A stretch of 43,007 bases of DNA, taken from contig CP070787.1 of the NCBI GenBank assembly GCA_020346745.1, forward strand, positions 1,391,268 to 1,434,274, given 5' to 3'. Made by a program: the position numbers and the translations under genes. Each line of letters starts with the position of its first letter. Within the stretch, counting starts at the first letter, position 1. The notes below the pieces were generated by a model. The model was not told the origin of the DNA. It saw only the letters and a list, made by a program, of their open reading frames with translations, and did not search any database. Below are positions 1-43,007 of this stretch, piece by piece. The DNA comes from Fidelibacterota bacterium (lineage in GTDB: Bacteria; Fidelibacterota; Marinisomatia; SCGC-AAA003-L08; TS1B11).

Positions 1-309
1 ATCGCCCTGATCGATGAAAACATGCCCGTGGTGGTGATGGCCCTCAGAGACGGTACGTATGAGAAAATCCTTTCGAATATCCAGGAGATAAAGGCCCGTA
101 AAGGTAAGGTTATCGCCGTGGTTAATGAGGTAGATCCTGAACTGGAGAGGCTCGTTGACCACGTCATCCCGGTGCCGACCATCCACGACCTGCTCCTGCC
201 CTTGCTTACCGTTATTCCCCTGCAATTGCTGGCTTACCATATTGCCGTGCTGCGCGGCTGTCATGTCGACCAGCCTCGGAACCTAGCCAAAAGCGTGACG
301 GTGGAGTAA
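1..309 (+). CDS. glmS: Glucosamine-fructose-6-phosphate aminotransferase, C-terminal end (partial)
   Basis: The 5' part lies outside the window; the reading frame is open from base 1 and stops with TAA at 307-309. The visible ~102 residues match the last part of the second SIS (isomerase) domain of GlmS, including the conserved tail ending in NLAKSVTVE, which closes GlmS proteins and contributes to the active site. The enzyme makes glucosamine-6-phosphate from fructose-6-phosphate and glutamine in the cytoplasm, the first step toward UDP-GlcNAc for peptidoglycan and lipopolysaccharide. This fits the nearby uppP, murQ and anmK genes. The N-terminal glutaminase domain cannot be checked. Confidence 0.93.
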
Positions 310-320
310 CTTCCAGTCCT

Positions 321-359
321 CTAGCACAGTCAGTTTTAAGACTCTACAGACTAGCACAG
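321..359. repeat. 9-bp direct repeat CTAGCACAG, 30-bp period
   Basis: CTAGCACAG occurs at 321-329 and again at 351-359, in the 54-bp gap between glmS and the next gene. The spacing of 30 bp is close to three helical turns, so the copies lie on one face of the DNA. The second copy ends just before the TTG start at 364 and occupies the place where a ribosome binding site is expected; no clear Shine-Dalgarno is visible. Function unknown; it could be chance. Confidence 0.4.
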
Positions 360-363
360 AAAT

Positions 364-1059
364 TTGTCTCAGACGAACTGGTTTGATCTTGCCCCGTTAC
401 TCGGGGAGACTACGCCAGGTGCTTTCCTCAGTCAGAGGAATAGTCACTATCGCGGTATCTCCCTTGCGAAGCACCGTGAAAATCTGGCCCGGGAACTCGG
501 GCTCGCTGTGGAACGGATTTCCATACCTGGCCAGATCCACGGCCCGAAGATCCAACTGGCAGTCCCGGGTCAGATCCATGAGGAAACGGATGGCTTATTT
601 ACCAACGATCCCGACGTGGTTTTGACTCTTCAGGTGGCTGATTGCGCAGCGGTTTTCTTCTATCATGCAGCGACCGGTTTCAGGGGCTTGGTTCATGCTG
701 GCTGGCGGGGTTTGGCGGCGGGAGTCCTGAAGAATGGGGCGGAGCTCCTGAAAGCCCACGACGTGGAGCTGAACCAGGCAAAGGTTGTCATCGGCCCGAC
801 TATTGAGCAGGCCTGTTATGAGGTAGGGAGCGAGGTGGTGGAGCATTTCTCTCCGGCGTTGTGGCAACCCAATTCCAATGGCCGCTATCAACTGGACCTG
901 GCAGGTGCTGTCAGGGAGCAGTTGCAGGATGCCGGTATAGCGGCGGAGAAAATCAGTAGTCTGGAGGTGTGCACACGGTGCGATCCCCGCTGCCATAGCT
1001 ACCGCCGGGAGGGAGCTCAAGCGGGGCGTATGATTGCCTTTTATTATCAGCAGCTCTGA
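364..1059 (+). CDS. pgeF: Purine nucleoside phosphorylase / polyphenol oxidase family (YfiH/PgeF-like)
   Basis: This 231-aa protein belongs to the YfiH/DUF152 (Cu-oxidase_4) family, whose members were called laccases and later shown to be purine nucleoside phosphorylases/adenosine deaminases; some act in peptidoglycan-related processes. Seen: the QIHG motif with H59, VADC with C94, HAGWRG with H111 (the usual metal/active-site set), GPTIEQACYEVG in the middle, and a C-terminal SYRREG...GR signature. The C-terminal signature is preceded by an unusual extra pair of cysteines (CTRCDPRCHSYRR). The start is TTG at 364; no better ATG is available and the length is slightly short of typical (~240-250). 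It lies between glmS and uppP. Substrate is inferred from family. Confidence 0.85.
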   Translation: MSQTNWFDLAPLLGETTPGAFLSQRNSHYRGISLAKHRENLARELGLAVERISIPGQIHGPKIQLAVPGQIHEETDGLFTNDPDVVLTLQVADCAAVFFYHAATGFRGLVHAGWRGLAAGVLKNGAELLKAHDVELNQAKVVIGPTIEQACYEVGSEVVEHFSPALWQPNSNGRYQLDLAGAVREQLQDAGIAAEKISSLEVCTRCDPRCHSYRREGAQAGRMIAFYYQQL

Positions 1060-1068
1060 TCGGGATTT

Positions 1069-1848
1069 ATGGAAAGCTTGAACACAATTATACTGGGTGT
1101 CGTGCAGGGAATCACCGAGTTTCTACCCATCAGCAGTTCGGCCCACCTGGTTATCGCCCAGGCTCTGATAAAACTCGAGTCCCAAGGTCTGCTGGTGGAA
1201 ATCGTACTGCACCTCGGTACACTGGTCAGCGTCCTGATCTATTTTCGCCGCGATCTCTGGCAGCTGGTGTCGGGTTTTGTTAAAGCAGGCGGGGAAGGCA
1301 CAGCTGCGCGTCTGGAAGTAGGCCATCTGGCTCTGGCTACGCTGCCGGCAGTGGCGGTAGCGCTCACGTTGAGTGATGTTGTGGAAGCAGCCTTCGAGAG
1401 TGTTCTGGTGGCCGGGGTGATGCTGCTGATAACCACAATGGTCCTGCTGTCTACACGGTGGACTGGGCTGAGCAAAGGGAGCCGGATGACTTGGCTCATA
1501 GCGCTGTTGATCGGTACGGCTCAGGCACTGGCTATACTCCCCGGTATTTCCCGATCGGGAATCACCATCGCCGCAGGGCTCTGGCTGGGTTTGACAGGTG
1601 AGAAAGCGGCCCGTTTCGCCTTCCTGTTGGCAATACCTGCAATTCTGGGGGCGGGCCTGTTTAAATTATTGGACCTGGGAGGAGCTGAGTTTCAATCTGT
1701 GCCGGGTCTCACGATTGGATTCCTCACTTCGTTCCTGGTTGGTTATGCCATGATCGCCTGGCTGATGAACATTCTTCGAAAAGGGCGGTTGTACTATTTT
1801 GCAGGCTATACTTTCCTTGTGGCTCTGATGGCGATCTTCTGGCTATAA
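1069..1848 (+). CDS. uppP: Undecaprenyl-diphosphatase UppP/BacA
   Basis: This integral membrane phosphatase (259 aa, normal for the family) hydrolyses undecaprenyl pyrophosphate to undecaprenyl phosphate, recycling the lipid carrier for peptidoglycan and other wall polymers; over-expression gives bacitracin resistance. Seen: the N-terminal catalytic motif around E17 with FLPISSSAH (residues 18-26), the second signature PGISRSG at 158-164, and about seven or eight hydrophobic segments. The ATG at 1069 lies 9 nt after the preceding stop, so it is probably cotranscribed with the pgeF-like gene. It is followed by a hairpin that may terminate the transcript. Confidence 0.95.
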   Translation: MESLNTIILGVVQGITEFLPISSSAHLVIAQALIKLESQGLLVEIVLHLGTLVSVLIYFRRDLWQLVSGFVKAGGEGTAARLEVGHLALATLPAVAVALTLSDVVEAAFESVLVAGVMLLITTMVLLSTRWTGLSKGSRMTWLIALLIGTAQALAILPGISRSGITIAAGLWLGLTGEKAARFAFLLAIPAILGAGLFKLLDLGGAEFQSVPGLTIGFLTSFLVGYAMIAWLMNILRKGRLYYFAGYTFLVALMAIFWL

Positions 1849-1853
1849 TCCTG

Positions 1854-1902
1854 AACGGTTTTGAGGCACTGGGAAGCGCCGGAGTGGCAACAAACCGTTT
1901 TT
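1854..1902 (+). terminator. Possible rho-independent terminator after uppP
   Basis: AACGGTTT (1854-1861) pairs perfectly with AAACCGTT (1892-1899), and the 3' arm runs into TTTTT at 1898-1902. The 30-nt loop contains a further short CACT/AGTG pairing. The stem is AT-rich and short, so termination may be partial. It separates uppP from the symporter. Confidence 0.45.
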
Positions 1903-1928
1903 GGTAAATAAGAAATGGAGTCGTGTTT

Positions 1929-3371
1929 ATGGGTGCTGTGGGCATCGGATTTGTGGTGTACCTGCTGGTCATCTTCACCGTTGGCCTTCTGACAGCCCAT
2001 CTCAACAAAACTTTGCCTGACTACTTTCTGGCTGGCCGGCGGCTGGGGCCCTGGGTGGTTGCCTTTTCCGAGCGGGCGTCCGGGGAAAGCGGCTGGATGA
2101 TCCTGGGCTTGACAGGGCTGGCCTACGCCACCGGCCTCGGGGACCCGTCAGGTACCAAGCTGGAGCCGGCCTTCTGGACCGGTGTCGGGGGCGTTACCGG
2201 GGTCATATCCGCCTGGGTGCTGGTAGCCGGAAGGCTCCGGAAAGAAAGTGAACGACTGGGAGCCCTCACGGTACCGCGATTCTTCGAGCTGCGCTTTAAG
2301 GGCCAGGATCCTACTATCCGGTTCGTGGCCACGGGGATCATCGCTTTCTGTTTCACCTTTTATATCGCCGCCCAGTTCGATGCAGCCGGGAAATCCCTCC
2401 AGCAGACATTCGGTTGGGCGCATTTGGCTGGCGTGATGGTCGGGGCTGCCATTATCGTATTCTATACCGTGATGGGTGGATTCTTCGCCGTGGCCTGGAC
2501 GGACTTCTTCCAGGGCTGGATCATGATCACCACCCTGGTGCTGCTTCCACTGGTCACACTGGTGCACCTCGGGGGCTTCGGAGGGCTGGCGGATAAAATC
2601 AATATGGTCGATCCGCAATTGCTGACCCTGACGGGAGGCCGGAGCGGCTGGACACTCGTGGCCGGAATACTGGGTGGCTTCGGCGTGGGAATCGGCTACC
2701 TCGGCCAACCCCATCTCATGGCCCGCTATATGAGTATCCGCAAGATAACAGATGTTAAGGTCGCTCGCAGGATTGCCATTGTCTGGAGTTTCTTCTCTTA
2801 TGGCGGAGCGGTTCTCATGGGACTGGTGGCGTTGGCCTATTTCGGTGGGGGCAAGTTTGCCGATCCTGAGAGAATGATGCCGGAACTGGCAATGACAATC
2901 TTCCCCGCCTGGTTCGCGGGTATTCTCATCAGTGGGGCTCTCGCGGCAATGATGTCGACGGCCGATTCCCAGCTGCTGGTGACGACCTCTTCCGTTTCAG
3001 AAGATGTATACCATGCCTCCCTCAATCCCGAGGCGGAACAGAGACACCTGCTGTTCGTCTCCCGTTTGGCAACGCTGGTTATCGGTATTTTTGGGATTGC
3101 ACTATCCCAACTGCCCCAGTCTATTTTCGATAAGGTCCTGTTCGCCTGGGGAGGTCTGGGTGCGGCCTTCGGCCCGGCCTTGGTGCTGACGTTGTGGTGG
3201 CCGAAGACTACGCGCAACGGAGTGCTGGCAGGCATGCTGGCGGGCTTCCTCACTGTGGTCGTCTGGGATAATATTCCGTGGGGAAGTCATCTATACTCAC
3301 TGGTCCCCGGATTTATTACCGCGATTGTGGTCAACATCACCGTGAGCCTGATAGACCAGAGGCGGGCTTGA
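1929..3371 (+). CDS. Sodium:solute symporter (SSS family, PutP-like)
   Basis: A 480-aa polytopic inner-membrane protein of the SSS/SLC5 family, which uses the sodium gradient to import solutes; PutP (proline) is the closest well-known type. Seen: about 12-13 hydrophobic segments, the N-terminal region with YFLAGRRLGPWVVAFS and ASGESGWMILGLTG, and the FAGILISGALAAMMSTADSQLL segment (TM8 sodium-site region). ATG at 1929 is chosen over the in-frame GTG at 1923 because a GGAG at 1917-1920 lies 8 nt before the ATG but only 2 nt before the GTG. A P5C dehydrogenase is far away (37.9 kb), so proline as substrate is plausible but not shown. Confidence 0.85.
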   Translation: MGAVGIGFVVYLLVIFTVGLLTAHLNKTLPDYFLAGRRLGPWVVAFSERASGESGWMILGLTGLAYATGLGDPSGTKLEPAFWTGVGGVTGVISAWVLVAGRLRKESERLGALTVPRFFELRFKGQDPTIRFVATGIIAFCFTFYIAAQFDAAGKSLQQTFGWAHLAGVMVGAAIIVFYTVMGGFFAVAWTDFFQGWIMITTLVLLPLVTLVHLGGFGGLADKINMVDPQLLTLTGGRSGWTLVAGILGGFGVGIGYLGQPHLMARYMSIRKITDVKVARRIAIVWSFFSYGGAVLMGLVALAYFGGGKFADPERMMPELAMTIFPAWFAGILISGALAAMMSTADSQLLVTTSSVSEDVYHASLNPEAEQRHLLFVSRLATLVIGIFGIALSQLPQSIFDKVLFAWGGLGAAFGPALVLTLWWPKTTRNGVLAGMLAGFLTVVVWDNIPWGSHLYSLVPGFITAIVVNITVSLIDQRRA

Positions 3372-3404
3372 GTAGCGCCATGCACCTGGGGATATAACGC
3401 GGCC

Positions 3405-4379
3405 ATGCTCTCCTATAGCGATGCCATCCGACAGGTGAAGGCGGAGAAGATCTCACCCGTATATCTCCTGGTTGGAGGTGATGCCTTCTTCGAAGATTTT
3501 TTTTCTGCCGAGGTGACGGCGCGTTTTCTACCCGAGGGCTCCAGGAAATCGGTCTACTCGTTAGATGATGATCGTGCCGAGCAGGTTTTGGCGGAATTGA
3601 GTGCCTATACCCTGTTCCAGCAGCGTCAGGTGATGGTGGTTAGACAAGTGCAACGAATTGCCGGTACGGCCAGGGATGAGCTGCTAGCCTATGTGAAAAC
3701 CCCGGACCCGGATAAATGTCTCCTGCTGATTATGGAAGAGCATCAACCGTCAAGGGGATTGCAGAAGAGTCTCGCAAAGTCCGTACCGATAGTGGATGCC
3801 CGGCCGCCATTCCCGGACAAGCTGCGATCCTGGGCTAATTATTATGCCAAGCTGAAAGGTTATACTATCCAGCCCGAAGCCCTGGAGCTGCTCATGGAAC
3901 TGGTCGGTGATTCGGCCGGACATGTGGTCGGTGAGCTCGATAAGATCTTTACTCAGCTGACGGAAGGTGAAACAGTCACACGGGAGATTGTGGAGTTACA
4001 TGTGGCCCCGGTCAAGTCATATCAGCTCTGGCAATTGCAGGAAGCTGTGGCCAGGCATGAGGCGGTCAACGCGTTGAGAATCACCGTTTCACTGATGGAA
4101 TACGGAGTCGCGCCCACGCGGATCGTTGGCAGTTTGGCCACCCTTTTTAGCCAGTTACTCTTTCACCAGACCGGTACAACGGCAAAACAGGTTTATACGG
4201 GTCTGAATAAGTCGATCACGGCACAGCTGGGCTCAATGTCTAACCACTACACGCTTAATGAGACCTTCAGCGTGCTGAGGAAACTTCTGGCTACCGATGT
4301 GAGTTTGAAATCGACCGGCATGGACCCGAACCAATTACTGACCGGGCTGGTAGCGGATATTTGCCGAGGCCAGCCATGA
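3405..4379 (+). CDS. holA: DNA polymerase III delta subunit
   Basis: This 324-aa protein matches HolA, the clamp-loader delta subunit that opens the beta sliding clamp. Seen: an N-terminal AAA-like fold typical of HolA beginning with PVYLLVGGDAFFEDFF, a middle GDSAGHVVGELDKIF segment, and the C-terminal helical domain with LWQLQEAVARHEAVNALRI. No Walker A is expected in delta and none is seen. The end overlaps the sigma gene as ATGA, so the two are probably translationally coupled. This is a usual single-copy housekeeping gene. Confidence 0.88.
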   Translation: MLSYSDAIRQVKAEKISPVYLLVGGDAFFEDFFSAEVTARFLPEGSRKSVYSLDDDRAEQVLAELSAYTLFQQRQVMVVRQVQRIAGTARDELLAYVKTPDPDKCLLLIMEEHQPSRGLQKSLAKSVPIVDARPPFPDKLRSWANYYAKLKGYTIQPEALELLMELVGDSAGHVVGELDKIFTQLTEGETVTREIVELHVAPVKSYQLWQLQEAVARHEAVNALRITVSLMEYGVAPTRIVGSLATLFSQLLFHQTGTTAKQVYTGLNKSITAQLGSMSNHYTLNETFSVLRKLLATDVSLKSTGMDPNQLLTGLVADICRGQP

Positions 4380-4969
4380 CGCCGCACCAGTTTACTGATG
4401 AAGAGCTCATCGCTCAATTTCAGGCTGGCAATGAAAACGCCTATCTGGAGATTGTCGCGCGCTTCAAGGACCGGCTGTTCACTTTTGTCTACCGGTTTGT
4501 GGGCGACCGCGACCTGGCTGAAGACCTGGTACAGGATACGCTGGTAAAAGTCTACACCCACCGGCATGCCTATCGCGAGATTGCCCGCTTCTCAACCTGG
4601 ATTTATACCATCGCCGGCAACCTGGCCCGGACCGAGCTGCGCAAGCGCAAGCGTCGGGCAACTTTCAGCATGAGTACCCTTGGATTTGGAGAAAAGGAAT
4701 ACGAGCTGCCGTCTGAGGACTATGCCCCCACTAAAGCACTGGAAGGAGAACAGACCGAAAAGGATATCCGGATGGCGCTGGCAAGATTACCACTTCATTT
4801 CCGCACCGTAATAATTTTACGCGATGTGCAGGAACTTTCTTATGAGGAGATCAGTAAAATTATGAAAATTCCGCTCGGTACCGTGAAATCCAGGGTTAAC
4901 CGTGCCCGGTTGAGACTTCAGGAAATGCTTGCTAACGTACGAACTAAAGGAGAAGAGCGCTCTGAATGA
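4376..4969 (+). CDS. ECF RNA polymerase sigma factor (sigma-70 family)
   Basis: A 197-aa extracytoplasmic-function sigma factor. Region 2 (about residues 15-85) contains the FVGDRDLAEDLVQDT helix for core and -10 recognition, and region 4 (about 130-185) contains LPLHFRTVIILRD...LSYEEISKIMKIPLGTVKSRVNRAR, the -35-binding helix-turn-helix. The ATG at 4376 overlaps the holA stop (ATGA) with GAGG at 4366-4369 as ribosome binding site; an upstream TTG at 4361 is less likely. The next gene, overlapping by ATGA, encodes its probable anti-sigma factor, so the pair likely responds to envelope stress. The inducing signal is not visible. Confidence 0.9.
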   Translation: MTPHQFTDEELIAQFQAGNENAYLEIVARFKDRLFTFVYRFVGDRDLAEDLVQDTLVKVYTHRHAYREIARFSTWIYTIAGNLARTELRKRKRRATFSMSTLGFGEKEYELPSEDYAPTKALEGEQTEKDIRMALARLPLHFRTVIILRDVQELSYEEISKIMKIPLGTVKSRVNRARLRLQEMLANVRTKGEERSE

Positions 4970-5523
4970 ATTGTTCTCAGTACCGCTTCAAAATATCACC
5001 CTATCTGGACCAGGAACTGACATTTACTGAATTGAAGATGTTCAGGGAGCATCTTGAAGGATGTCCCAACTGCGCCGAGTTAACGCTACAAATGGAGCGT
5101 ACCCAAGTGGCAATGAGGGATGAACTGCAGGCATCCCTGGCACCGGATTTTGTACCGCGTCTCGAAGCACGTATTCGAGCGGAGATCAACCGCACGCCAT
5201 CGTGGTGGCGTCAAATGACCGCCCCGCGGCTGGTGGGCTTCTCCCCGATTTCCCTAAGCGGAGCAGCCGCAGCAGCACTGGCCATCGTGGTTATCGGTGT
5301 GAGTCTTTTCCTGCCCGATTCAGCACCTCTCGTTGATCCCCCCACCAGCTCTACTCAGAATAATCCGCCGGTTATGATGACTCGCAATTCTAACCCTGCG
5401 TCCCAAGCTGCCAATCCGCTGCTTACGACTACCCCACAGGATTCCACTCCGGGTCAACGCGATAGTGTCCGGCGCGACTTCTCCCGGCAAATGAAATACG
5501 TCAATCAAGGCCGAAGACCCTAG
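4966..5523 (+). CDS. Zinc-containing anti-sigma factor (ZAS/zf-HC2 family)
   Basis: A 185-aa membrane protein. The N-terminal cytoplasmic part has the ZAS motif H29-x3-C33-x2-C36 (REHLEGCPNC) with an extra C3, typical of anti-sigma domains that clamp ECF factors. One transmembrane segment follows at about residues 97-116 (Ala/Ile/Val-rich). The C-terminal periplasmic tail is low-complexity, rich in Ser, Thr, Pro, Asn and Gln. The start overlaps the sigma stop (ATGA), so stoichiometric production by translational coupling is expected. The tail could sense envelope state or be the site of regulated proteolysis; that is inference. Confidence 0.85.
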   Translation: MNCSQYRFKISPYLDQELTFTELKMFREHLEGCPNCAELTLQMERTQVAMRDELQASLAPDFVPRLEARIRAEINRTPSWWRQMTAPRLVGFSPISLSGAAAAALAIVVIGVSLFLPDSAPLVDPPTSSTQNNPPVMMTRNSNPASQAANPLLTTTPQDSTPGQRDSVRRDFSRQMKYVNQGRRP

Positions 5524-5584
5524 GGAAATAATATTTATCCGATCAGAGCTAAATACTTAAATTCCTAATCTTAAAACAATGAGT

Positions 5585-5611
5585 AGAGGGATTTAGTGCT
5601 CCGCCCTCTTT
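5585..5611 (+). terminator. Weak hairpin terminator candidate after anti-sigma gene
   Basis: AGAGGG (5585-5590) pairs with CCCTCT (5604-5609) across a 13-nt loop, followed by only a short T run. It sits in the AT-rich 132-bp gap between the sigma/anti-sigma operon and the diguanylate cyclase. No convincing promoter could be assigned in this gap. Confidence 0.35.
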
Positions 5612-5655
5612 CATAAACTACAACTAATAAACGGGCAAGACAGGCCGTATTCTTT

Positions 5656-7182
5656 TTGGCTCAGCAAGAATCTACCAAGCAGCGTGATAGTAGCGATTAC
5701 TTCACGGATTCCCTCTGGATCGGATTTGCATTATTGACCGATTCCATCCCTGAGGCTTATGCGGCAGTTTACCTTAGTGAAGGAATTGACGGACGTTTCG
5801 TACTCCAGGGAAAGAGTCCCTCGAATGTCCCCTTCGTCGAAACTATAGCAGCCAGTGACCTGCCAGATCTGTCAGTGGATACCAAGCGTACCAGCCCGAT
5901 AACCAGGTGGGGACCTTCAGACAAGGACACAGTTCAGATATTCTCCGGATTGGAGCAACACTCCGCCGCCTCGATTCTGCTCCACCCCCTGATTAAGGAT
6001 GAACAGCTGGCGGGTTTATTGACGGTTGTTCTTAAGGATGAGCCGGATGACCACGAACAGGTCCAAAGAGCAGTCAGTCTGGCTGGCAGCATTCTACAGA
6101 ACAATTTGATATTGAAGTCCCGGTTGGACGTGATGGATGCCCAGAATGCATTCCTTTCTGATCTTGTCCACCACACCAGCTCGCTTGATATTGCGTCCAC
6201 TTCGGACGCACTGTTCGATACCCTGGTTCGATTGCTCGGAGGGGTGCTGTCCTTTGACCGCTTGACTATCTCTACCCAATCCGGTGAGGTTCAGGAAGGA
6301 CTGCAAATCGATTGGGTAGCGGGATTAGAGGATAACTACAAACCAGATTTTGCTTATACTCCTGAAGGCGTTGTCCATGGGGAAGTCTTCAGACAAGCCC
6401 AGTCCATGGTCATTGGCTGTCTGGAGGAATCCGATTATGAAGGTCGTTTCCAACCCGGGGATTTCAAGGACTCCAAGTTGGTATCCTTTCTTGGCGTGCC
6501 CTTGATGGCGGTTGGGATACCGAAAGGCACGCTGGCCCTTGAAAGCACGACTAGAGATCATTTCACAACTCAAGACCTGGGCATTCTGGATTCCATTGCT
6601 CAGGTATACGGAGCTGCTCTGTGGTGGACCCAGAGATATCAGGAGGTACATGCGCTGGCTACCGTCGACGGTTTGACCCAGCTGCTGAACCACCGTTGGT
6701 TCATGAGCCGCTTTGGGGAAGAACTCGAACGTGCTTCCCGGTATGGCGAGACGATGACCTTCCTCATGCTGGATCTGGATCATTTTAAAAACGTCAATGA
6801 CACTTACGGGCACCTGCACGGTGATTACGTCCTCTGGCAGACGGCTCAGTTGGTGCGCTCCTGCATCCGCAAAGCCGATATCGCCGGCCGCTATGGCGGT
6901 GAGGAGTTCGGTGTGATCATTATTAATGCCAGCAAGTACGAAAGTCTGAATACCGCCGAGCGGATCAAGAATTCCATCAGCGATTTCGCGTTCGATAATG
7001 ATGGTATTCAGAGCCGTATCACCGTGAGTATCGGCATGTCGGAATATCCGGCGGATGGCAAAGATGTCAACACACTCATTCAGCGGGCTGACGAGGCCAT
7101 GTATGCGGTCAAACGGCGGGGGGGTAACGCGATAATCTCATACTCACAAGAAATAGAATCGAAAGAACTGAGAGGAGAATAA
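5656..7182 (+). CDS. GAF-GGDEF diguanylate cyclase
   Basis: A 508-aa soluble protein with two GAF-like sensory regions (about residues 10-150 and 170-325) and a C-terminal GGDEF domain (about 335-500). The active-site motif is GGEEF at 414-418, a functional variant, and an inhibitory I-site RxxD (RKAD, 405-408) lies five residues upstream, so it should make cyclic di-GMP and be product-inhibited. The conserved DLDHFKNVND metal/substrate motif is present. No membrane segment is visible, so it senses a cytoplasmic ligand or partner. The start is TTG at 5656 without a strong ribosome binding site; a later start is possible. The next small gene begins 3 nt after its stop. Confidence 0.88.
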   Translation: MAQQESTKQRDSSDYFTDSLWIGFALLTDSIPEAYAAVYLSEGIDGRFVLQGKSPSNVPFVETIAASDLPDLSVDTKRTSPITRWGPSDKDTVQIFSGLEQHSAASILLHPLIKDEQLAGLLTVVLKDEPDDHEQVQRAVSLAGSILQNNLILKSRLDVMDAQNAFLSDLVHHTSSLDIASTSDALFDTLVRLLGGVLSFDRLTISTQSGEVQEGLQIDWVAGLEDNYKPDFAYTPEGVVHGEVFRQAQSMVIGCLEESDYEGRFQPGDFKDSKLVSFLGVPLMAVGIPKGTLALESTTRDHFTTQDLGILDSIAQVYGAALWWTQRYQEVHALATVDGLTQLLNHRWFMSRFGEELERASRYGETMTFLMLDLDHFKNVNDTYGHLHGDYVLWQTAQLVRSCIRKADIAGRYGGEEFGVIIINASKYESLNTAERIKNSISDFAFDNDGIQSRITVSIGMSEYPADGKDVNTLIQRADEAMYAVKRRGGNAIISYSQEIESKELRGE

Positions 7183-7185
7183 CCA

Positions 7186-7383
7186 ATGGCAAAGGGACAG
7201 ACTTCTTTTGCGGAAAAAGCGAAGAAGGCCGCTGAGCGTAAAGCGGATACGCGGCCTGTCCGCATCATTAAATCTACCAAGGCTACCGACACGGGTGCGG
7301 TTCGGTTCTCTGATCGTATGGTGGCAGTCCCCAGTGACGCCAACCTGGATGAATACCTGAAGAAGATGGTAGAGGAAGAATAG
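7186..7383 (+). CDS. Small basic protein, DUF4295/bL38-like (tentative)
   Basis: A 65-aa lysine-rich protein with an excellent ribosome binding site (AGGAGAA) starting 3 nt after the diguanylate cyclase stop. The N-terminal half is Ala/Lys-rich and probably helical; the C-terminal half has a pattern V-x-I-I-K-S-x-K...T-G-A-x-x-F...L-K-K. From memory this resembles the short DUF4295 proteins of Bacteroidota, one of which has been described as a lineage-specific ribosomal protein (bL38). That match was made by eye across ~45 residues, with a three-residue insertion, so it is only a suggestion. A strong terminator follows, so it ends the transcript. Confidence 0.7.
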   Translation: MAKGQTSFAEKAKKAAERKADTRPVRIIKSTKATDTGAVRFSDRMVAVPSDANLDEYLKKMVEEE

Positions 7384-7418
7384 GGCTGTCTTCAGCATAT
7401 AGCCTAATTCTTTGACTT

Positions 7419-7457
7419 ACCGGCTGTGAGAAGGAAATATCACCAGCCGGTTTTCCT
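7419..7457 (+). terminator. Rho-independent terminator
   Basis: ACCGGCTG (7419-7426) pairs perfectly with CAGCCGGT (7444-7451), and a TGA/TCA pairing continues the stem inward past a one-base bulge. The 3' arm runs into TTTT at 7451-7454. It ends the diguanylate cyclase/small protein transcript and insulates metK. Confidence 0.8.
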
Positions 7458-7633
7458 TATAACTGCTAAGGTCTCAAGATAGTCCTTATCAGGGGAGCCG
7501 TATGATCCATGTCTGACGCCGGAGCTAATCGTTCGATGGGACGCTAGCAATAGCTGGTGTGATGGAGTAGTGGTTGAGTAATTTAATAAACTTTATCATC
7601 CTTGGTTATCGAACCTATGAAGGGGAAGGCTAA

Positions 7634-8812
7634 ATGTCCGACCGCCGACTGTTTACCTCTGAATCTGTGACTGAAGGTCACCCCGATAAGCTGTGCGATC
7701 AGATTTCCGATGCTATCCTGGATGGCATCCTGGCAGATGATCCCCATGGCCGTGTGGCCTGTGAGACACTTGCGACCACCGGTCTGATCCTGGTCTCCGG
7801 CGAGATTACTACGACAACCTACGTGGATATCCCCAGCATAGTGCGGAAGACGTTGGCTGATGTTGGTTACACCCGCGCCTCATATGGTATCAGCGCGACG
7901 AAAGCGGCGGTCCTGACCAGTATTGATGAGCAGAGCCCGGAGATCGCCCAGGGCGTGGATGAATCCGATGAGCATGAGCAGGGGGCTGGAGATCAGGGAC
8001 TTATGTTCGGATTTGCCTGTGATGAGACACCAGAGCTCATGCCGGTACCGATTCTCTTAGCCCATCGACTCACAAGGCGACTGGCTGAACTGCGCAAGTC
8101 TGAGGCCCTGCCCTGGCTCAGGCCCGACGGGAAGACGCAGGTGACTGTCGAGTATGAGGGCAACAAACCGGTAGCGGTGCAGAAGGTTGTTGTTGCTACC
8201 CAGCACGATGATCTGTCGGATGCCTACCCCGACGTCAGCATGGAGCACCAGTTCATCACTCGCGAGGTGGTGGAACACGTTATTCTCCCTGTGCTGGTGG
8301 ACAGCGGACTTGACTTCAAGGAGCACTTCATCGTCAACGGCACCGGCCGCTTTGTCATGGGGGGGCCGCAGGCGGACACGGGGCTGACAGGCCGCAAGAT
8401 CATCGTCGACACGTACGGTGGCTATGCCCGTCACGGAGGGGGCGCGTTCTCTGGCAAAGATCCCTCCAAGGTAGATCGTTCCGCCGCGTATTTGGCCCGC
8501 TATATCGCCAAGAATATCGTGGGTGCGGGGCTGGCCAAACGGTGCGAAGTACAGCTGGCCTACAGTATCGGTGTTGCCGACCCTATCTCAGTCAGTGTAG
8601 ATACCTTCGAGACGGGTAAGCTCAGTGATCCGAAGATTGGCGAACTGATAAGAAAGGAATTTCCCCTCCGGCCCAGAGAAATCATCAGGGACCTGGATCT
8701 ACTTCGACCAATCTATCAAAAAACAGCCGCCTATGGGCATTTCGGGCGAGAAGAAGAAGAGTTTACCTGGGAACGCCTAGATAAGGTCGAAGCGTTGGCT
8801 AAATATCAATAA
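7634..8812 (+). CDS. metK: S-adenosylmethionine synthetase
   Basis: A 392-aa enzyme that makes S-adenosylmethionine from methionine and ATP in the cytoplasm. Seen: the ATP-binding GHPDK at residues 15-19, the GAGDQG signature at 117-122, and the glycine-rich GGGAFSGKD phosphate-binding loop near residue 270, all at normal spacing. The ATG at 7634 has AGGGGAAGG upstream. The gene stands alone, with a 175-bp leader after the previous terminator. In that leader I could not recognise the core of SAM-I, SAM-II or SAH riboswitches. Confidence 0.97.
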
Positions 8813-8939
8813 AGGGGGTACGACGCCGTTTGCCTCGGTAATTTGCCCTTTAAGTCAGAATCACATACTGGTAAACGAATCTGTTTGGAATTTCTGTAAT
8901 CCTTCCTAGATTCCTCCCATTATACGATCTAGTGCCGGT

Positions 8940-11900
8940 ATGCAACCACGAAACATGAGCAAAGAGCAACCGGAACAGGCGAAAGTCCGACCTTGGTTCG
9001 CCGTAGTAAGGGGCTTGGCGCCTGTAACGGCGCTAATCATCTTGATTGTCGCGGGTGCGTGCGAGTTTCAGGTCCTGGAGCCGTGGGATCCTCCTCGCTG
9101 GGGTGTATCCATCACCTTACCCCTTATAAATCGTACCTATTCCTTGGCCGGGCTGGCTGAAAACGATACGACTATCTCTGAGGATGCGACCAGCCGGGAA
9201 CTGCAGATCGACTTTCCCGGCAAGCTCGACACCACGACCATCGACTCCAGTATCCTGGAAGTCACTTTGCCAAGCGCAGCTTCACGAACGGATATCAATG
9301 AGCCGGCTGATGCACCCGACGCGGATGACTTTTTCGAACCGGTCGATAGAGAGGTTGAGGTTGTTATCGCCCTGGATTCCCTCCTCCGTGAGTTCAACCC
9401 GATCCTATTCGGGGATGTGGACTTTCCGGCCGACGCTGACTTCCCGATCCTGCGGAGTGTTTGGGATGCCAACGTAGCCGGTCAGGCCTTGGATAGTGAA
9501 GAGGATTTCGAAGTCTTTGACGCTGATAGTGTCTTGGATCAGAATGACTTCATCCAGGCTATCCGTTATGTCCAATTGTCGGACACTGCCACCAGCGAAT
9601 TCATTACCAGGATTGCCACACCGCAGTTTCCCACTAATGTGGATTCAATCCGAATAGCGGCTACTTCAGGCGACTATTTCAATATCCAGCAGGATACCAC
9701 TACCCTCCCACCGAATGGAGTCTTCAGGCGAGTTTCCGATATGCGCTCGGATTCCCTGGGCAGTGATATGTCTCTGGCATTGCGAATGGTGATGCCGCCG
9801 GCCGACGAGGATACGATTAAAATCCTGGCGAATACTGATCCCAGGGTCGAGATCACCATGAACTTCAGGGTGGGGGGCTTGGACAGCCTGGCCATATCCA
9901 CGGCGGAGACTCCCCTGATCGAGGAACCACCAGACCCACTGCCACTCCCGGGGGATATTCAAATTATTGAAGGGGAATTGCGTGACCCTGTAGTCGCGCC
10001 CATCAACCAGATATCCATTGCAGATCTCGGTACCAGCCTGCCCTTTGATCTGGAATTCCAGCTCTCCTTCCCGAACTTCGATTCTTTAGGCGATGGACAA
10101 AACGTTCTCACCCTGGGTCCCTATACATTGCGGGATGGGAACCCACTTATTTCCGAAGAAAGGTCGGTCGCGGGCTTTACGTTTTATAATCCTGACGGCG
10201 AAGGGCCTGTAGCCGAGTTCGAGTATGATCTTGTTGTGAATATTCTGGAACAGGATGTGGTCCTCCCACTGGATGGCGGAGAGCTGGGGGAATTCAATGC
10301 CAGCCTGGGGGTGGGAATTGACCTGGATGATCCTGCTGACGTGGAAGGCCGGCTCCATTTCGCCAGTATTACCGGCGACTTCGAAGTCTCCTTCGATGCG
10401 GTTAATACGACCATCGAAAAGATACCAACCGGCTTCGCGGGCTTTCAATTTGGACGTCTCAGTCTGAGCCTGCTGCTGCGCAACGAGATTCGGTTGCCGG
10501 TCCAACTTGACCTGCAACTCACGGGCATCACTCTGGAAGGCGACAGCGCCGCGGTGCCCATCAATCCCTATATCAATTATCCCGGCGTCCCACAAGCCAA
10601 CACACCCTCGAATATCAGTCCGCCCGCAAATAACGGGGATACAGCCTACACACTGATCGTAATGGATGAAACCTCAGTAAGGACCTATTGGCTGACACAG
10701 GGCGGAACAGACAGAAGCGCCGCCTGGGACAGCGTCATCACGCCCGCCAGCAATGGCACCATCGTGGATGTTCTTAATCTGCCTCCCGACATTATCGAGG
10801 TGTCCGGCGCTGCCGTGGTCGAAGGTGCCGGCGTCGTGGAAGCCGGCAAAGGCATCTGGGGTGATTTTCAACTGCTTGCACCTTTTGCCTTTATCCTGCC
10901 TCAAGACATATCCTTCCTGCCGGTTGATCCCATCCCCTGGGAACCTATGGATGAGTCTGCCCGCGAGCAGATCAGGACAGCCCTGCTCTCCGCCAGCCTG
11001 ACTTCGAGCGTACAGACGAAATTCCCGATTGCGGGTAAGATCTCGATGCTCGCCTCGGATGACACTATGTTTACCCTGGCCCTGGACTATCTGGATGACA
11101 TCGATGCAGGGATTCCTACTGCCGCCCGTACGGGCGACACGACCCTATATAGCACGATCCAGGAAGTCCTGGAAGCCGATTCCATCATGGACGTTGACCA
11201 GATCGTCTTCTACCCGGAGCTGTCGGGTGCCGATCAGCCTCCTACCGCGCCACAGGAGACGAAAGCCAAGCGGGTGGAGTTCATTACCACCCAGGGAGAT
11301 ACTTTCTGGATCGGCCACCTGTTCGATATGGAACTGCCTGCACCGGGAGGTGTTAATGAACTCGGCTGGGTAACCGCGCCTGGTGATACCTCCCAGGTTA
11401 TCAGCCTGGATGCCGAGCGGGTGGAATGGATTTCCTCCGATACGACCGTTTATCTCAAGACCTTTATCACTCTCTTAAGTACCGCCGGGAATGATAGCAT
11501 ACGTACGATTCAGTCAACCAATTGGATTCATTTTGCGGCCTACATCACCTTCGATCTGGCCAGTGGTGTCTTTGAAGTCGCTGAAGAGCAGGACTCCTCG
11601 GATATCGAAGTGTCCCCCATTACCAGTTTTACCCTCCATCCTGACTCCACTGCCGTTGTTGACCTGGATTCAGTCTTTACCCCTCCAACGGGGATGGAGC
11701 TCGTGGATCTTCTGATTAGCGCTTCGAGCAGCCATCGGGGAGTTGTGACGACTACCGTACAGAGGGTGAGAACCGGAACGGGTAGTCAGACCGTCATCCT
11801 GAACGTGATTCCCGTTCGTACAGGGACGGCCAAGATAACCGTTCGGGCTGATGATGATCCCGAGGACGGCATCGACCCGGTTGAGACCTCCTTCCTGGTC

Positions 11901-11981
11901 ACTATCAGGGAATCGCAGGGCACCGGTATGCCTCCAAGACCTCTGCGCTTCCGGACCTCTCAAAGTGAGATCATCAAGTGA
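8940..11981 (+). CDS. Very large beta-rich putative lipoprotein, unknown function
   Basis: 1013 aa; family not recognised. The N-terminus has a positively charged start, a hydrophobic segment at about 25-40 and a possible lipobox VAGAC with Cys41, suggesting a lipid-anchored envelope protein (the -3 residue is Ala, not the preferred Leu). The rest is acidic, rich in Asp, Thr, Ser, Pro and alternating hydrophobics, as in stacked beta-sandwich domains; the last ~110 residues look like an Ig/cadherin-type fold with GTAKITVRADDD...ETSFLVTI. There are almost no cysteines after Cys41. ATG at 8940 is used; a second in-frame ATG at 8955 is possible. The stop overlaps the GTG of the next gene (GTGA), so the two are coupled and probably work together at the outer membrane. 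Confidence 0.75.
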   Translation: MQPRNMSKEQPEQAKVRPWFAVVRGLAPVTALIILIVAGACEFQVLEPWDPPRWGVSITLPLINRTYSLAGLAENDTTISEDATSRELQIDFPGKLDTTTIDSSILEVTLPSAASRTDINEPADAPDADDFFEPVDREVEVVIALDSLLREFNPILFGDVDFPADADFPILRSVWDANVAGQALDSEEDFEVFDADSVLDQNDFIQAIRYVQLSDTATSEFITRIATPQFPTNVDSIRIAATSGDYFNIQQDTTTLPPNGVFRRVSDMRSDSLGSDMSLALRMVMPPADEDTIKILANTDPRVEITMNFRVGGLDSLAISTAETPLIEEPPDPLPLPGDIQIIEGELRDPVVAPINQISIADLGTSLPFDLEFQLSFPNFDSLGDGQNVLTLGPYTLRDGNPLISEERSVAGFTFYNPDGEGPVAEFEYDLVVNILEQDVVLPLDGGELGEFNASLGVGIDLDDPADVEGRLHFASITGDFEVSFDAVNTTIEKIPTGFAGFQFGRLSLSLLLRNEIRLPVQLDLQLTGITLEGDSAAVPINPYINYPGVPQANTPSNISPPANNGDTAYTLIVMDETSVRTYWLTQGGTDRSAAWDSVITPASNGTIVDVLNLPPDIIEVSGAAVVEGAGVVEAGKGIWGDFQLLAPFAFILPQDISFLPVDPIPWEPMDESAREQIRTALLSASLTSSVQTKFPIAGKISMLASDDTMFTLALDYLDDIDAGIPTAARTGDTTLYSTIQEVLEADSIMDVDQIVFYPELSGADQPPTAPQETKAKRVEFITTQGDTFWIGHLFDMELPAPGGVNELGWVTAPGDTSQVISLDAERVEWISSDTTVYLKTFITLLSTAGNDSIRTIQSTNWIHFAAYITFDLASGVFEVAEEQDSSDIEVSPITSFTLHPDSTAVVDLDSVFTPPTGMELVDLLISASSSHRGVVTTTVQRVRTGTGSQTVILNVIPVRTGTAKITVRADDDPEDGIDPVETSFLVTIRESQGTGMPPRPLRFRTSQSEIIK

Positions 11982-13381
11982 GACAGGGCCCTAGAGTACG
12001 GCTGCTTGGACGTTCCTTATTGCCTCTGGTTTGCCTGGGGTGGCTGGGTGCGCAGTCACCCAATCCGGATGCGCGGTCAATAGGCCTGGCCGGTGCCGTC
12101 ACCAGCCTGGCGCAGGGCGTGCATGCCGTGGGCTACAATCCTGCCAACCTGGCCTTCTCCACCAAGGACTTCAGCATGAACCTGGGTGGTTTCACCTATA
12201 CCCTTGAGAATAACATGCTGTCGATTCGCAGCTACAATGAGTTCAGCGGTGCCGATTTTATCGATACGCTTTCCGCCGATTATCAGGATAAGGCTGAGTT
12301 CCTCGCCGGTCTGCCCGATAATGGTATGAATATTCGAACCATGTTTCATCTTCCCGTGCCGGCTCTCAATTGGGCCCGGGGGATCACCGCGTTTACCAGT
12401 GAGATTGCGCTCTTTGGCAATCTGGGGCTGCCCAAGGCGTTGTTTAACCTGATGATGGAAGGCAACATCATTGGGGACAGCCTACTTCTGGATCTCAACG
12501 AAGAGTTCCAGGGAGCCGCTGAGTGGGGCTTCAGTGTAGCCATACCCACCGGTGGAGCGGCCTTCGGATTCACTCTCAAGTACCTGCAAGGATTATTTCA
12601 TCTCGGTGTAGATCAGGATTCCAGTGGAGGGTACTTCATGACCGACACCAGCGGTTTTAAAGGCGAAGGCCGCTACCTGATCAGGCAGGCTATTGGCGGT
12701 GGCGGATTCGGCCTTGATCTCGGCTTCGCAACCGAAGAGATCAACGGGTATCGGTTTGGTATTTCCCTCATTAATGCACTGGGAAGTATCCGCTGGCATG
12801 GAACCTCCCTCACTAAAGATCTTCTCGGCGGGACTATCCAGGGACTCATGCCTTGGCGCGAAAACGAATATTTCCTCTACACGTATCGCGTGAATGAGGT
12901 AACCGCCAGAAAATATATGCAGGGGGGGGCAGTGGACACCCTGTTTCAGAATGATAGCTACACCGTAGTCGAAACAGAAGCAGGACTGGTGCCCTCGGAC
13001 ACGCTGACGAATGCCGATCTGGAAGCGATCACTCCCAAGCCGTTCGTGACCGACTACCCAACCCTCTTCCGGGTGGGGGCCTCCAAACGCATCGAGAATT
13101 TTGGCCTCGTCGCCGTGGATTTACTCACCGGTTTTCGGGATCAGCTCTGGGCCTCTCAAGGATGGCAGCTGGCGGTGGGGATCGAAATCCTCGCGTCACC
13201 CAGCTTTCCCCTCAGAATGGGATTACGCTACGGCGGTATGGAAGACACGCAACTGGGAATCGGTTTCGGCATTCACAAAGGGCCGATCCAGTTCGACATG
13301 GCCTTGGCTCTTCATAATGGCATCTGGCTCCACACCACCAAGGGATTCAGTCTGGCTCTCGGGCTTACCTTGGTCCGCTAA
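11978..13381 (+). CDS. Outer-membrane beta-barrel protein, PorV/DUF5723-like
   Basis: A 467-aa exported protein with a signal peptide (hydrophobic at about 11-25, likely cleavage after LGA25). The mature N-terminus has the pattern DARSIGLAGAVTSLAQG...VGYNPANLAF seen in PorV/FadL-like and DUF5723 proteins of the FCB group, followed by many amphipathic strands and a C-terminus of alternating residues typical of a barrel. Length fits the family. GTG at 11978 overlaps the previous stop, so it is translated with the giant lipoprotein. It contains a run of eight G at 12922-12929, a possible slippage site. Roles of relatives include type IX secretion accessory functions and hydrophobic transport; no specific role can be assigned. 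Confidence 0.75.
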   Translation: MRQGPRVRLLGRSLLPLVCLGWLGAQSPNPDARSIGLAGAVTSLAQGVHAVGYNPANLAFSTKDFSMNLGGFTYTLENNMLSIRSYNEFSGADFIDTLSADYQDKAEFLAGLPDNGMNIRTMFHLPVPALNWARGITAFTSEIALFGNLGLPKALFNLMMEGNIIGDSLLLDLNEEFQGAAEWGFSVAIPTGGAAFGFTLKYLQGLFHLGVDQDSSGGYFMTDTSGFKGEGRYLIRQAIGGGGFGLDLGFATEEINGYRFGISLINALGSIRWHGTSLTKDLLGGTIQGLMPWRENEYFLYTYRVNEVTARKYMQGGAVDTLFQNDSYTVVETEAGLVPSDTLTNADLEAITPKPFVTDYPTLFRVGASKRIENFGLVAVDLLTGFRDQLWASQGWQLAVGIEILASPSFPLRMGLRYGGMEDTQLGIGFGIHKGPIQFDMALALHNGIWLHTTKGFSLALGLTLVR

Positions 13382-13436
13382 GAACCCCCCGTTCCTTTTC
13401 CCTTCCCGGACAGTGTTGAGCTGGGGACGTTTGTTC

Positions 13437-14528
13437 TCAACTCCGCAACCGCTTGAGCAGCAAGAATCCCAACGCCAGAAACAGAACGTTAGGCAGCCAG
13501 ACAGAAGCCACGGGATCAAGCACGCCTTTAAAGCCCAGGGATTGGCCCAGCTTGATGGCGACATAGTAACCAAAGATAACGAAAATGCTCATTCCGGCCC
13601 CAAATGCCAGGCTCGAGCGGGGTCGACGTACACTTAACGGCAGACCGAAGAGGACCATGATAAAGCTGGTCATGGAGAAGGCCATCTTGAAATGCATGTT
13701 CACTTCCCAGCGGGTGGGATCAATGCCATTGCGAATGAGCTGCGCCACGAAGTCCTGGAGCTCCCTGAATCGCATCTCCTCCGGTGTGACGGACATCTTT
13801 ACCAAGTCGACCGGTTTGATAGCCAGCATGAGCAGGGTATCCGTCTGCTGGGCGGCAGTGGTAATCGTGTTGCTCGTATCACTGAATGTTCTGATACGGT
13901 AGTTGAATCCACGCCAGCCTTGAGCTTCCTCATCCCACTTGAGCCTGTTGAAATCCATCCGCTGGGCAATGCGACCTTCTTTGTAGCGCTGGATGTATAC
14001 GCCATGAGCCTCCTGGTTGCGATAGTCGAACCGGTCGATGGCAATATGTTCCCTGGGTGACTGCTGGAGGAAGATATTCTGTTTTTTTACCTTGTGCTTG
14101 CGACGATAGTCACGGGCAAGGTACTCGCTCTGGACCTCGGCCTTGCGCCGCATCCCCTCTGAGACCAGTAGATCATCGAAAAAGAAGGAGACGACGCTTA
14201 TGAGCAGCCCCAGCAGGAGCAGCGAGGTGCCAATACGCCGGATGCTGAATCCCGAGGCTTTCATGGCGGTGATCTCGTTGCGCTTGTTCAATAAGCCCAT
14301 GGAAAAAAACGTGGCCAGCAGGGTGGCCATGGGCAGAGCAATGCTCACGAACCATGGCAGGGTGTAGAGGTAATACCCGATCATCGCGCGGCGGGGCATC
14401 TGAGCATCAATGAACTTGTCCAGATTCTCCACCACGTCAACTACCAGGAAGACCGTCACGAAGGCCACCATGGCGCTGAGCAGGATGCTCAGAAAGCGGG
14501 AGAGGATATAGCGGTCCAGTAGTTTCAC
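13437..14528 (-). CDS. lptG: LptF/LptG family lipopolysaccharide export permease
   Basis: A 363-aa inner-membrane protein of the YjgP/YjgQ family, part of the LptB2FG ABC transporter that extracts LPS for delivery to the outer membrane. Seen: three N-terminal membrane segments including FVTVFLVVDVVENLDKF and the coupling-helix region NEITAMKASGFSIRRI, a central soluble jelly-roll of about 150 residues, and three C-terminal membrane segments (FSMTSFIMVLFGLPLSVRR onward). It is monocistronic here; a paired LptF is not in the window. It supports a diderm with LPS. LptF versus LptG cannot be decided firmly from sequence alone. Confidence 0.85.
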   Translation of the reverse strand: MKLLDRYILSRFLSILLSAMVAFVTVFLVVDVVENLDKFIDAQMPRRAMIGYYLYTLPWFVSIALPMATLLATFFSMGLLNKRNEITAMKASGFSIRRIGTSLLLLGLLISVVSFFFDDLLVSEGMRRKAEVQSEYLARDYRRKHKVKKQNIFLQQSPREHIAIDRFDYRNQEAHGVYIQRYKEGRIAQRMDFNRLKWDEEAQGWRGFNYRIRTFSDTSNTITTAAQQTDTLLMLAIKPVDLVKMSVTPEEMRFRELQDFVAQLIRNGIDPTRWEVNMHFKMAFSMTSFIMVLFGLPLSVRRPRSSLAFGAGMSIFVIFGYYVAIKLGQSLGFKGVLDPVASVWLPNVLFLALGFLLLKRLRS

Positions 14529-14634
14529 AACAGGCTAAAGCTAAGCATAACAATAGTACATCTTCACGTACCAATTACGGGGCAGTATCTGCACGCCATG
14601 AGCGCATTTTCAGCATATTGAGCAGGAGAGGTGC

Positions 14635-14664
14635 TTGGCATTGAACCATTAGAACCGATAAATT
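14635..14664 (+). promoter_or_regulatory. Candidate sigma-70-type promoter for nhaC-like gene
   Basis: TTGGCA (14635-14640) and TAAATT (14659-14664) are separated by 18 bp. The expected start of transcription would be around 14671, only a few bases before the ATG at 14675, giving a near-leaderless message. The -35 is good, the -10 only 4 of 6, so this is tentative. Confidence 0.3.
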
Positions 14665-14674
14665 GCCGCTTATT

Positions 14675-16588
14675 ATGAAAACGAACGGACTCTTATTGGC
14701 GCTGGTCCTGGGAACCGGGATCCTCTTTGCGAGTGAGGATAACTCCCCCCAGCAGGACCTCGTCCTGCAGGCGCCCCCATTCATCCTTAAGAACGTCCCC
14801 TTTACTGTCTCGGTGGCAGGACAGATAGTGGATTCGGTTCAGGTGCGCCTGGATGGAGTGCCCCTGAGCTACGGCGCTTTGGAGTGGGATGGTGAGCAAA
14901 CCCGTATCCGCGAGGTGGTGGTGTCTGCTCCGGGTTCGCAAGAGCTTAAGGTGCGAACCGCAGCGGGTGTCGGATCTGTGCGCGTATATACCCTGCCGGG
15001 ACTGGTCAGCGTGCTTCCCCCGCTGATGGCCATCGCGCTGGCCCTGATCACCAAGCAGGTGCTGTTGTCCCTGTTCTGCGGTATCTGGCTGGGTGCGGTT
15101 TTTACCCTGGGCGGGTATAATCCTTTTATCGCCTTCCTCAGGACGATAGACACCTATCTGATCAGGGCGATCACCGACCGCGACCATATGAGCATCGTCC
15201 TGTTCACCATGACGCTGGGTGGCATGGTGGGGATCATCTCCCGGAGCGGGGGTACGCATGGCATTGTCCAGGCCATGGCCCGCCGTGCCCAGAATCGCAA
15301 GACCGGCCAGGTCGCCACCTGGCTGATGGGTATGCTCATCTTTTTCGACGACTATTCCAATACCCTCCTGGTCGGCAACACCATGCGCCCCTTCACCGAC
15401 AAGCTCAAGATCAGCCGGGAGAAGCTGTCCTACCTGGTGGATTCCACGGCGGCTCCCATCACCAGCATCGCCCTCGCCTCAACCTGGATCGGTTTTGAAC
15501 TGGGACTACTGGATAGCAGTTTTAGTGATCTGGGAATTGGGGATAATGCCTATGTGGTCTTTCTGGCCGCTATCCCCTACAGTTTCTACTCGATCATGGC
15601 CTTGCTCACTGTCCTGATCGTTGCGATGTCAGGGCGGGATCTAGGGCCCATGCTGCACGCTGAGCGCCGCAGTTTATCCGAAGGCAAGATCTTGCGGGAT
15701 AACGCCAAGCCGCTCCTCGATCAGGAGTTGGCCAACCTGATGCCTCCCGAAGGGGCAAAAAGCCACTGGCATAACGCCATCCTGCCCATCCTGACAATGG
15801 TGGCCGTACTAGCCATTGGCCTGTATGTGGATGGCAAAGCCGCCCTGGGCGATGGAGATTATTCCCTTCGGGATATCATTGGCGCTGCCAACTCATTCAA
15901 GATCCTCATCTGGGCCTCTTTTAGCGGTACCGTGGTTGCCGGTCTTTTGGCGATAGGAGGGCGGATTCTATCGATCAGCGATACAGTGGATGCTTTTCTG
16001 GTGGGCTTCAAGGCCATGATCGTGGGCATCATCATTCTTACCCTGGCCCGCTCACTGCAGCTGGTCACAAGTGATTTGCATACTGCCGACTACATCTTTC
16101 ATATCACGGAAGACATTCTTAATCCCCGGCTGCTACCGGGGATCACTTTCGTTCTCGCCGCACTGATCAGCTTCTCCACCGGCACCTCGTTCGGCACCAT
16201 GGCGATCCTGATCCCCCTGGTCATTCCCCTGGCCTATATCGTGCCCGTGAATGCCGGGCTCTCGGAAGCCTCGCAACAAGCCATCTTCCTGGGTAGTATC
16301 GGGGCGATTCTCTCCGGCGCGATATTCGGGGACCACTGCTCACCCATCTCCGATACCACCGTCATGTCGTCCATCGCCTCCGGTGCCGATCACATCGATC
16401 ATGTCCGCACCCAGCTCCCCTATGGGCTGTTGGTGGCCGGGATAACCATGACCTTCGGATATATTCCCGCAGGTTTTGGGATGAATCCCTATGTGAGCAA
16501 TCTGCTTGCTCTGGGGCTGCTCGCGCTGGTGATCTGGCGTTTCGGGAAGAATCCCGAGAAGTTGCTGGCCTCAGTCCCCTCTGATTGA
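14675..16588 (+). CDS. NhaC-family Na+/H+ antiporter with extra exported N-terminal domain
   Basis: 637 aa from the ATG at 14675, which gives a clean signal-type start (MKTNGLLLALVLGTGILFAS); an in-frame TTG at 14663 is less likely. Residues about 23-110 form a soluble, beta-strand-like domain; only then does the NhaC core start (PGLVSVLPPLMAIALALI...). Core features: FFDDYSNTLLVGNTMRP with adjacent acidic residues, VDSTAAPITSIALASTWIGFE, and FGDHCSPISDTTVMSSIASGADH near the C-terminus, plus ten or more hydrophobic segments. Family members exchange Na+ for H+ or transport organic acids/amino acids. The usual length is 450-530 aa, so the N-terminal domain is an addition. The last 18 bases overlap the convergent gene. 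Confidence 0.85.
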   Translation: MKTNGLLLALVLGTGILFASEDNSPQQDLVLQAPPFILKNVPFTVSVAGQIVDSVQVRLDGVPLSYGALEWDGEQTRIREVVVSAPGSQELKVRTAAGVGSVRVYTLPGLVSVLPPLMAIALALITKQVLLSLFCGIWLGAVFTLGGYNPFIAFLRTIDTYLIRAITDRDHMSIVLFTMTLGGMVGIISRSGGTHGIVQAMARRAQNRKTGQVATWLMGMLIFFDDYSNTLLVGNTMRPFTDKLKISREKLSYLVDSTAAPITSIALASTWIGFELGLLDSSFSDLGIGDNAYVVFLAAIPYSFYSIMALLTVLIVAMSGRDLGPMLHAERRSLSEGKILRDNAKPLLDQELANLMPPEGAKSHWHNAILPILTMVAVLAIGLYVDGKAALGDGDYSLRDIIGAANSFKILIWASFSGTVVAGLLAIGGRILSISDTVDAFLVGFKAMIVGIIILTLARSLQLVTSDLHTADYIFHITEDILNPRLLPGITFVLAALISFSTGTSFGTMAILIPLVIPLAYIVPVNAGLSEASQQAIFLGSIGAILSGAIFGDHCSPISDTTVMSSIASGADHIDHVRTQLPYGLLVAGITMTFGYIPAGFGMNPYVSNLLALGLLALVIWRFGKNPEKLLASVPSD

Positions 16589-17812
16589 TTTCTGATCCAT
16601 TCTGGGGTGGATCTGTATCTGCTCGATTCGGCGCAGGGTGGACTTCCTGATCACGACCTGACCACAGGGAAGGTACATCCGCTCGCCCTTGTGGGGGATC
16701 CGATCGAGGGTGGCGAAAAGATACCCGGCTATGGTTTCGTATCTTCCTTCCGGTATGTTCAGCTGGAACCGCTGGTTGAGGTCCTCCACCTTTGTTCGAC
16801 CGTCTACTAATATAGAACCGTCGGGTAATCGGGTCGGATCTGTGACCTGGGTATCAAACTCGTCCTCGAATTCGCCGAAAAGCTCCTCGAACAGATCTTC
16901 CGGTGTGACGAGACCGGCGGTTCCGCCGTACTCATCCAGGACGATGGCAATGGCCCGGTGTGCCCGCTGCATCTGTTTGAGCACGTCGATGGTGGTATTC
17001 GAGTTGGGTACCATGGCCACCGGGTGGATGATGGAGGCCAGGTCGGCGGGATGCTTGAAGAGATCATATAGGTATACTACCCCGATGATATTATCCAGAC
17101 GGTCCCGGTACACCGGGAGTTTCGAATAGCCCGACTCGATAAAAGCGTGCACGACGCTTCCCAGGTCGTCAGTCTCCGATACGGCGCTTATCTCTGTACG
17201 GGGGGTCATGGCTTTGGATACCGGAGTGTCGGCCAGATCGAAGACCTGGGTGATGAGTTCCTTTTCGCTCTCCTGCAGGATTCGGGAATTTTTCTGGCTG
17301 GTAAAGAGGAGTTTCAAATCCTCACGTTCCAACGCGGTTTCCCGACTATCGCCTCGTTCCGTACTCTGGCCGGTACTGAAATACTGGCTGAGCTTCCCCA
17401 AGGGGATGGTTATCAGGGTAAAAAGGAGCTGCCAGACGCGCTGCAGAGGAGCGATGACACGCAGGAAATGATTGGGACGCTCTCCCGATAGCGTCTTTGG
17501 CAAGATCTCACCGAACAGGAGGATCGTGGTGGTGATGATCGCCAGCACGATGATCGGATGCAATCCGTGCCGAACCAGAAAAGTGGTGGCGAAACTGGTG
17601 GCCACTACGTTGGACAGGGTGGTGCCCACCAGAACGCTGATCAGAAATCTGTCCGGGTCTGCCAGCAAGCGAAGGGCTTGTGCCGCTCCTCGTCGGTACT
17701 GGCGGGACCAGACCTCCATTTGAAGGGGATTGGCGGAGATAAAGGCCAGTTCGGCCCCGGAAAAGAAAGCCGACAAGGCCAAACCTCCCAATGCCAGCGT
17801 TATTTCAAGCAT
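16571..17812 (-). CDS. CNNM/CorC-HlyC family membrane protein (DUF21 + CBS pair)
   Basis: 413 aa. The N-terminal DUF21/CNNM transmembrane domain (about 1-140; FSGAELAFISANPLQ, FGEILPKTLS) is followed by a CBS pair (about 190-320; MTPRTEISAVSETDDL, SGYSKLPVYRDRLDNIIGVVYLYDLF, VLDEYGGTAGLVTPEDLFEELFGE) and a CorC/HlyC domain (about 325-405; DGRTKVEDLNQRF). Such proteins act in Mg2+ efflux/homeostasis; the FCB homologue GldE is linked to gliding/type IX secretion, but nothing here shows that role. The 3' end overlaps the nhaC-like gene by 18 bp on the opposite strand, so the transcripts are antisense at their ends. Confidence 0.88.
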   Translation of the reverse strand: MLEITLALGGLALSAFFSGAELAFISANPLQMEVWSRQYRRGAAQALRLLADPDRFLISVLVGTTLSNVVATSFATTFLVRHGLHPIIVLAIITTTILLFGEILPKTLSGERPNHFLRVIAPLQRVWQLLFTLITIPLGKLSQYFSTGQSTERGDSRETALEREDLKLLFTSQKNSRILQESEKELITQVFDLADTPVSKAMTPRTEISAVSETDDLGSVVHAFIESGYSKLPVYRDRLDNIIGVVYLYDLFKHPADLASIIHPVAMVPNSNTTIDVLKQMQRAHRAIAIVLDEYGGTAGLVTPEDLFEELFGEFEDEFDTQVTDPTRLPDGSILVDGRTKVEDLNQRFQLNIPEGRYETIAGYLFATLDRIPHKGERMYLPCGQVVIRKSTLRRIEQIQIHPRMDQKSIRGD

Positions 17813-17859
17813 ATTTCGGGACGGCGGACCTGCGCCCTAAATATCCCGGCCTGATTGGC

Positions 17860-17925
17860 AGAGGGTGACGTATACTAACTCGAAACGTGTTCGCATCGCC
17901 CTTGGGGAAAGAGAGGGTGACATAT
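17860..17925. repeat. Paired direct repeat in divergent CNNM/murQ control region
   Basis: AGAGGGTGACGTAT (17860-17873) and AGAGGGTGACATAT (17912-17925) differ at one of 14 bases and are 52 bp apart, about five helical turns. They lie in the 196-bp gap between the divergent CNNM gene and murQ. A possible murQ promoter (TTAATG at 17968-17973, 17-bp spacer, TATTAT at 17991-17996) is downstream of them. This is the arrangement expected of an activator or repressor binding the same face twice; the regulator is unknown. Confidence 0.5.
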
Positions 17926-18008
17926 TTGTCCGAGTCGACTGATCGACGTAATTAAATTGCAGGTTCATTAATGCACTAACTTAAGCACTGTATTATATCT
18001 GGCTCAGG

Positions 18009-18953
18009 ATGAAAAAGCAAGGGGAAGACACGCGACAGAAAATGGAGACGCCAGGGCGCCGGGGCCATTTGATCACCGAACACCGCAATCCGCGCTCGGA
18101 GCAACTGGACTGCATGTCCAGCATGGAGATTCTGGAACTGATGAATGCAGAGGACGCTACCGTTCCCGAAGCGGTGGGGAAAGTACTCCCCCGTATAGCG
18201 GAATTCGTCGAACACGTAGTCCGGAGCTTCCGTGCCGGTGGGCGGCTGATCTATGCGGGAGCCGGGACCAGCGGCCGCCTAGGCGTTCTGGATGCCTCCG
18301 AATGTCCTCCGACCTTCTCGGTACCTCCCGAACTGGTTAGAGGTGTCATCGCCGGGGGAACACCTGCCCTGACCCGATCGATCGAAGGGGCAGAGGATTA
18401 CCCCGAAACCGGTATGGAGAGCCTGAAGGAACTCGATCTCACATCTAAAGACTGCGTTCTCGGCATTGCCACCGGTGCGACCACACCCTTCGTCCATGGG
18501 GCACTGGACTACGCCCGTCAGGTAGGAGCCTACACCGGATTCCTGGTCTGCACCGATGAGGACGAAATTAGTGGACGGGCGGACGTCATCATCCCCGTCG
18601 TCGTAGGACCGGAGATCGTTACCGGCTCGACCCGCATGAAAGCGGGTACGGCGACGAAACTGATACTGAACATGATCTCCACCACCGCCATGGTGAGGAT
18701 CAACAAGACCTACGGCAACCTGATGGTCGATCTGAAAGCGCTTAACGCCAAGCTCTGGGACCGGGGCGCGCGCATTGTTTCCGAGATCTCACAGCTCACC
18801 TACGAGGCGGCGCTCGATCTGCTGAAACAGGCTGATGGCGAGGTCAAGACAACCTTGGTGATGGCACTCAAGGGGCTGCCGGCTGAAGACGCCCGCAGTC
18901 GGTTGCAGGACCAGGATGGTTCGCTGCGCCGGGTGCTGGAGAGCGGCGACTGA
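18009..18953 (+). CDS. murQ: N-acetylmuramic acid 6-phosphate etherase
   Basis: A 314-aa SIS-fold enzyme that cleaves the lactyl ether of MurNAc-6-phosphate to give GlcNAc-6-phosphate and D-lactate, part of peptidoglycan recycling. Seen: the signature GAGTSGRLGVLDASECPPTF (residues 84-103) with the catalytic Glu98, a second catalytic-type Glu129 in EGAED, GIATGATTPF, and STRMKAGTATKLILN near residue 215. ATG at 18009 is used; a second ATG at 18042 is possible. It is followed 3 nt later by anmK, which makes its substrate, so the two form a functional pair. Confidence 0.96.
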   Translation: MKKQGEDTRQKMETPGRRGHLITEHRNPRSEQLDCMSSMEILELMNAEDATVPEAVGKVLPRIAEFVEHVVRSFRAGGRLIYAGAGTSGRLGVLDASECPPTFSVPPELVRGVIAGGTPALTRSIEGAEDYPETGMESLKELDLTSKDCVLGIATGATTPFVHGALDYARQVGAYTGFLVCTDEDEISGRADVIIPVVVGPEIVTGSTRMKAGTATKLILNMISTTAMVRINKTYGNLMVDLKALNAKLWDRGARIVSEISQLTYEAALDLLKQADGEVKTTLVMALKGLPAEDARSRLQDQDGSLRRVLESGD

Positions 18954-18956
18954 ATA

Positions 18957-20069
18957 ATGACTGAATCAACCAAGGCCTGGACTGCGCTGGGTCTTATGTC
19001 GGGCACATCGATGGATGGTGTGGATGCCTGTCTGACACGGGTCAGCCTCTCCCCCGGTAGCTTTGAGTTCAGGATAGAAGACAGCAGTACCGTCCCTTTT
19101 ACCGATGACGAGCGGGACGCCATTTCCCGATCTCTCACCGGCACCGCCGATGACGTGGGTACCCTTCATTTCCGGCTGGGCGAAGCCTACGCCCGCGTCG
19201 CGGACAACTTCCTGAACGGCCGGAGTGTTGACCTGGCCGGCTGCCATGGCCAGACGGTCGCCCACCGCGATGGCAACTTCACGCTCCAGGTGGGGACTCC
19301 GGCGCACCTGAGTCAGGCCGTAAAGGCGCCGGTGGTCTCCAGCTTCCGGGACGCCGACATAGCGGCGGGAGGAAACGGTGCGCCCCTGATGCCTTTCCTG
19401 GACTGGCTGCTGTGTCGAGCCCGATCAAAGGCGACGGTGGTGTTGAATATAGGGGGCGTTGCTAATATATCAGCTATCTCTCCGGGAATGGACCAGGCAG
19501 AGGTCATCGGCTTTGATACGGGGCCGGGCATGGGATTGATCGATGAAACAGCTCGTTTATTGTTTGGCAGCTATTGTGACCAGGACGGCCGCTATAGCAC
19601 GGCAGGGAAGGTGATACCGGAACTTCTGTCAGAGCTCATGGCCCATCCCTTTATCCGCCGACGGCCACCCAAATCGACGGGCCGGGACGAATTCGGGGAG
19701 GTACTGGTGAAACAGCTGGCGGATCAGTTCAAGGTACCCCCGGCCGATATGTTGCGATCGGTGGTGTCCCTTACTGCAACATCCATTGCCGAGAATATCC
19801 GCCGCTTCGTGCCGTTCCATGATCAGGTGGACACCCTGATCGTCAGTGGTGGCGGGGTTCATCATCCCATACTCATAGAAGATCTGGGAAATGCGCTCCC
19901 CGATTGGGAGCTAGCGACATCTCAGGAACTCGGGATCGATCCAGACATCAAGGAGGCGCTGCTGATCGCTGTCCTGGCCGTGGCTCGTATTCAGGAAATA
20001 CCGGCAAATATGCCGGGGGTGACCGGCGCTGGAGATACTGTGGTTCTTGGTCAAATCACATCAGGATAG
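18957..20069 (+). CDS. anmK: Anhydro-N-acetylmuramic acid kinase
   Basis: A 370-aa ASKHA-type kinase that opens and phosphorylates 1,6-anhydroMurNAc from wall turnover, giving MurNAc-6-phosphate for MurQ. Seen: GLMSGTSMDGVDA at residues 12-24, CHGQTVAHRDG, GGNGAPLMPFLDWLLC, VVLNIGGVANIS, GFDTGPGMGLID (with the catalytic Asp) and the late VSGGGVHHPIL phosphate loop, all characteristic. Normal length. It starts 3 nt after murQ and is 9 nt before the next gene, within a compact operon of sugar and wall metabolism. Confidence 0.96.
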   Translation: MTESTKAWTALGLMSGTSMDGVDACLTRVSLSPGSFEFRIEDSSTVPFTDDERDAISRSLTGTADDVGTLHFRLGEAYARVADNFLNGRSVDLAGCHGQTVAHRDGNFTLQVGTPAHLSQAVKAPVVSSFRDADIAAGGNGAPLMPFLDWLLCRARSKATVVLNIGGVANISAISPGMDQAEVIGFDTGPGMGLIDETARLLFGSYCDQDGRYSTAGKVIPELLSELMAHPFIRRRPPKSTGRDEFGEVLVKQLADQFKVPPADMLRSVVSLTATSIAENIRRFVPFHDQVDTLIVSGGGVHHPILIEDLGNALPDWELATSQELGIDPDIKEALLIAVLAVARIQEIPANMPGVTGAGDTVVLGQITSG

Positions 20070-20078
20070 GAGAATATT

Positions 20079-21437
20079 TTGTACGATTACATCTTTCGCA
20101 AGTATGACATTCGCGGTGAAGTGGAGCGGGATTTTCCCGAACCCGTGGTCGTTAACCTGGGTCGCGCATTCGGGACGTTCGTTCGCCGGCAGGGTGGGAG
20201 TTCCATCGCTCTGAGTGGGGACGTACGGCTGACCACCCCAACCCTCAAGGAATGGTTCGCCCGGGGGCTATTGGAGACAGGTGTCGAGGTGGTAGATATC
20301 GGCATAGTACCCACGCCGACGAATTATTTCAGCATGTACCATCTTCCGGTTGACGGCGCTGTGCAGATCACCGGCAGTCACAATCCCCCGGAATTCAACG
20401 GATTCAAGCTGTCATACAACCGGGCGGCGGTCTATGGGGATCAGATCCAGGAACTCCGGATGCTGATCGAACGCTCCGATTTTGAGTCTGGGAAGGGGAG
20501 TATGCGTGAAGAAGACGTTCTCACGCCCTATACCGAGTTATTAGTCAGCAAGATCGAGTTGGACCGTCAACTGAGAATCGTTATGGACTGCGGCAACGCC
20601 GCCGGAGCCCTGGTTGCTCCAGACATTTTCAAGCGGCTGGGAGTGGAACTGACCGAATTATACTGTACTGTTGACGGGAATTTCCCCAACCACCACCCGG
20701 ATCCCACGGAACTTGAGAACATCCAGGATCTGATCGCCGAAGTCAGGAAGGGAGGCTACGACTTTGGGGTGGCCTATGATGGCGATGCGGATCGAGTGGG
20801 AGTTGTGGATGAGCAGGGGAGTGTCATCTGGGCGGACACCTTGATGGCCCTCTTCCTGGATGAGGTCGCCCGCCCAGGTGAGTCTATCGTATTCGATGTT
20901 AAATGCTCCCAGGCATTGGAGGAAGAGATCGCCCGCCGGGGAGCAAAGCCCGTGATGTGGAAGACCGGCCATAGCCTGATCAAGGAGAAAATGCGGGAAC
21001 TGGAGGTTGCCTTCGCCGGAGAGATGAGCGGGCATCTGTTTTTCAACGACGAATACTTCGGCTATGACGATGCTGTCTACGCCAGCCTGCGGCTTGCCCG
21101 GCTGGTCTCACGTAGCAGCCAGCCTTTGTCGGCTCTCAGGGCTGGAATCCCTACCTATTTCAGCACGCCTGAGATGAGGCTTGACTGCCCTTCAGACGAT
21201 GAGAAATTCAAGATCGCAAAGGCGGCTGAAGAATATTTCAAGGCCCATTACGATTGTATTGATATCGATGGGGTGCGTATCAGGTTCGGGGATGGCTGGG
21301 GCCTTGTCCGAGCCTCGAATACCCAACCAGTGATCGTGTGCCGGTTTGAAGCGCGCACTGCCGAACGCCTGGAAGAGATCAAGTCGCTTGTCCTGATCAA
21401 GTTGGCTGACTTTGGCGAGGTAACACTGGTAGAATGA
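20079..21437 (+). CDS. Phosphomannomutase/phosphoglucomutase
   Basis: A 452-aa member of the alpha-D-phosphohexomutase superfamily (AlgC/ManB-like), interconverting mannose- or glucose-6-phosphate and the 1-phosphates for surface sugar synthesis. Seen: active-site phosphoserine loop TGSHNPPEFNG with S100, metal loop DGDADR at 233-238, sugar-binding GEMSGHLFF, and a C-terminal phosphate-binding RASNTQPVIVCRFEA. GEMSGH fits the PMM/PGM group. The TTG start has GGATAGGAGAA just upstream, a strong ribosome binding site. It overlaps the prenyl synthase by ATGA. Confidence 0.92.
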   Translation: MYDYIFRKYDIRGEVERDFPEPVVVNLGRAFGTFVRRQGGSSIALSGDVRLTTPTLKEWFARGLLETGVEVVDIGIVPTPTNYFSMYHLPVDGAVQITGSHNPPEFNGFKLSYNRAAVYGDQIQELRMLIERSDFESGKGSMREEDVLTPYTELLVSKIELDRQLRIVMDCGNAAGALVAPDIFKRLGVELTELYCTVDGNFPNHHPDPTELENIQDLIAEVRKGGYDFGVAYDGDADRVGVVDEQGSVIWADTLMALFLDEVARPGESIVFDVKCSQALEEEIARRGAKPVMWKTGHSLIKEKMRELEVAFAGEMSGHLFFNDEYFGYDDAVYASLRLARLVSRSSQPLSALRAGIPTYFSTPEMRLDCPSDDEKFKIAKAAEEYFKAHYDCIDIDGVRIRFGDGWGLVRASNTQPVIVCRFEARTAERLEEIKSLVLIKLADFGEVTLVE

Positions 21438-22393
21438 CACTCTCCGGCACCTATCTGGATACCCTCCGCCGAAAAATAAATCACCGGCTGGGGGAGATAT
21501 ATCCACAGGGCCCGCGCCTGCTGACCGAACCGGTGCACTATGCCCTCGCCGGTAAAGGGAAGCGGCTTCGCCCCATACTCACCCTCCTGACCAATCAGGC
21601 TTGCGGTGGGAAAGAGGCAGATGCCCTGCACGCCGCCGTGGCCGTGGAACTGCTGCACAACTTCACCCTGGTTCACGATGATATCATGGATCAGGATCAT
21701 ACCCGTCACGGTCAGACTACTGTGCATACCAAGTGGGATGATGGCGTGGGCGTCCTGGCCGGCGATGCCATGTTCATTATTGCCCTGATGGAACTGCGTC
21801 TGTCTTCAGATAATGTAGAGGACCTCACCAAAGCCTTCGCCAACGGCGCCTTGGCTGTCTGCGAAGGACAGGCACTGGATAAGGAATTCGAAACCCGGTC
21901 CCGGGTCACACTGGATGAATACATGCAGATGATTGATCTGAAAACCGGGTTAATGCTAGGGCTCGCCGCTGAACTTGGGGCCATCTGTGCCTCCGCCGGT
22001 CAGGAACAAATTGAGGGCGTGCGGCGTTTTGGTTGTCTTATGGGACGGGCATTCCAAGTGCAGGATGATCTGCTGGAGATATTTTCGGATGCGCGCACGA
22101 TGGGGAAGAGCCTGGGGAGTGATCTTCTCGCCGATAAGAAGACCTACCTGATGATCGCCGCACTCGACAAGGTTCCCGATCAGGTACAGGCGACGGTTGA
22201 AACCGCCAGGATCGATCTGGAGCCTGGTCTGGCTTCCATGCGCCGCATCCTGGAGGACAATGGCATACGTCAACTGGCGGAGGAGACCATTCACCGCAAT
22301 ATCGCCGAGGCTAAGAGCCAACTCACGTCTCTGGGACAAAACGCAGCGACTCTGGAAGCCTTCGCTGAGTTGATCCTCAATCGGGAAAAATAA
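21434..22393 (+). CDS. Polyprenyl diphosphate synthase, short-chain type (FPP/GGPP)
   Basis: A 319-aa trans-isoprenyl diphosphate synthase that adds isopentenyl diphosphate to allylic primers. Seen: KGKRLRPIL at 41-49, first Asp motif HDDIMDQD (D82, D83, D86), and the second Asp-rich region QVQDDLLEIFSD, where the fifth position is Glu rather than Asp. The residue five before the first DDxxD is Phe77, a bulky residue there usually limiting product to C15-C20; product length is therefore inferred as farnesyl or geranylgeranyl diphosphate. The start overlaps the mutase stop (ATGA). Precursors would feed quinones and the undecaprenyl carrier. Confidence 0.9.
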   Translation: MTLSGTYLDTLRRKINHRLGEIYPQGPRLLTEPVHYALAGKGKRLRPILTLLTNQACGGKEADALHAAVAVELLHNFTLVHDDIMDQDHTRHGQTTVHTKWDDGVGVLAGDAMFIIALMELRLSSDNVEDLTKAFANGALAVCEGQALDKEFETRSRVTLDEYMQMIDLKTGLMLGLAAELGAICASAGQEQIEGVRRFGCLMGRAFQVQDDLLEIFSDARTMGKSLGSDLLADKKTYLMIAALDKVPDQVQATVETARIDLEPGLASMRRILEDNGIRQLAEETIHRNIAEAKSQLTSLGQNAATLEAFAELILNREK

Positions 22394-22440
22394 CCGGAGT
22401 ACCGTCGAAAGGCGGTTGACTCACAACCACGAACTTCGAG

Positions 22441-23514
22441 ATGTCTATAAAAGATCAGATTAAACAACAGGACAAAGCCGACATGTGGTCGGCGGTCAAG
22501 GGCTGCCCTGAGCAGATCAAGCAGATAGTGGGGGATTACAGTGATTGGACCCCCCAACAACCTCTGATGACGCCCCGGAAGGTCCTTTTCGTTGGTATGG
22601 GAGGCTCAGCTATCGGGGGGGACCTGGTCCGGGTCTGGGCGGAAAAGGTGGCCCCGGTGCCCATGACCGTGCTCCGCAGCTACACGGTGCCGCACTGGGT
22701 GGATGACAGTACCCTGGTGCTGGCATCGTCCTATTCCGGAGATACGGAGGAAACTCTAGCCGCGGTGGAACAGGCGGCTGATAAAGGCGGCCGGATCGTC
22801 GCGGTTGCCAGCGGCGGGCAGTTGGCCAAGCTCGCCGCCGCTTCAGGCTGGGACTATATCCAGATTCCCGGCGGGCTCCAGCCCCGGGCAGCAATCGGGT
22901 ATTCCCTGGCGGCAACCGTCATGATCATGGTGAAATTTCAGCTGTTCCCGACATCCGTTCTGGAAGAATTAGATCTTGGCTCTCAGATTATGGCAGCCGA
23001 GGGCGAGCAGTGGGGTGATCCGGATCGGGATGGCAATGAAGCCCTGGAAGTGGCTACGTTCATCGCTAAACGCCTGCCTATCATCTACGGCAGCGTGGCA
23101 ACCACTGAAGCATTGGCCATTCGGTTACGGGGCCAGTTGGCAGAGAATAGCAAGCTGTTGGCAAGCCACCACCTCTTGCCAGAGCAGAATCATAACGAGA
23201 TCGTGGGATTGGCCGAGCGCATCAACGATATCGGCGATCCGATTATTATCTGGCTACTCGATGAGGAGGATCATGCCAGGGTGAAGCTGCGCCAGGACCT
23301 CGCCGGGAGGCTCATAGGAGCCAGAGAAGCGGCGCCCTCATCCTCACCCTGGGAATGCAGCCTGGCCGGATCGGGGACGAGTCTGATTCAAAGGAATCTT
23401 TCCCTGTTACACCGGATTGATTGGGTTTCATATTACACGGCGCTCCTGCGCGGATATGATCCTTCAGCGATCGAAATCCTGACCAGGTTGAAAGCCGAAA
23501 TGAAGCAGAGCTAG
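22441..23514 (+). CDS. Bifunctional phosphoglucose/phosphomannose isomerase
   Basis: A 357-aa SIS-domain sugar isomerase of the archaeal/bacterial PGI/PMI type, converting glucose-6-phosphate or mannose-6-phosphate to fructose-6-phosphate. Seen: VGMGGSAIGGD at 51-61, the phosphate-binding SSYSGDTEET at 96-105, a PGGLQPRAAIGYSL segment, and the C-terminal LPEQNHNEIVGL with the His/Glu catalytic residues of this family. It fits metabolically with the adjacent phosphomannomutase (both handle mannose-6-phosphate). Confidence 0.9.
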   Translation: MSIKDQIKQQDKADMWSAVKGCPEQIKQIVGDYSDWTPQQPLMTPRKVLFVGMGGSAIGGDLVRVWAEKVAPVPMTVLRSYTVPHWVDDSTLVLASSYSGDTEETLAAVEQAADKGGRIVAVASGGQLAKLAAASGWDYIQIPGGLQPRAAIGYSLAATVMIMVKFQLFPTSVLEELDLGSQIMAAEGEQWGDPDRDGNEALEVATFIAKRLPIIYGSVATTEALAIRLRGQLAENSKLLASHHLLPEQNHNEIVGLAERINDIGDPIIIWLLDEEDHARVKLRQDLAGRLIGAREAAPSSSPWECSLAGSGTSLIQRNLSLLHRIDWVSYYTALLRGYDPSAIEILTRLKAEMKQS

Positions 23515-23559
23515 CTCTTGGAGATGGTTTTCTTGACTCATCTATAAGCAGGGGGTATA

Positions 23560-24162
23560 TTGTCAGCAGGTATGATACAAGTTCAGGTCGAGAAGATTTC
23601 GTTCTATCCTCCGAGTAAGGGGTATGCGATTCTCCTCAAGGAGATGGTGGGGGAGCGTTTCCTGCCCGTAATTGTGGGCAGTTTTGAGGCCCAATCCATC
23701 GCCTTAGCCCTTGAGGATGTACAGATGCCCAGGCCCATGACTCATGATCTCTTCTGCAACATTCTGGAAGATCTGAGCGTGGAAGTGAGTGAGGTGGTGA
23801 TTTCGGGGCTCATGGAGGGGACTTTCTACTCCAAGATAAACCTCACCAGTCAAATTGGCACCACCGATATTGATGCCCGTCCGAGTGATGCCATTGCTTT
23901 GGCGCTCCGGGTTGGCGCGCCTATCTATGCCACAGAAGCAGTCATGGAGGAAGCCTCCGTCCAGGAAGTGGTGGAACAGCCTGTCTCTCCGGTCTCGGCC
24001 GTATCCTCCGATGAATCCCGGTCAGAATCAAATCCCCCAGAGGAATACTTGAAACGGTTACATGAGCAGTTGGATCGGGCGGTGTCAGATGAGAATTATG
24101 AGCGGGCGGCAGTACTGCGTGACAAGATCAGGGAGATTCAGACCGAGGCCAGCAAACAATAA
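23560..24162 (+). CDS. Bifunctional nuclease (BFN/DUF151) domain protein with UVR motif
   Basis: 200 aa. Residues about 5-130 are a BFN/DUF151 domain (LPVIVGSFEAQSIALALE, RPMTHDLFCNILEDL, DARPSDAIALALR), followed by a Ser/Glu/Pro linker and a C-terminal UVR motif (about 162-198; LHEQLDRAVSDENYERAAVLRDKI), the helical hairpin through which UvrB contacts UvrC and which also occurs in McsA and Clp proteins. BFN relatives have reported DNase/RNase activity; this fusion is common in FCB bacteria. The TTG at 23560 follows GGGGG; an ATG at 23572 is an alternative. It ends 8 bp from the convergent rnc gene. Confidence 0.88.
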   Translation: MSAGMIQVQVEKISFYPPSKGYAILLKEMVGERFLPVIVGSFEAQSIALALEDVQMPRPMTHDLFCNILEDLSVEVSEVVISGLMEGTFYSKINLTSQIGTTDIDARPSDAIALALRVGAPIYATEAVMEEASVQEVVEQPVSPVSAVSSDESRSESNPPEEYLKRLHEQLDRAVSDENYERAAVLRDKIREIQTEASKQ

Positions 24163-24170
24163 GTGATGCG

Positions 24171-24893
24171 CTAGTTTATTTCCTGCTTTAGCACTTCCAG
24201 TGCCAAACCGGCCGCTTCCTGTTCAGCGGCCTTTTTATTATTGGCTTGAGCGCTCTCGAAGGTCCGGGTCCCGATTCGCACCTGAACCACGAAACGCTTG
24301 TCATGCTCAGGGCCCTTGGTCTTGAGCAGCTGGAATCGAGGGTTACCCAAATCATGTTGATGGCAGAGTTCGATCAGGTGGCCTTTATGATTAACCAGCT
24401 GGGCTGCCTCGGTCTCTCGTCCAAGCAGTTCGCGGGTGATAAACCGCTCGGCCACAGGCATGCCACCGTCCAGGTACACCGCACCAATGAGAGCCTCCAT
24501 AGCGTCCCCAACCAAGTTGCGCCGGACCTTGGCATCACTCAACCGGACCCCGCTGTCAACCTGCAGGAAGTGGTGTATCCCCAACTCTTCACCGATGTTC
24601 GCCAGGAACTTCTTGCTCACGAAAGCCGAGCGCTTGAGTGTAAGCTCCCCTTCAGTTTCATCGTGATAATTGGCATAGAGATGGTCGGAGACCACGTGGC
24701 TCAGGACGGCATCACCGAGAAACTCCAGCCGTTCAAAGTTATGGTTGGAGCTGTCAGTAACACTGCGGTGGGTTAGAGCCTGTTCCAGTAGGTTGTGGTT
24801 CTTGAATCTGTGTCCCAGCCGCTTTTCCAGATTCCTGGTGTGAGATCCAGGCTGCCTCTTTAAAAAGGGAAGCAGGTGGTGAAAGAATGTCAC
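24171..24893 (-). CDS. rnc: Ribonuclease III
   Basis: This enzyme cleaves double-stranded RNA (rRNA processing, mRNA decay). Seen: the catalytic signature ERLEFLGDAVL, a downstream DAMEALIGAVYLDGG with the second acidic pair, and a C-terminal double-stranded RNA-binding domain ending in NNKKAAEQEAAGLALEVL. I choose the GTG at 24893 (240 aa), 4 nt after the fabF stop; a longer frame reaching an ATG at 24932 or 24950 would overlap fabF and adds residues not expected in the family. It closes the fatty-acid gene cluster, a common location (fabF-rnc). Confidence 0.92.
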   Translation of the reverse strand: MTFFHHLLPFLKRQPGSHTRNLEKRLGHRFKNHNLLEQALTHRSVTDSSNHNFERLEFLGDAVLSHVVSDHLYANYHDETEGELTLKRSAFVSKKFLANIGEELGIHHFLQVDSGVRLSDAKVRRNLVGDAMEALIGAVYLDGGMPVAERFITRELLGRETEAAQLVNHKGHLIELCHQHDLGNPRFQLLKTKGPEHDKRFVVQVRIGTRTFESAQANNKKAAEQEAAGLALEVLKQEIN

Positions 24894-24897
24894 GGTA

Positions 24898-26133
24898 TTA
24901 GGCAATGAACCTCTTGAACAGGAGAACAGCATTGTGTCCGCCGAAGCCAAAGGTATTGCTCATTGCATACTGGAAGGAGTGTGGCGTTACGCTGTTGGGT
25001 GAATAGGACAGATCACATTCAGGATCCGGAGTAACGTAGTGTATGGTGGGAGGAGCTTCCTGTCGTTGGAGAGCCAGGAGAGTGGTGATCGCTTCTACTC
25101 CTCCGGATGCTCCCAGCATATGCCCGGTCATGGATTTGGTGGAGCTGACGAGCATACCGCTCTTTGCGTGGTCACCGAAAACGGTCTTTATCGCTTCAGT
25201 CTCGCTTTTATCGTTGTAGGGCGTGGAGGTGCCATGCGCGTTGATGTAGCCTATCTCAACAGGATCAATGTCGGCATCCTTGATAGCTCTCTCCATGGCT
25301 CGAGCAGCCCCTTCGCCTCCCTCGGCGGGAGCTGTTATGTGGTATGCATCGGCCGTGGCGCCATAGCCTACCAGTTCGCCGAAAATATCGGCTCCCCGCC
25401 GCTCCGCGTGCTCTAATTCCTCCAGGACTAAGATCCCTGCCCCTTCACTCATCACGAAGCCGTCACGCTCCGCATCGAAAGGACGGCAGGCTGTATCCGG
25501 ATCTGGATTGCGGGATAGCGCTTTCATATTGGTAAAACCCGCCAGGGAAAGCGGGGTGATGGAGGCCTCACACCCGCCGGCGACGATCACATCCGCGTCG
25601 CCATACCTGATGAGCCGGAATGCGTCGCCAAGTGAATGGGACGCCGTGGCACAGGCGGAGATTACGCAATAGTTTGGCCCCTTCAATCCATAATGAATGG
25701 ATACCTGGCCAGCGGCGATGTCGGCGATCAGCATGGGAATGAAAAAAGGACTGACCTTGCGCGGACCATTCTCCATGAGGATCCGGTGAGACCGCTCCAA
25801 GGCCTCGATCCCGCCGATGCCGGAGCCAATGATGACACCTGCCCGGTTTGGATCGGCATGCTCCAAGAATCCTGATTGCGAGATAGCCTGGTCAGCAGCA
25901 ATCATGGCATAGATGGTGAACAGGTCCATCTTGCGTATCTGCTGACGATTCATGTAGGCCTCGGCATCCAGATCCCTAACCTCACCAGCTAAGTGAACAC
26001 CATAATCCCCGGTGTCAAAACGGGTAATGTGGTCGATTCCGTTCCGACCGGAAAATAAACCGGCCTCGAATTCATCGACCGTATTGCCAATGGGAGTGAC
26101 GGCTCCCATCCCGGTTATGACGATTCGTCGCAT
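24898..26133 (-). CDS. fabF: 3-oxoacyl-ACP synthase II
   Basis: A 411-aa condensing enzyme that elongates acyl-ACP with malonyl-ACP. The Cys-His-His triad is present: C161 in CVISACATASHSLGD, His in NAHGTSTPYND, and His in KSMTGHMLGASGG; the C-terminal NTFGFGGHNAVLLFKR is typical. It follows acpP by 24 nt and precedes rnc by 4 nt in the same operon. Confidence 0.97.
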   Translation of the reverse strand: MRRIVITGMGAVTPIGNTVDEFEAGLFSGRNGIDHITRFDTGDYGVHLAGEVRDLDAEAYMNRQQIRKMDLFTIYAMIAADQAISQSGFLEHADPNRAGVIIGSGIGGIEALERSHRILMENGPRKVSPFFIPMLIADIAAGQVSIHYGLKGPNYCVISACATASHSLGDAFRLIRYGDADVIVAGGCEASITPLSLAGFTNMKALSRNPDPDTACRPFDAERDGFVMSEGAGILVLEELEHAERRGADIFGELVGYGATADAYHITAPAEGGEGAARAMERAIKDADIDPVEIGYINAHGTSTPYNDKSETEAIKTVFGDHAKSGMLVSSTKSMTGHMLGASGGVEAITTLLALQRQEAPPTIHYVTPDPECDLSYSPNSVTPHSFQYAMSNTFGFGGHNAVLLFKRFIA

Positions 26134-26157
26134 GAAGAGTGAACCCGCTGCTATAGA

Positions 26158-26391
26158 CTAGGAGTGACTGTCAATATATTCAACCACGGCGCCTACGGTG
26201 GTGAGTTTTTCCGCCTCCTCATCTGGAATCTCAAGATTAAACTCGTCTTCCAGCTGCATGATGAGCTCCACCGTGTCTAATGAGTCGGCGCCCAAGTCCT
26301 CGACAAATTTGGCCTCAGGAGTGATCTTACCAGGTTCCACACCCAGCTTGTCGGCGATAACCTCGGAAATTTTTTCTAGAGTGTCTGACAT
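26158..26391 (-). CDS. acpP: Acyl carrier protein
   Basis: A 77-aa acidic carrier with the phosphopantetheine attachment site [10 protein letters not shown], Ser37. It carries the growing acyl chain for the FabD, FabG, FabF and FabH enzymes encoded on both sides. The ribosome binding site (GGAGG) lies just upstream, and it is 13 nt after fabG, in the classical fabG-acpP-fabF order. Confidence 0.98.
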
Positions 26392-26404
26392 TATACTACC
26401 TCCA

Positions 26405-27148
26405 TTACATTACCATCCCACCATCAACGAGTAGGGTCTGGCCCGTGATGTACCCGGCTTCCTCGCTGGCCAGAAAAGCCACGGCTGAAGCCACATCTTC
26501 GGGCTTACCCATGCGACCGAGGGGGATGTTCTCGGTCAACTTCTGAGTGACTGTTTCCGGAAGATCAGCGGTCATGTCTGTCGTTATGAATCCGGGGGCG
26601 ATGGCATTCACCGTGATCCCTCGGGAGCCAAACTCCTTGGCGGTAGACTTGGTCAATCCGATCAGTCCGGCTTTGGAAGCGGCGTAGTTAGCCTGACCCG
26701 CGTTGCCGATCAGACCCACAACCGACGCGATGTTGATAATGCGTCCGGAACGCTGCCTCATCATGGGACGCACCGCCGCCTTGGTGCAGTTGAATGCCCC
26801 GGTAAGGTTCGTGCGGATAGGCGCCTCCCAGTCTTCTGGACTCAGGCGCATGAGCAGGTTATCTCTGGTGATTCCGGCATTGTTCACCAAAATATGCACC
26901 GCATCGTGTTGCTCCAAGATTTCTTTGAAAGTCGCAGCCACGGCGTCCGTATCCGTGATATCGCACCCGTGTACGCTGGCCTGACTGCCATTGGCGGTAA
27001 CCTCCTCGAGTACTCCCTGAAGGGAGTCAGCCGTCAGGTCGATCAGCGCCATATCGGCGCCAGCCGTGGATAGTGCCAGGCTGATAGAGCGGCCAATTCC
27101 CCGGGCAGCACCCGTGACGACAGCAACTTTTCCGTTAAGCTGTAACAT
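26405..27148 (-). CDS. fabG: 3-oxoacyl-ACP reductase
   Basis: A 247-aa short-chain dehydrogenase reducing 3-oxoacyl-ACP with NADPH. Seen: cofactor loop [10 protein letters not shown] (12-21), [10 protein letters not shown], catalytic Ser in [11 protein letters not shown], the YAASK pair (Tyr/Lys), and the C-terminal [12 protein letters not shown]. The ATG at 27148 (GGAGAA five bases upstream) is preferred over an in-frame start at 27178. It overlaps the end of fabD by 14 nt, so the two are coupled. Confidence 0.96.
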
Positions 27149-28058
27149 GAATTTCTCCAATATCCTCGTCTGTACCAAGGCTTACTATTTCCGAATCTGG
27201 GAGCGTTCTGCGATTCAATCCCTGGAGCACCTTCCCGGCACCCACTTCCAGAAAATAGCTGAAGCCGTCGGCACCCATCTGGCGGATAGTCGCCTCCCAG
27301 CGCACAGGATTTTCCAGTTGAAGCAAGAGGTTATCTCTGATCTTGGCCGCCGAATGCTCCGGCATAGCAGTCACGTTCTGATAAACGGGTACCTTTGGGT
27401 CTCGAATCTCGACAGATTCCAATGCCACTTGCAAGCCTTGTCTGGCCGATGTCATGAGTGGTGAATGGAACGCCCCGGAGACGTTCAGTCTGATAGCGCG
27501 TCGCAGGTTCATTTTCTTGGCCAAGTCTACCGCCTGGTCAACGGCCTTGCGGTCACCGGAGATGATCACCTGGTCGGGGCTGTTCAGATTGGCCGGGACC
27601 ACTACTCCGGATGCCGAAACACCCGCGCAAATCTCCTGGATCTGATCCTCGGTAGCTCCAATGATTGCTGCCATGGCACCCGGTGCAGTTTCGCCCGCCC
27701 GGGACATCTGCTCACCGCGAACCTTTACCACTTCCAGGGCAGCTGCAAAGTCCATCGCACCAGCCGATACTACCGCTGAATACTCACCGAGGCTGTGACC
27801 CGCTGTCGCCTCCGGTGAAATACCCTGCTGCTTGAGCAGCAGATCTAGCGCCAGGCTGTGCACGAACAAGGCCGGCTGCGTGATGTGCGTCTCACGCAAT
27901 TGCTCCTCAGGGCCTTCGAAGGATACCCGCCGGAGGTCAAAACCCAGAATATCCACCGCCTCATCGTATAGCTCGCGTACCTCGCGGTAGCCGTCATACA
28001 GGTCACGGCCCATACCGACCTGCTGGCTACCTTGGCCAGGAAAAAGGAAAACGGCCAC
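27135..28058 (-). CDS. fabD: Malonyl-CoA:ACP transacylase
   Basis: 307 aa. It loads malonyl units onto ACP. Seen: FPGQGSQQVGMG at the N-terminus, the nucleophile elbow GHSLGEYSA with Ser89, a conserved Arg in KVRGEQM, and the catalytic His in SGAFHSPLM. Start 2 nt after the fabH stop; end overlaps fabG. Confidence 0.97.
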   Translation of the reverse strand: MAVFLFPGQGSQQVGMGRDLYDGYREVRELYDEAVDILGFDLRRVSFEGPEEQLRETHITQPALFVHSLALDLLLKQQGISPEATAGHSLGEYSAVVSAGAMDFAAALEVVKVRGEQMSRAGETAPGAMAAIIGATEDQIQEICAGVSASGVVVPANLNSPDQVIISGDRKAVDQAVDLAKKMNLRRAIRLNVSGAFHSPLMTSARQGLQVALESVEIRDPKVPVYQNVTAMPEHSAAKIRDNLLLQLENPVRWEATIRQMGADGFSYFLEVGAGKVLQGLNRRTLPDSEIVSLGTDEDIGEIHVTA

Positions 28059-28060
28059 GT

Positions 28061-29083
28061 CTAGCGGACCTCACTCCATCGGATGTACATGCCTCCCCAC
28101 GTGAAACCAGCGCCGAAGGCCGCCAGGATGAGGTTATCTCCCGGCCGGAGTCGCCCATCGTCAACAGCGTCAGCCATCCCCAAGGGGATGGTGGCCGCCG
28201 TGGTATTGGCGTAGCGCTCGATGTTGGAGAGGACCTGTTCTGCGGTCAGGCCCAGCCGATGGGCACTGGCATCGATGATGCGCTTGTTCGCCTGGTGGGG
28301 AATGAATAATTGGATATCCTTGTTTGTCAGGCCGTTGCGTTCCGCCACCTCCGCGCTTACATCCGCCATCCATTTGGCGGCGTATTTGAACACTGCCGGT
28401 CCGTCTTGCTGAAGATAATGCTGTCCTTTGGCAATGGTCTCCGCAGAGGGAGGATACAGGCTACCACCCCCTTCCATATACAAATATTCCGCGCCTGAAC
28501 CGTCACATCTCAAAATCGAATCCAGAACTCCCTCACTGCCGTCCTCACAGGGCTCTAAAAGGATAGCCCCGGCCCCATCGCCGAACAGAACACAGGTGGC
28601 CCGGTCGGTATAATCGAGGATCGAACTCATGGTATCAGCCCCAATTACCAGGATCTTCGTGTATTGTCCTGATTCCACCATTCGAGCCCCGGTGTCCAGA
28701 GCGAACAGGAAACCTGAGCAGGCCGCTGAAAGATCAAAACCCCAGGCCCGGGTGGCCCCCAGGTTATTCTGTACCAGACAGGCCGTGGCCGGGAAGAACA
28801 TATCGGGTGTCACGGTGGCCACAATAATGCAGTCAATCTCCTCCGGATCGATCTGTCGCTTAAGGAGGACCTCCCGGGCGGCTTCTGTGGCCATGTGAGA
28901 GGTGACTTCGCCATCGCGGACTAAATGCCGTTCGATGATCCCCGTGCGGCTACGTATCCATTCATCGGTGGTATCCACCATTTTCTCTAGTTCAAAGTTG
29001 GATAAGATTCTCTCCGGCAAATACTTGCCGATAGCAGTTATCTTGGCTGTTCTACGCTGTTGTGACGGCATTCCGCTCCTCAA
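28061..29083 (-). CDS. fabH: 3-oxoacyl-ACP synthase III
   Basis: A 340-aa enzyme that starts fatty acid synthesis by condensing an acyl-CoA primer with malonyl-ACP. The Cys-His-Asn triad is visible: C122 in SAACSGFLFALD, His in FIPHQANKRI, Asn in YANTTAAT. The start at 29083 overlaps plsX by 32 nt; the Met at 29071 is an alternative. Substrate range (straight or branched primer) cannot be read from the sequence. Confidence 0.97.
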   Translation of the reverse strand: MRSGMPSQQRRTAKITAIGKYLPERILSNFELEKMVDTTDEWIRSRTGIIERHLVRDGEVTSHMATEAAREVLLKRQIDPEEIDCIIVATVTPDMFFPATACLVQNNLGATRAWGFDLSAACSGFLFALDTGARMVESGQYTKILVIGADTMSSILDYTDRATCVLFGDGAGAILLEPCEDGSEGVLDSILRCDGSGAEYLYMEGGGSLYPPSAETIAKGQHYLQQDGPAVFKYAAKWMADVSAEVAERNGLTNKDIQLFIPHQANKRIIDASAHRLGLTAEQVLSNIERYANTTAATIPLGMADAVDDGRLRPGDNLILAAFGAGFTWGGMYIRWSEVR

Positions 29084-30098
29084 AAATGTCCAAATGTGCC
29101 TCGATCCCTCTTCGAATGCTTCCTAACAGCTCCTCAGTAAGGCATCGTATGGCGGTTTTTAATCCATTCATAATCGCTCTGGCGCTCGATGTTCCATGAC
29201 AAACGATCACCACGCCATTGACTCCCAGCAAAGGGGAGCCACCGTGTTCTTCATAGTCGAGTTCCTGGGCCAGGTCCTTCAGTGCGGGGCGCATGAGAGG
29301 TACCGCAAGTTGGGATATGGGATGTTGTTTCAATTTCTCCTGAGCCCAGCCGGCCACGTGGAGCACCATGCCTTCAATGACCTTCAACAGAATATTGCCA
29401 ACGAAGCCGTCACAGACGACCACATCGGCGACCCCGGCGAACAGGTCACGTGCCTCCACATTGCCAATAAAGTTATCCACGTGTTGAGCAAGTAGGCCAT
29501 GAGCCCTGATAGTCAGGTCGTTCCCTTTGCCCGCTTCCGTGCCGATGTTCAGAAGCCCGATTCGCGGCCTGGGGTGGTCAAACAGATGCACGGAGTTGGC
29601 CCTGGCCATGAGTGCGAACTGCACCAGATCTCTAGCCCTGACATCCACGTTGGCTCCTGCATCACAGAGCAGGAATCCACCCTGGGCAGTGGGAATCAGC
29701 GGACATACAGCAGGCCTGCGGACGCCAGGGATACGATGCAGCAGAAACAGGGCGGCAGATAACAGGGCCCCTGTGCTCCCGGCACTGACAGCACCGTCAG
29801 CCTCCCCCCTCCGCACCAACTCCACTGCCTGTACCAGTGAGGAATTCCGCTTCGTCTTGACGATGCGGGCCGGCCGGTCGTGCATGTCCACTATCTTCTC
29901 CGTGTGGACGATCTCTAGCTGGGAGGGATTGAAGCGATGTTTCTTGACCTCAGCCCGCAAGGCGTCCGATTGGCCTACGAGGATAACCTGAGACCCTTGG
30001 CCGCACGAACTCTGCAGAAAGTCAAAAGCTCCTTTGACCGTTTGCTCAGGGCTGTGATCACCGCCCATGGCATCAAGCGCGATGCGCATTGTGCTCAA
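29052..30098 (-). CDS. plsX: Phosphate acyltransferase PlsX
   Basis: A 348-aa peripheral membrane enzyme that makes acyl-phosphate from acyl-ACP for the PlsY step of phospholipid synthesis. Seen: IALDAMGGDHSPE at the N-terminus, SAGSTGALLSAALF, LCDAGANVD, LLNIGTEAGKGND and VCDGFVGNILLK, all family signatures. Six nt after rpmF; end overlaps fabH. Confidence 0.96.
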   Translation of the reverse strand: MSTMRIALDAMGGDHSPEQTVKGAFDFLQSSCGQGSQVILVGQSDALRAEVKKHRFNPSQLEIVHTEKIVDMHDRPARIVKTKRNSSLVQAVELVRRGEADGAVSAGSTGALLSAALFLLHRIPGVRRPAVCPLIPTAQGGFLLCDAGANVDVRARDLVQFALMARANSVHLFDHPRPRIGLLNIGTEAGKGNDLTIRAHGLLAQHVDNFIGNVEARDLFAGVADVVVCDGFVGNILLKVIEGMVLHVAGWAQEKLKQHPISQLAVPLMRPALKDLAQELDYEEHGGSPLLGVNGVVIVCHGTSSARAIMNGLKTAIRCLTEELLGSIRRGIEAHLDIFEERNAVTTA

Positions 30099-30104
30099 AA
30101 GTGG

Positions 30105-30287
30105 TTAGGATTGTTTTGGTGAAATAACCGGTCGGCCGCGGTAGTATCCACAGTTAGCGCAGACCCGATGGGGCAACTTCGGTTGTCCACATTGCGGGCA
30201 GGTAGCGACCTGAGACGCGGTTAGGGTCCAATGTGTTCGGCGCTTCGCAGAGCGACTGGGTGAGTGTCTTCGTTTTGGATGAGCCAT
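30105..30287 (-). CDS. rpmF: 50S ribosomal protein L32
   Basis: A 60-aa basic protein. The start MAHPKRRHSPSRSAKRR and a zinc ribbon with CPQC and CANC pairs followed by GYYRGR are diagnostic of bL32 in its zinc-binding (C+) form. It sits between yceD and plsX as in many bacteria. Confidence 0.97.
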   Translation of the reverse strand: MAHPKRRHSPSRSAKRRTHWTLTASQVATCPQCGQPKLPHRVCANCGYYRGRPVISPKQS

Positions 30288-30297
30288 ATTGCCTCAT

Positions 30298-30810
30298 TCA
30301 TTCCTTTAATTGTTCCTTGATGGCCAGCAGAGCCGACCAGCGTTCATCCATCTCGTCGGTCTTGCATCCGCATGACTGCATATTCAAATCGGCACCGCAG
30401 GATGGACATAAACCCCTGCAATCTTCGCGGCACAATTTCTTCTGGGGGAGCTCAATGTAGATCGCTCCGGCGATCAGCTCGGACAAGTCCATTGCCGGCT
30501 GATGGGGTGGAAACAGCAGAACCTCAGACTCGCCGGGCTTCAGATCCGGACGAGGCTCGGAGACGAGCCAGCTGCTGAAGGAACCCTCAATTGAATATGG
30601 TGCCGCTCCGAGACACCGATCACAGACCAGGGTCAGATCGGTCTTCACCTCCCCGGTCAAGAGGAAGTCTTCACCCTGCTTGTGTACGCTGAGCCCTACC
30701 TGAACAGGTGTCTCGGGATTCCCCAGAGTATTAATGCCGATGTCAAAAAGGGTTTCCTGAAAAAATTGTGTCCCTTCGAAATGATGAAGGTCGCCACGCA
30801 AAATTTTCAT
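30298..30810 (-). CDS. yceD: YceD/DUF177 family protein
   Basis: 170 aa. DUF177 proteins are encoded just upstream of rpmF; they are implicated in 23S rRNA accumulation/ribosome assembly in plants and bacteria, without a known catalytic role. Seen: the conserved LVCDRCLGAA region near the middle and a C-terminal cysteine-rich stretch (CREDCRGLCPSCGADLN, then CGC), which probably binds zinc, before a helical DERWSALLAIKEQL tail. It starts with ATG at 30810 after a 128-bp AT-rich gap that probably holds the promoter of the lipid operon, though I could not define its boxes. Confidence 0.88.
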   Translation of the reverse strand: MKILRGDLHHFEGTQFFQETLFDIGINTLGNPETPVQVGLSVHKQGEDFLLTGEVKTDLTLVCDRCLGAAPYSIEGSFSSWLVSEPRPDLKPGESEVLLFPPHQPAMDLSELIAGAIYIELPQKKLCREDCRGLCPSCGADLNMQSCGCKTDEMDERWSALLAIKEQLKE

Positions 30811-30938
30811 AAACGCCCAAATTAAAAAATATTAATTACTGGAACAACAGACATTTAGTTCTTCAAATCCATTCAGGATTCATACGACCAGTAAGAGGCA
30901 TCCTCCCGTGCCGCGCTGTCTGAATGAACGTCATCCCG

Positions 30939-32138
30939 TTATTGAGCTGCTCCCCTACTTTGAGCCTCCTCACCCTTGTCATCTTCCGTTGACGCTCTGG
31001 CGCTTTCAGCACCCTGTTCTTCGGCTTCCACCTCCAGATCCTCCTCATCCTTGCGCTCTAGAAGATTCTCGTCATCGGTCCTCAGCTTATAGGTGAGAAA
31101 AGAGAGACTCTGCCCCACGCTGATAATGGACATCCCGTAAGCGAAAACTGAACCGAACATAAGTAAGATCAGGATCGCCAGCAGACTCCCTATGAAGGCT
31201 TCCCAGCCAGTAGCGGCAATGGGGTGCATTCCATTAGCCAGAAAAGTGAAGGGGATGCCCAGGCCGGAAAGAATTTGAAACGGGCACGCATCGCCGGCGA
31301 GGACGATTCTCTCAGCCCAGGCAAGGATGGGATCTATCTTATCTCCCATCAACCAGGCAGCTCCGAAAATCCACTTGAGAAACTGGTAACCAAGTGTTAA
31401 CGCGCCACAGTAGACTACCATACCTGCTATGGCCAGGATGGCAATGATAGCGGAATAGACAACGATCCGCCAGGACTGGTTCCAGGTGATGGCATAGGCC
31501 TGAAAACTGCTGCCCAGGGCATCTTCTTCCCAGAGAGCAACGATAGCCGGCAGATGCAGCAGCAATACAATCAGTACCACCACGGAATAGATGACAAACA
31601 ATGACCCTGCGAGATAGACGGGGAAAAACCCGACGAATACTATTTCACCAACGAATGGAATCTTCCCCACCAAGGCCATTAATACCGCCAGCAGTAGAAA
31701 TAAGGCAATGATTAAGATCAGTGACACGGGCGAGAAGAGTACCGCGCGCCAGTGTCGCCGTATGAATTTCATCCCGCTATTGGCCGTGTAGAACGGATCT
31801 CCCTTTAGTTCCTTATAGGTTATCCGGGCGACAATCGTACCGGCCAACAGGGTAATGATCAGCCACAGCAGAAGCCCAAGACCATAGAGTATCCAGGCTG
31901 CGGGGCTGGATAGCGCTTCACTCGACAGACTGAAGAAAGGATAGAGACCGAATCGGTCCCAGGTAATTGATAACGAGTTTCCATCGGACAGGAAAGCTAG
32001 ATAGGTCAACAGGAGATAGGCGGGATATCCCACAGCCAATCCCATCAGATGGGTCCAGATTTTCTTGACCTTTAGTGCTCGCCGCGGAGCTCCAAACAAG
32101 TCAATAAAATTAAAGCGCAGCTTCTGAGGCTCAAACAC
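30939..32138 (-). CDS. Polytopic membrane protein, unknown function
   Basis: 399 aa with a GTG start; family not recognised. About seven or eight hydrophobic segments are visible (for example near 32-50, 84-110, 136-165, 170-205, 228-258 and 300-335), with charged inter-membrane loops and a highly charged, mainly acidic C-terminal tail of ~50 residues rich in Glu, Asp and Ala (EDLEVEAEEQGAES). A putative cytoplasmic N-terminus resembles no catalytic domain. It lies between the SPOR lipoprotein and yceD, all on the minus strand, so it may be cotranscribed with the envelope protein. No function is proposed. Confidence 0.75.
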   Translation of the reverse strand: MFEPQKLRFNFIDLFGAPRRALKVKKIWTHLMGLAVGYPAYLLLTYLAFLSDGNSLSITWDRFGLYPFFSLSSEALSSPAAWILYGLGLLLWLIITLLAGTIVARITYKELKGDPFYTANSGMKFIRRHWRAVLFSPVSLILIIALFLLLAVLMALVGKIPFVGEIVFVGFFPVYLAGSLFVIYSVVVLIVLLLHLPAIVALWEEDALGSSFQAYAITWNQSWRIVVYSAIIAILAIAGMVVYCGALTLGYQFLKWIFGAAWLMGDKIDPILAWAERIVLAGDACPFQILSGLGIPFTFLANGMHPIAATGWEAFIGSLLAILILLMFGSVFAYGMSIISVGQSLSFLTYKLRTDDENLLERKDEEDLEVEAEEQGAESARASTEDDKGEEAQSRGAAQ

Positions 32139-32184
32139 GGCCAGTTATCTCCACGTTTAAATTGGTTGGGAAAGGTCTGGAGCG

Positions 32185-33003
32185 CTATTGTTGCTGATCA
32201 ATATCCTCTAGGCGCACATTATCAACCCAGGCACCGGTATATATGGTACTGATCTCCATCAGCAACGCTCTCGCCTCGTTGATTGAAGTGTAATCACCAA
32301 TACGAACGCGCCACCATACCTCTCCTACTTCTCCCTTGTCCTCAAGAAATACCCGCTGTATATAAGCATCGTATCCTTTCTCCTTCACCTGCTGCAGGAT
32401 CTTCTGGGCTTGCTTGGCTGTTTTCCAGCTGCTTACCTGCACGGTGAAATGGCCCTTAATGACATCACTGCGGTATTTCTTCTCAGGTGGCTTCGCTCGT
32501 GTCACCCGCGAAGCTGGAGCTGTTTTCGGCTTCGGGGGAGCGGTGGCTACAGTGGACGGAGGCTTCGGGGCAACCTCTTTGGCCGGAGCAGCCGAGGGTT
32601 CTGCCTGAGCAGTCCTTGCTTCGGTCGTGGGTGCGGCTATTGGCTCCTCCCTCGGGAGCACCGACGTATCTTCATACGCGGTGTAGTAAAACTCATGGTC
32701 CGAGACTTCCTCACCGTATGAGATTATCGTCACGGCGAAGCCGTAATTCCCAACTTCATCAGGTGTAAAGGTGAACAGGTTGGAATACGAAGAAAAGTCG
32801 GGGACCAACAGACTTTCATCAGGCAGCTCCAGAGGAACCCAGCGATAGCTTACATCGAATGCGTCCTCGGGCGGCTCGACGATAATGGATTCCGGTTCAC
32901 CGACGAAAATCGGCTTGTACTCCTTCTTCCCCCACGGCAGATACTGGCAACCGTACCAGCTGAAAAGCAGAATAAGCGGTAGAACTATGAGGCGGCGTTT
33001 CAC
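32185..33003 (-). CDS. SPOR-domain lipoprotein
   Basis: 272 aa from a GTG start with AAAGGGGG seven bases upstream. A lipoprotein signal ends at WYGC with Cys19. Residues about 115-175 are a Pro/Ala/Thr/Lys-rich linker, typical of a segment spanning the periplasm. A C-terminal SPOR domain (about 183-265; HFTVQVSSWKTAKQAQKILQQV and WWRVRIGDYTSINEARALL) should bind denuded glycan strands at division septa. The N-terminal part (about 40-110) looks like a small Ig-like beta domain. It suggests an outer-membrane-anchored protein working with the wall during division. Confidence 0.82.
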   Translation of the reverse strand: MKRRLIVLPLILLFSWYGCQYLPWGKKEYKPIFVGEPESIIVEPPEDAFDVSYRWVPLELPDESLLVPDFSSYSNLFTFTPDEVGNYGFAVTIISYGEEVSDHEFYYTAYEDTSVLPREEPIAAPTTEARTAQAEPSAAPAKEVAPKPPSTVATAPPKPKTAPASRVTRAKPPEKKYRSDVIKGHFTVQVSSWKTAKQAQKILQQVKEKGYDAYIQRVFLEDKGEVGEVWWRVRIGDYTSINEARALLMEISTIYTGAWVDNVRLEDIDQQQ

Positions 33004-33022
33004 AATCGCACCCCCTTTGATA

Positions 33023-33448
33023 TTAGAGGTTTGCTAGAATATCCCCAACAGCGAAAAAAAATGCAACCTCTTTCTCAGCATTTTCATCCGAATCCGAGCC
33101 ATGTACAGCATTTTCTCCTACGCTGGAGGCAAAATCTCTACGAATAGTGCCTGCTGCAGCGTCAGCCGGGTCCGTGGCGCCGATCAGCTGGCGGAATTGC
33201 TCGACCGCATTTTCCTTCTCCAGCACCATAGGCATGCAGGGAGCTGAGGACATGAATGCGGTGAGCTCTTCGAAGAACGGTTGCCCCCGGTGAATCTCGT
33301 AGAATCCTTCCGCCTGGGACTTGGACATCTTGATGATCCTGGCAGCCTGGACCTGAAATCCGGCGTCCACGATCCTTGCCAGGATTTTGCCGTGGTGATT
33401 GGCACCCATGGCATCGGGCTTGATAATCGCTAAGGTTCTGGTTCCCAA
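33023..33448 (-). CDS. ndk: Nucleoside diphosphate kinase
   Basis: 141 aa, TTG start with GGAGGG four bases upstream. It transfers the gamma-phosphate of ATP to other NDPs through a phosphohistidine. Seen: LAIIKPDAM at 6-14, the catalytic His116 in ENAVHGSDS, and TIRRDF at 101-106. It is 36 nt downstream of sucD; NDK is known to interact functionally and, in Pseudomonas, physically with succinyl-CoA synthetase, so the gene pairing is meaningful. Confidence 0.96.
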   Translation of the reverse strand: MGTRTLAIIKPDAMGANHHGKILARIVDAGFQVQAARIIKMSKSQAEGFYEIHRGQPFFEELTAFMSSAPCMPMVLEKENAVEQFRQLIGATDPADAAAGTIRRDFASSVGENAVHGSDSDENAEKEVAFFFAVGDILANL

Positions 33449-33484
33449 TGATCCCTCCGCTCTGCTTATGTTCCCGTTCTGCGA

Positions 33485-34360
33485 TTAAGCCAGAGCCCGC
33501 TTAACGGTCTCCCCGATCTTAGCGGGACTGTCACACACATGGATTCCAGCCGCCTGCAGGGCCTCGATCTTACTTTGGGCAGTGCCCTGGCCGCCGGAGA
33601 TAATGGCGCCCGCGTGTCCCATCCGGCGCCCGGGAGGCGCCGTCCGGCCGGCAACGAATGCCACCACCGGCTTGGAGAATCCCGTTTCCTGGATCCAGGC
33701 CGCTGCTTCTTCTTCCGCGGAACCACCGATCTCACCGATCAGGACCACGCCATCGGTATCCTTGTCCTCAGCAAACAGCTTCAGTAAGTCGAGGAACGTC
33801 GATCCAATGATCGGATCGCCCCCAATCCCGATGCAGGTCGATTGGCCGATGCCCAACTCGGTCAGCTGGTATACAGCCTCATAGGTGAGCGTTCCACTCC
33901 TGGAAATTACGCCGACTTTGCCGGGCTTATGGATAAATCCCGGCATGATGCCCACTTTGCACTGGCCGGGGGTAATTATCCCTGGGCAATTGGGACCGAC
34001 CAGCCTTGTGGAGCTCCCATTCAGCAGAGCGTTTACGCGTACCATATCAAACGTGGGAATGCCCTCGGTGATGCAGACTACCACCTCCAGCTGGGCGGCA
34101 ATCGCTTCCGTGATAGCATCCGCCGCGAAGGATGACGGGACGAATATCACGGCCGCGTTGGCCTCGCCGGCTGCCTTGGCTTCAGCCACGGTGTTGTAGA
34201 TCGGCACTCCGTTGGCATCCTTCTGGCCTCCTTTGCCGGGAGTAACTCCCGCAACCACCTGTGTCCCGTACTTGACCATCTGCTCCGTATGGAAGCTCCC
34301 TTCACCACCTGTGATACCCTGCACGATCAACCGTGTTTGGTCACCAACGAGAATACTCAT
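33485..34360 (-). CDS. sucD: Succinyl-CoA synthetase alpha subunit
   Basis: A 291-aa CoA-binding subunit with the phosphorylated His249 in [11 protein letters not shown], the [12 protein letters not shown] loop and [11 protein letters not shown]. With SucC it makes ATP or GTP from succinyl-CoA by substrate-level phosphorylation (TCA cycle). It overlaps sucC by 4 nt (ATGA). Confidence 0.97.
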
Positions 34361-35526
34361 GCCTGACCTCCTCCCGCAGCGCTGACTGCTCTCTGTGCCG
34401 CTTCCTCCAGCGTACCGGCTACAATGAACTCCAGCGAAGATTCCTGCAGCAGTTTCCGGGCTTCCTCCGCGTTGGTCCCTTCCATGCGTACCACCACCGG
34501 AACGCTCACCTTCATCTCCTGCAGGGCCTCGATGATCCCTTGTGCAATACGGTCACAACGAACAATTCCTCCAAAGATGTTGATCAGGACGCCCTTGACA
34601 TTGGCATCGTTGATCAGGATGCGGAAACCGTTGGCCACCGTGTCCGAGCTGGCGACGCCGCCCACATCCAGGAAGTTAGCCGGTTCGCCGCCGTGGAGTT
34701 TAATGATGTCCATGGTGGCCATTGCCAGGCCGGCGCCGTTGACCATGCAACCGACGTTGCCGTCCAGCTTGATATAATTCAGATCGTACTTCGAAGCCTC
34801 CACCTCTTGAGGATCTTCCTCACTCAGGTCGCGTAAACCCGACAGGTCTGGTTGGCGTGCCAGGGCATTGTCGTCAAAATTGATCTTGGCATCCAATGCC
34901 AATACCTCACCCGTTTCAGTTACAACCATCGGATTGATTTCTATCAGCGAGCAGTCGTTGGCCTCGAAAGCCCGCCATAATGCCCGGAGACACTTGATCC
35001 CCTGCTTGACCTGGTCGCCTTCCAGCTGGAGTGCATACGCCAGTTTTCGCGCCTGGTAGGGCAGTAGACCGAAGCCGGGCTCAATCCACTCCTTGATGAT
35101 GAGTTCCGGAGTCTCGGCCGCCACTTTTTCGATCTCCACGCCGCCCTCAGTGGAAACCATTACGACATACCGGCCTGTGGTTCGGTCCAGGACGATCCCG
35201 GCGTATAGTTCCCGGGCAATCGGTGTGGCCTTCTCTACCAGAAGACGTTGGACCTCCTTGCCCTCAGGACCGGTCTGGTGAGTGATCAGCTGCATACCCA
35301 GCATCTCACCTGCGACCTTCCTGACCTCGTTGGGATTGTCGACGAGTTTCACGCCGCCACCCTTTCCACGGCCACCGGCGTGGATCTGAGCCTTAACCGC
35401 TACCCGGCCGCCAATTTTTTTTGCCGCCTCCTCCGCCTCATCCACCGAGAAGACGGCATACCCCTCGGGGACGGGCACCCCGAATTCGCTGAATATTTCC
35501 TTGGCCTGGTATTCGTGTACTTTCAT
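34357..35526 (-). CDS. sucC: Succinyl-CoA synthetase beta subunit
   Basis: A 389-aa ATP-grasp subunit of the SucCD complex. Seen: [18 protein letters not shown], an ATP-grasp core with [38 protein letters not shown] and [14 protein letters not shown]. Nucleotide preference (ATP or GTP) cannot be decided by eye. It lies 15 nt after the carbamate kinase gene, so SucCD is cotranscribed with another substrate-level phosphorylation enzyme. Confidence 0.97.
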
Positions 35527-35541
35527 GTATAAAACCCCTGT

Positions 35542-36489
35542 TTATGGATAGATGGTCGTTCCACCTTCACCTGCCAAAGCTGGTTCTACGGTGTCGGTAT
35601 CGGTTATGATCACCCTTTGACCTCCTTGGAGTAAGAAATGCTGAGCCGCCTCTATTTTCGGACCCATGGTCCCATGAAGGAAGTGGCCGTCATCCAGATA
35701 TATTTGTGCCTCCTTGACTGACATTCGACGGACAGGTTGCTGACGGTCGGTTTGAAAGTAAAGGTAAACCTCCGGCACATCGGTGAGAATATACATGTCT
35801 TGAGCTCCGATATCCGTCCCCAGTACCGCCGCAGCCAGATCTTTATCAATGACGGCATCCACCCCCTCGTAATGGCCGTTTTTCATGATATATGCCGGAA
35901 TCCCTCCTCCGCCGGAAGCGATGACGATGGAGCCGATATCAACCAGGTGCTTGATGGATTTGCAATTAATGAGGCTGATGGGAGTCGGACTGGGAACGAC
36001 GCGACGCCACATGCTGTCCTCCTGCTCACCAATCTTCCAGCCGAATCGCCTAGCCAGGTTGTCGGCCCTTTCCTTCGTGTAGCGGTCACCAATGTACTTG
36101 GAGGGCAATTCCAGTGCTGGATCGTTCGCATCCACGACAACTTGGGTTATGAGTGACACCACATCCCGTTCAATGCCCTCATCAACCAGCGCGTTCTGTA
36201 AAGATTGCTCGATCATATAGCCCATCGTGCCTTGAGTAGCAGCTACACAGACACCCAGCGGCAAGGGAGGCACCCTGTCGGCAGCCAGCTCCACGCGGAG
36301 CAGTTCCTCACCCACCTGGGGGCCGTTCCCGTGGGTAATGGCCAAACGGTAGCCCCGGCGGAGAAAGGCCATGATCGAACGGAGTGCCTCACGGGTATGG
36401 GCGAACTGCTCATGAATGTTCCCGGTGGTTTCACCAGGAGACAGCGCATTACCACCAATAGCAATGAGAATCGTAGTTTTGGACAACAT
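35542..36489 (-). CDS. arcC: Carbamate kinase
   Basis: 315 aa. The amino-acid-kinase fold is clear: IAIGGNALSPG at 10-20, ITHGNGPQVG, LGVCVAATQGTMGYMIEQ, VPSPTPISLI, ASGGGGIPAY, and a C-terminal GPKIEAAQHFL. It catalyses ATP + carbamate (NH3 + CO2) to ADP + carbamoyl phosphate, usually run in the ATP-forming direction. No arginine deiminase, ornithine carbamoyltransferase or other carbamoyl-phosphate source is in the window, so the metabolic source is unknown. Upstream by 24 nt is the COG2403 NTPase. Confidence 0.94.
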   Translation of the reverse strand: MLSKTTILIAIGGNALSPGETTGNIHEQFAHTREALRSIMAFLRRGYRLAITHGNGPQVGEELLRVELAADRVPPLPLGVCVAATQGTMGYMIEQSLQNALVDEGIERDVVSLITQVVVDANDPALELPSKYIGDRYTKERADNLARRFGWKIGEQEDSMWRRVVPSPTPISLINCKSIKHLVDIGSIVIASGGGGIPAYIMKNGHYEGVDAVIDKDLAAAVLGTDIGAQDMYILTDVPEVYLYFQTDRQQPVRRMSVKEAQIYLDDGHFLHGTMGPKIEAAQHFLLQGGQRVIITDTDTVEPALAGEGGTTIYP

Positions 36490-36513
36490 AAATACTTGCT
36501 CGGAGCTATGAAC

Positions 36514-37836
36514 TCAAGTGATGAAATCAGCCAGGCCTTCCACCAGCGTGGGAGTACCGATCTCCTGTAGCCGGTAAGTCACCCGTGTGGAAGGCTTGTC
36601 TATGTTCATGATCCGGCGTAAATCGATGGGGGTGCCGATGATCACGGCCTCGGCGTCGGAATTGTTGATCGTGGTCTCCAGGTCTTGGATCTGGGCCTCG
36701 CCATAACCCATGGCTGGCAGGAGCACCCCGATGTCAGGATAATCCCGATAGGTGGCCGTGATGCTATTGACGGCGAATGGCCGTGGATCTACCAGCTCCT
36801 GGGCACCAAACTTTTCTGCCGCGACTGTACCCGCGCCGAACTTCATATCGCCGTGAGTCAGAGTTGGGCCATCCTCAACGACCAGCACCCGTTGATTGCT
36901 GATCACGGCAGGATCTTCCACCGAGATTGGAGATTCGGCTTCGATGATCACGGCCTCGGGATTCACCAGACGCACATTGTCACGTACCTGATTAATCCCT
37001 TCCTCCTTGGCGGTGTCCACCTTGTTGATCACCACAATGTCCGCCATCCTGAGGTTGATCTCCCCGGGATAATAGCGCAGCTCGTGGCCCGGCCGGTGCG
37101 GATCAACAACGGTGATCATTCTGTCAGGTTTGTAGAAGGGTGTGTCGTTGTTGCCGCCATCCCAAAGGATCACGTCTGCCTCCTGCTCCGCTTCCTTCAG
37201 GATAGCCTGGTAATCCACGCCGGCGAATACGGTGGTTCCTTCCTTTATATGAGGCTCGTATTCCTCCATCTCTTCGATGGTGCATTCGTTCTTGGCCAGG
37301 TCTTCCAGGGTCGAGAAGCGTTGGACGCTTTGCTTGGCCAGATCACCGTAGGGCATGGGGTGCCTGACGACCACCACCTTCTTGCCAGCATCTTTGAGAA
37401 TCTGAGCCACACGGCGAGTCGTCTGACTCTTGCCGCACCCCGTCCGAACCGCGACTACAGCCACCACGGGTTTGCCGGAAGAAAGCATGGTCTCCTGAGC
37501 GCCCAGGAGGCGAAAGTCGGCGCCGGCGGCTATGACTCTGGCTGCCCGGCCCATGACATAATCGTAGGGCACATCTGAGTAGGAAAAGATAACCTCGTCA
37601 ATTTGCCCATCACGAATGAGATTTTCCAGTTCATCCTCCGGCTTGATGGGGATGCCTTCCGGATATAGGTCGCCCGCCAGCTCGGCGGGGTACTTGCGGT
37701 TGTCAATATTGGGGATCTGGGTGGCGGTGAAAGCCACTACATCGAACTGCGCGTTATCACGATACAAGGTGTTAAAGTTGTGGAAGTCTCGGCCGGCGGC
37801 TCCCATGATGATCGTGCGTCTTCTATCCTTTTTCAT
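36514..37836 (-). CDS. COG2403 P-loop NTPase, cyclic-2,3-diphosphoglycerate-synthetase-like
   Basis: 440 aa. Residues 1-120 form a Rossmann-like N-terminal domain (TIIMGAAGRDFHNF), followed by a P-loop domain: Walker A AVRTGCGKS at 129-137, a DxxG-type WDGGNND at 225-231, and NKVD at 271-274, the base-recognition motif of GTPases of the SIMIBI type. By memory this is the family of archaeal cyclic 2,3-diphosphoglycerate synthetase (Methanothermus) and of bacterial homologues of unknown role; bacteria are not known to accumulate that osmolyte. The NKxD motif suggests GTP, whereas the archaeal enzyme uses ATP. It heads a tightly spaced group with arcC-sucC-sucD-ndk. Its real substrate is open. 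Confidence 0.8.
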   Translation of the reverse strand: MKKDRRRTIIMGAAGRDFHNFNTLYRDNAQFDVVAFTATQIPNIDNRKYPAELAGDLYPEGIPIKPEDELENLIRDGQIDEVIFSYSDVPYDYVMGRAARVIAAGADFRLLGAQETMLSSGKPVVAVVAVRTGCGKSQTTRRVAQILKDAGKKVVVVRHPMPYGDLAKQSVQRFSTLEDLAKNECTIEEMEEYEPHIKEGTTVFAGVDYQAILKEAEQEADVILWDGGNNDTPFYKPDRMITVVDPHRPGHELRYYPGEINLRMADIVVINKVDTAKEEGINQVRDNVRLVNPEAVIIEAESPISVEDPAVISNQRVLVVEDGPTLTHGDMKFGAGTVAAEKFGAQELVDPRPFAVNSITATYRDYPDIGVLLPAMGYGEAQIQDLETTINNSDAEAVIIGTPIDLRRIMNIDKPSTRVTYRLQEIGTPTLVEGLADFIT

Positions 37837-37925
37837 CAGTGCCTTTACTCTTAATGGGAATGAAACGTTGTCATGTTAAAAAGCGTCAGTTGCATACCTG
37901 GAAATCCAGGAGCCGGGGCATGCTG

Positions 37926-39470
37926 CTATACTTTGCGGGAAATCGATTTGGCCTGCAAAAAGAGCCCCAGGTAATCTCGACCCCCGGCTTTGGAATCAGT
38001 ACCGGACATATTGAAACCGCCGAATGGATGAACCCCCACAAGGGCACCGGTACATTTGCGGTTGAAATAGAGGTTGCCCACGTGGAATACATCCCTGGCC
38101 TTGTCCAGGTTGCTCTCGTTACGGCTGTACACTGATCCCGTAAGGCCGTAGATGGTGTTATTGGCTATTTCCAGCGCTTCGTCAAAATTCGCGGCTTTCA
38201 TCACTGCCAGCATGGGGCCGAAGATCTCTTCCTGGCCCAGCCGGGAGTCCGGCCCGACATCCGCGAAGATAGTGGGTTCGAAGAAGTAGCCCACGTCTCC
38301 GATCCGTGTGCCTCCAGCCACCAGACGGCCTTCCTGCTTTCCAATCTCCACGAAGGAGCGGACCTTATCCAGGGCTGCCTGGTTGATCACGGGGCCCATG
38401 AATGCGGTGCGATCCTTAGGGGGCCCCACTTTGATGGCTGCGGTTCGATCCAGTACTTTTTCCAACAGGGTGTCATAAACCTGCTCATGGACGATCAGGC
38501 GTGAACAAGCGGAGCACTTCTGCCCCTGGAAGCCGAAAGCGGAGGCCACGATCCCCTCGGCCGCTGCGTCCAGATCGGCGTCCTTATCCACGATGATGGC
38601 GTCCTTGCCCCCCATCTCGGCCACCACCCGCTTAATCCAGATCTGCCCGGGTGCCACCCTGGCGGCGCGCTCATTGATGCCCAGTCCCACCTCCATGCTG
38701 CCGGTGAACGAGATAAAACGTACCCGCGGGTGCTCAACGATAAAGTCGCCTATTTCACTCCCGCTCCCGGGGAGGTAAGTAAGCACACCCGTGGGTAAGC
38801 CCGCCTCGGCCATAGCCTCCGCGAAGAGCTGACCCGTGAGCGGGGTGTCGCTGGCTGGTTTCAGCACCACCGTGTTCCCCGCCACCAGCGCTGCTGAGCT
38901 CATCCCGGTGAGAATGGCGAGCGGAAAATTCCAAGGGGGAATGACCGCACCCACACCCAGGGGTATGTAGAATAACTCCGGTTCCTCACCTTCCAGCGGT
39001 GTCACGGGCTGTTCCTCGGCGTAGCGCAGTGCTTCCCGGGCGTAGAACTCCAGGAAGTCCACCGCCTCGGCGAAATCGGCGTCCGCCTCGATCCAGTTCT
39101 TGCCCGCTTCCAGCACCATGGTGGCCACCGCCTCATCACGCCGCTGCCGCAGAACTTCCGCCGCGCGTACCAGAATCTCCGCGCGCTCCGACGCCGGTGT
39201 CTGCTTCCAGGAATCGAAAGTCCGGTCCGCCAGCTGGATGGCCTGGTCCGCCTGTTCCTGGGTGGCCTTCTGGAATACAGCCAGTACCTGGGAAGGATCA
39301 GCCGGATTGGTGGTAATTAACTTGCGCTCATTGGTATGGGTCTGATCACCGATCTTCAAGGGATATTCCCTGCCAGCCTCTGCCTTCAGACGGGTCAGGG
39401 CAGCTTCTACACCTTCAACCTCGGATTCGTGGTCAAAATAGCGGATAGGCAGATTCTTGAACGGGTCCAT
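37926..39470 (-). CDS. pruA: L-glutamate-gamma-semialdehyde (P5C) dehydrogenase
   Basis: A 514-aa aldehyde dehydrogenase of the PruA/RocA type, oxidising P5C/glutamate semialdehyde to glutamate with NAD+. Seen: IPPWNFPLAI (N181), FTGSMEVG, the general base Glu285 in VVAEMGGKDAIIVD, and the nucleophile Cys319 in GFQGQKCSACSR; the C-terminus carries the family GGFNMSGTDSKAGG. The N-terminal extension beginning with PFKNLPIR fits P5CDH of this group. Proline dehydrogenase and arginase genes are not in the window. It has its own 186-bp upstream region, with an inverted repeat. Confidence 0.92.
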   Translation of the reverse strand: MDPFKNLPIRYFDHESEVEGVEAALTRLKAEAGREYPLKIGDQTHTNERKLITTNPADPSQVLAVFQKATQEQADQAIQLADRTFDSWKQTPASERAEILVRAAEVLRQRRDEAVATMVLEAGKNWIEADADFAEAVDFLEFYAREALRYAEEQPVTPLEGEEPELFYIPLGVGAVIPPWNFPLAILTGMSSAALVAGNTVVLKPASDTPLTGQLFAEAMAEAGLPTGVLTYLPGSGSEIGDFIVEHPRVRFISFTGSMEVGLGINERAARVAPGQIWIKRVVAEMGGKDAIIVDKDADLDAAAEGIVASAFGFQGQKCSACSRLIVHEQVYDTLLEKVLDRTAAIKVGPPKDRTAFMGPVINQAALDKVRSFVEIGKQEGRLVAGGTRIGDVGYFFEPTIFADVGPDSRLGQEEIFGPMLAVMKAANFDEALEIANNTIYGLTGSVYSRNESNLDKARDVFHVGNLYFNRKCTGALVGVHPFGGFNMSGTDSKAGGRDYLGLFLQAKSISRKV

Positions 39471-39486
39471 TGGTCACTCTCAGTTT

Positions 39487-39574
39487 ATTTGGCTTGCAGC
39501 GGGCAAGTGCTTCTCAGCGGGAATGAAAAAGCCACAAAAGTTAGAATCCGGCTTCAGTTTTACACAAGCCAAAT
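39487..39574. repeat. 10-bp inverted repeat upstream of pruA
   Basis: ATTTGGCTTG (39487-39496) and its exact reverse complement CAAGCCAAAT (39565-39574) flank 68 bp in the pruA upstream region; pruA begins at 39470 on the minus strand. A perfect 10-bp pair at this spacing may be a two-site operator or, if transcribed, the base of a long leader stem. No regulator gene is adjacent. Confidence 0.5.
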
Positions 39575-39656
39575 AGGGCGCGTGAATACGTGTCGATTTG
39601 CCGTTGATTACGCCACGCCTTGCCCTTCCTGACGGCATAAGCGCAGCTCGGAGGGA

Positions 39657-40637
39657 CTAGAATTCTCGCAGGATGCGCCAGAGCGGTTTCCGGTCATCCA
39701 GCCTGTTCAATCCGGCTTCCCGGGCCAGATTACAGGCTTGCTGGTACTCTTCCCGCGTAGGGGGACGGGCGAGAGCCGGATGTTCTGAAGCTCTATAGGC
39801 AGGACGGTACTGGTCCATAATATTCAGATAGGTATGGGAAGAGATTTTCTGCGCCAGGAACTGCACGATCTTATCGGTCCCGGCGAGCTGCTCAGGCAGG
39901 ACAAGGTGGCGCACCAGCAGGCCGCGGGTCGCTACTCCCGTGTCGTCAACCTGCAGATCACCCACCTGGCGGTGCATCTCACGCACCGCCGCTTGGTTAA
40001 CCTCAGGATAATTCACCACTTTCGAATACCGACGGGCGGTATCAGTATCGGCGTATTTCATGTCGGGCATGTAGATGTCCACGATGCCATCGAGCAGGTG
40101 GAGCATCTCCAGGGAATCGTATCCGCCGGTATTATAGACCAGCGGTAGGCGCAGTCCGCGCTCCGCAGCCAGCAGCAAGGCCGCCATGATCTGGGGCACG
40201 ACGTGACTCGGCGAAACGAAGTTGATGTTGTGGCAGCCAAGGTCCTGGAGTTCCAGCATCATGACGGCCAGCTCTTCGGGCTCTACTTCCCGACCGCTCG
40301 CGCTCTGACTGATATCGCTGTTCTGGCAGAATTGACACTGAAGATTACATTGTGAGAAAAAGATAGTGCCTGATCCCCGCCAGCCCCGCAACACGTCCTC
40401 CTCCCCCAAATGTGGGCCGGCACTGTTCACTCGTGCCTTGACACCAGTATGGCAAACCCCCTCCTTGCCGGCGGTGCGATCAACCTTGCAGTGCCAGGCG
40501 CAAACATGGCAGAGAGTAAGGAGGTGCTGTGCCTCCTCAATCCTGGTTTTGAGCTCCCCGCTGCGCATCAGCTTCAGGTAAGCCGGAGAAGTGCTCTGCC
40601 CAGGATTCTGCCTGCTACCCGACTGCGCTCTGGTCAT
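39657..40637 (-). CDS. Radical SAM protein, PflX-like (COG1313)
   Basis: 326 aa. The radical SAM cluster motif CNLQCQFC (C97, C101, C104) is complete. An N-terminal Cys-rich part (C43, C46, C50 and C62) probably binds a metal or second cluster and is typical of the COG1313 'uncharacterised Fe-S protein PflX, homologue of pyruvate formate-lyase activating enzyme' group. Further signatures are CHNINFVSPSHVVPQI and YNTGGYDS. No glycyl-radical enzyme is in the window, so the target is unknown. It is 55 nt after ridA on the same strand. Activation of a glycyl radical enzyme is family-based inference only. Confidence 0.85.
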   Translation of the reverse strand: MTRAQSGSRQNPGQSTSPAYLKLMRSGELKTRIEEAQHLLTLCHVCAWHCKVDRTAGKEGVCHTGVKARVNSAGPHLGEEDVLRGWRGSGTIFFSQCNLQCQFCQNSDISQSASGREVEPEELAVMMLELQDLGCHNINFVSPSHVVPQIMAALLLAAERGLRLPLVYNTGGYDSLEMLHLLDGIVDIYMPDMKYADTDTARRYSKVVNYPEVNQAAVREMHRQVGDLQVDDTGVATRGLLVRHLVLPEQLAGTDKIVQFLAQKISSHTYLNIMDQYRPAYRASEHPALARPPTREEYQQACNLAREAGLNRLDDRKPLWRILREF

Positions 40638-40692
40638 AGGAATGATGCTCCGACATCCGATTCACGTTGGCCAGCTGCGATACCAACAGCGT

Positions 40693-41085
40693 TCATTCAT
40701 GGTCCACTATCGCTTCCGCTTCAACCTCGATCAACATCTCGGGATCGATGAGCGCCCGAACTTCTACCAGTGTTGTTGCCGGCGGGTATTCACCAAAGAA
40801 TTCCTGATGTGCCCGGCCATAGTCCGCCCAGCGATTGATGTCAGTGACAAACATCCGGGTCCGGACCACCTGCTTGCCATCAGTCCCCAGGTTGTGAAGA
40901 GCCTGTTGAATGATTTCCAGGCAGCGCCTCGTCTGGGCATAGGCGTCGCCGGGAGCGAAGGTACCGCCGTCATCGTCAATGGGCGCTGTCCCGGTAACGA
41001 AAATATGGCCTCCGACCTTAAGCGCCCGGCAGTAGCCTACCTTGGCCTCCCAGGGCGCTCCTGAAAATGTCCGTTCCACTTTCAT
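40693..41085 (-). CDS. RidA family enamine/imine deaminase
   Basis: 130 aa from the ATG at 41085, with AGGAG nine bases upstream; a longer frame to 41139 lacks support. RidA proteins hydrolyse reactive enamine/imine intermediates made by PLP enzymes such as threonine dehydratase. Seen: the G-x-x-x-x-V-T-G-T strand near residues 25-33, and the C-terminal VEVRALIDPEMLIEVEAEA containing the conserved substrate-binding Arg. This may belong to a RidA subgroup (Rid1-Rid7) that I cannot fix by eye. It is upstream of the radical SAM gene and probably cotranscribed. Confidence 0.85.
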   Translation of the reverse strand: MKVERTFSGAPWEAKVGYCRALKVGGHIFVTGTAPIDDDGGTFAPGDAYAQTRRCLEIIQQALHNLGTDGKQVVRTRMFVTDINRWADYGRAHQEFFGEYPPATTLVEVRALIDPEMLIEVEAEAIVDHE

Positions 41086-41430
41086 GAAGATGGCTCCTCT
41101 CCTGCCGTGTAAAGTGTAAATATCCCGCTCATGGATCAAGATGCTCTTGAGTGTTCAAAGATACTGAAACCAGCACTCCCCTACAACACCCCATACAGGG
41201 ACGTTACGCTTGCTAAAAAGCAGTATGGCATCTGCTGCCGATCTTGATAATATTGGATAATTACTGGAGGTCAATCATACGGTTGAGCCAATATTGCCGA
41301 TAATGCGGGGAGTGAGAGTTGAAAGCACATAGCTGGCGGACAGAGGACATGGCATTGCTGTCTGTCGTCTTATTATTTTCCAGGACCACAGAAGGGCAGC
41401 AAACTTGCCTGAGAACAGGAGAGTGACCGA
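41086..41430. other. Divergent intergenic region, ridA / deaminase
   Basis: A 345-bp non-coding gap with the divergent control region for ridA (minus) and the deaminase (plus). It includes an AT-rich stretch with TGATAATATTGGATAATT-like sequence at about 41243-41262 that may hold a promoter, and GACAGA...TCTGTC (6-bp arms, 15-nt loop) near 41340-41370. I could not assign confident -35/-10 boxes and see no gene. Confidence 0.4.
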
Positions 41431-41913
41431 GTGAATCTGATTGCCAATGAAGAATTTATGCGCAAGGCGATTGAGGATTGCCGCGCCGGTTTTCCAGGCA
41501 ACGAGGGCGGACCCTTCGGGGCCTGCATCGTTAAGGATAACCAGATCATAGCGACCGCGCACAACACCGTGATGAAAGACCACGATCCTACCGCTCATGC
41601 TGAGATCAACGCGATCCGCAAGGCGAGTCAGGTACTCGGTACGTATGACCTCTCCGGATGCGAGATCTATTCCACTACCGAGCCCTGTCCCATGTGCTTC
41701 ACCGCTATCCACTGGGCCCGCATCGCTCGTATTTATTCCGGGACAAAAATAGAAGCAGTACGTGCCCTGGGCTTCAACGAGCTCCCTGTCAGTAATGCTG
41801 CTTTCAAAGCACTGGCGGAATTATCCGTCGATCTGGTGGAAAATGTTCTTGAAGAGGAATGTCAGCAGCTGCTGGAAGATTGGGCAGCCCACACCAACGC
41901 CGCCACCTACTGA
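41431..41913 (+). CDS. Cytidine/deoxycytidylate-family deaminase, guanine-deaminase-like
   Basis: A 160-aa zinc deaminase. The zinc/active-site motif HAE (H56, E58) and the PCPMC cysteines (C86, C89) are complete, with GPFGACIVKDN and DPTAHAEINAIRKASQVLG closely resembling the Bacillus GuaD-type guanine deaminase. It would convert guanine to xanthine in the cytoplasm; a role in tRNA adenosine deamination (TadA) is less likely because of the domain-swapped-type C-terminus. GTG at 41431 follows CAGGAGAG. No purine catabolic gene lies beside it in the window. Confidence 0.87.
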   Translation: MNLIANEEFMRKAIEDCRAGFPGNEGGPFGACIVKDNQIIATAHNTVMKDHDPTAHAEINAIRKASQVLGTYDLSGCEIYSTTEPCPMCFTAIHWARIARIYSGTKIEAVRALGFNELPVSNAAFKALAELSVDLVENVLEEECQQLLEDWAAHTNAATY

Positions 41914-42064
41914 CCGGGGACATCTAACCGCGTCCTCTCAATGGGCATTGAATCCTTCCCTATTGATAGGCTTGCCCGCCTTGGACACCGTATTTTGATC
42001 GTTCGGCAATAAGCATATTTGAAGCTATCCGCTCGTCGTCTTCATCGCCATGCCCTCGCTATAA

Positions 42065-42080
42065 TGTGACGTAGATCAAA
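42065..42080 (+). promoter_or_regulatory. CRP/FNR-like binding site
   Basis: TGTGA (42065-42069), six bases, then TCAAA (42076-42080): one perfect and one imperfect half of the CRP-type consensus at correct spacing; it also reads as an FNR-type site with one perfect half, ATCAA. It is centred about 50 bp before the predicted start of transcription of the promoter below. Site identity is by eye only. Confidence 0.35.
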
Positions 42081-42087
42081 TTTTCCT

Positions 42088-42116
42088 TTGCCTCTGTTCA
42101 TATTAGGTTGTATACT
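42088..42116 (+). promoter_or_regulatory. Sigma-70-type promoter upstream of TonB receptor
   Basis: TTGCCT (42088-42093), a 17-bp spacer, and TATACT (42111-42116) make a good -35/-10 pair; transcription is expected to begin near 42123. That gives a leader of about 250 nt before the receptor's ATG at 42375. Confidence 0.5.
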
Positions 42117-42194
42117 CTACGCGACTACTCGTTCAAGTCATACGTATTAGCAGAGCAGCAGGTTCAACTCATTAGCGTGAGGAGAATCATATAG

Positions 42195-42356
42195 ATGTAC
42201 CGAGTCCTCGGATGTCTTTGGGCATTCCGGCTTGAATGTGATATCGATCAGTTCGGGTATGGATTTGGCGGCATCTTATTGAGGAGGTGGGGAGGACCAC
42301 GCTTGGTACCCCCCTCAGTGCGGGACATTCATTCACTTATTAAACACATCAACTAA
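42195..42356 (+). CDS. Possible 53-aa leader ORF before TonB receptor
   Basis: A small ORF with an excellent ribosome binding site, GAGGAGA at 42179-42185, nine bases before the ATG. It encodes 53 residues and ends with TAA 18 nt before the receptor's ATG, so it would be the first ORF of the receptor mRNA. Composition is mixed (Trp, Cys, Gly and Arg rich, several tandem AGG codons) and resembles no family I know; it lacks a signal peptide. It may be a regulatory leader peptide, or a spurious frame in a structured leader. Confidence 0.3.
   Translation: MYRVLGCLWAFRLECDIDQFGYGFGGILLRRWGGPRLVPPSVRDIHSLIKHIN
42281..42316 (+). other. GC-rich imperfect hairpin in TonB receptor leader
   Basis: Inside the leader, ACCA and TGGT pair around a CGCT tetraloop, flanked by GGGG and CCCC arms with two internal mismatches. 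It would make a stable structure about 60 nt before the receptor's start. No T tract follows, so it is not a terminator; it could control translation or stability. No cobalamin-riboswitch box was recognised. Confidence 0.4.
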
Positions 42357-42374
42357 AAAGAAACGGGAGCAACC

Positions 42375-43007
42375 ATGAAACGGATATTGCAATTCGCTGT
42401 CATATTGCTCGTTCCCCTTCTCCTGTTCAGTCAGGAAACAGGTAAAATAGCGGGAACGGTGACGGACGAAGCCACAGGCCAACCGTTGGCCGGTGCCAAC
42501 GTGCTGGTTGAAGGCACTTCGTTCGGGGCAGCCACCGACGCTGAGGGTGGTTACATCATCCTCGGTGTCCCGGTAGGTGCCTATACCGTTCGGAGCGAGT
42601 TTATCGGCTACCGGCCTATGCGTATATCGAATGTACGTGTATCCAGCCGGTTGACCACCACAGCCGACTTCGCGCTCTCCTCGGAAGCGCTGGAGCTCGG
42701 TGTCGTGGACGTGGTGGCAGAGCGGCCGCTGATCAATCCCAGCGCCACCAATGCGCAGCGCGTCATCAGCTCTGATCAGATTGCCAACCTCGCTTCGCGT
42801 AATGTGTCCGATTTCTTCGACCTGCAAGCCGGGGTGAGCTTTCAGAGCAACCAGCTGCATGTCCGGGGCAGCCGTCCCGACGAGGTCGGCTTTGAAATAG
42901 AAGGCGCCTCTACGAGTTCGATTATTGGAGGTGAGGGTAATAATATCTTCCAGGCGGGCGGATTGGCGCCATCGCTGCAAAGCGGTGGTACTAACACCTT
43001 TAACTTG
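42375..43007 (+). CDS. TonB-dependent receptor, N-terminal part (partial)
   Basis: Open to the end of the window (211 residues seen). Signal peptide of about 19 residues (LLVPLLLFS), then a carboxypeptidase-regulatory-like beta domain (about 22-105; GKIAGTVTDEATGQPLAGANVLVEG), then the start of the plug region with VVAERPLINPS...QIANLASRNVSDFFDLQAGV and a GGxxVRG-like segment (LHVRGSRPDEVGFEIEGA). These proteins import siderophores, oligosaccharides or other large substrates with TonB energy; the substrate is unknown and no SusD partner is visible. The GGGAG ribosome binding site is five bases upstream. Confidence 0.88.
   Translation, partial: MKRILQFAVILLVPLLLFSQETGKIAGTVTDEATGQPLAGANVLVEGTSFGAATDAEGGYIILGVPVGAYTVRSEFIGYRPMRISNVRVSSRLTTTADFALSSEALELGVVDVVAERPLINPSATNAQRVISSDQIANLASRNVSDFFDLQAGVSFQSNQLHVRGSRPDEVGFEIEGASTSSIIGGEGNNIFQAGGLAPSLQSGGTNTFNL

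Follow-up and report, generated by a model that had tools for sequence, protein, structure and literature searches.

An unnamed large lipoprotein and a DUF5723 barrel encoded as an overlapping gene pair: a candidate outer-membrane complex linked to SprA

The window (the whole 43,007-nucleotide stretch of DNA analysed here) carries two overlapping genes on its forward strand. The first, at 8940 to 11981, starts with ATG (a second possible ATG lies at 8955) and encodes a large lipoprotein of 1013 amino acids belonging to an unnamed family. The second, at 11978 to 13381, starts with GTG and encodes a 467-residue barrel of the DUF5723 family. The two genes share the sequence GTGA at 11978 to 11981 on the same strand, so that stop and start overlap as G-TGA. 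Both ORFs and their overlap had been reported in a preliminary description of this DNA and were confirmed at these positions. Two flanking genes, identified from Pfam/NCBIfam matches and from the loci of relatives, serve as context only: metK (7634 to 8812, forward strand) is the conserved upstream neighbour, and a convergent lptG-like permease gene (13437 to 14528, reverse strand) the conserved downstream one.

The lipoprotein gene opens with a signal peptide and a VAGAC lipobox (8940 to 9062, forward strand, as for all segments of this gene), the codon of the modified Cys41 occupying 9060-9062. Cys41 is the sole invariant column in an alignment of 32 rows from several phyla. It begins a conserved lipidated N-tail, Cys41 to Tyr67 (9060 to 9140), which two alignments describe as C-[DE]-F...P-x-W...[IL]PL...Y; P52 and P61 are nearly invariant across phyla, and W54 and P61 are invariant in a 25-row set. 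Incomplete ORFs, ORFs whose lipobox escaped the search pattern and, by hand, L070 and two paralogues were left out of alignment A1. Alignments A4 and A5 omit short or duplicate rows and, by hand, L176, L162 and L164 (A4) and L133 (A5).

The N-tail is followed by a beta-rich core (model residues 56-875; 9105 to 11564) in which the sequence profile, compared with itself, shows about four repeats in tandem (offset matches of probability 99.2 and 99.1). A C-terminal Ig-like domain (residues 882-993; 11583 to 11918), assigned from fold matches (7t4f_A, Z 9.6 over 88 residues; 4uid_A, Z 9.4; VIA-align), is missing from the alignment rows of shorter relatives. The AlphaFold2 model of the protein is all-beta (pLDDT 80.1), in line with the beta-rich character noted previously. 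The best fold match of the core is BDI_1231 of Parabacteroides distasonis (PDB 4H3W, chain 4h3w_A; Z 10.3, 296 of 313 residues, over model residues 56 to 875); however, its Z score is within 1 of that of the best Ig-domain match, identity is 11%, and no sequence match appeared at E<=10. One paper, on ice in crystals, mentions 4H3W. Most other fold matches of the whole model are viral capsids and Ig domains, which on the model look like resemblances to common beta arrangements.

The earlier statement that no known family could be recognised held up: the lipoprotein matched zero Pfam families at E<=0.1 and zero NCBIfam families, and three profiles found no PDB sequence at E<=10. Ten relatives compared with Pfam gave sub-threshold noise only, the lowest E values being 0.026 (PH_alsin), 0.035 (Rtt106_N) and 0.058 (DUF3712). 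Within the phylum (Ca. Neomarinimicrobiota), 185 of the 245 genomes contain a match to the profile of this lipoprotein, which also matched in 25 families outside it.

The barrel matches DUF5723 (PF18990) at 37.4 bits, above the cut-off of 26.8; this Pfam family occurs at two places in the window's own genome and is not named in the literature searched. The AlphaFold2 model of the barrel (pLDDT 83.8) matched 1t16_A with a Foldseek E value of 2.8e-10, and FadL, TodX, TbuX and CymD head its fold matches with Z of 22-24. The NPA motif of FadL (N54 P55 A56) is kept in the family alignment, with N54-P55 invariant and A56 nearly so. As modelled, the protein is a FadL-type barrel. The preliminary description had called it PorV/DUF5723-like. 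DUF5723 membership and a PorV-like fold (Z 22.7) are borne out, and PorV is the only PDB sequence match of the barrel profile (E 0.0073); membership of the PorV family is not, the NCBIfam model PorV_fam (NF033709) scoring 39.5 bits against a cut-off of 90.

The leading fold matches and the retained NPA motif would suit a FadL-type channel taking up hydrophobic molecules, with the lipoprotein as its capture protein. The link to SprA described below and the lack of a constant catabolic neighbour ill suit substrate-specific uptake, and FadL channels are not known to need a lipoprotein. We regard this role as improbable.

The order lipoprotein-barrel recurs at 40 of 41 loci of the phylum (the window and 40 relatives), the exception, L079, being a cut contig. 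Among the 40 phylum pairs, with barrel start codons read mechanically, a candidate start lies 4 nt inside the lipoprotein gene in 30 cases. In 3 others it reaches 1 nt into that gene, in 4 it is no more than 30 nt away, and 3 pairs fit none of these patterns. The genes are likewise adjacent on 54 of 59 named Neomarinimicrobiota contigs (the other 5 begin at the barrel or no more than 372 nt from it) and at all 20 deeper loci in the phylum. When the phylum-only lipoprotein profile was run against 536 ORFs, 27 of its 28 matches adjoined a barrel and the 28th also lay upstream of one. Beyond the phylum, the pair stands together at 30 of 41 DUF5723 places fetched with the barrel profile (a selection from a list of 72 genomes; 40 of the 41 are outside the phylum), and the pair is adjacent at 9 of 11 further outside places found with the lipoprotein profile. 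This makes 39 of 52 places, nearly all in other phyla, meaning genomes that by kinship label share only the domain with the window. Conservation as a unit, named as a check in the preliminary description, holds for the phylum and for numerous other genomes. Separation of the two genes was seen in one genome, G275, where the lipoprotein (L292) and the barrel (L310) lie on separate contigs.

Paralogous copies elsewhere in the genome retain both the pairing and the overlap. Two paralogue groups are monophyletic in the lipoprotein tree as well as in the barrel tree, built from 97 of 100 pairs (the other three came from loci that had already been fetched once); judged from sequence, the paralogues are duplicated as a pair. 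A mirror-tree comparison gave a partial r of 0.76, only slightly higher than controls (0.68 and 0.70). Adjacency might conceivably reflect nothing but inertia, an old order metK-ahcY-lipoprotein-barrel-lptG having been kept without common function, since metK and lptG also remain near the pair, sometimes even outside the phylum. Elsewhere, however, the outer neighbours differ (phosphotransacetylase, radical SAM, GcpE, ketoacyl synthase) while the pair persists, the paralogous copies keep pairing and overlap, and both paralogue groups co-duplicate; inertia appears highly improbable. The partnership proposed at the outset is strongly favoured by the genetics, and the two proteins are likely in contact. 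The strongest DUF5723 scorers (G593, G588 contig 55 and G530) have no relative of the lipoprotein upstream, so barrels of this family can function in its absence. Upstream of the strongest match (L252) lies a 197-residue lipoprotein whose relation to that of the window was undetectable by hhalign (probability 0.9, E 0.06).

The distribution of the lipoprotein pointed to SprA, the type IX translocon. Among 387 genomes, 47 have the lipoprotein; a profile detected sprA in 46 of these, as against 66 of the 340 genomes lacking it (Fisher p 2e-27, kinship ignored). In the 47th, the cut end of an sprA gene lies directly upstream of the lipoprotein gene (61.5% identity over 239 amino acids). The genes sprA, lipoprotein and barrel are consecutive in G249 and also in G571, where sprA is cut by the contig end. 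In G583 and G371, the distance between sprA and the barrel is 3.2 and 3.6 kb, with two lptF/lptG-like genes in between. In the window's own genome sprA is distant from the pair (G000:C1, 702567 and 2547542). SprA is common without the lipoprotein and so does not need it: the 66 genomes just cited include G041 and G047, relatives of the window with small genomes. The lipoprotein was also considered as type IX cargo and rejected: none of the 82 matches to the C-terminal sorting domain TIGR04183 lies within it, nor does any NCBIfam family. Of the surface-display, adhesion or secretion module once suggested for this locus, the tie to secretion is backed separately by co-occurrence with sprA and adjacency to it; surface display and adhesion are conjectural, as is the fixed-ratio production suggested with them.

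The signature of surface-exposed lipoproteins in Bacteroidota is two or more acidic residues among the six that follow the cysteine (D/E in +2 to +7), and the window lipoprotein carries it, with E at +2 and +7. As a signal it is proven only in Bacteroidota. A rough script, which misassigns some of the cysteines, found it in 19 of 36 lipoproteins from the phylum and in 6 of 27 from elsewhere. Such partial occurrence makes surface exposure uncertain and would agree with an assembly factor whose lipoprotein is not surface-exposed, a role that adjacency to sprA also fits. Against it, the tandem beta repeats and Ig-like end would better fit an extracellular rod, and the BamH precedent is extracellular. 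We consider the assembly role unlikely, if marginally less so than uptake; the rod is more probably extracellular than periplasmic.

The closest precedent is BamG-BamH (9N2D, 9HIV, 9HJM), in which a FadL-type barrel grips the lipidated N-tail of a lipoprotein, according to the portions consulted of PMC12611786 and PMC12578637. Both this pair and that of the window combine a barrel of this type with a lipoprotein whose lipidated N-tail is conserved. According to excerpts of the first paper, six of the seven other FCB phyla have BamG and BamH (PMC12611786), and those of the second describe a paralogous pair, bamG2-bamH2, as a putative operon (PMC12578637). The pair could then be the BamG-BamH unit of the phylum's BAM complex, with the barrel behind BamA and the lipoprotein as an extracellular canopy; the kind of pairing and the fold class are common to both, and BamG is found among the fold matches of the window barrel (9n2d_B, Z 18.8; 9hjm_F, Z 18.4; 9hiv_F, Z 18.3). 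Yet the NCBIfam BamG model NF053685 does not match the window barrel at E<=0.1. The barrel, a DUF5723 protein, also differs in lacking an N-tail extension of about 10-12 residues: the extra tail of BamG comprises residues 23-37 (PMC12578637, in part), and the window barrel begins where it ends, model residue 25 meeting BtBamG 37. Another protein of the same genome, L199, does match BamG, weakly (37.8 bits, below cut-off); aligned with the window family, it shows an N-terminal insertion of 12 residues. No PDB chain matches the lipoprotein sequence at E<=10, though BAM structures are in the PDB; the absence of BamH from its best 50 fold matches excludes nothing. Moreover, coupling is nearly universal for the window pair, but bamG and bamH of F. 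johnsoniae have distant locus numbers (Fjoh_1412 and Fjoh_0823). Identity with BamG-BamH, early on a strong idea, was dropped because the barrel does not match NF053685, the extended N-tail is lacking and L199 matches instead; we now rate it the least probable of the alternatives apart from inertia.

PorV (6H3I, 8GL6), which serves the SprA translocon as type A carrier, resembles the window barrel in its FadL-type fold and genomic link to SprA. It differs in family, and the same genome has a separate PorV-family protein scoring 208.7 bits. The excerpts of PMC10994853 mention no coupled lipoprotein for PorV. In a further comparison, SusC-SusD and similar pairs of a barrel and a surface lipoprotein resemble the window pair in that barrel and lipoprotein are encoded together. 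SusC itself belongs to a different family, of TonB-dependent barrels, and no such family is among the Pfam/NCBIfam matches of the window proteins.

Since the pair travels together, nearly always in genomes with SprA, it probably represents one outer-membrane machine, still unnamed. Our best explanation, to which we give about even chances, is a not yet described complex of a lipoprotein and a FadL-type barrel in the FCB-type outer membrane, of BamG-BamH-like build and working near SprA. The two genes would encode two subunits of this complex in Ca. Neomarinimicrobiota and other phyla. An acylated cysteine would anchor the lipoprotein, and seating of the short N-tail (C...P..P.W...[IL]PL...Y) on the barrel is an arrangement that we slightly favour. 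The approximately four tandem beta repeats would project as a rod or arch. Beside SprA, the pair could act as an accessory, holding or capping large surface proteins or handing them on, as BamG carries BamH or PorV its cargo; whether it works in the SprA route at all we judge to be evenly balanced. More tentatively, an ancestral module of the SprA system is possible: a dedicated FadL-type carrier with a giant lipidated partner, beside sprA in some lineages, kept in many phyla other than Bacteroidota and lost or replaced in model organisms. Such loss would explain why type IX studies never met the pair.

Machines made of a barrel and a lipoprotein shape the outer membrane of this large bacterial group, and the newest of them, BamG-BamH, was found only by biochemistry in Bacteroidota. 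The window pair would be a second pair of this kind, its lipoprotein family unnamed in Pfam/NCBIfam, traceable across phyla and linked with the type IX translocon. DUF5723, a barrel family without assigned function, thereby gains a partner, and a secretion system investigated almost exclusively in Bacteroidota gains a concrete candidate component that can be tested.

ORF and sequence reading confirmed the two genes of the pair, the lipoprotein (8940-11981, plus strand; 1013 aa) and the barrel (11978-13381, plus strand; 467 aa), together with the GTGA overlap reported in the preliminary description. The host genome (G000) is a single contig of 3.11 Mb, of which the window covers 1391268-1434274; the pair lies between metK (7634-8812) upstream and a convergent lptG (13437-14528) downstream. 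The closest named barrels belong to the Candidatus Neomarinimicrobiota chromosomes CP070656.1 (76% identity) and CP070638.1 (69%). The barrel matches DUF5723 at 37.4 bits (cut-off 26.8) and PorV_fam at 39.5 bits, below the cut-off of 90; membership in the PorV family was rejected on this score. The lipoprotein, in which no known family had been recognised initially, likewise gave no match at E ≤ 0.1 in Pfam or NCBIfam, and none of ten relatives has a Pfam match above cut-off. DUF5723 occurs at two places in the genome, the second being a 551-aa barrel preceded, once more with a 4-nt overlap, by a lipoprotein of 969 aa from this same family. Elsewhere in the window, an ORF at 4361-4969, probably encoding an ECF sigma factor, overlaps by 4 nt the gene for a zf-HC2 anti-sigma-like protein (4966-5523).

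Within the phylum, 40 of 60 close genomes gave a match to the lipoprotein and 43 to the barrel. A 25-row lipoprotein profile matched 185 of 245 phylum genomes; among those with completeness of 90% or more and contamination of no more than 5%, the count was 81 of 94. The two genes stand in order at 40 of 41 loci (the window and 40 fetched loci, two of which are paralogous pairs), the exception being a 3.4 kb contig that begins at the barrel (L079). Among named contigs, which are not independent of this count since many are of the same species, 54 of 59 carry the pair and the other five begin at the barrel or at most 372 nt from it. All 20 deeper phylum loci have the pair, and six (L208, L211, L215, L216, L221, L222) have two pairs in tandem, in which the first lipoprotein is a divergent, short form of about 520-570 aa. 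A possible start codon lies 4 nt inside the lipoprotein stop in 30 of 40 phylum pairs, and metK upstream and convergent lptG downstream recur in most loci long enough to tell.

The search was extended to 387 genomes, mostly from outside the phylum (requested completeness at least 97%). DUF5723 matched in 72 of them, 47 above cut-off, and 41 places were fetched, one (L290) from the window's own class. When a 24-row, phylum-only lipoprotein profile was run on all 536 ORFs of these regions, 28 matched at E<1e-3; 27 directly precede the barrel and the remaining one (L277) is also upstream of its barrel. Profile iteration placed a lipoprotein before the barrel at 30 of the 41 places; no paired relative was found at L252, L253, L254 (two barrels), L255, L262, L276, L285, L289, L290 and L291. 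In reverse, the lipoprotein profile matched 47 of the 387 genomes, of which 38, belonging to 25 families, are not from the phylum. At 11 further non-phylum lipoprotein places the barrel is next in nine (L293-L298, L300-L302), while L299 is cut and L292 (genome G275) has no barrel nearby, that of G275 lying behind metK-ahcY on another contig. The pair is largely kept as a unit, but the genes have come apart in G275. Outer neighbours vary among non-phylum genomes, with the exception of L257, L263, L280 and L275, which have metK/ahcY or lptG beside the pair; the order metK-(ahcY)-pair-lptG, retained in the first three, is unusually deep for genes without evident common function. In L256, L258, L297 and L301 the barrel ORF reaches about 800 aa and the lipoprotein merely about 350 aa, as if mass had shifted from one partner onto the other.

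In trees of 97 pairs, two paralogue groups are monophyletic for lipoprotein and barrel alike. The trees share 48 well-supported splits, of 69 and 66, and contradict each other in 11 and 12. Given metK, the partial correlation of distances at 34 loci is 0.76 for the pair versus 0.68 and 0.70 for lptG controls, a weak surplus.

A 32-row, multi-phylum lipoprotein alignment has a single invariant column, the lipobox cysteine; P52 and P61, just past it, are nearly invariant. Comparing the lipoprotein profile with itself gave offset matches of 127-516 with 252-673 (probability 99.2) and 131-388 with 389-673 (probability 80), interpreted as about four repeats in tandem, each roughly 130 residues long. 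Its AlphaFold2 model is all-beta (pLDDT 80.1, pTM 0.54). The top fold match, at Z 10.3 over 296 residues, is the uncharacterised secreted protein 4h3w_A, whose sole paper in the literature searched concerns ice in crystals. Residues 882-993 of the model are Ig-like, and most remaining whole-model matches appear to reflect chance similarity of beta arrangements. The barrel model (pLDDT 83.8) matches FadL-type channels (Z 22-24), PorV (22.7) and BamG (18-19), PorV being the only match by sequence (E 0.0073). Identity with BamG was rejected by the tests run, as the barrel has neither a BamG match nor an extended N-tail. The genome encodes a separate, clear PorV-family protein (L201:5514-6578, plus strand; 208.7 bits). 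It also encodes a FadL-type protein of 409 aa whose N-tail is extended (L199:4630-5859, minus strand). By sequence, this protein is a candidate for the BamG of the phylum; its score against NCBIfam BamG (E 1.2e-9, 37.8 bits) is far under the cut-off of 250.

The same genome carries SprA, the type IX translocon, and 82 matches to the type IX sorting domain; the tests run rejected a reading of the pair as type IX cargo. The SprA_N profile matched 112 of the 387 genomes: 46 of the 47 with the lipoprotein versus 66 of the 340 others (Fisher p 2e-27, genomes counted without correction for kinship). In the 47th (G571), the lipoprotein is immediately preceded by a truncated ORF that shares 61.5% identity, over 239 aa, with the terminal part of SprA from G249. 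The latter genome has a 2182-aa SprA (TIGR04189, 804.6 bits; cut-off 200), the lipoprotein and the barrel in one row, with 83 nt between the sprA and lipoprotein reading frames. In G583 and G371, sprA lies 3.2 kb and 3.6 kb from the barrel, past two lptF/lptG-like genes. Against this link, sprA and the pair are far apart in G000, and SprA often occurs without the pair, including in small-genome relatives (G041, G047). These exemplify a phylum family (f6) with genomes of about 1 Mb that retains SprA without the lipoprotein. G000 also has, near 702567 of its contig, a second SprA-like ORF of 978 aa (L309:6187-10067), whose match is confined to the later part of SprA. It is followed by a 324-aa ORF that starts like the 860-aa ORF adjoining full sprA; the region may have arisen by partial duplication of the sprA locus.

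Literature searches found no paper naming DUF5723 and none joining PorV, lipoprotein and Marinimicrobia. Calling the pair "not described" is based on these searches and on the family libraries (Pfam, NCBIfam). The sole paper found to combine type IX secretion, FCB, SprA and phyla is PMC12611786, according to which a groove in the FadL-type barrel BamG accommodates the lipidated N-tail of BamH. In PMC10994853, PorV docks onto SprA and carries cargo away. The window pair, known here from genes and predictions, shares these ingredients and looks most like BamG-BamH. The lipoprotein-barrel pair is real, widely kept and unnamed, a new form within the established class that joins a FadL-type barrel to a lipoprotein, and the genomes make a good case that it would work beside SprA.
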